Part shown: positions 1 through 52,249 of the stretch, piece after piece
Layout: the number at the start of each line of letters is the position of its first letter
How positions within the stretch are numbered: the first letter of the stretch is position 1
Source of the DNA: an uncultured Gemmatimonadota bacterium
GTDB taxonomy: Bacteria; Gemmatimonadota; Gemmatimonadetes; Gemmatimonadales; Gemmatimonadaceae
Length of the DNA: 52,249 bases
Assembly: GCA_946478895.1 (NCBI GenBank)
Contig: CAMLDY010000008.1
Span: forward strand, 1-52,249
Direction of reading: 5' to 3'
Program-made: the position numbers and the translations under genes
The notes under the pieces: model-generated
Seen by the model: only the letters and a program-made list of their open reading frames with translations
What the model was told of the DNA's origin: nothing
The model's database searches: none

Positions 1-327
1 GTCCAGGCGGTAGTCGAGGCGGCGGGGTTCAGCGTGGTGCGCGATCTGGTCGGCCATGGGATCGGGGTCGGCTTCCACGAGGATCCGCAGGTGCCGAACT
101 ACGGGAAGCCCAAGCGCGGCGTCCGCCTTCAGCCGGGGCTCACCATTGCGATCGAGCCAATGGTCAATATTGGCGGCCCGGGTACTCGCACGATGCCGGA
201 TCGCTGGACGGTCGTGAGCGTCGACGGCACCCGCTCGGCGCACTTCGAGCACACCATCGCTGTGACTGAGGCCGGGCCGCGGGTATTGACCGCGTTGGCG
301 CCCGACGCGGAGCCCGTTACCGCCTAG
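1..327 (+). CDS. map: Methionine aminopeptidase, type I (3' end only)
   Basis: C-terminal 108 codons of a methionine aminopeptidase; the 5' part lies outside the window and the frame is open from base 1. The enzyme removes the initiator methionine from nascent cytosolic proteins using a two-metal centre. Visible family motifs are GHGIG, containing a metal-ligand histidine, then GLTIAIEPM with the first C-terminal glutamate ligand, then [11 protein letters not shown] with the second. The stop is TAG at 325-327. Family assignment is firm from the order and spacing of these motifs. The gene converges with the leftward gene that ends at 345, leaving a 17-bp gap with no obvious terminator hairpin. 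Confidence 0.93.
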
Positions 328-344
328 GAGCGCAGCACGGCGCG

Positions 345-974
345 CTACCGGCCATTCGAGCCGATCTTGAGGTAGCGCGTGGATTTCCCGTCGAAGGCCA
401 GAATGAGAGTGTCGGCGACGATCGCGAAATGAACCGCCCGATCTCCACCGCCAGGTCCGGGCAGGTGCAGCATCGCCGAGTCACCGGCGGAGGTCCAGTT
501 TCCTTCGAGGGTGCGGATCGGTACGCGCAGGCGGAAGTCGCCGCTGGCCGTGTATTCCTCGAAAGCAGGGACGCCGGTGTAATGCGCGTAAGTCCATTTG
601 CCGACGACCGGGTCCGCGCCGGGAACGGCAGGTGTGACGCGGGTCTCGCGCTGCGCCTTGCCCTCGTTGGTCATGACCATCGTGTCGCCGACGAAAGCCA
701 CTCGAAATGGATTGACGGGCCCTTCCGGATCGACGATGTAGAGGCTGTCGCGGGTGCGGCGGTACTTCATGTCGACCATCGCGCCGAGGGTGTAGCGCAG
801 CCGGTTGTCGGCGCCGAACGCGATGGTGGCGCCTAGTCCGCCTGCTGATCGCGTGATTGCCTCCCAGGTGCCGAGCAGCGGGCTGGGCTGGCTTGCGACG
901 GGCGCCTGCGCGATCACAGCGTGCGCCGCCAACAGGCATCCACCGAACGCGATTCCGCGCAACCTCCACTTCAT
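345..974 (-). CDS. Exported protein with duplicated lipocalin-like domain, function unknown
   Basis: A 209-residue protein with a signal peptide (MKWRLRGIAFGGCLLAAHAVIAQA), predicted to be periplasmic or surface-located. The ATG at 974 is chosen because GAGGAG lies just upstream and because it gives a clean signal peptide; the frame is open further upstream, but that stretch overlaps ftcD and is not signal-like. The mature part looks like two copies of one small beta-rich domain: LLGTWEAIT...DSLYIV...GDTMVMT and VVGKWTYAH...DSAMLHL...ADTLILAFDGK. Each copy has a GxW strand, a DSxx strand and a DTxxx strand, resembling lipocalin-like repeat domains. No catalytic motif is seen. It lies 19 bp downstream of ftcD on the same strand and may be the last gene of that leftward operon. 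Confidence 0.7.
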   Translation of the reverse strand: MKWRLRGIAFGGCLLAAHAVIAQAPVASQPSPLLGTWEAITRSAGGLGATIAFGADNRLRYTLGAMVDMKYRRTRDSLYIVDPEGPVNPFRVAFVGDTMVMTNEGKAQRETRVTPAVPGADPVVGKWTYAHYTGVPAFEEYTASGDFRLRVPIRTLEGNWTSAGDSAMLHLPGPGGGDRAVHFAIVADTLILAFDGKSTRYLKIGSNGR

Positions 975-993
975 GCTTCGCTCCTCGGGCACG

Positions 994-2517
994 TCAAGCA
1001 GACAATGCTCTTTCGACGATGGAGCCAGCCCGATCGGCGATCTCGGCGGCCTTGGCCGCGAGCTCGGACGCCTGACGTGCCAGTGACTCTCCTTTCGTCT
1101 TGTCGTCGAGCGCCTGGACATTGACCCGCACGTTGTACGCCGCGCCCCGGGCTGAGGTCGCTGCGAGAAGGGCTGCGACGCCGGCGTCTGTCACGGCGTT
1201 GGTATTGCCTTTCTCGGCGACGAACAAAGCCAGCCCCGCCACATCCACCGCGGCGCGCGCGGTCTCCAAAGGCACTTCCGCCGCCTTGAGCAGCGCATTC
1301 GTGACTGCTTCGGCGCGATGCGCCGCCGCGTCGGCGGGCTCCTTCGGCAGCTTGTAGGCCTCGGACACCAGCGCGTACGCCTCGGCGTCTCGCTTGACGA
1401 GAGCCGCGAGCTGGTTGCCGAGTGACGCGGCCTTGAGAGCAGCTTCCTTCATTTCGGCGTCCACTGCCGCGTATTTCTTTTTGCCGACGGTGAGCCCGGC
1501 AACCATCTGCGCCAGAGCGGCTGCCAGGGCGCCGGCGTGTGCGGCGACGCTGCCGCCGCCGGGCACCGGATTGGACGAGGCGACCGACGCCACGAAACCG
1601 CTGAGACTTTCTCCGCCACTCACCGCTTCGCGGACCTGGCGATCGAGCACCTGAGCGGGTGTGAACTGTCTGAGCTGGAGGTGGCTCACCGCGGTGTCGA
1701 ACAGCACGCGCTCCGGAACGAGCCCGACGATCTCGCTCCATGTCACCTGCACACCTTCCGCTTCGGCGCGCATCTTCACGAAGTCGAAGGCGTGGTGGAG
1801 CGGCGTCTTCTCGGTATCGACGAGATTCATCGAGACCTGGGCCTGGCCGTCTACCTCGAGGCCGAGGCCCTTTACATAACGAAATCCACCGGACGAACCG
1901 CGCACTGCTTTCGCGATGTTCTTTGCAATCTGCAGATTGGTCGCGGGTCCCAGATAAATGTTGTAGGCGACCAGAAACGGTCTCGCGCCAATGGCGATCG
2001 CGCCGCAGGTCGGATGGATCTTCGCTGGGCCGAAATCCGGATTGCGCGCCGGGTTCTTCCCCAGCTCCTCCCTTAGGCCTTCGAACTCGCCGCGACGGAC
2101 ATCGGCGAGGTTCTCGCGCATGGGAGTCGTCGCCGCGCGCTCGTAAAGGTAGACCGGAATCTGGAGCTCCCGCCCGACGCGCTCGCCGAGCGATCGCGCG
2201 AGGGCGATGCAATCCTCCATCGTCGAGCCCTCGAGGGGAATGAACGGCACGACGTCGGTGGCTCCAATGCGCGGATGCTCGCCCGTGTGCTGGCAGAGGT
2301 CGATGTGCTTCGCCGCGGTGCTGATGCCCGCAAACGCAGCATCGACGGCGCTCTCGACGGGAGCGATGAAGGTGATCACCGAGCGGTTGTGCGAGGCATC
2401 CGATGAGACATCGAGCACCGACACACCGTCAACGCCGGCAATCGCGTCGCGAACTGCCTGCACGACCTCGGGCCGCCGGCCTTCCGAAAAATTGGGCACA
2501 CACTCCACCAGCTTCAT
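994..2517 (-). CDS. ftcD: Bifunctional glutamate formimidoyltransferase / formimidoyl-THF cyclodeaminase
   Basis: 507 residues with both halves of FTCD. The formiminotransferase part starts with KLVECVPNFSEGR at residues 2-14 and carries GEHPRIGATDVVPF, with the catalytic-type histidine near residue 81. The cyclodeaminase part starts at about residue 310 with SGFVASVASSNPVPGGGSVA and ends with a conserved NTNAVTDAGVAALL segment. The pair moves the formimino group from N-formimino-L-glutamate to tetrahydrofolate and then releases ammonia to give 5,10-methenyl-THF, as in histidine degradation. No other hut gene is visible, so the enzyme may mainly feed folate one-carbon pools here. The ATG overlaps the stop of the upstream inositol monophosphatase gene (ATGA), which implies translational coupling. 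Confidence 0.93.
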   Translation of the reverse strand: MKLVECVPNFSEGRRPEVVQAVRDAIAGVDGVSVLDVSSDASHNRSVITFIAPVESAVDAAFAGISTAAKHIDLCQHTGEHPRIGATDVVPFIPLEGSTMEDCIALARSLGERVGRELQIPVYLYERAATTPMRENLADVRRGEFEGLREELGKNPARNPDFGPAKIHPTCGAIAIGARPFLVAYNIYLGPATNLQIAKNIAKAVRGSSGGFRYVKGLGLEVDGQAQVSMNLVDTEKTPLHHAFDFVKMRAEAEGVQVTWSEIVGLVPERVLFDTAVSHLQLRQFTPAQVLDRQVREAVSGGESLSGFVASVASSNPVPGGGSVAAHAGALAAALAQMVAGLTVGKKKYAAVDAEMKEAALKAASLGNQLAALVKRDAEAYALVSEAYKLPKEPADAAAHRAEAVTNALLKAAEVPLETARAAVDVAGLALFVAEKGNTNAVTDAGVAALLAATSARGAAYNVRVNVQALDDKTKGESLARQASELAAKAAEIADRAGSIVERALSA

Positions 2518-3350
2518 TCAGTTTTCCCTTTGCTCATGTTTGCACGACGCACGGTCTGGAGCAGCCACGCGTGCATTGCCGGATTGCCGGCGACGAACGA
2601 GCCCGATGCCAGCTGCGCTGGATTGCCGTCGAGATCCGATACGATTCCGCCGGCTTCCTGAACCATAAGGATCCCGGCGGCGACATCCCAGGGAGCGAGC
2701 ACCAACTCCCAGAACGCGTCGAAGCGGCCGCAGGCAACATTGGAGAGGTCGAGCGCAGCCGAACCGGCGCGCCGGATGCCCGCCGTTCCGCGCATTACCA
2801 GCGCGAACTGGTCGAGGTAGCGCGGCAGGCGGTCGATATTCTTGAACGGGAACCCCGTCCCGATCAGGGCTTTGTCGGGCTCCCGCAGACCGGATACGTG
2901 GATGCGCTGCCCGTCCATGAACGCGCCGCCGCCGTGCGTAGCGCTGAACTCCTCGTGCCGCGCGACATTGATGACCACGCCCGCGCAAAGGACGCCGTCG
3001 CGGGCGATGGCGATCGAAACGGAGTATTCGGGATACCCGTGCAGAAAATTGGTGGTGCCGTCGAGCGGGTCGGCGATTACGACGAGTCCCGTCGAGGAGA
3101 TTTGTTCCGGACTCAGCTCTTCACCCAGCAGCCTTGCGTCCGGAAGACGATCGGTGATCACCGCTCCGATTGCGCGCTCGGAAGCCTTGTCGACCTCGCT
3201 GACGAAGTCCGACCTGCCCTTGGTCTCCCACACGAGCTTTGCCCGCTGGGCAGTCGCGTCGCGAATCACCGCCGCGCCACGGCGAGCCGCTTCGCGCGCG
3301 ACATCCAGCAGCGCTGCGTTGTCAACGTCAGTTGTTGAATTTGCTTGCAA
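2514..3350 (-). CDS. Inositol monophosphatase family protein
   Basis: About 278 residues of a Mg2+-dependent, lithium-sensitive-type phosphatase. The family motifs occur in order: LGEELS (metal-ligand glutamates), IADPLDGTTNFLHG (metal and phosphate site) and APWDVAAGILMVQEAGG near the C-terminus. Typical length is 260-280. The frame stays open for hundreds of codons further upstream, but that stretch is only the antisense of trpS. The likeliest start is TTG at 3350, giving MQANSTTDVDNAALL, just 30 bp from the divergent trpS ATG. Family members act on myo-inositol phosphate, PAPs or histidinol phosphate, and the substrate cannot be told from sequence alone. It is first in a leftward set with ftcD (ATGA overlap). 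Confidence 0.88.
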   Translation of the reverse strand: MQANSTTDVDNAALLDVAREAARRGAAVIRDATAQRAKLVWETKGRSDFVSEVDKASERAIGAVITDRLPDARLLGEELSPEQISSTGLVVIADPLDGTTNFLHGYPEYSVSIAIARDGVLCAGVVINVARHEEFSATHGGGAFMDGQRIHVSGLREPDKALIGTGFPFKNIDRLPRYLDQFALVMRGTAGIRRAGSAALDLSNVACGRFDAFWELVLAPWDVAAGILMVQEAGGIVSDLDGNPAQLASGSFVAGNPAMHAWLLQTVRRANMSKGKTE

Positions 3351-3380
3351 CTCGTCTCGCTCGCTCTTTAATTTCGCGCA

Positions 3381-4400
3381 ATGTCCCGCATCTTCAGCGG
3401 AATTCAGCCCTCCGGCGCCCTGCACATCGGAAATTACCTCGGAGCCGTCAAGAACTGGGTTGATCTGCAGCACAAATACGAGTCGTTCTTCTGCGTCGTC
3501 GATTACCACGCCATCACGCGCCCGTACGCTCCGGCCGATCTGCGCGCGCAAACGGCGGACATGGCGCTGTCGCTGCTCGCGGCTGGTCTCGATCCGGCGA
3601 AGTGCGCGCTGTTCGTGCAGTCGAGGGTGCCGGAACATACCGAGCTGGCCTGGATATTCAACACGATCACCCCACTCGGCGAGCTCGAGCGCCAGACCCA
3701 GTTCAAGGAGAAGGCGAGCCGCGAGGAGAGCGTGCCCGCCGGGCTCCTGAATTATCCGGTTCTCCAGGCGGCCGACATCCTTCTCTACCACGCCGATCTC
3801 GTGCCGGTTGGAGAGGACCAGGTCCAGCATCTGGAGCTGTCGCGCGAGGTGGCGCGCAAGTGGAACGCACGCTTCGATCCGTCGGTGGCGGAGAAGCTGG
3901 GCGTCGGCGACGAAGCACCGCCGCAGGGGTATTTTCGCGAGCCCGAGCCGCTTCTGACGCCGACGCGTCGGGTGATGGGTCTCGACGGCAAGGCGAAGAT
4001 GTCGAAGTCCCTCGGCAATACCATCGATCTGCTCGAGGAGCCGGCCTCGATCTGGGCGAAGCTCAAGCCCGCGGTGACGGACCCGAAGCGCGTGCGTCGA
4101 ACGGATCCGGGCACGCCGGAGGTCTGCAACATCTACCACCTCCACAAGGCGTTCAGTCCTCCCGAAACCGTCGAGCACGTTGCGGTGCAGTGCCGCACCG
4201 CAGGCTGGGGCTGCATCGACTGCAAGAAGGTCCTGCACCAGTCGATGGAGCGCGAGCTGGCTCCGATTCGGGCACGGGCAAAGGAGATAGCTGCGAATCC
4301 TGCCAAGATGAAGAAAGATCTGGCCGATGGCGCCGAGCGCGCCCGGTCCGTCGCGGCGAAAACGATGGGCGAAGTGAAGCAGATGATGGGGCTCACCTAG
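3381..4400 (+). CDS. trpS: Tryptophanyl-tRNA synthetase, probably iron-sulfur type
   Basis: 339-residue class I aminoacyl-tRNA synthetase that charges tRNA-Trp. It shows SGALHIGN (HIGH-type motif, residues 11-18), FQ/TQFKEKA-type core sequence and AKMSKS (KMSKS loop, residues 205-210). Between the catalytic core and the C-terminal helical domain there are four cysteines, C249, C271, C278 and C281, in the pattern C-x21-C-x6-C-x2-C. This closely resembles the [4Fe-4S]-binding pattern described for the Thermotoga maritima enzyme (C-x22-C-x6-C-x2-C). The gene is first of a long rightward run that continues through the gas-vesicle genes. The promoter must lie within or next to the 30-bp divergent gap or inside the neighbouring gene. 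Confidence 0.95.
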   Translation: MSRIFSGIQPSGALHIGNYLGAVKNWVDLQHKYESFFCVVDYHAITRPYAPADLRAQTADMALSLLAAGLDPAKCALFVQSRVPEHTELAWIFNTITPLGELERQTQFKEKASREESVPAGLLNYPVLQAADILLYHADLVPVGEDQVQHLELSREVARKWNARFDPSVAEKLGVGDEAPPQGYFREPEPLLTPTRRVMGLDGKAKMSKSLGNTIDLLEEPASIWAKLKPAVTDPKRVRRTDPGTPEVCNIYHLHKAFSPPETVEHVAVQCRTAGWGCIDCKKVLHQSMERELAPIRARAKEIAANPAKMKKDLADGAERARSVAAKTMGEVKQMMGLT

Positions 4401-4411
4401 CAGCTTGAGGC

Positions 4412-5515
4412 ATGGCCGACACCGGAATCGCCCAGCGCGCGAAGGAGCTACTCGACCGGTTGTCGCAGACGACTCGATTCGCAGGGAGCGGCGAAGAAGT
4501 GGCGGCGCGCGCGCTGTGCCGCCGCGAGCTCGAAGACGCAGGGTTCGTCTGCCGCGACGTTCCATTCGAGTTTTCCGATTGGCCGGCGCGTTGGGGTCCG
4601 CCCGTGTCGGCCGCGGTGCAGCTAGCAGTCCTGCTCATCGTGATCACGGTTGCAAAGCGCGGTGAGCCGGGCGTCGCTCTCGCCGTGCTAATTTTTGCGG
4701 TGGTTCTGCTTGGATGGATCGGCGGGCAGGTGAAGCGTCGCGGGGTGTTGTCTTTCCCCTATGGGCGCGCCCGATCGTCGAACCTGGTGGCAGTGCGCGG
4801 CGAGCCACGGGTATGGCTGGTGGCGCATCTCGACAGCAAATCGCAGACGATTCCGATGCTGGTGCGCATCGCCAGCTCGGTGGCGCTCCAGCTGGTATCC
4901 ATTGCAGTCGCCCTAGTGCTTCTCGCAGCGACGAGCGCAGTGGTGGTCCCGCGAGGATGGTGGCTGGCGCTTCAGCTCATCGCGGCGGTCGGCGCGGCGC
5001 CGGCGGTGGTGTGCGTCGTGGGAAATCGCTCGCCCGGAGCGGTCGATAACGCCAGCGGAGTTGTCGCTGTGGTTCTCGCCGCAACCGGAGCAAACTCGCG
5101 ACGCGAGCTGGGCGTGCTGCTGACGAGCGCCGAAGAGCTCGGCCTCGCCGGCGCCCGCGCATACGCGGCGACGGCCGCGCCGAACATCAGGGTTCTCAAC
5201 TGCGATACTGTCGACGACTCGGGCGGTTGGCGCTGCATGTACAGCGGAGCGAAGCCGCGTCAAATGACGGCCGCTGCTCGAGCGGTTGCTACCAGGGCCG
5301 CCCTGACCGTGAGGATCGGCAAATTGATCCCCGGCATTCTGGCGGACAACGTTGCGTTCGCCGATGTGCGCATCGAAGCGGTTACCCTCAGTCGCGGAAA
5401 CTTTTCAACTCTCGCGCGCATACATACATGGCGCGATAATTCCATTGCGCTTTCCGGTCAGGGCGCGGCTGAGGCTGCTCTCTTCCTATCTGCCCTGGCC
5501 AAGGAGCTCGGCTGA
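4412..5515 (+). CDS. Membrane-associated M28-type aminopeptidase
   Basis: 367 residues with an M28 (Zn-dependent aminopeptidase) core interrupted by membrane helices. The motifs present are VWLVAHLDSKSQ (HxD metal ligand), SPGAVDNASGV (bridging aspartate), LLTSAEELGLAGA (catalytic Glu plus metal Glu) and LNCDTVDD (further aspartate). Hydrophobic segments lie at about residues 66-105 and 150-205, so the peptidase core is probably anchored in the inner membrane with the helices inserted between parts of the fold. A C-terminal HTWRD histidine fits the last ligand. It lies 11 bp after trpS and its TGA overlaps the next ATG (TGATG). The substrate is unknown. Confidence 0.78.
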   Translation: MADTGIAQRAKELLDRLSQTTRFAGSGEEVAARALCRRELEDAGFVCRDVPFEFSDWPARWGPPVSAAVQLAVLLIVITVAKRGEPGVALAVLIFAVVLLGWIGGQVKRRGVLSFPYGRARSSNLVAVRGEPRVWLVAHLDSKSQTIPMLVRIASSVALQLVSIAVALVLLAATSAVVVPRGWWLALQLIAAVGAAPAVVCVVGNRSPGAVDNASGVVAVVLAATGANSRRELGVLLTSAEELGLAGARAYAATAAPNIRVLNCDTVDDSGGWRCMYSGAKPRQMTAAARAVATRAALTVRIGKLIPGILADNVAFADVRIEAVTLSRGNFSTLARIHTWRDNSIALSGQGAAEAALFLSALAKELG

Positions 5516-6006
5516 TGGCGCTTCTGCTGCTGGCTTGCGTTATACTTTTGTCGCTCGTCCTCATTGTCCTCGGCCTGCCAGGCCTCTGGATCATGGTGGC
5601 GTCGGCCGTCACATACAATCTGGTGGTGCCCGGCGATCCGATCGGCTGGGTATCGCTGATCGTCGTCGGCGTTCTCGCCCTGATCGCGGAGCTGTTGGAG
5701 TTTTCCCTGACAGGCAAGTACGCGCGGAAGTACGGCGGTTCCCGCCGCGCTGGCTGGGGTGCAATCTTTGGCGGAATTGTGGGAGCGATTGTCGGAGTGC
5801 CCGTTCCCATCATTGGTTCGGTAATCGGGGCCTTTATCGGTTCTTTCCTCGGCGCACTCGTGGCCGAGTATACCGGTGGATCGTCAGCAGGTGATGCCAC
5901 TCGCGTCGCCAAAGGAGCCCTCATTGGCCGGGCCGTATCGACCGGTCTGAAGATCGGGATCGGCTTTATGATCGGCGTCTGGATTTTCATCGCCGCGATG
6001 AGATAA
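5515..6006 (+). CDS. DUF456-family small membrane protein
   Basis: 163 residues, almost entirely hydrophobic with glycine-rich helices, matching the DUF456 family of small inner-membrane proteins. The N-terminal hairpin (residues 1-60) includes VLGLPGLWIMV. A short basic loop follows (GKYARKYGGSRRAGWGAI). A long glycine-zipper-like stretch (about residues 80-125) is rich in GxxxG, and a last helix follows (about 140-162). No enzymatic motif is seen and the family has no settled function. The ATG overlaps the stop of the M28 peptidase gene. The first gas-vesicle gene begins only 21 bp downstream, so the protein may be co-expressed with it. Confidence 0.8.
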   Translation: MALLLLACVILLSLVLIVLGLPGLWIMVASAVTYNLVVPGDPIGWVSLIVVGVLALIAELLEFSLTGKYARKYGGSRRAGWGAIFGGIVGAIVGVPVPIIGSVIGAFIGSFLGALVAEYTGGSSAGDATRVAKGALIGRAVSTGLKIGIGFMIGVWIFIAAMR

Positions 6007-6027
6007 ATCACCTCCCATGACTTTTTC

Positions 6028-6825
6028 ATGAGCCCAGCCGAAAGCGCCGCAGCAGCGGCCGAGGCGAATCCAGTAGAAGGCAAGTACGTCTACTGTATTA
6101 TCCGCAACGATCGCTCGCGGGAGTTCGGCGAGATCGGCATTGGCAGTGGGGCACGCGTCTACACCGTGAGCCACAACGATCTCGCGGCCGTGGTGAGTGA
6201 CACTCCCATCGTCATCTATGACCCTACGCGTGAGAACGTCCTCGCGCACGAGTTCGTGAACGAGACCGTGATGCGCGAGTTCACGCTGATCCCGATGTCC
6301 TTCGGAACCGTGTTTCGCTCCGAGAAAGACGTGCTTGCCCTGCTGAAATCCACGTACCAGGCCTTTACCGACGTGCTCGACAAGATGCAGGACAAGATCG
6401 AGTTCGGGCTCAAGATCCTCTGGGATCGTGACAAGGTCGTGGCGGCGATCGAGCGCGACAACGACGAGATCCGGCGGCTCAAGGACGAGATCACCCGCAA
6501 CGCCGCGTCATCTACGTATTTTGCGCGGATGCAGCTCGGTCGGCTGGTGGAGGCGGCGATGGAGGAGGCGAGCAATCGCTACGTCACCGACATCCACGAG
6601 CAGCTGAAGGACGTCTCTGCCGCGAGCCGCAGCAACAAAGTCATCGGCGACCGCATGATCCTGAACGCCGCGTTTCTCGTGGACCGGAAGGATGAGAAGG
6701 CCTTCGACGAGAAGGTCAAGGCGATCAGCCTGCAGTACGAGGATCTTTTAACATTCAAATACACCGGCCCGTGGCCGCCGTACAACTTCGTCAATATCAA
6801 GCTGAAGCTGGAAAAAGCGACCTGA
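6028..6825 (+). CDS. Gas vesicle protein GvpF/GvpL family (copy 1)
   Basis: 265 residues. It opens with KYVYCIIRNDRSREFGE, the usual N-terminal strand of GvpF/GvpL, and contains LIPMSFGTVF in the middle. A charged helical segment rich in ERDNDEIRRLKDEI follows, and it closes with the family signature YTGPWPPYNFV. GvpF/L proteins are minor gas-vesicle components that bind GvpA and help nucleate the shell. It lies 21 bp after the DUF456 gene and 15 bp before gvpG. Whether it should be called F or L cannot be decided without a tree. Upstream, a four-codon ATG...TGA mini-frame ends exactly at this ATG, so the ribosome may be handed over locally. Confidence 0.92.
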   Translation: MSPAESAAAAAEANPVEGKYVYCIIRNDRSREFGEIGIGSGARVYTVSHNDLAAVVSDTPIVIYDPTRENVLAHEFVNETVMREFTLIPMSFGTVFRSEKDVLALLKSTYQAFTDVLDKMQDKIEFGLKILWDRDKVVAAIERDNDEIRRLKDEITRNAASSTYFARMQLGRLVEAAMEEASNRYVTDIHEQLKDVSAASRSNKVIGDRMILNAAFLVDRKDEKAFDEKVKAISLQYEDLLTFKYTGPWPPYNFVNIKLKLEKAT

Positions 6826-6840
6826 TCCGGGTCTGAATCC

Positions 6841-7143
6841 ATGGGCCTGCTCACCAACATTCTCCTCTCGCCGTTTCTCGGTCCCATCTGGGGCACGAAG
6901 TGGACGCTCGACAAGGTCGATCGCGTCGTACGCGAGGAGCTCACCGACGACACCAGCATCAAGGAAGACCTCATGAAGCTTCAGCTGGAGCTCGAGTCGG
7001 GCGAGATCGACGACGCCGAGTACGTGCGTCGCGAGGCCGACATCATGAAGCAGCTGCGCGCTGTCCGGGAATGGCGTGAGCGCTTTGGAATGTCGACGAG
7101 CGGTGGTCCGGTGCGCGTCGCTCAGAGCGACGAGACGGAATAA
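6841..7143 (+). CDS. gvpG: Gas vesicle protein GvpG
   Basis: 100 residues, short and mostly helical, matching GvpG. The N-terminus MGLLTNILLSPFLGPIWG is followed by a helical acidic region (LQLELESGEIDDAEYVRREADIMKQLR) typical of the family. GvpG is a small accessory protein needed for gas-vesicle assembly in several organisms and interacts with the GvpF/GvpL group. The gene sits between two gvpF/L copies, an arrangement common in gas-vesicle loci. The ribosome-binding site is weak, and coupling to the upstream gene is likely because the gap is 15 bp. Confidence 0.88.
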   Translation: MGLLTNILLSPFLGPIWGTKWTLDKVDRVVREELTDDTSIKEDLMKLQLELESGEIDDAEYVRREADIMKQLRAVREWRERFGMSTSGGPVRVAQSDETE

Positions 7144-7157
7144 ACCGCCAGCGGCCG

Positions 7158-7958
7158 ATGATCGAGCGCCTCTGCTACGTGTACGGCGTGGTTCACTCGT
7201 CGCTCGAGACTGCGACCGCCCCGAGCGGCATCGACGGCGGCAGCGTCAGCCTGATTCGGAGCGGTGATGTCTCGGCGCTGGCGACTTCAGTCGGCGCTGA
7301 CGACTACTCGCCAGAGCGAGTGGAATCTCTGACCGCGGATGTCGACTGGGTGAGTCAGCGCGCGATGGCGCACGACCGGGTTCTGACCTGGGCGTCTGAC
7401 AGCGGCCCGGTGATTCCATTTCCAATGTGGACGCTCTTCAGGGATGCCAAGGCTGTGTCGGCGATGCTCGCCAGGCGCATGGGCGAGCTCCAGCGCACCT
7501 TTGAGCGGATCGGCGACGGCAAGGAGTTCATCGTCCGCGTTTACGTGCAGCCGGGAGTGTTGAAGGAGCACGTCGGCGATCACACCACCGAGCTCGCGAC
7601 GCTGGAAGCAGAGGCGGCCCGCGCGACCCCGGGACAGAAATACCTGCTGCAACGGAAGATCGAGAACCTGCGGCGCGACGCCGGCCGCGACATTGCGTCG
7701 AGGGCGGCAACCGAGATTCATGATGGGTTGCGCGCCGAGGCAATGGAGGCAGTGCGGGAGCAGCCCGTCAACTCCGGAGCGCCCCGTGAGCAGGGACGTG
7801 CCATCCTGAACTGTTCTTTCCTCGTGCAGCCCGAGCGCGTCGTGGCGTTCCAACGAGCTCTGACGGGAATGGTCAACAAGTACGAGCCGTCGGGCTTCAG
7901 GTTCGATTTCACCGGTCCCTGGCCGCCATACCATTTTGTCGGCGAGCGCTCTTCGTGA
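7158..7958 (+). CDS. Gas vesicle protein GvpF/GvpL family (copy 2)
   Basis: 266 residues with the same architecture as copy 1 but well diverged. It begins with RLCYVYGVVHSS, has VIPFPMWTLFRDAKA in place of the PMSFGTVF segment, and ends with FTGPWPPYHFV. A central helical region (about residues 140-190) contains EAEAARATPGQKYLLQRKIE, a common feature of this family (G-[KQ]-x-YLL). The two paralogues flanking gvpG most likely represent the F and L roles of the cluster. The stop overlaps the GTG of the next gene (GTGA), implying translational coupling. Confidence 0.9.
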   Translation: MIERLCYVYGVVHSSLETATAPSGIDGGSVSLIRSGDVSALATSVGADDYSPERVESLTADVDWVSQRAMAHDRVLTWASDSGPVIPFPMWTLFRDAKAVSAMLARRMGELQRTFERIGDGKEFIVRVYVQPGVLKEHVGDHTTELATLEAEAARATPGQKYLLQRKIENLRRDAGRDIASRAATEIHDGLRAEAMEAVREQPVNSGAPREQGRAILNCSFLVQPERVVAFQRALTGMVNKYEPSGFRFDFTGPWPPYHFVGERSS

Positions 7959-8557
7959 GCCTCGACGATCTACTCGGCGATTCCCGCGTCGACCTCTCGG
8001 AGGTGCTGAGCCACGTCCTCGACAAGGGCGTTGTGCTCAAGGGCGAAGTGATGCTGGCGGTCGCGGACATCGACCTGATCAAGCTCGATCTCGGGCTTTT
8101 GCTGACGGCAGTCGAGTCGGCTTTGCGACGACCGCGAGTGACCGGTGCGAGGACTCTCGGGCTCGCCGCGCCACGTCCCGAAACGCCTCCGCCGAGCGCA
8201 TCGGGCTCGACAATGGAGAGTCAGGTCGTGGAATCGCTGGAGGCGCCGCGTGAGGTGCCGGTCACGCCTCTGGAAACGGTTGCTGAAGCCCTGCCGCCGC
8301 GTCTTAATACAGACCCGGAAAACGTCGAGAACGGCCTCGCGAAGCTCGTCTTGACGTTGATTGAGGTATTGCGTAAGGTCCTAGAGCACCAGGCAGTTCG
8401 GCGAATGGAGGGGGGACATCTGAGCGACGCGGAGATCGAGAAGCTCGGTGTCGCGCTGCTTCGTCTCAACGACCGGATGCAGGAAATGAAGGGGATCTTC
8501 GGCCTCACCGATGACGATCTCCAGATCGACCTGGGCCCCCTGGGAAGGCTTAAATAA
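7955..8557 (+). CDS. GvpA-family (GvpJ/S-like) domain fused to GvpK
   Basis: 200 residues joining two gas-vesicle families that are normally separate genes. Residues about 8-55 (VDLSEVLSHVLDKGVVLKGEVMLAV...) match the GvpA/J/M/S fold: the LDKG turn, a charged strand, a DIDLIKLDLGLLL strand and a second helix. A Pro/Glu-rich linker covers about residues 60-110. Residues about 113-200 match GvpK: LNTDPENVENGLAKLVLTL, LLRLNDRMQEMKGIFGLTDDDL and a final LGPLGRL. The join is in one uninterrupted frame, without the stop or frameshift expected if two genes had been misread. The GTG start overlaps the upstream stop. A GvpJ/S-like role at the vesicle tip plus the GvpK role is inferred. Confidence 0.85.
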   Translation: MSLDDLLGDSRVDLSEVLSHVLDKGVVLKGEVMLAVADIDLIKLDLGLLLTAVESALRRPRVTGARTLGLAAPRPETPPPSASGSTMESQVVESLEAPREVPVTPLETVAEALPPRLNTDPENVENGLAKLVLTLIEVLRKVLEHQAVRRMEGGHLSDAEIEKLGVALLRLNDRMQEMKGIFGLTDDDLQIDLGPLGRLK

Positions 8558-8588
8558 CCCGGCGTACGAGCCGAACGGAGACGACTGC

Positions 8589-8885
8589 TTGGCAGACTTA
8601 GTATCGCCGTCGCGCACCTATGGTCTGGTCGACATTCTCGATCGCGTGCTCGATAAGGGCCTCGTGGTCGTGGGTGACATAAAGATCAATCTCGCCAACG
8701 TAGAGCTCCTCACGATTCAGGTACGACTTCTCATCTGCTCGATCGACAAGGCCGAGCAGATCGGAATGAACTGGTGGCGCACGGACCCGCGCCTGAGCAC
8801 TCACGCGCCGCCGGCATCACTGCAATCTCCGCCAACACACGCCGCCTCGGCTGCAAGACAACAGGAGTCACGACATGGCAGTTGA
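8589..8885 (+). CDS. GvpA-family minor gas vesicle protein (GvpJ/S/M type)
   Basis: About 98 residues. I place the start at TTG 8589, because GGAG lies 8 bp upstream and the protein then begins [24 protein letters not shown]. The earlier in-frame ATG at 8511 lies inside the previous gene and adds residues unlike the family. The GvpA-like core runs [36 protein letters not shown] and then [14 protein letters not shown]. The tryptophan-containing end and a Pro/Ala/Gln-rich tail resemble the minor J, S and M proteins, which are thought to cap or nucleate the shell. It overlaps the gvpA start by 11 bp. Confidence 0.85.
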
Positions 8886-9177
8886 ACGTTCCCCGAGCGG
8901 TAGCTCGCTTATCGATGTTCTCGATCGCGTTCTCGACAAGGGTATCGTCATCGACGCCTGGGTTCGCGTCTCCCTTGTCGGGATCGATCTCGTGACGGTC
9001 GAGGCGCGCATCGTCGTCGCATCCATCGACACATATCTGAAGTACTCGGAGGCAGTCGGTCTCACAGCGCCGGGATCGCGTCCGCGCGAGATGGTCGCCG
9101 GTGGAGCGGACGAGCTCGATCGGATGCGGACGGAAAATGCAGATCTGAAGCGGCGACTTGAGCGACTCGAAGCGTGA
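8875..9177 (+). CDS. gvpA: Major gas vesicle structural protein GvpA, with C-terminal coiled-coil extension
   Basis: 100 residues; the first 68 or so are a near-canonical GvpA. The core motifs are [39 protein letters not shown] and [14 protein letters not shown]. GvpA forms the ribbed, gas-permeable, water-excluding vesicle shell. Canonical GvpA ends about 70 residues in; here about 30 more follow, including [20 protein letters not shown], with leucines and charges spaced as in a coiled coil. The start is well supported by AGGAG 7 bp upstream of the ATG, the best ribosome-binding site in the cluster, fitting the most abundant component. The last 20 bases overlap the downstream kinase gene. 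Confidence 0.95.
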
Positions 9178-11464
9178 GAGTTCAGCGGTAGCTATTCGGC
9201 CGCAGCTCAGTGGAGAGCGCCTGGCTGAGCTGCTCTCCGCTATCTCTGAAGCACCGGACTTTGTAACTGCAGCGACGTTCCTTCTCGCGCAGTTCGCCGA
9301 CATCGTCGGCGCCCGCCGCGCGTTGGCGATAACCCTCGACACACCGCCGAACCGCTTCGTCACGACTGCCAGCGTCGGCTTCGACGGCGAAGTGCCGCCC
9401 GCAATCTCCATTCGGAGCGACGACCTCTCCAACCCGCTGTCCGTAGCGGCGCTCTCACTGCACCCTGTCAGCTGCGAACAGGCGTCTCCGTCTCCCGGAT
9501 TGCCCTTCAGTGAATGGAGTGCCGTTCCGTTCCCGCAGCCGTTGTTCAGAGGCGCGCCGCCACTGCTCAAGGAGCACGAGCTCGACCTCGTGCAGCTCGA
9601 TGGCTGCGAAGTAAGGCGCCGCGCGGTTCTCGACCGCCGGGCGCACATTGGCCACTCGCCGGGAGGCGTCGCGCTCCTCGAGGCGTCGGTCGACGATGCC
9701 ATGCTGGGCGCGCTGATGCACGCTGCGTCGCTGGCCGGACCCGTGCTTGCGCGCCTGGCGGCGATCGAGGAATTCCGACTTTCCTCCGGGCGCCTGAATA
9801 AGCAGCGCGAGATGCTGACCACGATCATGAACTCCCTGCCGGACCCGATCGTGATCATCAATGCCCAGCGCGACATCGTCGCCCAGAACAAGCGCGCCGA
9901 GCACCTGCTGCTGACGAGCGACAAGGATTCAGAGGGCCGGCGCCGCGCGGTCGAGATCAACAATCTGCTTTTCACATCGCACCTGTCCAAAGCGGCGATG
10001 GGAGCCAAGGAGACGGCCGGCTCGCGCGAGCTGAACCTGGTCGATCCGGACGAGGGTACCGACCTGCTGTTCGAGGTGCTCACCCACCAGCTGGGTGGTG
10101 AGGACGGCGATCAGCGCGATTCTTCCACCATCTCGGTGCTCCGCGATGTCACCGACCTGCGCCGTGCGGCCAACGAGCTCGAGCGGCAGGTGCAGCGCGT
10201 GCGACTGGCTGAAATCGATGCCAAGCGCGAGCGCGACCGCCTCAACCTCATCCTGGAAAACGTCGCCGATCCGATTCTCGTCACCGACGATCGCTCGAAC
10301 ATCATCCTCATGAACAAGGAGGCCGAGCAGCTGTTCGAGGCGGACGACAGCGAGAGCTGGGAGCGAGCGGCGACGGTGCAGGCGAACGACACCAAGTTCA
10401 CCACGTTCATCTCCGACTTCACCATCAGCCCGTCGCTGGCGCGGCGCGAGCAGATGAAGCTGCACGTGCCCGATACCGGGCTCGAGCTGCCGATCGAAGT
10501 CGTGTCGGGAAAGATCCTCAATCGTCGCGGAGAGCCGCTCGCGATCGTGTCCGTGCTGCACGATCTCACCGAGCAGGCGGAGAACGAACGGCTCTACGAG
10601 GAGCTGAAGACTTTCTCGAGTCAGCTGGAAGAGCGCATTCAGGCCGCGACAGCGGATCTCGCCGAGCAGAACACTCGTCTGCAGTGGCAGTCGCGGGAGC
10701 TGGAGAAGGCGAACCGGCTGAAATCGGAATTCCTGGCCAGCATGTCCCACGAGCTGCGCACCCCGATCAACGCCTTGATCGGTTACGCATCGCTGATGCT
10801 CGACCGGATCTACGGCGATCTCACGCCGCGTCAGGAAGAAGGACTCACGCGCATTCAGGGTGCGGCGCAGCACCTTCTCGCGCTGATCAACGACATTCTC
10901 GATCTCGCGAAGATCGAGGCAGGGCGGATGCCGCTCCACCTCGACGACGTCAAGCTGGGCGACATCATCACCGAGATCTCCCAGCAGATCGAGCCGCTGG
11001 TGAAAAAGAAGAAGCTCACCTACCAGGTGGAGCTGCCTTCGACCGATCTCATGCTGCACACGGACCGCACGAAGGTGAAGCAGATCCTGCTCAACCTGCT
11101 GTCGAACGCCGTGAAGTTCACCCACCACGGCGGCGTGTGGCTCAATGTGTCGAGGGACGAAGAGGACCTGCGCTTCGACGTGCGCGATACCGGCATCGGA
11201 ATCCGGGAGACCGATCTCGAGTCGATCTGGGAGGATTTCCGCCAGGTCGATCAGTCGCGAACCCGCGAGTTTGGCGGCACTGGCCTGGGCCTCAGCATCA
11301 CGCGCAAGCTCGTAGATGCCCTCGGTGGGCACGTATTCGCGCAGAGCACTTTCGGTAAGGGTTCTACTTTTACGGTGATTCTCCCCATCCGGAGCGTGGT
11401 GCGCCCCGACGATCCACCGCGAGTGATCGACGTGATTCCACCGCCACCGCCCGTGCAGCGTTGA
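9158..11464 (+). CDS. PAS-domain hybrid-sensor-type histidine kinase (soluble), coupled to gvpA
   Basis: 768 residues from a TTG start inside the 3' end of gvpA. Residues about 15-190 look GAF-like. Two PAS domains follow, beginning near residues 219 ([16 protein letters not shown]) and 362 ([17 protein letters not shown]). A coiled-coil linker leads to a HisKA domain with phospho-acceptor H531 in SMSHELRTP. The HATPase_c domain has N650 in LLSNAVKFT, then RDTGIGI and GGTGLGLSI. There is no membrane helix, so it should sense a cytosolic signal (PAS and GAF domains bind small molecules, haem or flavin), and no receiver domain. No response regulator is adjacent. It is last before the terminator at 11496, so its expression is tied to the gas-vesicle genes. 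Confidence 0.9.
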
Positions 11465-11495
11465 CACCGACCCTGCTGGAAGTAGATTGAACCAA

Positions 11496-11526
11496 CGCCC
11501 CGAAGCTCTCGGGGCGTTTGCTTTTT
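11496..11526 (+). terminator. Rho-independent terminator after the trpS-gvp-kinase run
   Basis: Perfect 8-bp stem CGCCCCGA / TCGGGGCG (11496-11503 with 11509-11516) around a 5-base loop, followed by TTTGCTTTTT. It lies 32 bases after the kinase stop and 30 bases before the purA start, so it separates the two transcription units. Confidence 0.85.
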
Positions 11527-11555
11527 CCGTCCCGCACCCGCCGGCCCCGGATCCA

Positions 11556-12869
<1,314 letters not shown>

Positions 12870-12886
12870 GTCAAGCCCAGCTCGCG

Positions 12887-13906
12887 ATGGCAACCGACGC
12901 GGACCTCGTGATCGTCGGCGGCGGTCCGTGCGGCCTCGCTGCCGCCGTCTCAGCGTTGCGCGCGGGGTTGCGGGCAGTGGTGATCGAAAGCGGCGTCGTC
13001 GTGAGCACCATCGCCGAATATCCGACCTATGTGAGATTTTTCTCCACGGCGGAGAAGCTGAGCATCGGGGGACTGCCGTTCGTCATCGCGACCGAGAAAC
13101 CGACTCGTCGCGATGCGCTCGCCTACTATCGCACGGTGGTGACCTACTTCGGAATTCCACTGCGTCAACGTGAGCGCGTGACGGCCATTGAGGGGCGACA
13201 AGGCAGCTTCACGGTGGTGTCACGCACCCAGGCAGGAGATGAAAGGCGGACGACGGCAGGCGCCGTGATCGTTGCGACCGGATACTTCGGCTCGCCCAAC
13301 AAGCTTGGTGTGCCGGGCGAAGATCTGCCGCACGTTACCCACGTCTATCGCGAAGGGCACGAAGCTTTCATGCAGGACGTGGTGGTGGTTGGCGGTGGAA
13401 ATTCCGCCGCCGAAGCCGCGCTCGATCTCTGGCGAGCGGGTGCCCGCGTCACGCTCGTGCACTTCGGGCCGACCTTCGACAAGAAGATCAAGCCGTGGGT
13501 GTTGCCCGACTTCACCAATCGAGTGAAGGAAGGGGCGATCACCGCGAAGTGGAACGCCCGGGTCAAAGCGATCGAGCCCCATCACGTCGTGCTGAGCGCA
13601 GAGGGCGGGGAAGTGTCAGTGCGCGCGGATCGGGTCTACGTGATGACGGGGTTCGCGCCGAGCCTGGGATTGTTGCGAGCGACGGGAGTGCCGATCGATC
13701 CGCAGACCGGAATCCCGCAGCACGACCCCGCCACGCTGGAGACGCCGGTGCCGGGATTGTTCATCGCCGGGGTTGTAGTCGCCGGATACGATGCGAACAA
13801 GGTTTTTATCGAGAACGGCCGTTATCACGGCGACCGGATCGTGGCGAGATTGCTTGGCCAGCGCGCGCCGGCGGAGCCGAAACTGAGCGCCGAACTGGAT
13901 ACGTAG
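12887..13906 (+). CDS. YpdA-type NAD(P)H:disulfide oxidoreductase (putative bacillithiol disulfide reductase)
   Basis: 339 residues of a flavoprotein. LVIVGGGPCGLAAAV near the N-terminus binds FAD. VVVVGGGNSAAEAALDLWRAG at mid-protein binds NAD(P)H. A C-terminal PGLFIAGVVVAGYD positions the flavin. The SxIAEYPTYVRFFSTAEKLSIGGLPF segment after the FAD fold and the lack of a CxxC pair fit the YpdA family better than thioredoxin reductase. YpdA proteins reduce bacillithiol disulfide in low-GC Gram-positives; whether this organism makes bacillithiol cannot be seen here. The ATG at 12887 is used; the frame is open upstream only as a shadow of purA. Confidence 0.8.
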   Translation: MATDADLVIVGGGPCGLAAAVSALRAGLRAVVIESGVVVSTIAEYPTYVRFFSTAEKLSIGGLPFVIATEKPTRRDALAYYRTVVTYFGIPLRQRERVTAIEGRQGSFTVVSRTQAGDERRTTAGAVIVATGYFGSPNKLGVPGEDLPHVTHVYREGHEAFMQDVVVVGGGNSAAEAALDLWRAGARVTLVHFGPTFDKKIKPWVLPDFTNRVKEGAITAKWNARVKAIEPHHVVLSAEGGEVSVRADRVYVMTGFAPSLGLLRATGVPIDPQTGIPQHDPATLETPVPGLFIAGVVVAGYDANKVFIENGRYHGDRIVARLLGQRAPAEPKLSAELDT

Positions 13907-13931
13907 CGCTCGGCGCGACTAGCTTTCCCCG

Positions 13932-15277
<1,346 letters not shown>

Positions 15278-15281
<4 letters not shown>

Positions 15282-16798
15282 GCGACCTCGACCTTCAGCG
15301 CCTGCGAGCTGAAGGCCAGGCGTTCATGGAAGCGATCTCCCGCGAGAGCTATCTCGCTTACGCGGGATTGAAGCAGACGGCCGAGCTGCAGCCGATCTAC
15401 AGGCAGCACGACCGGATTCTCGGCCCGGAAGCGCTGCAGCTGACTCTCGACGCCTTTCGATCGGCGAGGGACAACACCGACGACCAACGATCAGCGCGCT
15501 ATCTGCTGGAATGGGAGATCGAATCGCAGGCGGCAAAACCTCTGGCTGCGCTCGATGAGCGAGAGATCGAATGGGAAAACACCGCCGTGGTGCGCTCGCC
15601 CGACGGGCGCGTGATCCAATACCAGGCGGCACCGATCGAGATCGCCAACACCAGAGACCGCGCGCTCAGGCTGGCGATCGACGAAGCTCGTGCGAAGCTG
15701 GTGAAGGCCGAGCACGCGCCGATGCGCCTGGAGCGGCTACAGCGCGAGAAGGACTACATCGAGTCGGTCGGCGTGGCGAGCGACTACAACTCGTCCTTCG
15801 AGGCGGTGACGGGCATCTCGCTCTCCGAGCTCGCCACGGCGTGCGAGCAGTTCCTGCGTGATACCGAGGGAATGTGGGACGACACCCTCGGGAGCGTTCT
15901 CCGCAAGTCGCTCGGGATCAAGCCGTCGGAGGCAAAGCGCTCGGACGCACTCGCGCTTTTCCGGGCTTCGGAGTACGACGACGCGTTTCCCGGCAATCAC
16001 ATGGAGACCGCGGTCCGCCGGCAGGTCGCCGAAATGGGAATTGATGCCAACGCCGGGGGGCGCATCGTCTTCGACGTCGGTGAGCGAGCGGGGAAGCGCT
16101 CGCGGGCGTTCTGCTCCCCGGTGCGCGTGCCGGAGGAGGTTTATCTGGTGCTGCGCCCACACGGCGGCCAGAGCGATTACAACACCTTTCTCCATGAGCT
16201 GGGTCACGCTCTGCATTTCGGGTACGCGAATCCGGATCTGACCTTCGAGTTCAAGTGGCTGGGTGACAATTCGGTGACCGAGGCGTATGCGATGCTCTTC
16301 GACCATCGGATGCAGGATCGCGGCTGGCTGCTTCGCTACACGCGACTCGGGGAGAATCGGGTGGCGAAATTTCTGCGCACCGCGGGAATCGAGGAGCTCC
16401 ATTTCCTGCGGCGCTACTGCGCGAAGCTGCTCTACGAGCGAGCGCTTTATGGAGGCGAGGTGCCGTGGAGCGAGCTGCCGGACTTGTACGTTTCGCTCCT
16501 CAGCAACGCCACCGGCTTCGAGTACAATCCCGCCGACGCGTTCGTCGACGTGGATCCGCGCTACTACTCGGCGCGATATCTTCGCGCGTGGCAGCTGCAA
16601 TCGATCCTCAATGAGGAGCTGACATCGCAGTTCGACGTCGACTGGTACAGGAATCCGAGCGCGGGTCCGTGGATGGTGCGCGAGCTGTTCGCGCAGGGCC
16701 AGCGTGAGAACGCTGGCGAGATTGCTGCGCGAGCCGGCGCGCGTGGACTGTCGTTCCTTCCGCTGATAAAGAAGATCGAGGCCCTTCTTGAAGCCTGA
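15278..16798 (+). CDS. M3-like zinc metallopeptidase
   Basis: 506 residues, all helical in appearance, with HELGH at residues 306-310 (HExxH zinc site). A downstream [13 protein letters not shown] contains the third-ligand glutamate, so this is a gluzincin. The fold and motif context ([13 protein letters not shown], then [19 protein letters not shown]) resemble M3/M32-type oligopeptidases. It has no signal peptide and should be cytosolic, probably degrading short peptides. The GTG start overlaps the glyS stop (GTGA). The 3' end overlaps the M20 peptidase start by 11 bp, so the two peptidases are probably co-produced. Confidence 0.82.
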
Positions 16799-18131
16799 CT
16801 GGGAGGCGATCCGCGCCGAGACTCTGGCGACGCTCCAGACCCTCATCAGGTTTGACACTACCAATCCGCCCGGCAACGAGCTCCCGCTTGCGGTGCATAT
16901 CGAACGCGTGTTGCGCGAGGAGGGCATCGAGACATCCTTGCTGAACACCGGCAACCAGCGGGCACAGGTGATTGGACGCATCAGGGGCACCGGTGCACGC
17001 CGCCCGGTGATCCTGCTCGCCCACATGGATGTCGTCGGTGTCGAGCGAGCGAGCTGGACCCACGACCCTTTCGGGGGCGAGATCGACGGCGGCTACTTGT
17101 ACGGCCGAGGCGCCATCGACGACAAAGGGATGCTGGCGGTCAACCTCGTCACGATGCTGCACCTCCAGCGATCGCTCCGCGGCACCGGCGGCAAGCTCTC
17201 GCGTGATGTGGTCTTCATCGCGACCTCCGATGAAGAGGCGGGCGGCGAGTGGGGGATGGGCTGGCTGGTCAAGCATCACCCGGAGGTGCTCGATGCGGAG
17301 TTCGCGATCAACGAAGGCGGGCGAACGCGTATTATTGAGGGCGGTCGCGCCTATCTCGCGGTGCAGGCGGCGGAGAAGATCTCGCACGTCGTGACCGTTA
17401 CGGCGCACGGTAGTGCCGGTCACGCAGCGATTCCGCTGCCGGACAACTCGATCTTCCGGCTTGGGAGCGCCCTCGACCAGCTGTCGCGCCACGTCGAGCC
17501 CGTGATGCTCACCGAGATTACGCGGCAATTCTTTGCGCGGCTGGCGGAGATCTGGCCGGACCGCGAAGAGAAAAACGCGATGCTCGATCTTGTCGCCGGT
17601 GACGATGGCCAGTCGCAGGCCGGGGCAAGGATTCTCTCCCGCCGGGCGGTCTTCAACGCCGTTCTACGGAATGGTATTTCGCCCACGGTAGTTCAGGGGG
17701 GCAGACAATTCAACGTCATCCCTGATACCGCGACCGCTGTTCTCAACGTGCGGACGCTGCCGGGTGAATCGCTCGAGAAGGTGGTCGCGCGGATGCGCGC
17801 AGCGGTGACGCAACCTGGTGTGACGATCGACATCGTTGAGCGCGGACGGGAGTCGCCTTGGTCGGATCCGGGCTCGGAGATGTTCGCGGCAATCACCGCT
17901 GCCGCGCACGAGCTCGATCCAAAAATGCCGGTGGTGCCGTACCTGAGCACGGGGGTCACCGACAGTGCGCGGCTCCGTCGCCTCGGCGTTCAGGCGTACG
18001 GGATTCTGCCGTTTCCGATGGCTCAGGGCGACGAGGAGCGCATGCACGGGGCCGACGAGCGCATTCCGCTCGACGCTCTGCACTTCGGAAGCCGCCTCAT
18101 CTTCGGCGCCATTTCGCGCATCGCGCTGTAA
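16788..18131 (+). CDS. M20-family metallopeptidase / carboxypeptidase
   Basis: 447 residues with the M20 di-zinc set. VILLAHMDVVGVE carries the first ligand and the catalytic aspartate. LYGRGAIDDKGML carries the bridging aspartate. IATSDEEAGGEWG has the catalytic glutamate pair. A dimerisation insert covers about residues 200-330, and a C-terminal MHGADERI supplies the last histidine. Its closest style is the ArgE/DapE/CPG2 group, with an unknown N-acyl amino acid or dipeptide substrate. The TTG start ([16 protein letters not shown]) overlaps the upstream peptidase stop. No signal peptide, so cytosolic. The gene ends just before the foldback region at 18176. Confidence 0.87.
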   Translation: MKPDWEAIRAETLATLQTLIRFDTTNPPGNELPLAVHIERVLREEGIETSLLNTGNQRAQVIGRIRGTGARRPVILLAHMDVVGVERASWTHDPFGGEIDGGYLYGRGAIDDKGMLAVNLVTMLHLQRSLRGTGGKLSRDVVFIATSDEEAGGEWGMGWLVKHHPEVLDAEFAINEGGRTRIIEGGRAYLAVQAAEKISHVVTVTAHGSAGHAAIPLPDNSIFRLGSALDQLSRHVEPVMLTEITRQFFARLAEIWPDREEKNAMLDLVAGDDGQSQAGARILSRRAVFNAVLRNGISPTVVQGGRQFNVIPDTATAVLNVRTLPGESLEKVVARMRAAVTQPGVTIDIVERGRESPWSDPGSEMFAAITAAAHELDPKMPVVPYLSTGVTDSARLRRLGVQAYGILPFPMAQGDEERMHGADERIPLDALHFGSRLIFGAISRIAL

Positions 18132-18175
18132 CCGCGAGCTCGGACTGTGCGCTGCGAATGGCATCTCTGTTTGGG

Positions 18176-18574
18176 TCGAGGCGCGGTGTCCTCACGGCGA
18201 CGACGTCGCTCCTCGGCGGAGCCGCTAAAGACGCTCGTTCGCTCCGCTCACTCGCGCGTCTCCTTGGTCGCTCCTGAACGTCGCCTTAGAGGACACCGCG
18301 CCTCTCCCGCATAGATCTGCAACTGCAGCGCGCTCCGCGCGCGCGTGAAACGCGTCGCGCGAAGCGCGACCCTGCCCGTAAGCGAGCGCAGCGCGACGAG
18401 CGGGATGGTTCGCAGCCGTTGGGCAGATGCGGGCTGGGAAAGGCGGGCGGGTATCATCGCAGGCGGCGTCCGCAGCGCAGGCGCCGGGCTCGCCCCGGCT
18501 GCCGTACGCGGCGAAGCCGCGCGTGCGAGGATTAGCCGCCGAAGAGGATACCCGCCCGCCTTTCCGCGCCTCGA
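18176..18574. repeat. Composite GC-rich inverted-repeat element between convergent genes
   Basis: About 400 bp with no convincing coding frame. An 11-bp TCGAGGCGCGG at 18176-18186 is inverted at 18564-18574, framing the element. Inside are two foldbacks. The first pairs 18178-18192 with 18290-18304 (15 bp perfect, extendable to about 25 bp with mismatches). The second pairs 18437-18455 with 18547-18565 (19 bp perfect). Between and within them are many short GCG-rich palindromes such as GCGCGAAGCGCG. It could be a bidirectional terminator, a mobile MITE-like or REP-like repeat, or a structured RNA; sequence alone does not decide. It fills nearly the whole gap between the M20 and S46 genes. Confidence 0.7.
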
Positions 18575-18597
18575 TTTGTCCGAATGAAGCCTAAGAA

Positions 18598-20733
18598 CTA
18601 TCTGCCCGTCAGCTCGTCGGCGATGCGCGAGCCGTCGTACATTTTCCGCAACGCCTCCACGATCCCCGCCGAGTGCACGCTGACGGTGCGACCCACCGCT
18701 GACGAGAAGATGAATCGGTTCGAGATGCCCTCGATGTTCGAGTCGAACACCAGCCCAACCACCTCGGCGTTCTTGTTGATAACCGGACTGCCGGAGTTGC
18801 CACCGATGATGTCGTTGGTCGAGACGAAGTTGAAAGGCGTGCTCAAATCGAGATTGTTCCTCCGATCCACCCAGCGCTGCGGAAGCTTGAACGGATCCTT
18901 GTCGTCGAACGCCGCCGAGCGGCCGTAGAGTCCGTAGAAGGTCGTCTTGAAGGGCGCGATGGTGCCGTTGCTCGGGAACGATTTCACGACGCCGTCGCTG
19001 ATCCGCAGCGTGAACGTCGCGTCCGGCGGCAGCGCCGTGCCATAGGCCGCAAACAGCGCCTGGCCGATCTTCTCGCTGTTGGCGGTGATGATCGCGTTGA
19101 GGGCCGTCGCGCGCGCTGTTACCGCGCGGTTGAGCGGATCGACCGCGCGGGCCCACACGATGAGCGGGTCGGTGGACGCATTGATCGCAGCCGTTCCGCC
19201 CTGCAGCAGCTGCTGGCGGAACGCCGGATCGCCGACTCTCGTGTTGTGCACCAGATTGGCAGCCACCGCTTCGGGTGTGCGGCCGCCGAGTGCAACGCGG
19301 AGGAACGGATCGTTCGCCGGCAGCTCGCTCTGCGCCGCGCGCAGCTGCGCCGCGATCGCCATCCTCTCGTAAGCGGTGTCGATCGGGATCGGCTGGGTGA
19401 GCTGGTTGCGAATATTCGTCAGGCCTGCGCCGCGGTACTGTGGCAGTCGCTCCGCATCGGGTTTCCCGCCCTCGGAAGCGACGCGGATGAGACCCGCGCC
19501 GAGCTGGAGCAGTGTCGAGCCGCCGCCGAATCCGTGGTAGCGAAGCTGCGGCGTGAAGCTGGCGATCTCGCGCTGCGCCCGCGCGATTGCGTCCCAGGTC
19601 GAGCCGTACTGCGCCTGCAATTTCGGATCGGCGGCGATGCGGGCCCTGAACTCCTGCTCGAACGCCCGCTTCTTCGCCATGCTCAGTGTGTCGAGGAGAC
19701 CGGCGCGGTATCCGGTGACGGCTTTCTGCGAGTTGGCGATACCGAAGATGTCGTTCTGGTAGCGTCGCGCCGCGGCGGTGTCGTTTTTCGTCAGCGTATC
19801 ATAGATCGCCAGCGCCCGTTTGTACGCCGCCAGCGAGGCGGGGTAGCCGACGTCTCTCAGATATTCCATCTGCGCGATGGTATTCAGGCGGCCGGTAGAT
19901 CCGGGATTGCCCACCACGAACACCAGCTCGTTCTCCACCGCGCCGGCGGGACTCCACTTCAGATAATCCGTCGGAGTGTACGGCTGGCCATTTTCGTAGA
20001 CGCGCAGCAGGGTCAGGTCGAGATCGTACCGCGGATAGGTGAAGTTGTCGGGATCTCCACCGAAAAAGGCGATGTCAGCTTCGGGCGCCATCACCAGACG
20101 GATGTCGTTGAAGCGGCGGTACCGGTACAGCGAATAGATGCCGCCGTTGTAGAGACTCACTACCTGACAGTTCAGGTGCGTCTGCTGATTGCACTCGGTC
20201 TGAATCTGTCCGATGATCGCAGTCCGCTGGGACGCCTGCTGCTCCGGCGTCGTACCCGTGATCGCGCCATGCACGCGATCCGTCACGTTCTGAATCGACT
20301 GCAGCTGATCGACGTAGAGGCCCGCGCACTTCTTTTCGTCGGCCAGGGTGCGCGCCGAGAATCCGGTCTGGATGTAATTCGAGTCAGGCGGTGATGAAGC
20401 GGCGGTGCACTCGCGACCGCAGTGATGATTGGTCATCACCAGCCCGCGCGACGACACGAACGACGCCGAGCAGTTGGGAAGCCGGACCGCGGCGAGGCGA
20501 ACGTGGTCGAGCCACTTCTGATCGGGCGCCCAGCCGTAGGTGCGGCGCCAGTAGTCGAATGGCGGTGCGTCGAACGTCCACATGGTGCCGAACTCGGGGC
20601 GATAGGTCGCCGGCGGCAGCTGCTGGCGTGACGCCGCTGCACGAGCGGCTCCGCTTTGAGCTGCTGCTTCACCTGAAACAACGAGCGCGGCGGCGAGAGC
20701 CAGCGCGCGTAGCACCGATCTGGTCGTCAGCAT
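18598..20733 (-). CDS. S46-family dipeptidyl-peptidase (DPP7/DPP11-like), exported
   Basis: 711 residues with a signal peptide (MLTTRSVLRALALAAALVVS then GEAAAQ). The start at 20733 has a GAGGA box just upstream; longer in-frame starts add non-signal sequence. The S46 serine-peptidase features are VMTNHHCG, with the catalytic histidine near residue 103-104, and GGNSGSPVIN, with the nucleophile serine near residue 649. S46 enzymes remove dipeptides from the N-termini of oligopeptides in the periplasm of asaccharolytic and peptide-feeding bacteria. After the nucleophile comes GLVFDSNIEG, where DPP7 enzymes typically have FDGN and DPP11 FDRN-type sequence, so the P1 preference is uncertain. The gene is monocistronic and divergent from the run starting near 20911. 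Confidence 0.92.
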   Translation of the reverse strand: MLTTRSVLRALALAAALVVSGEAAAQSGAARAAASRQQLPPATYRPEFGTMWTFDAPPFDYWRRTYGWAPDQKWLDHVRLAAVRLPNCSASFVSSRGLVMTNHHCGRECTAASSPPDSNYIQTGFSARTLADEKKCAGLYVDQLQSIQNVTDRVHGAITGTTPEQQASQRTAIIGQIQTECNQQTHLNCQVVSLYNGGIYSLYRYRRFNDIRLVMAPEADIAFFGGDPDNFTYPRYDLDLTLLRVYENGQPYTPTDYLKWSPAGAVENELVFVVGNPGSTGRLNTIAQMEYLRDVGYPASLAAYKRALAIYDTLTKNDTAAARRYQNDIFGIANSQKAVTGYRAGLLDTLSMAKKRAFEQEFRARIAADPKLQAQYGSTWDAIARAQREIASFTPQLRYHGFGGGSTLLQLGAGLIRVASEGGKPDAERLPQYRGAGLTNIRNQLTQPIPIDTAYERMAIAAQLRAAQSELPANDPFLRVALGGRTPEAVAANLVHNTRVGDPAFRQQLLQGGTAAINASTDPLIVWARAVDPLNRAVTARATALNAIITANSEKIGQALFAAYGTALPPDATFTLRISDGVVKSFPSNGTIAPFKTTFYGLYGRSAAFDDKDPFKLPQRWVDRRNNLDLSTPFNFVSTNDIIGGNSGSPVINKNAEVVGLVFDSNIEGISNRFIFSSAVGRTVSVHSAGIVEALRKMYDGSRIADELTGR

Positions 20734-20910
20734 TTCCTCTATCCTTTTCGTGAAGGTTTCGCGGAGACGGAGTTGCAAGATGCCGACCGCAGCCGCCGTC
20801 GTCGGCTTGTCGCTGTACAGGGCGCGGTCTAGATTGCACGGCGGTCGATCAACACCCACCGGCGAGCGATGTCACAGCGGAATCGAACCCTACAGGAAAC
20901 CACCACCACG

Positions 20911-21174
20911 ATGAGCCCGGCCGAAGTTCTTGCGGCCGCCAAGGACTTCTTCGCGCGGCAGACAGGCGTCTACGCCGCGTTTCCCGAGCAGCAGTCGAAG
21001 AACCACATCTCACTTCGCGGCCAGGGCGGCGAGGAAATCGTGATCGCCGCGGTCCCCGGTCCCGACGGTACGAAGGTGACGGGATCAACCTACCTGTTCG
21101 ATCAGCAGGTCGCGCGTTTCTTCGCGACGCTGGCGCCGGTTCCGCTCGCCGTATCCACCGAGGGCGGCGAATGA
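20911..21174 (+). CDS. Small protein of unknown function
   Basis: 87 residues if started at ATG 20911 (MSPAEVLAAAKDFFARQTG); an in-frame ATG at 20869 would add 14 residues rich in Thr and Gln. The sequence has an N-terminal amphipathic helix, a strand-rich middle (SLRGQGGEEIVIAAVPGPDGTKVTGST) and a final helix (QQVARFFATLAP). No recognised family and no membrane segment or signal peptide. It overlaps the next gene's ATG (ATGA), so the two products are probably made in similar amounts and may act together. It heads the rightward run up to priA. Confidence 0.65.
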   Translation: MSPAEVLAAAKDFFARQTGVYAAFPEQQSKNHISLRGQGGEEIVIAAVPGPDGTKVTGSTYLFDQQVARFFATLAPVPLAVSTEGGE

Positions 21175-21500
21175 CCGCCTCGGTTCCGTTCGTCACCAGA
21201 CTTCGCACCCACGGCGCGCCATTCGCCCTCGGCGCGGCATCCGACAAGGTTCTGCACCTGCGGGCGCAGGTGCTCGAGGCGTGGGATGCGATCCGCATCG
21301 ATGCGAACCCCGTGGCGTCGGTGAGAAGCCTCAAAGAGCTCGCGATGCGTCAGCTCGCTCCGGAAGCCCGCGTCGACGACTACGTCGTCAAGCTCCATGG
21401 CTTCGAGATTCTCGACGAAGACGCGCCGATATCCTCGACCGTGGCGAAGAACGGGTCGATTTTCCTGATCACCGACCGCCGCCGGCGTCCGGTAGAGTAA
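21171..21500 (+). CDS. Small protein with ubiquitin-like beta-grasp sequence pattern
   Basis: 109 residues of no recognised family. The C-terminal 75 residues resemble a ubiquitin-like fold: a strand (AIRIDANPVASV), a helix (RSLKELAMRQLAP), a strand (YVVKLHGFEIL) and then DEDAPISSTVAKNGSIFLIT, followed by a basic RRRRPVE tail. The order helix, xLxGxxLxDxx, then xxxxGSIFLI is what beta-grasp proteins such as ubiquitin and YukD/EsaB show. There is no C-terminal Gly-Gly and no E1, E2 or JAB gene nearby, so a conjugation role is not indicated. It is translationally coupled to the preceding small gene, and the HDAC-family gene follows 7 bp later. Confidence 0.7.
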   Translation: MTASVPFVTRLRTHGAPFALGAASDKVLHLRAQVLEAWDAIRIDANPVASVRSLKELAMRQLAPEARVDDYVVKLHGFEILDEDAPISSTVAKNGSIFLITDRRRRPVE

Positions 21501-21507
21501 GCCCCCG

Positions 21508-22443
21508 ATGGATGGGCGCGCCGCGTTCATCTCCCATAGCGATTGCGGGCGCCACGACACCGGTTGGGGCCACCCCGAGCACGTCGGCCGCCTGCGCGCG
21601 ATTACCCGCGCGCTGCGTGAAGACCTCGATCTCTTTCACCAGGTCGAACACCTGGAAGGGCGCCACGCCACCGCGCAGGAGCTCGAGCTCGCCCACGATC
21701 CCGCGTATGTCGCATCCGTTCGTGTCCTTGCCGAGCAGGGCGGCGGCCGACTCGACGCCGACACCGTGGAGAGCAGTGGCTCCTGGGATGCTGCGACCGC
21801 GGGCGCGGGATGTGTGCTGGCCGGGGTAGATCTCGCGGTCGGTGGCGTAAACTCGCGGAGCTTCTGCGCTGTCCGCCCGCCGGGCCATCACGCGGTTCGC
21901 GATCGCGCCATGGGATTCTGCCTCTTCGGCAACGTCGCGATTGCCGCGCACTATGCGCGTCAGCGGCACGGTCTTAACCGGGTTCTCATCGTCGATTGGG
22001 ATGTCCACCACGGCAACGGGACCCAGGCGCTTGTCGAGAACGAGCCGGCAATCCATTTCGTGTCGATGCACCAATGGCCGTGGTACCCGGGCACCGGCGC
22101 TGCCGAGGATCGCGGTCCGCATCGCACGATCTGGAATATTCCGAAGCCGGCTGGACTAGCGCCCTCGGAGTACGTGGACGCGCTGGAGCGCGGCATCGAC
22201 GAAGCGACCCGCGGCTTCGTGCCGGACCTGATTCTCATTTCGGCTGGCTTCGACTCGCTGGGGGGTGATCCGCTTGGAGGCTTCACGCTCGAGATCGATG
22301 ATTTCGAGGACCTCACCAGGTCGGTTGTGGCACGAGCCGAGTCGTGGTGCGGCGGACGCGTCGTCAGCGTGCTGGAGGGCGGCTACGCGCCGGATCGCGT
22401 CGGGCAGGCGGCCGTCCGTCACCTGGGCGCGCTCGCTCGCTAG
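21508..22443 (+). CDS. Histone-deacetylase-family zinc amidohydrolase
   Basis: 311 residues of the HDAC/acetoin-utilisation/acetylpolyamine amidohydrolase superfamily. The active-site motifs are RPPGHHAVRDRAMGFCLFGN (histidine dyad), LIVDWDVHHGNGTQ (zinc ligands Asp and His) and LISAGFDSLGGDPLGG (third zinc ligand). VLEGGY near the C-terminus is also typical. Bacterial members deacetylate polyamines, acetyl-lysine on enzymes such as acetyl-CoA synthetase, or other acyl amides; the substrate here is unknown. The N-terminal FISHSDCGRHDTGWGHPEH is the usual entry segment. Cytosolic. It lies in a dense run with only 18 bp before corA. Confidence 0.92.
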   Translation: MDGRAAFISHSDCGRHDTGWGHPEHVGRLRAITRALREDLDLFHQVEHLEGRHATAQELELAHDPAYVASVRVLAEQGGGRLDADTVESSGSWDAATAGAGCVLAGVDLAVGGVNSRSFCAVRPPGHHAVRDRAMGFCLFGNVAIAAHYARQRHGLNRVLIVDWDVHHGNGTQALVENEPAIHFVSMHQWPWYPGTGAAEDRGPHRTIWNIPKPAGLAPSEYVDALERGIDEATRGFVPDLILISAGFDSLGGDPLGGFTLEIDDFEDLTRSVVARAESWCGGRVVSVLEGGYAPDRVGQAAVRHLGALAR

Positions 22444-22461
22444 CGAGTAATTTGGACGCTC

Positions 22462-23490
22462 ATGAGCGCTGTGCTGAAGCCAATCCAGGACGTGCGTCCG
22501 ACCCAGGAGCCGCACCTCTGGAGCTGCTACTCCGATTCGAGCGGTAGAATCCGCAAGAATCTCACGCCCGATGAGATCGCGCGCGCCGCGGCCTCCGGCG
22601 TGGGAACTCTGTGGGTCGACGTGGACACCCGCGATGCAGCCAACGTCGCGCTCCTCAAGGACGTCTTCCACTTCCATCCGCTGGCGATCGAGGAAGCGCT
22701 CAACCCGCAGGCTCGCGTCAAGCTCGAGGAATTCGATCGCTACGTTCTCCTGATCGTGCGCACCGTCGCGTTCTGCGAGACGACCGAAGACCCGTACGAT
22801 CTCGACACCGTCAACATCAGCTTCTTCCTTGGCAGCAACTACCTGGTCACGGTACATGGCGCCGACACGAACCCTGTCGCGACGACGGCGGATCTGCTGG
22901 AGCGGAAACCCGAGCTCGCCACCCACGGGCCTGCCAGGCTCATGCACGCCATCGTCGATCAGGCCGTCGATGCCTACTTCCCGATCATCGACAAGCTCGA
23001 CGAGTTCATGGACAGCCTCGAGGAGCGGATCTTCGCCCAGTTCGACCAGAACGCCCTGCGCGAGGTGTTCGCGGTGAAGCGGCTGGTGTTGAACCTTCGC
23101 CGCCACCTGGCCCCCGAGCGCGACGCCCTGAGCGTTCTTACCAACCGCCCGAGCACCCTCCTCAGCCCCGACACCCAGATTTACTTCCGGGACATCTACG
23201 ACCACGTCCTCCGGATCTACGATTCCCTGGAGACCTTCCGCGACCTGTTGAGCAGTACCCTGGACAGCTATCTAACTCAGGTCTCCAATCGTCTAGGTAT
23301 GGCGACGAAGGCGCTCAGCGTCGTCGCCACCGTAACGCTCCCGTTCGTCGTGGTGAGCGGGATGTGGGGAATGAACTTCGAGCATATTCCGCTTCACAGT
23401 CACCCGCACGGCTTCATGATCCTCGTACTGGCGCAGCTCGCGCTCGGCCTTTCAATCCTCGCCGCTCTGAAATGGCGCAAGCTACTGTGA
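22462..23490 (+). CDS. corA: CorA-family magnesium/divalent cation transporter
   Basis: 342 residues. The large N-terminal cytosolic funnel domain (to about residue 280) includes FHFHPLAIEEALNPQARVKL and a long charged stalk helix. Two C-terminal membrane helices follow, separated by the signature GMWGMNFEHIP (GMN selectivity loop). CorA is a pentameric inner-membrane channel for Mg2+ and sometimes Co2+ or Ni2+. The last 19 bases overlap the start of the third GvpF/L-family gene, so the two are very likely co-translated; a functional tie is unproven. Confidence 0.93.
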   Translation: MSAVLKPIQDVRPTQEPHLWSCYSDSSGRIRKNLTPDEIARAAASGVGTLWVDVDTRDAANVALLKDVFHFHPLAIEEALNPQARVKLEEFDRYVLLIVRTVAFCETTEDPYDLDTVNISFFLGSNYLVTVHGADTNPVATTADLLERKPELATHGPARLMHAIVDQAVDAYFPIIDKLDEFMDSLEERIFAQFDQNALREVFAVKRLVLNLRRHLAPERDALSVLTNRPSTLLSPDTQIYFRDIYDHVLRIYDSLETFRDLLSSTLDSYLTQVSNRLGMATKALSVVATVTLPFVVVSGMWGMNFEHIPLHSHPHGFMILVLAQLALGLSILAALKWRKLL

Positions 23491-24116
23491 CGGCGCTGCG
23501 CCTCTACGGAGTCGCGGCGGTGGAGTCGGGGCAGGCGACCTCGCTCGCCGAGGGCACGTCCCTGGTGCATTTTCGCGCGCTTGCGGCGATCGTCGAGCCG
23601 ACCACGTACTCCATGACGAGCCTCGACGACGAGGCCACCGCGAAGTATCTGCGCGTACTGGAGGACGCCTACGGCCACTCGGCCGTTCTGCCGGCGCCCC
23701 CCGGGACGGTATTCCAGTCCCAGGCGACCCTCGCTCGCTGGCTCGAGCTGCACTACTTCACCCTCACTGAGGCCCTGTCGGTGATCGAGGGGCACGCCGC
23801 GGCGCGGGTGAGTATCACCACCCACACGCGCCACGAGAACGGTGACAGTGACGCCCAAAAGAGCTTCGCAGCGCTCGCCGCAGAGAGCCTCCGACTGCTG
23901 CGCAGCCAGGCTGCGGCTACCGTGACGCTTCCCAAGGCCGACGGCGATGATGAGGACGGCGTGGTGGCGCGCGCATCGTTTCTGATCGACAGGGAGCGCT
24001 GGCAGACCTTCAAGGACACCGTATCGAAGGAAGCGCAGCGGCAGTCGGCGCTCGAGTTCAAGGTGACGGGGCCGTGGCCGCCGTACGATTTCGTCCGCAT
24101 GCAGTTCGGAGGCTGA
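23472..24116 (+). CDS. Third GvpF/GvpL-family protein, outside the gas-vesicle cluster
   Basis: 214 residues starting at ATG 23472 inside the end of corA. It begins with VTALRLYGVAAVESG and has a shortened N-terminal domain, with PAPPGTVFQSQATLARWLE matching the family's PMSFGTVF region. After a linker it ends with KVTGPWPPYDFVRMQF, the clearest GvpF/L signature. It is shorter than the 265-residue copies in the main cluster, mainly in the middle helical region. The stop is 2 bases before the Ser/Thr kinase start. Location 14 kb from gvpA suggests either a dispersed gas-vesicle accessory or a diverged member used for something else. Confidence 0.85.
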   Translation: MAQATVTALRLYGVAAVESGQATSLAEGTSLVHFRALAAIVEPTTYSMTSLDDEATAKYLRVLEDAYGHSAVLPAPPGTVFQSQATLARWLELHYFTLTEALSVIEGHAAARVSITTHTRHENGDSDAQKSFAALAAESLRLLRSQAAATVTLPKADGDDEDGVVARASFLIDRERWQTFKDTVSKEAQRQSALEFKVTGPWPPYDFVRMQFGG

Positions 24117-24118
24117 CG

Positions 24119-25132
24119 ATGTTCTGTCCCGATTGCGGCAGCTGGAATCGCGGGGAGGCGGCGCGCTGCGTGCGCTGCGGCATTCGCATGCCGGAGAGCG
24201 CGGATCGCCGGCAGTCGCCGCCGGATCCGTCGGTGACCGCGCTCCGCCAGGTCACCGGCGGCCGCTACACCATCATGCACCGCGTCGGCGAGGGCGGCAT
24301 GGCCAGCGTCTACTACGCGCTCAACGTTGCGCTCGACTCGCCTGTCGTGATCAAGGTCCTGCACCCGCACCTCGCCCGTGAGCATGAGATGCGCGAGCGC
24401 TTTCGGCGCGAAGCCGAGTCCGCCGCGCAGCTGATGCACCCGCACATCTGCAAGATCATGGACTTCGGGATGGTGGACGATCATGTCTTCCTCGTGATGC
24501 CGTACATGGCGCGCGGAACGCTGAGTGACCGCATCGGCGGTCACCGCTCGCTCTCGGCGGAGACGACGGCGTCGGTTGCCGCGCAGGTCGCGACCGGCCT
24601 GGATTACGCCCACCGGCGCGGACTCGTGCACCGCGATATCAAGCCCGACAACATCCTGTTCGATGAAGACGAGAACGCGCTCGTTACGGATTTCGGGATT
24701 GCCACCGGCCACTTCCGCAGCCGCATGACCGGCAGCGGCAACGTGATGGGCACGCCGCACTACATGTCACCCGAGCAGGCGCGGGGAAAACTCCTTGACG
24801 GCCGGAGCGACATCTACGGACTTGGGGTCGTGATGTACGAGACGCTGCTGGGCTTCCCGCCGTTCGACGGGGCCGACAGCTACTCGATCAGCTACAAGCA
24901 CGTCACGGAGACCGCGGTGGCTCCGGACGTCGTCGATTCGCGCATCCCGCAGCAGCTGGCGGCAATCGTTATGCGGTGCCTCGAGAAGAACCCGGCGCAC
25001 CGGTTCGAGCGCGGGAACGATCTCGCCGATGCGTTGATCAACTTTCTCGCGTCCGCGTCGGCGCACCACGAGTACCGGATGGCGCGCACTGCCCGCGGCG
25101 GGCCGGTCGTCCCGGCGGTCGCTGCCGGATGA
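24119..25132 (+). CDS. Serine/threonine protein kinase with N-terminal zinc ribbon
   Basis: 337 residues. Residues 1-25 form a CxxC...CxxC zinc ribbon (FCPDCGSWNRGEAARCVRCG). A Hanks-type kinase domain follows from about residue 45: glycine loop VGEGGMASVYYA, lysine in PVVIKVLHP, catalytic HRDIKPDNILF, DFGIATG, then MGTPHYMSPEQARGKLLDG and SDIYGLGVVMYE. All catalytic residues are present, so it should be active. There is no transmembrane helix or PASTA domain, which makes it a soluble kinase. Its stop overlaps the epimerase start (ATGA). Targets are unknown; a PP2C phosphatase lies at 43605-44495 in the same window but is not linked. Confidence 0.93.
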   Translation: MFCPDCGSWNRGEAARCVRCGIRMPESADRRQSPPDPSVTALRQVTGGRYTIMHRVGEGGMASVYYALNVALDSPVVIKVLHPHLAREHEMRERFRREAESAAQLMHPHICKIMDFGMVDDHVFLVMPYMARGTLSDRIGGHRSLSAETTASVAAQVATGLDYAHRRGLVHRDIKPDNILFDEDENALVTDFGIATGHFRSRMTGSGNVMGTPHYMSPEQARGKLLDGRSDIYGLGVVMYETLLGFPPFDGADSYSISYKHVTETAVAPDVVDSRIPQQLAAIVMRCLEKNPAHRFERGNDLADALINFLASASAHHEYRMARTARGGPVVPAVAAG

Positions 25133-26184
25133 AGCTCTCGCACCAGACAATCGAGCTCAACCCGACGCATCCCTTCGTGATCGCGCGCGGTGGATACTCG
25201 CACCATCGCAACGTGATAGTGCGCATCACCGACGATGACGGCGCGGAAGGATTCGGGGAGGCGGCGCCCAACCGCTATTACGGCGAGTCCGTTTCAACCG
25301 TCATCGCCGCCCTGGGCCAGTTCAAGCCGATTCTGGAGCGCGCCGATGCGTTCTCGATCGAGGCGATCGAGTCGCAGCTCGATCGTGTCCTGCGTGGCAA
25401 TGCGTCGGCGAAGGGTGCAATAAGCTCCGCGCTGCACGATCTGGTCGGCAAGCGTCTTGGCCTGCCCGTCTATCGATTGTGGGGGCTCGACACGTCGCGG
25501 CTCCCGCAATCCAGCTTCACGATCGCCATCGCCGACAACGAGGTCCTCGAGCGACGCGTCGCCGAGGCGCGGGAGTATCCGATTCTCAAGGTGAAGCTCG
25601 GCACCGATCGCGACATGGAGATCGTTCGCATCGTGCGAAACGCCGCGCCGCAGAAACGGCTGCGGGTCGATGCCAATGCCGCCTGGACCGCCAAGCACGC
25701 CGTGACGATGAGCGAATTTCTCGCCGACCAGGGCGTCGAGATGATCGAGCAACCGCTTCCGGCCAACGACGTCGACGGCCTCCGCTTCGTGCGGGAACGA
25801 TCCAGGCTGCCGATTTTTGCTGATGAGTCCTGCCTTGTCGCCACAGATGTTGCGAAACTCGCCGGGGCGGTGGACGGGATCAACATCAAGCTCGCGAAGT
25901 GTGGCAGTCTGCGCGAAGCGCTGCGGATGGTCCATGCTGCGCGCGCGCTGGATCTGCAGGTGATGGCGGGATGCATGATCGAGAGCTCGCTCGGCATTTC
26001 GGCGATTGCGCAGATCGCGCCGCTCCTCGATTACGCCGACTTCGATGGCGCCGCGCTGCTGTCCAATGACCCGTATCGCGGCGTTACTATTACAGGTGGC
26101 ACAGTTAGACTTTCCGACGGCGCCGGACTCGGCGCGACACCTGCCCCGAGCGTCGATCTCGCGGCAGCCTTCCAAAGTGCGTGA
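25129..26184 (+). CDS. Dipeptide epimerase (L-Ala-D/L-Glu epimerase type, enolase superfamily)
   Basis: 351 residues with the muconate-lactonising-enzyme/enolase fold. Catalytic features are LKVKLGTD (KxK), RVDANAAW (first metal aspartate), MIEQPL (glutamate), FADESC (third ligand) and INIKLAKCGS (second lysine). The enzyme interconverts L-Ala-D-Glu and L-Ala-L-Glu or related dipeptides, allowing muropeptide-derived dipeptides to be used. That fits the murQ-anmK-nagZ-ampG cluster elsewhere in the window. Specificity within the family varies, so the dipeptide is inferred. The ATG overlaps the kinase stop, and the 3' end overlaps priA by 8 bp. Confidence 0.87.
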   Translation: MKLSHQTIELNPTHPFVIARGGYSHHRNVIVRITDDDGAEGFGEAAPNRYYGESVSTVIAALGQFKPILERADAFSIEAIESQLDRVLRGNASAKGAISSALHDLVGKRLGLPVYRLWGLDTSRLPQSSFTIAIADNEVLERRVAEAREYPILKVKLGTDRDMEIVRIVRNAAPQKRLRVDANAAWTAKHAVTMSEFLADQGVEMIEQPLPANDVDGLRFVRERSRLPIFADESCLVATDVAKLAGAVDGINIKLAKCGSLREALRMVHAARALDLQVMAGCMIESSLGISAIAQIAPLLDYADFDGAALLSNDPYRGVTITGGTVRLSDGAGLGATPAPSVDLAAAFQSA

Positions 26185-28453
26185 GCACGCGCCGAAGTTC
26201 GCCGAGATCGCGCTCCCGCTCCCGCTGTTCCAGAACTTTACCTACGCAGTCGAAGACGGGCTCGCCAATCCGGTAGAAGTCGGTTCTCGGGTCGTCGTCC
26301 CGCTCCGGAGCGGGAAGGAAGTGGGAGTTTGCGTCGGCATAACCGATGTCAGCCCTCTCAAGCGAAAGCCGAAGGCAATTCTCGAGTCTCCCGACGAGTC
26401 GCCGGCCGTCGGCGCGGCGCTGCTCGAGCTGTGCAAGTGGATGGCGGAGTACTACGTGGTGCCGCTGGGCGTCGTGCTTCGCACCGTGCTGCCCGCCGCG
26501 CTCACCGGAGCTGAAGATCCAAGTCCGCCGAGAAAGACACGTCGCGTGGTGGTGCTTGGCGCCGAGATTCCGACGCTGCTGGAGCGCGAGAAGATTTTCG
26601 GGCGCGCGAAACAGCAGCGCGCGGTGTTCGAGCTGATCGAATCGCTGGGTGGTCGAACATCGGTCGAGAATCTTAGCTCTCAGCTCGAGTTTTCTCCCGC
26701 AGTGCTCAAATCGCTGGAGAAGCGGGGCCTGATCGCGATTGAGGAGGAAGAGATCGATCGCGATCCTTTCTCGACGCGGGGCGGAATCTCGACGACGCGA
26801 CTGACTCCGACCGTCGCCCAGCAGGCGGCGGTCGAGTCGATGGCTGGCGCGGGGAAGGGCGATGTGTTTCTGCTGCACGGGATAACCGGCAGCGGCAAGA
26901 CCCTCGTGTACATCGAGCTGTTGCGCCGCATCGTCGACGAGCGCGGCCAGACCGCGATCGTCCTGGTGCCTGAGATTGCGCTCACTCCGCAGACGGTCGA
27001 CAGATTCCGCGCGGCATTCGGCGACCGCATCGCGGTGCTGCACTCCGCGCTCAGCGAGGGCGAGCGCTACGATGCGTGGCGCGCACTCAAGCGCGGCGAC
27101 AAGCGCATCGTCGTCGGTGCGCGATCGGCCGTGTTCGCTCCGTTGGAGAGCCTCGGTGCAATCATCGTCGATGAGGAGCACGAGTCCAGCTACAAGCAGG
27201 GCGAGACGCCGCGCTACCATGCCCGCGAAGTGGCAATAGTGCGGGCGAAGAACGAAGGCGCGATCACGGTGTTGGGCAGCGCCACCCCGTCCCTCGAAAC
27301 GTGGTCCAACGCGACGACCGGGAAGTACACATTGCTCACTCTGCCCGACAGGGTCGGCGGTGGCAGACTGCCCACCGTCGAGGTGATCGATTTGCGGCAC
27401 ACCGCGACCGACTACACCGCGATGGCGCAGGGCGGGATCGACTACGGCGCCGTCATCCGCGAGCCGCTGCACCACGCCATCGTCGAGACGATGAATCGCG
27501 GTGAGCAGAGCATTCTGCTGCTCAATCGCCGCGGCTATTCATCGTTCATCCAGTGCATCGATTGCGGCGCGGTCGCGACGTGCCCGCACTGCAGCATCAC
27601 CCTCACGCATCACCGCAATCCGGAACGGCTGATCTGCCACTATTGCCTGCACAAGGAAGATCCGCGGCCGGATTGCCCGCGCTGCGGCGGCCGAAATCTC
27701 CGACAGCGCGGACTGGGCACCCAGCAGGTCGAGCGCCTGTTGTGCGAGCGGTTTCCGTCGGCGCGAATCGCGCGGATGGACGTCGATACGACGAGTGGCA
27801 AATGGGCGCACACTCGCATCCTGGATCGCGTCGGCGCGGGAGACATCGACATCCTGCTCGGCACCCAGATGATCGCCAAGGGCCTCGACTTTCCGAACGT
27901 GACCCTCGTCGGGGTGGTCGATGCCGACGTGGGAATCAACCTGCCAGACTTCCGCGCGTCCGAGCGCTGCTTCCAGCTACTGAGCCAGGTATCTGGTCGA
28001 GCCGGTCGTGGATCCAAGGGCGGCAAGGTGCTCATTCAGACCCGCCTGCCGGCTCACCATGCAGTGCGATACGCTGTCGCCCACGACTACGCGTCATTCG
28101 TCCGCGAAGAGATGGCGGGCCGAGTGGATCCGCCCTATCCGCCCAACGTCCGCCTCGCGAACATCGTCTTCAGTGGTACCGTCGAAGATTCGACCGCGAA
28201 ACTCGCCATCCACGCCGGCGAGTGGCTGCGCGAGCTGATCTCCACCCGCGCCGGCGACGAAATCACCGTCGTTGGCCCCGCACCCTGTCCGATCGAGCGC
28301 ATCAAGAGCCGCTGGCGCTGGCACATCCTGTTGAAGTCCGCGCACCCCGGCGAGCTCACGCGGGTCAGTCGCTACTTCATGGAAAGATTCGAGGTACCCA
28401 CTACCGCGCAGCTCAGGGTGACACTCGACCGGGACCCGGTTGCGTTGCTCTAA
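26177..28453 (+). CDS. priA: Primosomal replication-restart helicase PriA
   Basis: 758 residues from GTG 26177, overlapping the epimerase gene by 8 bp. The N-terminal 3'-DNA-binding domain begins EIALPLPLFQNFTYAV. The helicase core shows Walker A in HGITGSGKT, VDEEHESSYKQ (DEEH box), LGSATPSLE and later GTQMIAKGLDFPNV. The cysteine-rich insertion (CIDCGAVATCPHC ... CHYCLHK ... CPRCGG) binds two zincs. PriA reloads the replisome at collapsed forks. An earlier in-frame ATG lies deep in the epimerase gene and adds unrelated sequence. It is last in the run, followed by the 28496 foldback region. Confidence 0.96.
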   Translation: MREHAPKFAEIALPLPLFQNFTYAVEDGLANPVEVGSRVVVPLRSGKEVGVCVGITDVSPLKRKPKAILESPDESPAVGAALLELCKWMAEYYVVPLGVVLRTVLPAALTGAEDPSPPRKTRRVVVLGAEIPTLLEREKIFGRAKQQRAVFELIESLGGRTSVENLSSQLEFSPAVLKSLEKRGLIAIEEEEIDRDPFSTRGGISTTRLTPTVAQQAAVESMAGAGKGDVFLLHGITGSGKTLVYIELLRRIVDERGQTAIVLVPEIALTPQTVDRFRAAFGDRIAVLHSALSEGERYDAWRALKRGDKRIVVGARSAVFAPLESLGAIIVDEEHESSYKQGETPRYHAREVAIVRAKNEGAITVLGSATPSLETWSNATTGKYTLLTLPDRVGGGRLPTVEVIDLRHTATDYTAMAQGGIDYGAVIREPLHHAIVETMNRGEQSILLLNRRGYSSFIQCIDCGAVATCPHCSITLTHHRNPERLICHYCLHKEDPRPDCPRCGGRNLRQRGLGTQQVERLLCERFPSARIARMDVDTTSGKWAHTRILDRVGAGDIDILLGTQMIAKGLDFPNVTLVGVVDADVGINLPDFRASERCFQLLSQVSGRAGRGSKGGKVLIQTRLPAHHAVRYAVAHDYASFVREEMAGRVDPPYPPNVRLANIVFSGTVEDSTAKLAIHAGEWLRELISTRAGDEITVVGPAPCPIERIKSRWRWHILLKSAHPGELTRVSRYFMERFEVPTTAQLRVTLDRDPVALL

Positions 28454-28495
28454 CTGGGCGCGGAGTCTGAGATCTCGCCGTTCGGCTGGCACCCC

Positions 28496-28651
28496 TAGTC
28501 CCAAAGCCGGCAGGTGGGAGACGTGGACAGTTGGGAGTGTGTCAGTCTGTCGTGCTTTGCATCCATAGGAAAGGCGAGGGCCGTCAGCCGCCAGCATGAC
28601 AGCTAATAGACTCCCAGCTTTCCAGTTGCCAGACGGCCGACTTTGGGACTA
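28496..28651. repeat. Imperfect 156-bp foldback followed by CAGTTAGTC-like repeats
   Basis: In the 352-bp gap after priA, TAGTCCCAAAG(C)CGGC at 28496-28511 is inverted at 28636-28651 with one mismatch in 16. Further pairing continues inward: GGGAGTGTGTCAGTCTGTCGTGC at 28533-28555 against the complement of about 28593-28615. Downstream (28695-28790) short motifs recur: GCAGTTAGTC, GGCAGTTGGTCCG, GCAGCAGTTAGTCCGC. No coding frame, tRNA or clear terminator is seen. Its lower GC than the flanks suggests an acquired or decayed repeat, or a structured RNA; unresolved. Confidence 0.6.
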
Positions 28652-28805
28652 CAGGGACACGCCGAAGCGCTGCGACCCCGAAGTCGATGCCGCATTCCGC
28701 AGTTAGTCTCCCAACCCGCAATCAGTCAGCATTTCGCACTGGCAGTTGGTCCGTGATTCCGCAGCAGTTAGTCCGCACCCCTAAGCAGTTCTTTAGATTT
28801 AGCGC

Positions 28806-29927
28806 GTGACCATCCTTCGTCATCCTGACTTCAATTCGCCCGAGCTGGCGGCCGCTCCCGACGCGAAGTTTGTCGCGGCGCCGGCCGACGGCGTCCTGCC
28901 CGAGGGCTTCTTCTCGACCACCAACCTTCCCACCTACGTCCGCATCAAGGGAGCGTGGCAGATGCCCCGCGAGCCGCGGATGGACTCGGCCCTCGTCCTC
29001 GATGCCGATGGATTGTGGGTAAGGGAAGGACGGAAGCTCAGAAAAGGCGATCTCGTTGCCGTCGGCAGCGAGGAAGACGGCAGCGAGGGCATTTACGTGC
29101 ACACCGCTTCCTTCCTCGGCGACGAGGAAGGCGAGTTCAAGTTCATGACCAGCGAGGTGTCGCGTGAGAAGCCGATCGACTACTCGCAGATGGCGAGGAT
29201 CCTCATCGACGAGCGCGAGCGCGGCGGATATCCGATCTGGGTCACCGGCCCTGCTCTGGTCCACTCGCGCGCCCGAGCCGACATGGTCTGGTTCATCGAG
29301 AACGGATTCGTTGCCGCGCTCCTGGCGGGAAACGCCGTCGCCGTCCACGACATCGAGGCATCGATCTTCGGAACGACCCTCGGCATGACCCGTACTGGCG
29401 AAGCGACGACGGGCGGACACGGCCTGCACATGCGGGCCATCAACAAGGTCCGCGCTGCCGGGTCGATCTCGAACGCCGTGGAGCGCGGGGTGATCACCGA
29501 CGGCATCATGCACGCGTGTGTAGTGAAGGGCGTGCCGTTCGTGCTCACGGGATCGATTCGCGACGACGGTCCGCTCCCCGAGGTCATCACCGACACTCTC
29601 GCGGCGCAGGACGCGATGAAGCGGCACACCACCCGCGCGACGATGGCGGTCCTGATCGCGACCGCCCTCCACGCCATCGCAACCGGCAACATGCTGCCCG
29701 CCTTCGTGACCGAGAAAGACGGCTCGATGCGCGAGCTGCCGACCATCTGCGTCGATTCGTCGGAGTTCGTCGTCAGCAAGCTCAAGGATCGCGGCACCCA
29801 CCAGGCATTTGGTGTCGTCACCAACGCACAGGACTTCATGCATATTCTTCGACTTTACGTGGAGCGCGAGCTGACCGAGCGGAAGGCGGGTCAGGCCGCG
29901 CGCCAGGCCAGCAGGGCAACGGCGTGA
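28806..29927 (+). CDS. TIGR00300-type protein (putative ornithine cyclodeaminase / LOR-SDH domain)
   Basis: 373 residues from GTG. The core GGYPIWVTGPALVHSRARAD, IENGFVAALLAGNAVAVHDI, GTTLGMTRTGE and TGSIRDDGPLPEVITDT matches the conserved family long annotated as TIGR00300, found in archaea, cyanobacteria (C-terminal part of the arginine-catabolism enzyme AgrE/ArgZ) and some other bacteria. Members have been linked to NAD-dependent ornithine-to-proline conversion. The assignment here rests on memory of the motif set, so the family is likely and the exact reaction is less certain. The TGA overlaps the next gene's GTG. No arginine dihydrolase domain is attached. Confidence 0.72.
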   Translation: MTILRHPDFNSPELAAAPDAKFVAAPADGVLPEGFFSTTNLPTYVRIKGAWQMPREPRMDSALVLDADGLWVREGRKLRKGDLVAVGSEEDGSEGIYVHTASFLGDEEGEFKFMTSEVSREKPIDYSQMARILIDERERGGYPIWVTGPALVHSRARADMVWFIENGFVAALLAGNAVAVHDIEASIFGTTLGMTRTGEATTGGHGLHMRAINKVRAAGSISNAVERGVITDGIMHACVVKGVPFVLTGSIRDDGPLPEVITDTLAAQDAMKRHTTRATMAVLIATALHAIATGNMLPAFVTEKDGSMRELPTICVDSSEFVVSKLKDRGTHQAFGVVTNAQDFMHILRLYVERELTERKAGQAARQASRATA

Positions 29928-30394
29928 TCGAGACTACGGAGCGATTTCTGCGCGATATCGCCGAGCGCATCGGTCTACACTCGGTCGATGAAATCAGACT
30001 GTTTCCACCGATGCGGCAGGGAGGCGTCGAGACCGCAGTTGCCGTCGTCGCTGCGCTACCGCTCCCGCCCGAGCCGGTGCACGACCACGCTGCCGACGAG
30101 CCCCCCGAAGCGCTCAGCGAGAGCGCGGGCGACGAGTTTCTTCCCATCGAGGAAGAGGATCGCGAGATCATCGTCCATCGCCATACGGTCTTCACCGCGC
30201 GATACCGTCACACCCTCAAGGGAGCGGATCGCGGCAAATGGGAGGTCGATGTCCGCGCCGAGGCGGACGCGCCGCTCGTCACGCTGGATGACGTCGTCCG
30301 CGGTGTGATGAAGCGCGCCGGCGAGCCATTCGAGCCCGAGAAGATCACCGCGTCAGAGTTCAAGACGATCGTCGAGACGGCACCGAGTCCCTGA
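29924..30394 (+). CDS. Small acidic protein of unknown function
   Basis: 156 residues from a GTG overlapping the previous stop (GTGA). The N-terminal helix (ETTERFLRDIAERIGLHSVDEIRLFPP) is followed by a strand (ETAVAVVAALPLPP). An acidic linker (residues about 55-85) leads to a C-terminal beta-rich part with IIVHRHTVFTARYRHTLKGAD, WEVDVRAEADAPLV and TLDDVVRGVMKRAGE. There is no signal peptide, membrane helix or known motif. Coupling to the TIGR00300 gene suggests a partner or regulatory subunit, but that is conjecture. It converges with the gene ending at 30416. Confidence 0.7.
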   Translation: MIETTERFLRDIAERIGLHSVDEIRLFPPMRQGGVETAVAVVAALPLPPEPVHDHAADEPPEALSESAGDEFLPIEEEDREIIVHRHTVFTARYRHTLKGADRGKWEVDVRAEADAPLVTLDDVVRGVMKRAGEPFEPEKITASEFKTIVETAPSP

Positions 30395-30415
30395 CGATCC
30401 AAATCGACTCCAGCT

Positions 30416-32086
30416 TCACACCGCGACGCGCGGCGCGATCGGCGTGAGCTTTGCCGCCGCAGGCGGCGCTCCAGGCGCGTTCGCGGCGGCGTATCGAGCC
30501 AGAATCGTCCGGTGAATGTCGCGCGCATCCTCCAGCGTCTCGGCCTCTAGCGCGAGCCGTTCCGGCGAGATGATGAACGGATAGACCTGATCACCGCCCG
30601 CCGAGCCATGCGCGCCGACCTGATCGTCGAACGAGATGATGTCGTAGCCGTCGAAGTAACCGAACAGGACGCAATCACCCGCGTTCGATTGCCGGATCAG
30701 GGACTCGACCGCGCGCAGCACGTACGGCTCGGTGCCGAACACCTCGAGCGGATTCTCCCCAGCGATGATCTCCAACTGCCCGTCGTTCAGAATCGCGCGT
30801 CCGCGCCTGCCGGCCAACACGACGCCGCGTGCCGATAGCGTTGCGACCAATCCGATTCCGGGGTGCGCGATCAGCCGCTCGTAAAGACGAGACCAGCGCG
30901 GATCTGCCTGGATCTGCTCCAGCGAAAGCCGCTGCTCGACCTTCGCGAAATAGACCAGCGCCAGACACGAGCTGTAGGTGACCACCACATCGTTGGTTCG
31001 ATCGACGCGGTACTTCTCGGGGAAGATGATCTCGCGCAGACCATATCGGCTGCGCAGCCAGTCCCTGAACCGTCGGATCGAGTTGCGCGCGCCGAACCGC
31101 GCCGGCGTCAGTTGCGCAACAGCTTCGACGACTTCCGGACCGATGTCGGAATACTCGGTGTCCTCTGCGTAGCTGGCGAGCGCGCGCGGCCGCTCTGCTT
31201 CCTCCTGTGGACCTTCGTCGAGCAGGCGCTGCACCGTCGCACCGAGCGACTCGCCGTAGCGCACCCGATAACTCAACGCCGGTGTCATCCCGTGATCCGA
31301 CAGGATCACCAGGTCATACCCGCGGCCACCCGCCAGCTGTGCCATTCGCCAGATCTCAGCGATGCGCGCATCGGTGCGACGGAGATCGGCCAGTGCCTGC
31401 TTGCTCGACGGCCCGAAGTGGTGCGCGAGCTCGTCGTACTGCATGAAGGTGCTGTAGATGACGGGCACGCCAAGATACACGTCGAGCAGGATTGCCATCG
31501 TCTGCAGCTCGCGTACGACGACGTTGCTGAGGATGCGGATGAACGGAAAAATGCCCTCGGAGTGGGTCACTCGACCCGCGATCTCGCCGCGCGCTCGCTC
31601 CCACTCCTCGAGCAGCCACTCGAATGCGCCCTGCAACACCATCCGCAGCATCCTGATCGGATGGAGTACCATCAGCAGCGCCATCCTCGTCCCCCCGAGC
31701 CGTCGGTACACCGACATCTTCTCGCGCGTCGCCACCGTGAAGGCGACCGTCTGCGCATCGCCGTCGAGCAGGTTGACGTAGCTCGATCCGCCCGCCAGCG
31801 CTCCCGGCGAATGAATCCGGTCGCGGATGTACTGCACTCCGTGTGGCGCGTTGCAGGTGATCACCCGCCTCGCGGACTTGTCGTAGAAACGAAACGCGGG
31901 AATGCCGGCATTCTCGCCGTAAAACATCCCTGCCTGGCAGTACGGCGTCGCCGATGGAAGGCCGCAGAACCATCTTCTCAGCGCAAATCCCTCTCGCAGC
32001 AGCCGCGCGATGGTCGGGCAAAGCCCGAGCTCGAGCGCGCGTCGCAGGTCCGAATAGGCGAGCGCGTCGATCTGCAGCATGATCAA
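30416..32086 (-). CDS. Alkaline-phosphatase-superfamily phosphodiesterase/phosphatase
   Basis: 556 residues of the type I phosphodiesterase/nucleotide pyrophosphatase group. The first metal aspartate is in MLQIDALAYSDL. A nucleophile-type segment appears in LPSATPYCQAGMFYG (Thr in place of Ser is common). YDELAHHFGP and LVILSDHGMTPAL supply the remaining metal ligands. The start is uncertain: TTG 32086 is the conservative choice, but the frame stays open for 100 bases upstream and reads as plausible protein (WYYRTKYRPFAREKRP), with no ATG, GTG or TTG before the response-regulator stop. The substrate is unknown. It is last in the ABC-kinase-regulator operon. Confidence 0.8.
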   Translation of the reverse strand: MIMLQIDALAYSDLRRALELGLCPTIARLLREGFALRRWFCGLPSATPYCQAGMFYGENAGIPAFRFYDKSARRVITCNAPHGVQYIRDRIHSPGALAGGSSYVNLLDGDAQTVAFTVATREKMSVYRRLGGTRMALLMVLHPIRMLRMVLQGAFEWLLEEWERARGEIAGRVTHSEGIFPFIRILSNVVVRELQTMAILLDVYLGVPVIYSTFMQYDELAHHFGPSSKQALADLRRTDARIAEIWRMAQLAGGRGYDLVILSDHGMTPALSYRVRYGESLGATVQRLLDEGPQEEAERPRALASYAEDTEYSDIGPEVVEAVAQLTPARFGARNSIRRFRDWLRSRYGLREIIFPEKYRVDRTNDVVVTYSSCLALVYFAKVEQRLSLEQIQADPRWSRLYERLIAHPGIGLVATLSARGVVLAGRRGRAILNDGQLEIIAGENPLEVFGTEPYVLRAVESLIRQSNAGDCVLFGYFDGYDIISFDDQVGAHGSAGGDQVYPFIISPERLALEAETLEDARDIHRTILARYAAANAPGAPPAAAKLTPIAPRVAV

Positions 32087-32193
32087 CCCGCGCTGCGGCG
32101 GCCGCGGCCGCTTTTCGCGCGCGAACGGCCGGTACTTGGTGCGATAGTACCAGCGCAGCAGCGGGCCCGCGCGCGGTCGCGCGCGTCGCTCGA

Positions 32194-32556
32194 CTATGCC
32201 AGGTGGCGCTCGATCTGGCGTAAGAGCTCGCTGATAGGGACCGGCTTCACCAGCACATCGGCGCAGCCCGCCTCGAGGCAGCTACGGCGTGATTTGGCGT
32301 CGCTGTGTCCGGTCATGGCCAGGGTCGCCCGCGGCAGACAGGCGCGCTGTCGCAGCGCTTCCATGATCTCGAGTCCATCGCCATCGGGCAGCGAAAGATC
32401 GAGCAGCATCACGTCGACCGGCTTGTCGCTGCCGCGCTCGACCGCGTCGGCGACGGTCGCCGCTACGTCGACCTCATAGCCGGCTTCGGTGAAGAGCACC
32501 GTAAAAGCGTCGGTCACCAGCGGACTGTCCTCGACGATCAGGATGCGCGTCTTCAT
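32194..32556 (-). CDS. Single-domain (CheY-like) response regulator
   Basis: 120 residues consisting of a receiver domain only. The acidic pair is in LIVEDSP (residues 9-10). The phospho-accepting aspartate is D53 in MLLDLSLPDGDG. The conserved threonine sits in AMTGH and the lysine in LVKPVP. There is no output domain, so it must act by protein contact or as a phosphate shuttle. Its ATG overlaps the kinase stop (TAATG), marking the kinase as the cognate partner. Confidence 0.93.
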   Translation of the reverse strand: MKTRILIVEDSPLVTDAFTVLFTEAGYEVDVAATVADAVERGSDKPVDVMLLDLSLPDGDGLEIMEALRQRACLPRATLAMTGHSDAKSRRSCLEAGCADVLVKPVPISELLRQIERHLA

Positions 32557-33371
32557 TACCCGCGTGGCATCACCAGAGGGAGGGTGAAGAAGAACCGGCT
32601 TCCCTTGCCGAGCTCGCTTTCCACCCAGATGCTGCCCGAGTGGAGCTCCACCAGCTTCCGCGCGATCGCAAGGCCGAGGCCCGTCCCGTGGTGCGGGCGC
32701 GACGGCGACGCATCGACTTGCGCGAACTCCCTGAAGACCAGCTCGAAGTGATCGCGCGCAATCCCGCGGCCGGTGTCGCCGACTTCCACGACCAGCTCCT
32801 CTTCGTTCTTACCGCGACGCGAAAAAGAAACCCAGATTCTGCCGCCATCGCCGGTGAACTTGATGGCGTTGCCGATCAGATTGGCGAGCACGTGCTTGAT
32901 CTTGTCGCGATCGGCGAAGAGGGGCGGGAGGTTGTCGCCGTTCAGTCGCTCGATCGTCAAATGCTTTCTCGCCGCCAGGGGTTGATTGAGCATTCGCACC
33001 TGATCGACGAGCTCGGTGATGTCGAACTCGCTGCGAGCGAGACTGACCTGGTCGCTGGCGGTCCGCACGTAGGTCAGAATCTCGTCGATCATGTCGAGCA
33101 GCTGCTGTCCCCCGCTCACGATTCCGCTGACGCTGTCGCGCTGCTTCGGCGTCAGCTCGCCGAGCATTCCCTCACGGAGGATCTCGGCGTGCGTGATGAT
33201 GGCCGCGAGCGGCGTGCGCAGATCGTGCGAGATGTTCGACAGAAACTGGGTTTTGAGCGAGTCCCGCGCCTTCAGCTCGTCGATGGTGCGCTGCGCTTCC
33301 TTGGCCAGCGACTCCAGGGCCTTTACCCGCTGCTGCAGCGCCGCCGGATCCAGCTGTTCGGTCATCGTCAT
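32556..33371 (-). CDS. Soluble sensor-less histidine kinase
   Basis: 271 residues. A short N-terminal coiled coil (residues 8-38, [19 protein letters not shown]) leads straight into HisKA with H49 in [12 protein letters not shown] HATPase_c domain follows with [25 protein letters not shown] and [13 protein letters not shown]. There is no sensory domain and no membrane helix, so the input probably comes through a partner or through the coiled coil. It is translationally coupled both to the upstream ABC exporter gene (ATGA) and to the downstream receiver protein. Confidence 0.93.
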
Positions 33372-35182
33372 ATTGTAGTTGCCGCCTCATCCGCTGCCAA
33401 CGCGTCGGCCTCGCCTTCGTCGGACTCCACTGCGTCGAGGAGCTGCTGCCGCCGCAGCAGCGACCAGTACCTGCCCCGCAACGCCATCAGATCGTCGTGA
33501 CGACCCTGCTCCACGACCGTGCCTTTCTCCAGCACGACGATCCACTGCGCATCGCGAATCGCGCTGATCCGGTGGGACGCGATCAGCGCTGTCCGTCCAG
33601 CCAGTGCTCCCCGCAGCGCGCGCAGGATCTCGGCTTCCGTATGGGTGTCAACCGCCGAAAGCGCGTCATCGAGCACCACGATGCTCGGCTTTCTCGCCAA
33701 CGCGCGGGCCAGTGAGGCGCGTTGTTTCTGGCCGCCGGAAAGATTGATCCCGCGCTCGCCGAGGACGGTGTCGTACCGGCCCGGAAACTCCTCGATGGTG
33801 CGATCGAGCTGCGCCACCGCCGCCGCCCATTCGCCGGTCTGAGTCATTTCACTCGTGCCGTACGATAGGTTGGAGCCGATGGTGTCGCTGAACAGCAATG
33901 ATTCCTGCGGCACGAAGCCGATCTCGCGCCGCAGCTCCGCCGGCGCGACGTTCCTCGTCGGGACACCATCGATCAGAATCTCGCCTTCCTGTGGATCGTA
34001 CATCCTCGGAATCAGGTCGATCAGCGCGCTCTTGCCGCTCCCCGTCGCGCCGACGATGCCGAAAGTCGCCCCCGCCGGCACGGTAAAGCTGACGTTGCGC
34101 AGCACCCACCGCGGCTCGCTGGCCACATCGGACGGATAGTGGAATCCGACATTCCGGAACTCGATCGTTCGACCTGAATCGGTTGGCGGCAGGTGCTGTT
34201 GGGGCGGCTTCTGGGTGATTGTCGGCTTGACCTCGAGAATTTCGGCGAGTCGCCCCATCGACGCGTCGCCACGCTGGAAAAGATTGATGACCCAGCCCAG
34301 CGCGATCATCGGCCACGTGAGCATCGTCAGGTACATCCCGAACGCGACGAAGGATCCAATCGAGATCGTGCCCCTGATGGTGAAGACTCCGCCCACGCCG
34401 AGCACTACTACCGCCCCCAGCCCGCCGAAGAATGCGAACAACGGATTCAGGGTGCCCCACAGCCTGACCAGCGACATGTTGAGCGCCAGATACTGATCGT
34501 TGATGGCCGCGAACCGGGCGATCTCAGCCGCCTCCTGACGGTACGCGCGAACGATCCGCGCTCCGGTCAGATTCTCCTGCGCGCGCGTCGTCAGCGTCGA
34601 GAAATGCTCCTGCACCGCCTCGAACCGGTCGTGAATCGCCTTGCCCATCCTGATGGTTAGGAGCGGCAGGAAGATGAGCGGCAGCAGCGCGAGCAGGGTC
34701 AGCTTCACATCGATGCGCAGCATGAAGTACAGCGCGAAAACCCCGCCCGCGATGGTGTTGGCGAGATACATGACCGCCGGCCCGACCGCCATCCGGACCG
34801 CGCTCAGGTCGTTGGTGAGCCGCGCCATGATGTCGCCGGTCCGGGTCTGTGCAAAGTACGCGGCGTCAAGCGTCTCCAGATGTGTGAAGAGGTCGTTGCG
34901 CAGGTCGTACTCGATCCAGCGGCTGACGCCGTTCATCAGCTCACGCATCCCGTACCGGAATGCCCCGCCGACGATCGCCGCGAGCACGATTAGACCACTC
35001 AGCTCCCAGATTGTCCTCATCGGCGCCGCGTTGCCAATCGCGTCGATTGCGCGTCGAAGCAGCCATGGGATGACGCTGGTAATCGCCGATGACGCCAGGA
35101 CGATGACGAGCCCGACGCTGAATGAGATCCAGTACGGGCGATAGTATGGCGCGGCGATCCGCAGATTCTTCATATTTGGCAT
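33368..35182 (-). CDS. ABC exporter, fused permease and ATPase half-transporter
   Basis: 604 residues of the MsbA/LmrA-type half-transporter, acting as a dimer in the inner membrane. Six helices lie in residues about 15-300 (for example [19 protein letters not shown] and [19 protein letters not shown]). The ATPase domain has [10 protein letters not shown] (Walker A), a Q-loop, [15 protein letters not shown] (signature), [12 protein letters not shown] (Walker B) and the [11 protein letters not shown] switch histidine. Substrates of this class range from lipids to drugs and peptides and cannot be inferred here. It heads the leftward operon with the kinase, regulator and phosphodiesterase; a divergent promoter region with the next gene lies in 35183-35249. 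Confidence 0.93.
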
Positions 35183-35249
35183 GTGGATTGCCGTCCACTT
35201 TTATTCATGAGCTTTGTAAATCAGAGCTCACAACAGATGGAGGAGGCTA

Positions 35250-36125
35250 ATGGTGCAATATATTCCGCGGTTAAGTGCGTCGCTCGCACTCTCGTTCGCG
35301 TTCCTTGCCGCCGCTTGCTCGAAGTCGGACAATACCAACGCTGCCGCGGATTCCGCGCTCAATAGCGACATCCAGCTCGCGAATCGTGATTCGGCGGCGC
35401 AGCCGGCGCTGACCGACGTTCCAGCTTCGGGGACGCCGACGACGACCGCGCCGAGCACGGCGAGCACGCGCACCACAACTACCACACGCACGCCGACCAC
35501 CACGACGCGCAGCCCGTCAACGAGCACGCGCACACCGACCACGTCGGTGACCTCGAGCGGCAATACGGTCACTCGTAATCCGGCCGGGTCGGCTGCCAGA
35601 GTCGGCACCATTCCCGCCGGCTCGACGCTCAATCTCTCCGCCGGCTCCAAAGTTTGCACCAACACCAACCACGTCGGCGACACCTTCAACGCGACGGTCA
35701 GCAACGCCATCGTCGGCTCCAACGGCGCGGTGATCCCCGCCGGCGCCACCGCGAAGATCGAAGTCACCGAGCTGAAGCGCAGCGAGAACGCAAATGACAA
35801 CGTCGTGATGGGCTTCCGCGTCGTGTCGGTCAGCTTCGGTGGCCACACCTATCCGGTGAGCGCTACGACCAGCTACGCCGACGTCTCGAAGGTCAAGAAT
35901 CAGCCGAAAGGCAAGGATGTCCAGAAGGTCGTCGGCGGCGCCGCGATTGGCGCGATCGCCGGCCAGATCCTCGGCAAGAGCACCAAGGCAACGGTCATCG
36001 GCGCAGCGGCAGGCGGCGCGGCCGGCGCGGCTGCAGCCGCGGCGACGGCTAACTACGAAGGATGCGTGAACCCGGGGGGACGCATTACCGCGACGCTCAA
36101 CTCGTCGACTCAGGTTAACATCTGA
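35250..36125 (+). CDS. Thr/Pro-rich lipoprotein with glycine-zipper C-terminus
   Basis: 291 residues. The signal peptide ends in a lipobox-like FLAAAC (Cys near residue 23), so it is probably a lipoprotein. A low-complexity Thr/Ser/Pro stretch (residues about 60-105, with TTTTTRTPTTTTRSPSTSTR) resembles a surface spacer. A beta-rich domain follows (about 115-215) with TIPAGSTLNLSAGSKVCT and GDTFNATVSN. A glycine-zipper segment (IGAIAGQILGKSTKATVIGA then AAGGAAGAAAAAA) may insert into or pack against membrane. GGAGGAGG precedes the ATG closely. The function is unknown; a cell-envelope role is likely. A terminator follows at 36142. Confidence 0.82.
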   Translation: MVQYIPRLSASLALSFAFLAAACSKSDNTNAAADSALNSDIQLANRDSAAQPALTDVPASGTPTTTAPSTASTRTTTTTRTPTTTTRSPSTSTRTPTTSVTSSGNTVTRNPAGSAARVGTIPAGSTLNLSAGSKVCTNTNHVGDTFNATVSNAIVGSNGAVIPAGATAKIEVTELKRSENANDNVVMGFRVVSVSFGGHTYPVSATTSYADVSKVKNQPKGKDVQKVVGGAAIGAIAGQILGKSTKATVIGAAAGGAAGAAAAAATANYEGCVNPGGRITATLNSSTQVNI

Positions 36126-36141
36126 GGAGCCAGCGGTAACG

Positions 36142-36175
36142 AATCCGGCGTGAGCGATCACGCCGGATTTTTTTT
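36142..36175 (+). terminator. Strong rho-independent terminator after the glycine-zipper lipoprotein gene
   Basis: Perfect 12-bp stem AATCCGGCGTGA / TCACGCCGGATT (36142-36153 with 36158-36169), tetraloop GCGA, then an uninterrupted T tract to 36175. The T tract is on one side only, so it serves the rightward gene. The leftward GGT gene ends 13 bp away. Confidence 0.95.
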
Positions 36176-36187
36176 GCCCGTCAGCCC

Positions 36188-37936
36188 TTAAAAACCCGCA
36201 GCGCCACTGCCCGGGGTGCGCGGATCGCCCATGCCCTCATACCCGCCCCGCACCCGCATGATCGACGCCGACGACGCTATGCCGCCACCCTCGAAAAGTC
36301 CGTGACCCATCGCGCGCAGCGCGGCCATCACCTTCGGATCGAACCCGCCACGCTCGAGCCGGATCGAGTCGGGTAGCGACTGGTGGTGTATGCGTGGCGC
36401 GCTGACCGCGTCGCCGAGCGACATCCGGTGGTCGATGACGTTGAGAACTATCTGCGACGTCGCGGAGATGATGCGCGGCCCGCCGCGCGCGCCGGTCACG
36501 AGTAGCAGTCCACCCTTCGGATCGAGCACGATCGTCGGCGACATCGCGCTCAACATCCGCTTGCCCGGCGCAATCGCGTTTGCCTCACCCTGGATCAGCC
36601 CGAACATGTTCGGAACGCCGACCTTGGATGTGAAATCGTCCATCTCGTCGTTCATGAAGAAGCCGGCGCCGGAGATGTAGATGCCCGACCCGAACAGATC
36701 ATTCAGCGTCGTGGTCGTCGCGACGGCATTGCCGAATTGATCCACAACCGAGTAGTGCGTCGTCTGCGAGCCCTCGCGCAGCGACCCCGCCAGTCCGCTG
36801 GTCGGATCGGCGTGGTCGCGCGAGATCGCGGCAGCGAGGCTTCTCGCGTAAGTCTTGCTCGTCAACGTTTCGAGCGGGACTTTCACGAACGCCGGATCGC
36901 CCAGCTTCGAGTTGCGATCGACGAACGCGCGCTGCGACGCAGATGCGACGGCGTGAACTTCCGCGGCGCTTCCGAACCGGGCCGCGGGCCCGTACGCCTC
37001 CAGAATGTTCAGGATTTCCGTGACCGTCGTCCCGCCGGACGACGACGGCGGCATCGCGACGAACGAGTAGCCGCGGTAGCTGCTGCGAATCGGCGTGCGC
37101 CACACAGGTCGATAGCGCGCGAGATCCTCCTTCGTGATCAGCCCACCGATCCGCTTCATCTCCGCCGCGATCGAATCCGCAATGCTGCCGCGATAGAACG
37201 CGCGCGCGCCCGAGTCGGCGATCAGTTTGATGGTGTGGGCGAGCTGCGGCTGAACGAGGCGGGAGCCGATCGCCGGTGGTGAGCCGCCCGGCAGAAAAAG
37301 ATCCTTTCCCGACGAGATGCCGATCCGCGAGTCCTCTCCCTTCAGCGAACGGTACGCGGCTGAGTCGACGACGAAACCCTCTGAAGCGAGTCTCAATGCC
37401 GGCGCCAGAACCTTGGCGAGCGGCAGCTTGCCGAACTTGCGGTGCGCCTCGATCATCCCGGCCACCGAACCCGGAACTCCCGATGCCTTGGGCCCGATCA
37501 GGCTTTCGCCGGTGAGCTTACCATCGGGGCCGACGTACATGTCACGGCTTGAGGCGAGCGGCGCTTCCTCACGGTAGTCGATGGCGGCCGTCCGGCCATC
37601 TGCCATCCGGATCACCATGTAGCCACCGCCGCCGAGATTGCCGGCTTCGGGGTACGCCACCGCGAGAGCGAATCCCGTCGCCACCGCGGCATCGACAGCG
37701 TTGCCGCCCTGCTTCATGACTTCGACACCCGCCTGCGCGGCCAGCAGGTTGTCGCTCGCTACCATGCCGTGCGGCGCGAAGGTGCCCTGCGAGCCGGCGG
37801 GGAAGCGCCAGCTCGCCGGGAATACTGCCGGAATGCGCGTCGGGATTGCCGGGCGGCTACTGCCCTGGCGCGACGCGGCGGCCATCACCGCGCCGCTGAT
37901 CGCGAATATCGAACCGACGACGAATGCTTTTTTCAG
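36188..37936 (-). CDS. ggt: Gamma-glutamyltransferase, exported
   Basis: About 582 residues. The autoprocessing site is in EGSQTTHYSVVDQFGNAV, where the first Thr of TTH becomes the N-terminal nucleophile of the small subunit. Other hallmarks are GNAVDAAVATGFALAV and a PSSSGGTTVTEILNIL segment. The enzyme cleaves gamma-glutamyl bonds of glutathione and related peptides, usually in the periplasm. From GTG 37888 the protein has no signal peptide. From CTG 37936 it gains LKKAFVVGSIFAISGAVMAAA, a typical signal peptide, and GGAG lies 7 bp upstream, so I favour the CTG start. The flanking genes are the terminator-bounded lipoprotein gene and the leftward barrel-like gene. Confidence 0.9.
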   Translation of the reverse strand: MKKAFVVGSIFAISGAVMAAASRQGSSRPAIPTRIPAVFPASWRFPAGSQGTFAPHGMVASDNLLAAQAGVEVMKQGGNAVDAAVATGFALAVAYPEAGNLGGGGYMVIRMADGRTAAIDYREEAPLASSRDMYVGPDGKLTGESLIGPKASGVPGSVAGMIEAHRKFGKLPLAKVLAPALRLASEGFVVDSAAYRSLKGEDSRIGISSGKDLFLPGGSPPAIGSRLVQPQLAHTIKLIADSGARAFYRGSIADSIAAEMKRIGGLITKEDLARYRPVWRTPIRSSYRGYSFVAMPPSSSGGTTVTEILNILEAYGPAARFGSAAEVHAVASASQRAFVDRNSKLGDPAFVKVPLETLTSKTYARSLAAAISRDHADPTSGLAGSLREGSQTTHYSVVDQFGNAVATTTTLNDLFGSGIYISGAGFFMNDEMDDFTSKVGVPNMFGLIQGEANAIAPGKRMLSAMSPTIVLDPKGGLLLVTGARGGPRIISATSQIVLNVIDHRMSLGDAVSAPRIHHQSLPDSIRLERGGFDPKVMAALRAMGHGLFEGGGIASSASIMRVRGGYEGMGDPRTPGSGAAGF

Positions 37937-37996
37937 ACCGAGGCTCCGATGGGTGGGATATGAATATAAAAACTCACATCCACGACTCCGCGCCAG

Positions 37997-38686
37997 CTAC
38001 CGTCTGGTCGTCCGGGCGCCGAATCCCATCCTAACCGACAATCTCAGCGAGCGCATGCTGTTGGTGTTGCTGACACCATTCGACAATCCGCTGCGCTCGT
38101 GGATCGCAATCGCGTAATCCGGCACGAAATCGATCTGCGTGCGATTTCCGAAGCCATAGCCGACGCCGTAGCCGAGCGAGAACAGCGGGTCGATATTGCC
38201 GCCCCCCGCGAGCTCGGCGCCGTCCGAATCCCGCTTCAGATTCTGATAGGAAACGATGCCGCCGTTGAGCTCGATCACCTGGTGAAAGCCGGCCCCGCCC
38301 CCGAAGTGAAAGGTCCCGAGCAGCGTCATCATATTGAGGTGCGCGTCGCATTGGCCGCAGCGGGTGCCCGACACGCCGGCTGCTTGCGGCGTGAGAAGAT
38401 CGGCGGAATAAACGAACGGAACGTGCGCATAGGTGCCCGAAAGACCCACCGTCGATCCTCCGCCGATGTTCTTCTCGAGCGATGCGCGGTACTGCCAGTT
38501 CGTCGAATTCCCGAAATCCCAGGTGCTCGCCGTGGCGCCATCGTTGACACCCTGACCCGTGAATCCCGCCACACCGCCACTCAGCCACAGGTCCGGGTCT
38601 CCGGTGCGATAGACCCGCGGCCGCTGCGCACCGAGTGAGCCGGCAACTATCGTGAGCATCAAAACCATCAGAGATGTACGTCTCAT
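37997..38686 (-). CDS. Small exported beta-rich protein, probably outer membrane
   Basis: 229 residues with a signal peptide (MRRTSLMVLMLTIVAGSLGA then Q). The mature part has alternating hydrophobic and polar strands rich in Gly and Tyr (SLGYGVGYGFG, IELNGGIVSYQNL) and ends in SLRLSVRMGFGA, as in small outer-membrane barrels of the OmpW/porin-like kind. A CGQC pair near residue 112 stands out in an otherwise cysteine-free protein and might form a disulfide. No specific family recognised. It lies 60 bp upstream of ggt on the same strand and is divergent from murQ. Confidence 0.7.
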   Translation of the reverse strand: MRRTSLMVLMLTIVAGSLGAQRPRVYRTGDPDLWLSGGVAGFTGQGVNDGATASTWDFGNSTNWQYRASLEKNIGGGSTVGLSGTYAHVPFVYSADLLTPQAAGVSGTRCGQCDAHLNMMTLLGTFHFGGGAGFHQVIELNGGIVSYQNLKRDSDGAELAGGGNIDPLFSLGYGVGYGFGNRTQIDFVPDYAIAIHERSGLSNGVSNTNSMRSLRLSVRMGFGARTTRR

Positions 38687-38767
38687 TTATCTCGCTCCGA
38701 GTTGTCTTGCGATTCGCGCGCGGCGTCGGATAAGTTTCGATGTGGCTCAACGCTCGACGGCGCATTG

Positions 38768-39685
38768 ATGTTGGACCCTCGCGAAACGGAGCGTCGCAAC
38801 CCGCGTACCGCTTCGATCGATCTCGCATCCCCCCTCGAGATCGTAGACCTGATAAACGCCGAAGACCAGAGAGTTCCCGATGCGGTCGCCACGCAGCGTG
38901 AACAGATCGCGCGCGCCATCGAGATGGCAGAAAAAACCTTTCGCCGTGGCGGGCGCCTCTTTTACGTCGGCGCAGGCACTTCGGGGCGCCTCGGCGTGCT
39001 CGACGCGAGCGAATGCCCGCCGACTTTCGGCACCAAACCGGAGATGGTGCAGGGAATCATCGCGGGCGGACTGCCCGCGCTCACCCGCGCGCAGGAAGGC
39101 GCCGAGGACATCGTGAAAAACGGCGCCATCGCAATGGACGAGCACGGAGTCAACGACAAGGACTTCGTCATCGGGATTGCCGCGTCGGGCACCACTCCGT
39201 ACGTGCGCGCGGCGCTGGAGCGCGCCGCCGACATCGGTGCCCTCACCGGCATCGTTGCGTGCTCACCCCCGCCCGCCGATCTCGTTGCGCGCGTGGATGT
39301 GACGATGTTGCCGATCGTCGGGCCCGAAGTCGTCACCGGCTCGACCCGCATGAAGGCCGGCACCGCCACCAAGCTCGTGCTCAACATGATCACCACCGGC
39401 GCGATGATCCGACTCGGAAAGACTTACGGCAATCTGATGGTCGATCTGAAAGCGACGAACAACAAGCTGATCGACCGCAGCCAGCGCATCGTGATGGAAG
39501 TCTGCGGCGTCTCGAGGGATGAAGCGACCGCGCTGCTCGAGCGCGCCGGAAAATCCGTCAAGCTCGCCATCGTCATGCAGAAAAAAGGCGTGTCGAAGGA
39601 ACATGCCGAGCGTCTTCTCGCCGAGAATGGCGGAGTCGTTCGGCGCGTGACGAAAGACGAGCCGCCACCAATCAGGGAACGTTAA
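38768..39685 (+). CDS. murQ: N-acetylmuramic acid 6-phosphate etherase
   Basis: 305 residues of the SIS-fold etherase that splits D-lactate from MurNAc-6-P to give GlcNAc-6-P. Motifs are FYVGAGTSGRLGVLDASECP, IAGGLPALTRAQEGAED, GIAASGTTPYVRAAL and LPIVGPEVVTGSTRMKAGTAT, all strongly conserved. The ATG at 38768 is used; an earlier in-frame ATG adds 22 residues not seen in the family. The stop directly abuts the anmK start (TAA then ATG). It is first gene of the muropeptide-recycling operon. Confidence 0.96.
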   Translation: MLDPRETERRNPRTASIDLASPLEIVDLINAEDQRVPDAVATQREQIARAIEMAEKTFRRGGRLFYVGAGTSGRLGVLDASECPPTFGTKPEMVQGIIAGGLPALTRAQEGAEDIVKNGAIAMDEHGVNDKDFVIGIAASGTTPYVRAALERAADIGALTGIVACSPPPADLVARVDVTMLPIVGPEVVTGSTRMKAGTATKLVLNMITTGAMIRLGKTYGNLMVDLKATNNKLIDRSQRIVMEVCGVSRDEATALLERAGKSVKLAIVMQKKGVSKEHAERLLAENGGVVRRVTKDEPPPIRER

Positions 39686-40813
39686 ATGGCATCTGCCGTT
39701 GTCGTCGGCCTGATGTCGGGAACTTCGCTGGATGGAATCAGCGCCGCCGTCGCGCGCTTCACCGACCAGAGCGACGGCCGCATCGACGTCGATCTCCTCG
39801 CCTACACGTCGCGCGAGTACACCAGCGCCGAGCGCAATCGCCTCGCCGCCGCGCTGGGTGGCGGAACACCGGCCGAATATTGCCGCCTGAATTTCGATCT
39901 CGGTGACTGGCTCGCCGACGCCGCGATCGCCGTGATGGCCGAAGCCGGCATTGCGAGATCCGACATCGCGGCAATCGCATCCCACGGCCAGACCATCTGG
40001 CACGAGCCCGGACATTCGACGTGGCAGTCGGGCGAATCCGCCGTCATCGCCGAGCGCACGGGCATCGATGTAATCAGCGACTTCCGCGTCCGCGACGTCG
40101 CTGCCGGGGGGCAGGGCGCTCCGCTCGTGCCGATCGCCGACGCCATGCTGTTCTCCTCGGCGACCGACTGGCGCGGCCTCCAGAACCTCGGCGGAATCGG
40201 CAACATCACCGTCGTTCCCCCGCGCGGCGTCCTCGAGGGCGTTCGCGCATTCGACACTGGTCCCGGTGTCGCGGTGATCGATGGCGTAGTTCACGCGATA
40301 TATCCCGATCTCGCCTTCGACCTCGATGGCAAGCTGGCGCTCGCCGGCACCGCGAACGATCGCATCGTCTCGGAGTTGCTCGCTCACCCGTACTTCAGCG
40401 CACCGCCGCCAAAGTCCACCGGCCGCGAGCTGTTCAACTCCGACTACGTCCAGAAGCTGATCGCGACGGCGCGCTCCGTCGGAGCAACCGACGAAGACAT
40501 CGTTGCCACCGCCGTCGAGCTCACGGCGCGCAGCATCGGCGATGCCTACAAGAGCTTCATCGCCGAGCCGGTGAAGGAGGTTCTCATTTCGGGCGGCGGC
40601 GCGAAGAACCCGGCTCTGTTCGCCGCGATCGAGCGAGCCGCGGCTCCGGTCACCGTGCGCCATTTCGCCGATGTCTACTTCGACGGCGAAGCAAAGGAGG
40701 CCGTGGCCTTCGCATTGCTTGGGTATCTGCATGTGAACAACCGCCCCGGAAACGTCCCCACCGCCACAGGCGCGCGCGGTCTGCGCGTGCTCGGCAAGCG
40801 CACACCCGCGTGA
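39686..40813 (+). CDS. anmK: Anhydro-N-acetylmuramic acid kinase
   Basis: 375 residues. It opens with VVGLMSGTSLDGISAA, the phosphate-binding motif of the family, and continues with IASHGQTIWHEP, GLQNLGGIGNITV and AFDTGPG. It phosphorylates and hydrolyses 1,6-anhydro-MurNAc from cell-wall recycling to MurNAc-6-P, the substrate of MurQ. VLISGGGAKNPAL is the C-terminal nucleotide-site segment. The murQ stop is immediately upstream, and the nagZ GTG overlaps its own stop (GTGA), so the three genes should be co-translated. Confidence 0.96.
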   Translation: MASAVVVGLMSGTSLDGISAAVARFTDQSDGRIDVDLLAYTSREYTSAERNRLAAALGGGTPAEYCRLNFDLGDWLADAAIAVMAEAGIARSDIAAIASHGQTIWHEPGHSTWQSGESAVIAERTGIDVISDFRVRDVAAGGQGAPLVPIADAMLFSSATDWRGLQNLGGIGNITVVPPRGVLEGVRAFDTGPGVAVIDGVVHAIYPDLAFDLDGKLALAGTANDRIVSELLAHPYFSAPPPKSTGRELFNSDYVQKLIATARSVGATDEDIVATAVELTARSIGDAYKSFIAEPVKEVLISGGGAKNPALFAAIERAAAPVTVRHFADVYFDGEAKEAVAFALLGYLHVNNRPGNVPTATGARGLRVLGKRTPA

Positions 40814-42300
40814 GCGAGATCGCGGAGCTCTTTTATCCGGCCATCCGCTGGGACTCGGTTCGCGGATACGAGGAGGCGCGCGCCGGCATCGACGAGGCGC
40901 TCAAGCTCGGTGTCGGTGGATTCATTCTGTTCGGCGGTCCGTCTGAGCACGTCGCCGCGCTCACCGAAGACCTTCACTCGAAGTCCAGAGTTCCGCTCCT
41001 CATCGGCGCCGATCTCGAGCGCGGCGCGGGGCAGCAGTTCGCGGGTCAAACCGCACTTCCACCGCTGGCTGCGATCGCGTCACTGCAGGACCTCCAGGTC
41101 GTCCGCCGCGCAGCTGCGATCACCGCGCTCGAGGCCAGAGAGCTCGGCGTCAACTGGATCTACGCGCCCGATTGCGATCTCGACATCGAGCCCGACAACC
41201 CGATCGTCGGCACCCGATCCTTTGGCAAGGATCCCGAGCTTGTCGGCGAATATGCCGCGGCATGGATCGATGCATGTCAGGCTGAAGGTGCACTTGCCTG
41301 CGCCAAGCATTTTCCCGGTCACGGCCGTACCACCGTTGATTCCCACAAGGAGCTGCCCCGCGTCGACGTCGACGCCGATACCCTGCGCGCGACTGACCTC
41401 GTGCCGTTTCGGAGCGCGATCGAACGAGGAGTCGCGTCGGTGATGTCGGCCCACGTGGCGTTCCCCGCATTCGATCCCAGCGGGGCGCCCGCGACGCTGT
41501 CGAAGCCGATTCTCACCGGTCTGCTGCGCGAGGAGATGCAGTTCACTGGTTTGATCGTCACCGACGCACTGATCATGGAAGGCGTGCTGGGCGGGGGCGA
41601 ATCCGAGGCTGTGGTGCGCGCGCTCGAGGCGGGATGCGATTGCATGCTCTATCCGTCGAACATCGTCGAATGCGAGCAGGCGGTGGAGCGCGCGATTCGC
41701 GAAAAGCGTCTCAGCTCCGATCGCATCCACCAGTCCATCGAGCGTCGTCGTCGCTGGGCGCGGTGGGCGGCCCTCTCGCGCGACACCAACCGCCCAGTGC
41801 GGGACGAGAGCGGCTGGTCGAATCATCTTGCTGAGCAGGTCGTGCAGATCTTGCACGGCAAACTTCCGGCTCTCGAGCAGCCGTGGCGCTTCGTGATCGT
41901 CGACGACGACGTCGGCGGCCCCTATCCGGCGCCGTCTCGCGATCCGCTCGTTTCGACGCTCACTGCCGGCGGCATCGAGCTGATCACCGACGCCGAGACG
42001 AATATCGAGACCAAATCCACGGTCGTCGCACTCTTTGGCGACATCCGCGCCTGGAAAGGCCGCCCGGGGTACTCGGCACGAGCCAGGGAAGCCGTGAGCG
42101 ATGCCCTACGACTGGCGCGCGACTCGGACCGTCTGATAATCCAGTTCAGCCACCCCCGTCTGGCCGCCGAGCTGGAGGCCGACGCGCCCGTTCTTTGCGC
42201 ATGGGGCGGAGAGGCAGTGATGCAGCGCGCTGCGGCGCGAGTCCTGTTGCGAGAGGTGGCAGCCCACAAGTCGACGAGGACCACGCAGGCCGCAGGTTAA
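40810..42300 (+). CDS. nagZ: Glycoside hydrolase family 3 beta-N-acetylglucosaminidase, with C-terminal extension
   Basis: 496 residues against roughly 340 for E. coli NagZ. The catalytic half has GADLERGAGQQF, the acid/base loop KHFPGHGRTTVDSH and the nucleophile region LIVTDALIMEG. It removes GlcNAc from GlcNAc-anhydro-muropeptides to supply AnmK. About 150 further C-terminal residues (from about 330, LSRDTNRPVRDESG on) form an alpha/beta-looking domain with STVVALFGDIRAWKG and LIIQFSHPRLAAEL, as in longer GH3 enzymes. There is no signal peptide, fitting a cytosolic enzyme. It follows anmK with overlap and precedes ampG by 19 bp. Confidence 0.92.
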   Translation: MSEIAELFYPAIRWDSVRGYEEARAGIDEALKLGVGGFILFGGPSEHVAALTEDLHSKSRVPLLIGADLERGAGQQFAGQTALPPLAAIASLQDLQVVRRAAAITALEARELGVNWIYAPDCDLDIEPDNPIVGTRSFGKDPELVGEYAAAWIDACQAEGALACAKHFPGHGRTTVDSHKELPRVDVDADTLRATDLVPFRSAIERGVASVMSAHVAFPAFDPSGAPATLSKPILTGLLREEMQFTGLIVTDALIMEGVLGGGESEAVVRALEAGCDCMLYPSNIVECEQAVERAIREKRLSSDRIHQSIERRRRWARWAALSRDTNRPVRDESGWSNHLAEQVVQILHGKLPALEQPWRFVIVDDDVGGPYPAPSRDPLVSTLTAGGIELITDAETNIETKSTVVALFGDIRAWKGRPGYSARAREAVSDALRLARDSDRLIIQFSHPRLAAELEADAPVLCAWGGEAVMQRAAARVLLREVAAHKSTRTTQAAG

Positions 42301-42319
42301 GACCAACTGGAGCACACCG

Positions 42320-43618
42320 ATGGCCGAGTCCGAAGTCAAAACCTCGCCGTTCAGAATCTTCGGCCAGCCGAAGATGGCAGTGCTGCTCTTCCTCGGCTTC
42401 TCATCCGGGCTGCCGTTCTACCTGACCAGCAAGACTTTACAGGCGTGGATGACGATTGCGCACGTCGACCTCGCCACTATCGGGTTTTTCAGCCTCGTTA
42501 CCCTTCCGTACTCGCTCAAGTTCGTCTGGGCGCCGTTGATGGACCGCTACACACCGCCGTTTCTCGGCCGGCGTCGTGGCTGGGTGCTGATCACCCAGAT
42601 CCTGTTGCTGGTGGTGATCGCCGCAATGTCGCTGCACGACCCGCGGACGGGACTCAAGATGCTGGCGGTCAATGCCATCGCCATCGCGTTCTTCAGCGCA
42701 TCGCAGGACATCTCACTCGATGCCTATCGCACCGACGTGCTCGAGACGCGCGAGATGGGCGCCGGCGCCGCGGTGTTCGTGATGGGCTATCGCGTTGCCA
42801 TGATCACCAGCGGAGCCCTGGCGTTTTTCCTCGCCGACCGAATGTCGTGGAACACGGTGTATGTTCTGATCGCACTCCTGATGATCGTCGGCATCGTCAC
42901 GACTTTCATCGCGCCCGAGCCGGTCCTGAGCGATGCGCCGCCGAAGTCACTCGCCGAAGCGGTGGTGCTGCCATTCACCGATTTCTTCCAGAGGGCCGGT
43001 GTGCTCCGCGCGCTGCTCGTGCTGCTCTTCATCGTGCTCTACAAGTACTCGGACAGTCTCGCGGGGAGCATGACCACGCCATTTCTGCTTCAGGCCGGAT
43101 TCTCCCAGAGCGAGGTCGGGGCGGTTTTCCTCGGTGCCGGTGTGATCGCAACCATCGTCGGCGTCGTGGTTGCGGGTGCCGCGATCGGAAAGTTCGGGAT
43201 CAACAAATCCCTGTGGCTGTTTCTCGTCTTTCAGGGGCTGAGCAATCTCACCTACTACGGCCTGTCGCTTTCCGGAAAGAACCACGCTTTCATGACCGCG
43301 GCCGTCATCACCGAGAATTTTGGTCTCGGACTCGTGACCGGCGCGATGACCGCGTATCTGATGAGCATGTGCAACAAGCGCTTTACCGCCACTCAGTACG
43401 CGCTGTTGTCGAGTTTGATGGCGGCGAGCCGCGACATCCTCGTCGCACCCGCGGGGAAGATCATCGAGGCAACGAGCTGGCCTTCGTTCTTCCTGATCAC
43501 TGTTGCGATGGCGGTTCCGGCGCTATTGCTCCTGCCGTTCATCGCGCCCTGGTCGCGCGACGTCCCCATCGGCGCCGCGCCTCATACCGGCGAGACTGTA
43601 CCGGCTAAGGCCGCCTGA
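42320..43618 (+). CDS. ampG: AmpG-type muropeptide permease
   Basis: 432 residues with about 12 membrane helices of the major facilitator superfamily. LFLGFSSGLPFYLTSKTLQAW at the start, WAPLMDRYTPPFLGRRRGW (loop 2-3) and ASQDISLDAYRTDVL are characteristic of AmpG. It imports GlcNAc-1,6-anhydroMurNAc peptides into the cytosol. It completes a murQ-anmK-nagZ-ampG operon that can import and strip muropeptides to GlcNAc-6-P. The 3' end overlaps the convergent PP2C gene by 14 bp. Confidence 0.93.
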   Translation: MAESEVKTSPFRIFGQPKMAVLLFLGFSSGLPFYLTSKTLQAWMTIAHVDLATIGFFSLVTLPYSLKFVWAPLMDRYTPPFLGRRRGWVLITQILLLVVIAAMSLHDPRTGLKMLAVNAIAIAFFSASQDISLDAYRTDVLETREMGAGAAVFVMGYRVAMITSGALAFFLADRMSWNTVYVLIALLMIVGIVTTFIAPEPVLSDAPPKSLAEAVVLPFTDFFQRAGVLRALLVLLFIVLYKYSDSLAGSMTTPFLLQAGFSQSEVGAVFLGAGVIATIVGVVVAGAAIGKFGINKSLWLFLVFQGLSNLTYYGLSLSGKNHAFMTAAVITENFGLGLVTGAMTAYLMSMCNKRFTATQYALLSSLMAASRDILVAPAGKIIEATSWPSFFLITVAMAVPALLLLPFIAPWSRDVPIGAAPHTGETVPAKAA

Positions 43619-44495
43619 ATCCGCCGTTAGTGCTGGCTCTGTAGTCCTCATCCGGGGCGCGAAGCCGCGCCGCCACCACCGTCACGTTGTCGGGCGCGCC
43701 GGTGTGCATTGCCTCTTCGATCAACGCGTTGCAGATGTCTTCCGGCCGACCGGCGCCGCGGGTGATTCGTCCGATTTCTTCCGCCGAGACCTGGTTCGAG
43801 AGGCCATCGCTGCAGAGAACCAGGTAGTCGCCGCTCTCCAGCTTCACGCGATAAAAATCGGTGACGACTTTTTCTTCGGGTCCGAGCGCCTGCAGAATGA
43901 TGTTGCGGTGCTCGCTCTGCGCGGCTTCCTTGGCGGTCATTCGTCCCGCATCGATCAGGCGCTGGACGAACGATTGATCCTTGGTGAGCTGCTTCGCCGC
44001 GCCCTTTCTCACCAGGTACGCGCGGCTGTCCCCAACCTGCGCGATGAAAGCCTCTCCGTCGAGAACGAGCGCCAGCGTCGTCGTCGTCCCCATGCCGTGG
44101 TGCTCCGGAGACGTGCTCGCTTTCTGATAGATGGCCTTGTTGGCTACATCGACGCCGCGCTTGAGTGCCGCTTCGATAACCTCAGGCGTTCGCTTCGGCA
44201 CCTTGTGCCACCATCGATGCAGCTCGCCGAGGATGGTCTCGGTCGCGATGGAGCTCGCCAGCGCGCCGGATGCCGCGCCCCCGACGCCGTCTGCGACTAT
44301 CAGAATGAAGGGCGCCGTATGCACGGAAACAAGTGACGGCGCGCTCACCGTGGCGATGTCGCCGGTTTCCAGATTCGCAATCAAAAAGGAATCCTGATTG
44401 TCGTGCCTGATCAGGCCGACATTCGAGATCCCGAAAATTTCTGCTATCAATTTTGGCTCGAAAGGAGCGTTGTGACGCAACGACGGGAACCTCAA
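43605..44495 (-). CDS. PP2C-family protein phosphatase
   Basis: 296 residues of the Mn2+/Mg2+-dependent Ser/Thr phosphatase family. Motifs in order are HDNQDSF, ILIVADGVGGAASG, GTTTTLALVL, AQVGDSRAYLV, LCSDGLSNQV and GAPDNVTVV, supplying all four metal aspartates. The 5' TTG at 44495 has no good ribosome-binding site. A second TTG inside (giving LIAEIFGISNVGLIRHD) is possible and would remove about 15 residues. No membrane helix. It is divergent from the amidase gene; a 7-bp hairpin (GGGAACC / GGTTCCC, 44485-44503) covers the TTG 44495 start and could occlude it in mRNA. Confidence 0.9.
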   Translation of the reverse strand: MRFPSLRHNAPFEPKLIAEIFGISNVGLIRHDNQDSFLIANLETGDIATVSAPSLVSVHTAPFILIVADGVGGAASGALASSIATETILGELHRWWHKVPKRTPEVIEAALKRGVDVANKAIYQKASTSPEHHGMGTTTTLALVLDGEAFIAQVGDSRAYLVRKGAAKQLTKDQSFVQRLIDAGRMTAKEAAQSEHRNIILQALGPEEKVVTDFYRVKLESGDYLVLCSDGLSNQVSAEEIGRITRGAGRPEDICNALIEEAMHTGAPDNVTVVAARLRAPDEDYRASTNGGFRRP

Positions 44496-44596
44496 GGGTT
44501 CCCGGGTGGGAAAAAAGATAGTGTAAGGAATCGAACGAGGGCACTACCCATGCGTATCAGGAGGACTCGCGAAGGAGTGCACGTGCAACCCGGAAC

Positions 44597-46294
44597 ATGC
44601 CAATGAAAGCGTCCACCTACTGGGGTTTTTGCTGTTGCGTAGCGCTGTTGGGAACGTCATGCCGGTCGGCGCCGAGGCCGCCCGTCACCGGTCCCATTCC
44701 AGTGCCCTCGCCTCCACTGACTCCGGCGCCGCTTCCACCGGCCAACCCGAAGTTGCCGCCGGTGCCCGACGTCAGAGGACCACTGCAGATAAATGTGGTC
44801 TATCCGAAAGCCAATCAGATGCTCACCGCCCGCGACTCCAATTTCATTTTCGGAAGCGTAGGCAGCGGCGATGCAGCGCTCAACATCAACGGGGTTAGCG
44901 TGCCCGTCTGGCCGAACGGCGCGTTCATGGGATGGCTTCCCGTTCCGGCCGATAGCGCTCCGCAGTACGTGCTCACAGCCGCTAACAAAACCGAGGCGAC
45001 GCGACTCGTGCTGCCGATCCGCGTTCCGCCCGCGCCCGACACCACCACGAAAAACAGAGTCGTCGGCGATACCCTGCAGCCGGCACCATCACCCGATACT
45101 CTCACGCCCATTCCGGGGAACGTCTACGTCACCCTCGGCGCTTCGGCCTCGACGGTAAACGACACCGACCGCGTCACCATCGCCCGGCCCGCTCCAGGAA
45201 ACGGCCAGGAGTACAAGTGGTTTCTCTTTCCAGGCACGGTCGTAAAGGTGACGGGCACCCAGAAGGCGAGCGGCGATGACTTCGTGCGGATCCAGCTCGA
45301 CACCACCCAGGTAGCCTGGGTGCTCCGCAGCGAGATCCAGACAAAGAACATTTCGACGACCCCGCCCGCGACGTTCATCGGCGATTCACTCGCGCCCGCG
45401 CGTCGCATCGGAGCGGTGCGAGTTCTACCCGGGCCAGACTGGATCGACGTCACCATTCCGATCGACGGACCGCCACCGCCGTATCTCGTCGAAGAAACCG
45501 ACCGCAGTCTGTCGCTCCTCGTCTACGGCATCGACTCCGCGCCGGTGATCTCGATGATGCCGGAACCCCTCGATCCCTACTTCAATAGCATCAGCTCGAC
45601 TCCCGAAGGAAGCCGGGTTCGATACACCATCAATCTGAATCGCGCGCCCTATGGGTACCTCGCCCTCTGGGAAAACGGCGGCCTGACTTTCCGGGTACGC
45701 CGTCCGCCCCGTATTGCCGATCCTGCGTCGCCATTGCGCGGGCTGACCATTACCGTCGACCCTGGCCATCCACCCGCCGGAGCAACCGGCCCCACTCAGC
45801 TCTACGAAGCGGACGCAGTGCTGCAGGTCGGCTTCCGCCTCCGCGACATGCTGACGCAGCGTGGTGTCAATGTCGTCATGACTCGGACGACTCCCGATCC
45901 CGTCGACCTCGGACTGCGGCCGATCATCAGTCGCCGTGCCAACGCGCACGCGTTCGTGTCGATCCACCTCAATGCTTTCCCCGATGGCGTCAATCCATTT
46001 GTCAACAACGGGTCTTTGACGCTTTATTTCTGGCCTCATTCGATCCCACTCGGCGTGGCGACCCAGGCGGCTCTCCTTGCCGAACTGGGACTGCGCGACA
46101 ACGGAACCAAATTCCAGAACATTGCCGTAGCCCGCGGAACATGGATGCCATCGATACTCACCGAGGGGGCGTTCGTCATCATGCCCGATCAGGAGGCGGC
46201 GTTGCGAACGCCACAGTATCAGGACGCCTACGCTACGGCGATCGTCCACGGGCTCGAGACCTACTTCGCATCGCTGGCGCAACAACAGCCCTGA
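44597..46294 (+). CDS. N-acetylmuramoyl-L-alanine amidase (Amidase_3), lipoprotein
   Basis: 565 residues. The signal peptide ends in LLGTSC, a lipobox-like site. A Pro-rich spacer (residues 25-55) is followed by two beta domains (about 60-380) that may bind wall or partner. A C-terminal zinc amidase has TVDPGHPPAG (first His ligand), LYEADAVLQVG (Glu ligand), FVSIHLNAFPDG (second His) and ILTEGAFVIMPDQE (catalytic Glu). It cuts the bond between MurNAc and stem peptide, producing the kind of fragment that AmpG and the recycling operon would take up. The start is ATG 44597 or the ATG at 44603; both give the same signal sequence. It overlaps the next gene by 4 bases (CTGA). Confidence 0.9.
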   Translation: MPMKASTYWGFCCCVALLGTSCRSAPRPPVTGPIPVPSPPLTPAPLPPANPKLPPVPDVRGPLQINVVYPKANQMLTARDSNFIFGSVGSGDAALNINGVSVPVWPNGAFMGWLPVPADSAPQYVLTAANKTEATRLVLPIRVPPAPDTTTKNRVVGDTLQPAPSPDTLTPIPGNVYVTLGASASTVNDTDRVTIARPAPGNGQEYKWFLFPGTVVKVTGTQKASGDDFVRIQLDTTQVAWVLRSEIQTKNISTTPPATFIGDSLAPARRIGAVRVLPGPDWIDVTIPIDGPPPPYLVEETDRSLSLLVYGIDSAPVISMMPEPLDPYFNSISSTPEGSRVRYTINLNRAPYGYLALWENGGLTFRVRRPPRIADPASPLRGLTITVDPGHPPAGATGPTQLYEADAVLQVGFRLRDMLTQRGVNVVMTRTTPDPVDLGLRPIISRRANAHAFVSIHLNAFPDGVNPFVNNGSLTLYFWPHSIPLGVATQAALLAELGLRDNGTKFQNIAVARGTWMPSILTEGAFVIMPDQEAALRTPQYQDAYATAIVHGLETYFASLAQQQP

Positions 46295-49230
46295 AGTGTC
46301 TCGGGTTGGTCGCCGCGCTCGTGCTGGGCGCGGCTACGGCGGCATCCGCGCAGCTGCCTCCCAACGAACGCTGGCAGACGATCCGCACGCCACATTTCCG
46401 CGTTCATTTCACGGCCGGCATTGAGGCCGACGCGAGGCGCGCCGCAGTTAACGCCGAGCGCGCGTACGCTGAATTGTCGACCGAGCTCGTGCCTCCTCGC
46501 GGAGTCATCGATCTGGTGGTGTCAGACAACGTCGACTATGTCAACGGCTACGCGACACCGTTTCCGTCCAATCGCATTGTCGTTTACGCGCATCCACCAA
46601 CCGATGCATCGGGATTGCGTGACTACGAGGATTGGAACGCGCTCGTCGTCACCCACGAGCTCACCCACATCTTTCACCTCGACCGGACCCGCGGAATCTG
46701 GCGACTCGGGCAGGCGATTTTCGGCCGCAATCCGCTGCTCTTCCCCAATGCCTACGAGCCGAGCTGGGTTACCGAAGGCCTCGCGGTGTATTACGAGTCG
46801 CGGCTCACTGGTGTGGGACGCCTGGAGAGCTCGGAGCACAGCATGACTGCCCGCGCCGCGGCGCTCGCGAATGAGGTTCCAACTCTCCAGGAGCTTTCGC
46901 CGGCGACGACGCGCTATCCTGGCGGCGAAGTTGTCTACATCTACGGCTCGCTCCTTTTCGACTACCTGTCGCGCACTCGCGGCCCGCGCAGTATCAGGGA
47001 CTTCGTCGAGCGCGGCGCGAAGTCGCCTGTCCCATTCATCCTCACTGTGACTTCGCGCGGCGCGTTCGGGATGTCTTTTCAGACGGCCTGGCAGCAATGG
47101 CGCGACTCGCTGGTGAAGGAGATGCGCGCATCGCGCGACGGGATGCCCGACTGGCGGCAGCTCACCAACGCCGGCCGCGTCGCACTCTTTCCGAGATGGC
47201 TTGGCGACACCGCGCTGATTTACGCGGGAGACAAGGGTCGCGAAATGCCATCGGCCTACCAGGTCAGCCTTTCCGGAAATGAGAGAAGACTTGGCCGACG
47301 CAACGGGACGAGCCCCAACGTGCGCATGCCCGATGGAAGTTTGCTCTACTCGCAACCCGAGTTTCTTGGGCCGTATCACATCAGGGACGACCTTTACATT
47401 GCCCGCGACGGCAATGAGAGGCGTCTGACCGTCGGTGCGCGGCTCACCTATCCCGACGCTCGCGCCGACGGAACCATCGTCGCGGTCCAGTCGCAGGCGG
47501 GTACGACCCGGCTGGTGACTGTAACGCCCGACGGTCGCGTGATCACCGCCATCACCCCGACAGACCTCGACGTGCAGTTTGGAGACCCACGCTGGTCGCC
47601 CGACGGCTCGCGAATCGCAGCCGTCAGACAGAGTCGCGGTCGCTCGCAGATCGTGATACTCGACGCCCAGGGCAAGCAGATCGACACCTTCGGCGCGACG
47701 CACGCGATAAACTCGACTCCGACCTGGTCCCCGGACGGAACCCGGATCTATTTCTCGTCAGAGCGCAGCGGCTCGCCGCAAATCTACGTCGCCGACGTAA
47801 CGACTTTCGCACCGACCATCGCGCGGGTTACTGATTCGCCGACGGGTGTGTTCGATCCCGAGGTGTCTCCCGATCAGGGCAGCATTGCGGCGGTCTTGTT
47901 CAAAGCAGATGGATTTCACATCGGTGTCGCGCCACTCTCGGCAGTCTCAAATCCAATCGCGGCCGACAGCACCCGCACGAGCCCTCGCGCTGGTTGCCTC
48001 ACCTGCCTGGCGATCGTGGGCGGTCTCGCGCCTCTCGGAACCGCCGATACCGCGCGGGCCACCGATTACTCGCCGTGGCTATCACTTCTTCCGCGCTACT
48101 GGCTCCCGATTGGCGAAAGCAGCACCGGCGATGGAACGTCGTACGGATTGATCACCAGCGGTACCGATGTCATCGGCCGGCACGACTACACCGTCGAGAT
48201 CATGCACAACTCGAGGTGGGCGGAGAATTCCGCGTGGCTGTGGTATCGTTACGCCGGTCTCGGACTCCCGCTCATCGACGTTTACGCGTCGCAGAATTTT
48301 GCCAACGCCAATGTCGCGTTCACTGACCAACCCGATTTGCCGTTCGGCCTGTCCCAGCGCGAGCGAATATTGTCGCTGATGACGACATTCATCAGGCCGC
48401 GATTCCGGAACTACACCATCGCGTCCATCGGTGGCGAGATCGAAGGCATTTCCTACACGACTCGCCCGGACACGGTGCTGCGGCATCTATCACCGTTCTT
48501 TACAGATGGACGGAATTTCCCCGCGATCGTTGCGTCGGCAGGCTGGTCGAACACCCAGCGACCGGGACTGAGCATCTCGCCCGAGGACGGCCTGAGCCTC
48601 GGCGCGAGTGGACGTCAGCGCTGGCAGCGCGGTGCCTCCGGTGGCTCGACGCGCAGTGTTATCGGCGTCGGCTCGGCGTACAAGTCGATGGATTTGCCCG
48701 GGTTTGCGCACCACGTCCTGGCGATCCGCGCCGCCGGCGGACTCACTGACGATCGCAGCCCCGATCTGTTCTCCGCGGGCGGCGTCAGTGGCACCTCTCT
48801 CGAAGTTTTTCCCGGCACATCGCTGGGCCAGCAGCGAAGAGTGTTTGGAGTGCGGGGCTATCCGGCCGGTGCTGAAGGCGGCACTCGCGCTTACGCCGGT
48901 ACGATCGAGTATCGGGCTCCGCTGCTGGCACCGTCGCGAGGATTTCGATTCATCCCCGTTTTCGTCGATCGCACGTCGCTAACTTTCTTCGGCGAGACCG
49001 GTCGCGCGTTTTGCCCATCGACGGCGGACACCGTCAACGGCGTCTGTGGTCCGGCCAACATCGGGAACCCGTCGATGACCTCGGCGGGCGCTGAGCTCAA
49101 CATCGACACCGGACTACAGCTCGATCTGCAGGCGCGCTTCAGGCTCGGTGTCGCGTTCCCGTTGGCCAACCGTGAGGAATTGGGGGCGGCGAGGGCGCAG
49201 GTCTACGGCACCTTTGGCGCATCATTTTAG
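46291..49230 (+). CDS. Exported protein with HExxH peptidase-like domain, TolB-like propeller and outer-membrane barrel
   Basis: About 979 residues if started at CTG 46291, which forms CTGA with the amidase stop and gives the signal peptide LKCLGLVAALVLGAATAASA. TTG 46306 is an alternative; further upstream is a shadow of the amidase. Residues about 25-270 form a gluzincin-like module with VVTHELTHIFHL (HExxH) and WVTEGLAVYYES (third ligand). Residues about 290-560 hold beta-propeller repeats (PRWSPDGSRIAAV, PTWSPDGTRIYFSS) of the TolB type. The C-terminal 400 or so residues have alternating strands ending in AQVYGTFGASF, as in BamA/Omp85-like barrels. It is probably an outer-membrane-anchored peptidase or chaperone; its substrate is unknown. 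Confidence 0.82.
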   Translation: MKCLGLVAALVLGAATAASAQLPPNERWQTIRTPHFRVHFTAGIEADARRAAVNAERAYAELSTELVPPRGVIDLVVSDNVDYVNGYATPFPSNRIVVYAHPPTDASGLRDYEDWNALVVTHELTHIFHLDRTRGIWRLGQAIFGRNPLLFPNAYEPSWVTEGLAVYYESRLTGVGRLESSEHSMTARAAALANEVPTLQELSPATTRYPGGEVVYIYGSLLFDYLSRTRGPRSIRDFVERGAKSPVPFILTVTSRGAFGMSFQTAWQQWRDSLVKEMRASRDGMPDWRQLTNAGRVALFPRWLGDTALIYAGDKGREMPSAYQVSLSGNERRLGRRNGTSPNVRMPDGSLLYSQPEFLGPYHIRDDLYIARDGNERRLTVGARLTYPDARADGTIVAVQSQAGTTRLVTVTPDGRVITAITPTDLDVQFGDPRWSPDGSRIAAVRQSRGRSQIVILDAQGKQIDTFGATHAINSTPTWSPDGTRIYFSSERSGSPQIYVADVTTFAPTIARVTDSPTGVFDPEVSPDQGSIAAVLFKADGFHIGVAPLSAVSNPIAADSTRTSPRAGCLTCLAIVGGLAPLGTADTARATDYSPWLSLLPRYWLPIGESSTGDGTSYGLITSGTDVIGRHDYTVEIMHNSRWAENSAWLWYRYAGLGLPLIDVYASQNFANANVAFTDQPDLPFGLSQRERILSLMTTFIRPRFRNYTIASIGGEIEGISYTTRPDTVLRHLSPFFTDGRNFPAIVASAGWSNTQRPGLSISPEDGLSLGASGRQRWQRGASGGSTRSVIGVGSAYKSMDLPGFAHHVLAIRAAGGLTDDRSPDLFSAGGVSGTSLEVFPGTSLGQQRRVFGVRGYPAGAEGGTRAYAGTIEYRAPLLAPSRGFRFIPVFVDRTSLTFFGETGRAFCPSTADTVNGVCGPANIGNPSMTSAGAELNIDTGLQLDLQARFRLGVAFPLANREELGAARAQVYGTFGASF

Positions 49231-49657
49231 GCCTCGTGAAACCAGGCAAACGTACGTCTCGACGCTCCCGCCGAGCGTCTCAGAGCGCGCCACAATCGTG
49301 ATATTTTCAGAAGAAGGCGGTGCGGTCAACCCGGCGATCTAACCGCAAGCCTGAGGTGTATTTAGAGCATGCGAGGCCGCTCGCCGGGATTCGGCCGCGA
49401 GGTGCGTGATATGCAAGAAGTTCGAGAGCTTGGCCGCCCGATCACGCTTCGCGTGGATAACCCGAGGCCCGGCATCTATTCGTGATGTGGATTACCTAAG
49501 TTGTTGAGCAGCAAGGACATAATTCTAGACTGGCGCGGACTCACGAATGCGGGTAGTATGCCTGCCCGCGTCGAAACCACCCGATGCCCAAGCGTGCAGT
49601 CCTGAGTCCATCGTCATCTAGTTGACAACCTTTTTTGCTAGCGGAGAGTTGTATCTA
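49231..49657 (+). other. 427-bp leader/intergenic region before nrdJ
   Basis: No convincing gene. It contains a 7-bp hairpin GACGCTC / GAGCGTC at 49261-49279 without a T tract, a CACGC-TTC-GCGTG hairpin at 49443-49455 and two DnaA-box-like 9-mers (listed separately). A TTGACA at 49622-49627 lacks a -10 box at normal spacing. I looked for the conserved core of a cobalamin riboswitch (expected for a B12-dependent reductase) and for paired NrdR boxes and recognised neither. Confidence 0.5.
49452..49494 (-). promoter_or_regulatory. Two DnaA-box-like 9-mers upstream of nrdJ
   Basis: On the minus strand, 49460-49452 reads TTATCCACG and 49494-49486 reads TAATCCACA. Each differs at one position from the DnaA box TTATCCACA. 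Their starts are 34 bp apart, in the same orientation, about 165-205 bp before the nrdJ start. DnaA is known to bind near the nrdAB promoter in E. coli; regulation here is inferred. Confidence 0.35.
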
Positions 49658-52141
49658 ATGCCCATACCTGCCGTGCCGCCCGAAGGCGAAGCCCAGTTGA
49701 ACGACAACGCGCGCACCGTGATCGGAAAACGCTATCTGGTCAAGGACGCGACGGGCACGCCGGTGGAGCGACCGGAAGACATGTTCTGGCGCGTTGCCGG
49801 CACCGTTGCCGACGCTGACCGGCGGTATGGGGCGAGCGACACCGAAGTGACCGAGACGGCGGGTGAGTTCTACCGCCTCATGGTCGAGCGCCGCTTTGAG
49901 CCAAACTCTCCGACCTTGATGAACGCGGGACGCCCCCTGGGCCAGCTCTCCGCGTGCTTCGTCCTGCCCGTAGAAGATGCTCTCTCAAACGGCCGCGACG
50001 GCATCTATGACACCCTGCGCTCGATGGCGCTGATTCATCAGTCCGGCGGCGGTACCGGCTTCGCATTCTCGAAGCTGCGCGGCAAGGGCTCGATGGTTCG
50101 CTCCACGACCGGAGTTGCGTCCGGCCCGGTGTCATTCATGAAGCTGTACGATGCATCCACCGATGCGGTGAAGCAGGGTGGGACCCGGCGCGGCGCCAAC
50201 ATGGGGATTCTGCGCGTTGATCATCCCGACATCATGGATTTCATCACCTGCAAGGAAGACCTGACCCAGATCACCAACTTCAACATCTCGGTCGCCGTCA
50301 CCGACAAGTTCATGTCGGCCGTGAAAGCAGGGACGACCTACGATCTCATTGATCCGAGCACCGGCAAGGTGTCGGGTCAGCTCGACGCGCGCACCGTCTG
50401 GGACAAGATGATCGACGGTGCGTGGAGAACCGGCGAGCCGGGCTGCTTCTTCATCGACGAAGCCAATCGCTTCAATCCCGTTCCCCACGTCGGCCAGTAC
50501 GAGGCAACCAATCCGTGCGGCGAGCAGCCACTTCTCCCGTACGATGTCTGCAACCTAGGCTCGATCAACGTCGGCTACTATGTGAAAGACGGCCAGATGG
50601 ATTGGAACGCACTCCGTCGCGACATCCATCTCTCGACGCATTTCCTCGACAACATCATCGACGTCAACAAGTATCCGCTGCCGGAAATCGACGCGCTGTC
50701 CAAGAGAATTCGTCGCATCGGTTTCGGCATCATGGGCTTCGCGGATGCGCTCGTCCGTCTCGGCATCGCCTACAACAGCATCGAAGGTGTGGAATTCGGT
50801 CGTCAGCTCCAGAAATTCGTCGACGTCGAATCCAAGAAGGAGAGCGAGCGCCTCGCCAACGAGCGCGGTCCGTTCCCTGAGTGGGCGCGGTCGATCTGGG
50901 GTCCCGACGAAACCTGCGCCCGGGATGCGCGAGGCAATCGCGTCCGGCCGATGCAGATGCTCCGCAACTGCAACGTGAACACCATCGCGCCGACGGGAAC
51001 GATCTCGATCATCGCCGGCTGTTCGTCAGGGATCGAGCCGCTGTTCGCCGTCGCCTTCATGCGGAATCAGGCCGGTGTGCTGATGCCCGACGTGAACGAG
51101 GATTTCGTCTCCATCGCGAAGAAAGAGGGATGGTACTCCGACGAGTTGATGGAGAAGATCGCCAAGGAGGGCCACATCCACTTCGATGAAGTCCCGAAGC
51201 AGTGGCAGCGCGTTTTCGTCACCGCCCACGACATCACGCCCGAGTGGCACGTCCGGATGCAGGCGGCTTTCCAGGAGAACTGCGACTCCGCAATCTCCAA
51301 GACCACCAACTTCCCGCACGCGGCTTCGCAGGAAGATGTGCGCTCGATCTACGAGCTCGCCTATGCGCTGAAGTGCAAAGGAGTGACGGTGTATCGCGAT
51401 GGCTCGCGCGACAATCAGGTACTGTCCACCGGCGCGACCGAGCAGGCCAAGGCCGAGCGCGATGGCCGCGCCGAACGTGGCGAGCTGCACGGCACCATCG
51501 CCGAGCTCGAGGCCGAGAATGCGCGGCTCAAGCAGGCGCTGTTTGACGCGGAAGCGGAGAACCTGCAGCGTCGCGCCAAGCGCGCGCGGCCCGACACCCT
51601 GCGCGGCATCACGACTCGCATCGAGACACCACTCGGCACCATGTTCCTGAACATCACCGAGGATGATCGGGGCCAGCCTTTCGAGGTCTTCATCAACCTC
51701 GGCAAGGCGGGCGGCGCGGCGATGGCTGACGCCGAAGCAATCGGCCGCCTGATCTCCCTCGCTCTGAGATCGGGGATCCCGATTCGCGAGGTGCATCGCC
51801 AGCTGCGCGGCATCGCATCCGACAAGGCGATCGGCCTCGGGCCGAACAAGGTGCTCTCGGTGCCAGATGCAATCGGTATCGCGCTCGAGAAGTGGATGCG
51901 CGAGAAGCAGGGCGTCCAGCAGGATCTGCTCGGCGGCTCTGCGGCGGCGCCATCACCAGTGGAGATCATTCAACCAAAGCCGGCACCTATCGCCGGCGAC
52001 GAGCCCCAGGCGCAATACAGGTTCGATGCCCTGAATCGGAGCGAATCGTTCATCGGGACGTGCCCGGACTGCGGCTCATCGCTGGAGTTCGCCGAAGGCT
52101 GCGCGAAGTGCCACGTGTGCGGTTTTTCGGAGTGCGGGTAG
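49658..52141 (+). CDS. nrdJ: Adenosylcobalamin-dependent (class II) ribonucleotide reductase
   Basis: About 827 residues that reduce ribonucleoside diphosphates to deoxy forms using a B12-derived radical, so it works with or without oxygen. Hallmarks are PNSPTLMNAGRPLGQLSACF, GGGTGFAFSKLR, TNPCGEQPLLPYDVCNLGSI and NVNTIAPTGTISIIAG. After the core come a short coiled coil (ELEAENARLKQALFDAEAEN), a TSCPD domain (about residues 645-720) and a C-terminal cysteine cluster (CPDCGSS...CAKCHVCGFSECG) that probably shuttles electrons. The ATG at 49658 is preferred because GGAG lies 11 bp upstream; an in-frame TTG 36 bases earlier is less likely. No class I or III genes are nearby. Confidence 0.95.
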   Translation: MPIPAVPPEGEAQLNDNARTVIGKRYLVKDATGTPVERPEDMFWRVAGTVADADRRYGASDTEVTETAGEFYRLMVERRFEPNSPTLMNAGRPLGQLSACFVLPVEDALSNGRDGIYDTLRSMALIHQSGGGTGFAFSKLRGKGSMVRSTTGVASGPVSFMKLYDASTDAVKQGGTRRGANMGILRVDHPDIMDFITCKEDLTQITNFNISVAVTDKFMSAVKAGTTYDLIDPSTGKVSGQLDARTVWDKMIDGAWRTGEPGCFFIDEANRFNPVPHVGQYEATNPCGEQPLLPYDVCNLGSINVGYYVKDGQMDWNALRRDIHLSTHFLDNIIDVNKYPLPEIDALSKRIRRIGFGIMGFADALVRLGIAYNSIEGVEFGRQLQKFVDVESKKESERLANERGPFPEWARSIWGPDETCARDARGNRVRPMQMLRNCNVNTIAPTGTISIIAGCSSGIEPLFAVAFMRNQAGVLMPDVNEDFVSIAKKEGWYSDELMEKIAKEGHIHFDEVPKQWQRVFVTAHDITPEWHVRMQAAFQENCDSAISKTTNFPHAASQEDVRSIYELAYALKCKGVTVYRDGSRDNQVLSTGATEQAKAERDGRAERGELHGTIAELEAENARLKQALFDAEAENLQRRAKRARPDTLRGITTRIETPLGTMFLNITEDDRGQPFEVFINLGKAGGAAMADAEAIGRLISLALRSGIPIREVHRQLRGIASDKAIGLGPNKVLSVPDAIGIALEKWMREKQGVQQDLLGGSAAAPSPVEIIQPKPAPIAGDEPQAQYRFDALNRSESFIGTCPDCGSSLEFAEGCAKCHVCGFSECG

Positions 52142-52173
52142 AGCGGTAACGGCCTCGACCGGTCCCGCGCGGG

Positions 52174-52237
52174 AACTGCAACAGAACGGGCGGGAGGCGC
52201 CTGATCCCAGACGCCTCCCGCCCGTTCTGTTGCAGTT
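52174..52237. terminator. Perfect 26-bp inverted repeat downstream of nrdJ
   Basis: The arms 52174-52199 and 52212-52237 are perfectly complementary over 26 bp (they read AACTGCAACAGAACGGGCGG... and its inverse) with a 12-base loop. It starts 33 bases after the nrdJ stop. It would form a very stable hairpin and probably stops transcription, although no T tract follows. It could also be a member of an intergenic repeat family. Confidence 0.6.
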
Positions 52238-52249
52238 GTAGCGACAGAC

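Follow-up and report, generated by a model that had tools for sequence, protein, structure and literature searches.

A probable core-only gas-vesicle assembly cassette between trpS and a histidine kinase gene in Gemmatimonadota

The window, by which we mean the entire stretch of 52,249 nt analysed here (contig CAMLDY010000008.1, assembly GCA_946478895.1), probably carries a core-only gas-vesicle assembly cassette, located in a trpS-M28-DUF456-(gvp)-kinase-purA neighbourhood that is conserved in Gemmatimonadota. Positions 6028-9177 encode GvpF, GvpG, GvpL, a fusion of a GvpA-type domain with GvpK, GvpJ and GvpA, providing seven Gvp functions in six genes. According to the available parts of PMC11223475, the minimal gas-vesicle gene sets of Bacillus megaterium and Haloferax share A, F, G, J, K, L and S/M, and the former still requires GvpN and the latter GvpO. 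Judged by gene content, the window cluster is the overlap of these two sets. Because the published sets disagree on a single gene (GvpN in one, GvpO in the other), a natural cluster with the bare shared core makes the sufficiency of this core, and the resulting vesicle shape, directly testable. Among the papers listed by literature searches, there was no study of gas vesicles in Gemmatimonadota.

The gvp block follows trpS, an M28 peptidase gene and DUF456, and is followed by a GAF-PAS-PAS histidine kinase, a terminator and purA (Table 1). Open reading frames and Pfam matches confirmed the genes and coordinates of the initial annotation, namely two gvpF/L genes, gvpG, the GvpA-family/GvpK fusion, another GvpA-family gene, gvpA and the kinase. 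The short spacing described there was also found: calculated from the coordinates, genes along the gvp run are 14-31 nt apart or overlap by 4-20 nt. The gaps are 21 nt between DUF456 and gvpF, 15 nt between gvpF and gvpG, 14 nt between gvpG and gvpL and 31 nt between the fusion gene and gvpJ, while gvpL overlaps the fusion gene by 4 nt, gvpJ overlaps gvpA by 11 nt and gvpA overlaps the kinase gene by 20 nt.

Table 1 Features of the gvp locus and its flanks in the window
Feature	Position	Strand	Basis
trpS, tryptophan--tRNA ligase	3381..4400	+	TIGR00233, 307.9 bits, above cut-off
M28-family peptidase-like protein	4412..5515	+	PF04389
DUF456 protein	5515..6006	+	PF04306
gvpF (GvpL/GvpF family)	6028..6825	+	PF06386, 259.8 bits
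gvpG	6841..7143	+	PF05120, 66 bits
gvpL, second GvpL/GvpF family gene	7158..7958	+	PF06386, 188.2 bits; position as gvpL
gvpS-type domain fused to GvpK	7955..8557	+	Gas_vesicle 37.6 bits, GvpK 110.7 bits, single ORF
gvpJ (GvpA family), TTG start at 8589	8589..8885	+	PF00741, 56.7 bits
gvpA, main shell protein	8875..9177	+	PF00741, 61.1 bits; PRK09371, 119.7 bits (cut-off 100)
GAF-PAS-PAS histidine kinase, TTG start at 9158 inside gvpA	9158..11464	+	PAS_4, PAS, HisKA, HATPase_c (Pfam)
Terminator hairpin behind the kinase gene	11494..11518	+	Hairpin scan, 10 pairs
purA, next transcription unit	11556..12869	+	ORF translation and homology between loci

The shell protein and all core functions of a gas-vesicle gene cluster are encoded, comprising GvpA, GvpF, GvpG, GvpJ, GvpK, GvpL and an S/M-type protein. 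GvpA matches the solved vesicle shell proteins 8gbs (E 3.3e-27) and 7r1c (E 1.6e-22); residues 1-69 align with the solved shell and the fold segments are kept. The best match of gvpF is an Octadecabacter gene at the GvpF position and that of gvpJ is the J-position gene on a Streptomyces plasmid; for the Streptomyces and Octadecabacter genes, the designations J and S were given by position, their records reading just "gas vesicle protein". In the window, J was assigned by score and S by position and exclusion, the fused Gas_vesicle domain giving near-equal pairwise scores of 104 and 102 against S and J, respectively. Within the fusion protein, residues 14-51 correspond to Gas_vesicle and residues 116-199 to GvpK, connected by a linker at about residues 61-105. 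Both domains are present in all 120 best listed homologues and both halves are under purifying selection; the structure model of the fusion has a pLDDT of 49.7. Over the six gvp genes, pN/pS medians range from 0.10 to 0.29 (six close loci), indicating purifying selection.

The window shares the gene order F-G-L-S-K-J with the B. megaterium cluster pNL29 (B R N F G L S K J T U), in which, as given in the available parts of PMC11223475, gvpS shares a 47-bp overlap with gvpK, whereas S and K form one protein here. Furthermore, the window lacks GvpN, R, T and U, has gvpA as the last gvp gene and a kinase gene behind it. The p-vac cluster of Haloferax/Halobacterium, as far as described in the source, likewise has A, F, G, J, K, L and an S/M protein; from it, the window cluster differs by the absence of GvpO, N, C, D, E, H and I, and in p-vac J and K are adjacent yet separate. 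On the plasmid of Streptomyces sp. NBC_00984, the last A-family gene overlaps gvpK but, unlike in the window, GvpO is present and there is neither a fusion nor an adjoining kinase gene. Regarding gvpN, the accessible text of PMC4982088 describes the Streptomyces coelicolor cluster as lacking this gene, as the window cluster does, with no vesicles known there.

The closest relatives of the window belong to Gemmatimonadota. The unfused order in this class is F-G-ArsA ATPase-L-S-F3-K-J-A-kinase, in which F3 is a third GvpF/L gene. In the clade to which the window belongs, the ArsA-like ATPase and F3 are absent and the GvpS-type domain is joined to GvpK. The kinase tree shows a single origin of this S-K fusion: the 16 fused rows lie on one side of a branch with an SH-aLRT of 97, and the loss of F3 is the same single change. 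The synteny comparison proposed with the initial annotation yielded the fused-clade gene order in 17 of 17 loci, as far as the contigs extend, and such recurrence means that the order is not due to chance; no further gene has been lost from the fused set in these loci. The M28 gene has the same position in fused loci wherever contigs extend to it, the purA flank is conserved together with the run, and no DUF456 match was found in the loci L010-L012. The gvp block is gone from the genomes of three close relatives, G133, G118 and G380, leaving three different junctions and an intact kinase gene at the same place, and these genomes contain no Gas_vesicle match and no GvpK. From gene order, the gvp block is hence an optional cassette within a conserved trpS-kinase-purA neighbourhood.

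The compactness of the set and the absence of gvpN and gvpC from the window, both pointed out previously, were supported; Pfam detected neither GvpN nor GvpO among the genes of the cluster. The genome-wide searches covered relatives other than those with the loci L004 and L006, all of them MAGs of unstated completeness. GvpN was found above the curated cut-off in none of 25 genomes, while two real GvpN proteins scored 365 and 439 bits with the same profile. Neither GvpO (3/3 positive records detected) nor GvpC (a search run without positive control) was found in 21 relatives. Exactly three Gas_vesicle matches occur in 16 of 17 relatives, with six in G016; in ten fused genomes all three fall within the cluster, so that no second conventional gvp locus was seen there. 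Strong ArsA matches were obtained in 0/10 fused versus 6/7 unfused genomes, ArsA being read at the cluster loci only in G064, G196, G177 and G337. There is no gene of two-domain ArsA size between gvpG and gvpL of the window. The two-domain ArsA type of the ArsA-bearing gvp clusters described in the available parts of PMC2963123 also occurs inside unfused Gemmatimonadota clusters; the window clade, unlike those clusters, has lost it.

Based on these homologies, GvpA would form the shell, GvpJ and the GvpS-type domain would be minor shell components alongside GvpK, and GvpF, GvpG and GvpL would be chaperone-like proteins that bring GvpA. In the accessible text of PMC11445434, S, K and J are proposed as a seeding group, and GvpS as well as most GvpK fusions were tolerated. 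The S-K fusion would hold two members of this group at a fixed 1:1 ratio and, as an evolutionary observation, independently supports a physical connection within it. GvpN is termed necessary for elongation in the available parts of PMC11223475, where an electron microscopy screen found no vesicles with a GvpN-less B. megaterium cluster; gvpN mutants form bicones according to the portion of PMC4982088 at hand. Lacking both GvpN and the ArsA ATPase, vesicles of the window type may halt as small bicones. Small, biconical vesicles are thus expected, because no elongation ATPase is encoded.

The missing or partial gvp genes in several relatives are also compatible with decay, the loss of the ATPase, of F3 and then of more genes being steps towards complete loss, with no vesicles formed. 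Complete loss in the three gvp-less genomes and partial remains in G141, G046 and G352 point in this direction, yet the low pN/pS medians of all six gvp genes and the unchanged set in the 17 fused loci make decay of the window cluster rather improbable. By their titles, several of the source records are MAGs from soil or peat, where flotation is no obvious need, and the Gvp proteins might build a gas-free or otherwise non-buoyant shell with another role. We regard this as highly improbable, considering the fit of GvpA to the solved gas-vesicle shell and the retention of all core assembly factors.

Concerning the kinase, the initial annotation of a PAS histidine kinase at the end of the cluster was incomplete, since the first ~200 residues are predicted to form a GAF domain (Foldseek, best E 2.2e-6, TMq 0.51). 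The protein thus combines a GAF-like sensor, PAS, HisKA with the catalytic histidine and HATPase; H531, N646 and the DTGIG region are invariant in 18 rows. It had been suggested that this kinase is dedicated to regulating the gas vesicle genes and controls buoyancy in response to an intracellular signal. The association is strong: in 36 of 42 loci the kinase gene is located directly behind gvpA, and it adjoins gvp genes in 29 of the 33 GvpK genomes of the class sample (L015 only partly on its contig). Of 394 genomes, 24 have its sensor domain at 100 bits or above, and GvpK is present in 21 of these 24. Nevertheless, a role as vesicle regulator only was rejected and dedicated control of buoyancy was not borne out, as the three gvp-less genomes retain the kinase. 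Moreover, G160 has one kinase gene at the trpS/M28-purA site without gvp genes and another beside a full cluster elsewhere, and no response regulator was found in the cluster or among 15 further window ORFs scanned. We therefore consider a dedicated regulator unlikely. The kinase of gvp-less relatives is, by its sequence, intact and under selection like that of vesicle-bearing kin, with pN/pS of 0.094-0.195 in 10 chosen pairs including gvp-less relatives compared to 0.094-0.226 in 10 chosen pairs without them. Since three relatives lost the gvp set and kept the kinase, it probably has a role beyond buoyancy control. It would be a putative cytosolic sensor, co-located with gvp genes and with at least one output independent of vesicles. 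Regulatory genes adjoining gvp genes are also known from Serratia (gvrA, gvrB and gvrC; available parts of PMC4982088), a likeness drawn without sequence comparison; the Serratia regulators are required for gvpA1 expression, while the window-type kinase outlives gvp loss. The gvp-less relatives are natural controls for the separate roles of kinase and vesicles in Gemmatimonadota.

GvpF-kinase pairs without shell genes occur in four genomes and F-A-kinase remnants in two others. They fit a more far-reaching, and decidedly unlikely, proposal, in which a natural ATPase-free vesicle system seeded by a single S-K protein is combined with a kinase-GvpF signalling pair that is older than the shell and separable from it; where vesicles exist, the kinase would read the assembly state, e.g. 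free GvpF, and it would serve another regulon where vesicles are lacking.

The layout agrees with the earlier view that trpS-M28-DUF456, the gvp genes and the kinase gene form one run, of which trpS is likely the first gene. Transcription of the run from the trpS promoter is plausible, the DUF456-gvpF spacing being 15-40 nt in nine fused loci. A standard promoter scan gave 1 site versus 1.2 expected, leaving room for an internal promoter, and a second scan, which was without power, gave 4 and 3 sites per strand compared to 2.7 in shuffled sequences. Promoter sites were present in 12/12 kinase-purA gaps, a circular result because one -10 variant had been copied from that same gap. As the hairpin scan was near chance level (7 hairpins versus 5.5 expected), the real support for the terminator is its recurrence, seen by eye in all 11 fused loci with a printed kinase-purA gap (L001-L004 and L006-L012).

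A further GvpL/GvpF-family gene, overlooked in the initial annotation, is located at 23472-24116 of the window. Because it is found in genomes without GvpK, it was left out of the cassette count. Its interpretation as a displaced F3 was rejected: 62 genomes that have no GvpK contain GvpL/GvpF matches, short genes homologous to it are likewise present in unfused relatives still having F3, and it scores higher against gvpF than against F3 (maximum 150 versus 112).

The compact gvp set that the initial annotation had placed between trpS-M28-DUF456 and a histidine kinase, with a terminator behind, was borne out by gene reading and family scans (see table).

Genes of the run around the gvp block and their positions in the window
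Feature	Position	Remark
trpS	3381-4400	first of the genes listed before the gvp block
M28-like peptidase	4412-5515	behind trpS
DUF456	5515-6006	directly before gvpF
gvpF	6028-6825	
gvpG	6841-7143	
gvpL	7158-7958	
Gas_vesicle/GvpK fusion	7955-8557	
gvpJ	8589-8885	
gvpA	8875-9177	product matches solved shell proteins
Histidine kinase, 768 residues	9158-11464	
Hairpin terminator		3′ of the kinase, then purA

Synteny, likewise raised in the initial annotation, was compared in 42 typed loci (the window and, from relatives, L001-L021 and L100-L119; models were built from the first loci), and the window order recurs in all 17 fused loci, the window included, as far as the contigs reach. In these (window, L001-L012, L113, L114, L115, L118) ArsA and F3 are absent and S and K share one frame. 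Complete unfused loci run F-G-ArsA-L-S-F3-K-J-A-kinase, where gvpG and gvpL are separated by a gene for a two-domain ArsA ATPase and F3 is a third GvpL/GvpF gene. In a kinase tree of 36 rows (midpoint rooting, branch support by a quick method, no bootstrap), one branch (SH-aLRT 97) separates the 16 kinase-bearing fused rows from all others. On this tree the loss of F3 is the same single change as the fusion, while ArsA absence takes six changes; as L103 and L112 are cut contigs, L019, L100 and L117 remain as further ArsA losses. Although the root is only a midpoint one, we infer that the unfused arrangement is ancestral, Octadecabacter too having separate S, F and K genes. In locus L102, of a different cluster type, S and K likewise share a frame with no F3 between them, and the gvpK start codon is kept; its divergent frame is possibly an independent second fusion.

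Across six close loci, pN/pS of the fusion was 0.22 in the S part, 0.51 in the linker and 0.15 in the K part. Of the 17 fused loci, 8 retain an ATG at the old gvpK start position and might therefore still produce GvpK on its own; each of the 8 belongs to the window's subclade, in which L004 lacks this ATG. In L009 the stretch examined, which starts 60 residues and stops 16 residues upstream of the LVLT motif, contains no ATG, GTG or TTG, which leaves the fusion as its sole possible GvpK form. The name of the fused A-domain, apparently S-type, is uncertain, with scores of 104 and 102 against Streptomyces genes that we labelled J and S, respectively. We call it S-type because it occupies the S position and the gene at 8589-8885 is a clear J (score 220). 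According to extracts of PMC11445434, GvpS fusions and most GvpK fusions are tolerated; the same extracts propose a seeding group of S, K and J, with GvpF/GvpG chaperoning the shell protein.

Species genomes scanned with the fusion as query yielded 21 loci, 20 of which carry titles naming Gemmatimonadetes, Gemmatimonadaceae, Gemmatimonadales or Gemmatimonas, the other (L004) being an 'unidentified bacterium'; according to several titles the source was soil, palsa or fen. A protein search with an E limit of 0.001 yielded 3267 homologues, and all of the best 120 contain both GvpK and Gas_vesicle domains under the database names GvpJ, GvpK or hypothetical protein. GvpK exceeded the cut-off in 33 of 394 genomes of a class sample, and the surrounding regions from 20 of these were added to the comparison. 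Searches of the open-licence literature (subscription papers mostly outside) gave no title or abstract start describing gas vesicles in Gemmatimonadota or a natural GvpS/GvpJ-GvpK fusion.

The genome search for gvpN suggested in the initial annotation was run in 25 relatives, and none exceeded the curated cut-off of 266.8 bits, two true GvpN scoring 365.4 and 438.8 bits as positive control. Each of the 25 gave weak AAA matches, of up to 41.8 bits, as did 12 of 14 control genomes. GvpO was found in none of 21 relatives' genomes by a search that detected 3/3 positive records, and GvpC neither in 21 relatives nor in control genomes by a search that had no positive control. At the low Pfam cut-off ArsA passed in 17/17 genomes, but so it did in 14/14 controls; strong matches (>100 bits) were found in 6 of 7 unfused versus 0 of 10 fused genomes, the best fused one reaching 28.7 bits. 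Exactly three Gas_vesicle matches were present in 16 of 17 genomes, and six in G016. The gvp set kept in the window is the overlap of the two minimal gas-vesicle sets described in extracts of PMC11223475. Growth of bicones into cylinders is tied to GvpN in the parts of PMC4982088, PMC11445434 and PMC11223475 consulted, on which basis small bicones are predicted for the window cluster. Against this prediction we count, from the same papers, a B. megaterium cluster lacking GvpN, for which one electron-microscopy screen showed no vesicles (PMC11223475), and S. coelicolor, which lacks gvpN and has no known vesicles (PMC4982088).

Nine fused loci in which DUF456 and gvpF could both be read have 15-40 nt between the two, hardly enough space for a promoter outside DUF456. 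The simplest reading of the gene order would be a single transcript from trpS to the kinase. Promoter scans gave no more sites than shuffled sequence, a comparison without statistical power. Upstream of trpS, the window, L001, L002 and L007-L009 share a conserved stretch that by eye resembles a promoter; L010 and L011 lack it. At 3330-3381 of the window, a conserved TTTAAT, also present in several relatives, is separated by 8 nt from the ATG of trpS, a position hinting at a leaderless or very short-leader trpS. Between the kinase and purA, within 11461-11525, a promoter-like TTGACA...TAGATT stands directly 5′ of the terminator hairpin; TAGATT and hairpin together are repeated in the 11 fused relatives compared, and the hairpin may form the start of the purA leader. 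Synonymous divergence was low at 8270-9177 (GvpK half 0.36, gvpJ 0.385, gvpA 0.385) versus 0.53-0.64 in trpS, gvpF, gvpG, gvpL, kinase and purA, which may reflect codon bias or overlapping signals.

The kinase is the next gene after gvpA in 36 of the 42 loci; of the other six, one ends with the contig (L005), one has a kinase truncated where the contig stops (L015), and four are of another cluster type or cut (L102, L106, L109, L119). Its catalytic residues are invariant across 18 aligned rows, its first 194 residues are not, and residues 1-227 are predicted as a GAF domain (pLDDT 85.7; best PDB match 3ci6, E 2.2e-6). With seven candidates scored per genome, the sensor domain reached at least 100 bits in 24 of the 394 class-sample genomes, 21 of which have GvpK.

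The key result is that three genomes, G133, G118 and G380, have kept the kinase without gvp. In their loci (L172, L173 and L174, respectively) it lies between DUF456 and purA, the gvp block is gone, and the DUF456-kinase interval holds just a 5′ scrap of gvpF; trpS and M28 lie upstream in the first two, the third being a 4.1 kb contig starting near DUF456. Neither Gas_vesicle nor GvpK had a match anywhere in the three genomes. By eye the junctions differ, two joining early gvpF to the 3′ end of gvpA and one joining gvpF to the kinase start with a GTG start left. A larger kinase tree requires three changes for these genomes, two of them forced by starred branches, and in the class sample they are 3 of 13 fused-clade genomes, next to ten bearing gvp (G001, G003, G007, G008, G009, G010, G064, G177, G196, G337). 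Kinase pN/pS was 0.094-0.195 in ten chosen pairs that include the gvp-less genomes and 0.094-0.226 in ten chosen gvp-bearing pairs; as part of the divergence measured predates the loss, selection on the kinase may have relaxed since a very recent gvp loss.

Partial clusters also occur. Remnants read F-A-kinase-purA in G046 and F-J scrap-A-kinase-purA in G352; G141 retains F, a scrap of gvpA and a diverged kinase. G160 has a diverged kinase without gvp at a trpS/M28-purA site and a full cluster elsewhere. Four genomes of one clade (G347, G230, G391, G260) have, in addition to a gvp cluster at another site, a GvpF-kinase pair lacking shell genes. The kinases of these pairs (pN/pS 0.27-0.47) we call less constrained than the cluster kinases of the same genomes (0.29-0.34), and the paired gvpF gave 0.18-0.31. 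Loci L165-L168, L169 and L170 comprise such shell-less GvpF-kinase pairs and gvp clusters reduced to F-A-kinase.

GvpL/GvpF matches were found in at least 94 of the 394 class genomes versus 33 for GvpK. At least 62 have GvpL/GvpF without GvpK, 58 of these having no strong full-length match among the matches listed, and in 11 regions read the short copies neighbour HDAC, kinase, MLE or PriA genes. A short gene of this family (214 aa) lies in the window at 23472-24116 (+), flanked by genes for a CorA-like transporter and a zinc-ribbon protein kinase; it is apparently a relative of GvpF/L whose role lies outside gas vesicles. A second HisKA/HATPase kinase, at 32556-35182 (-), overlaps the end of an ABC transporter gene.
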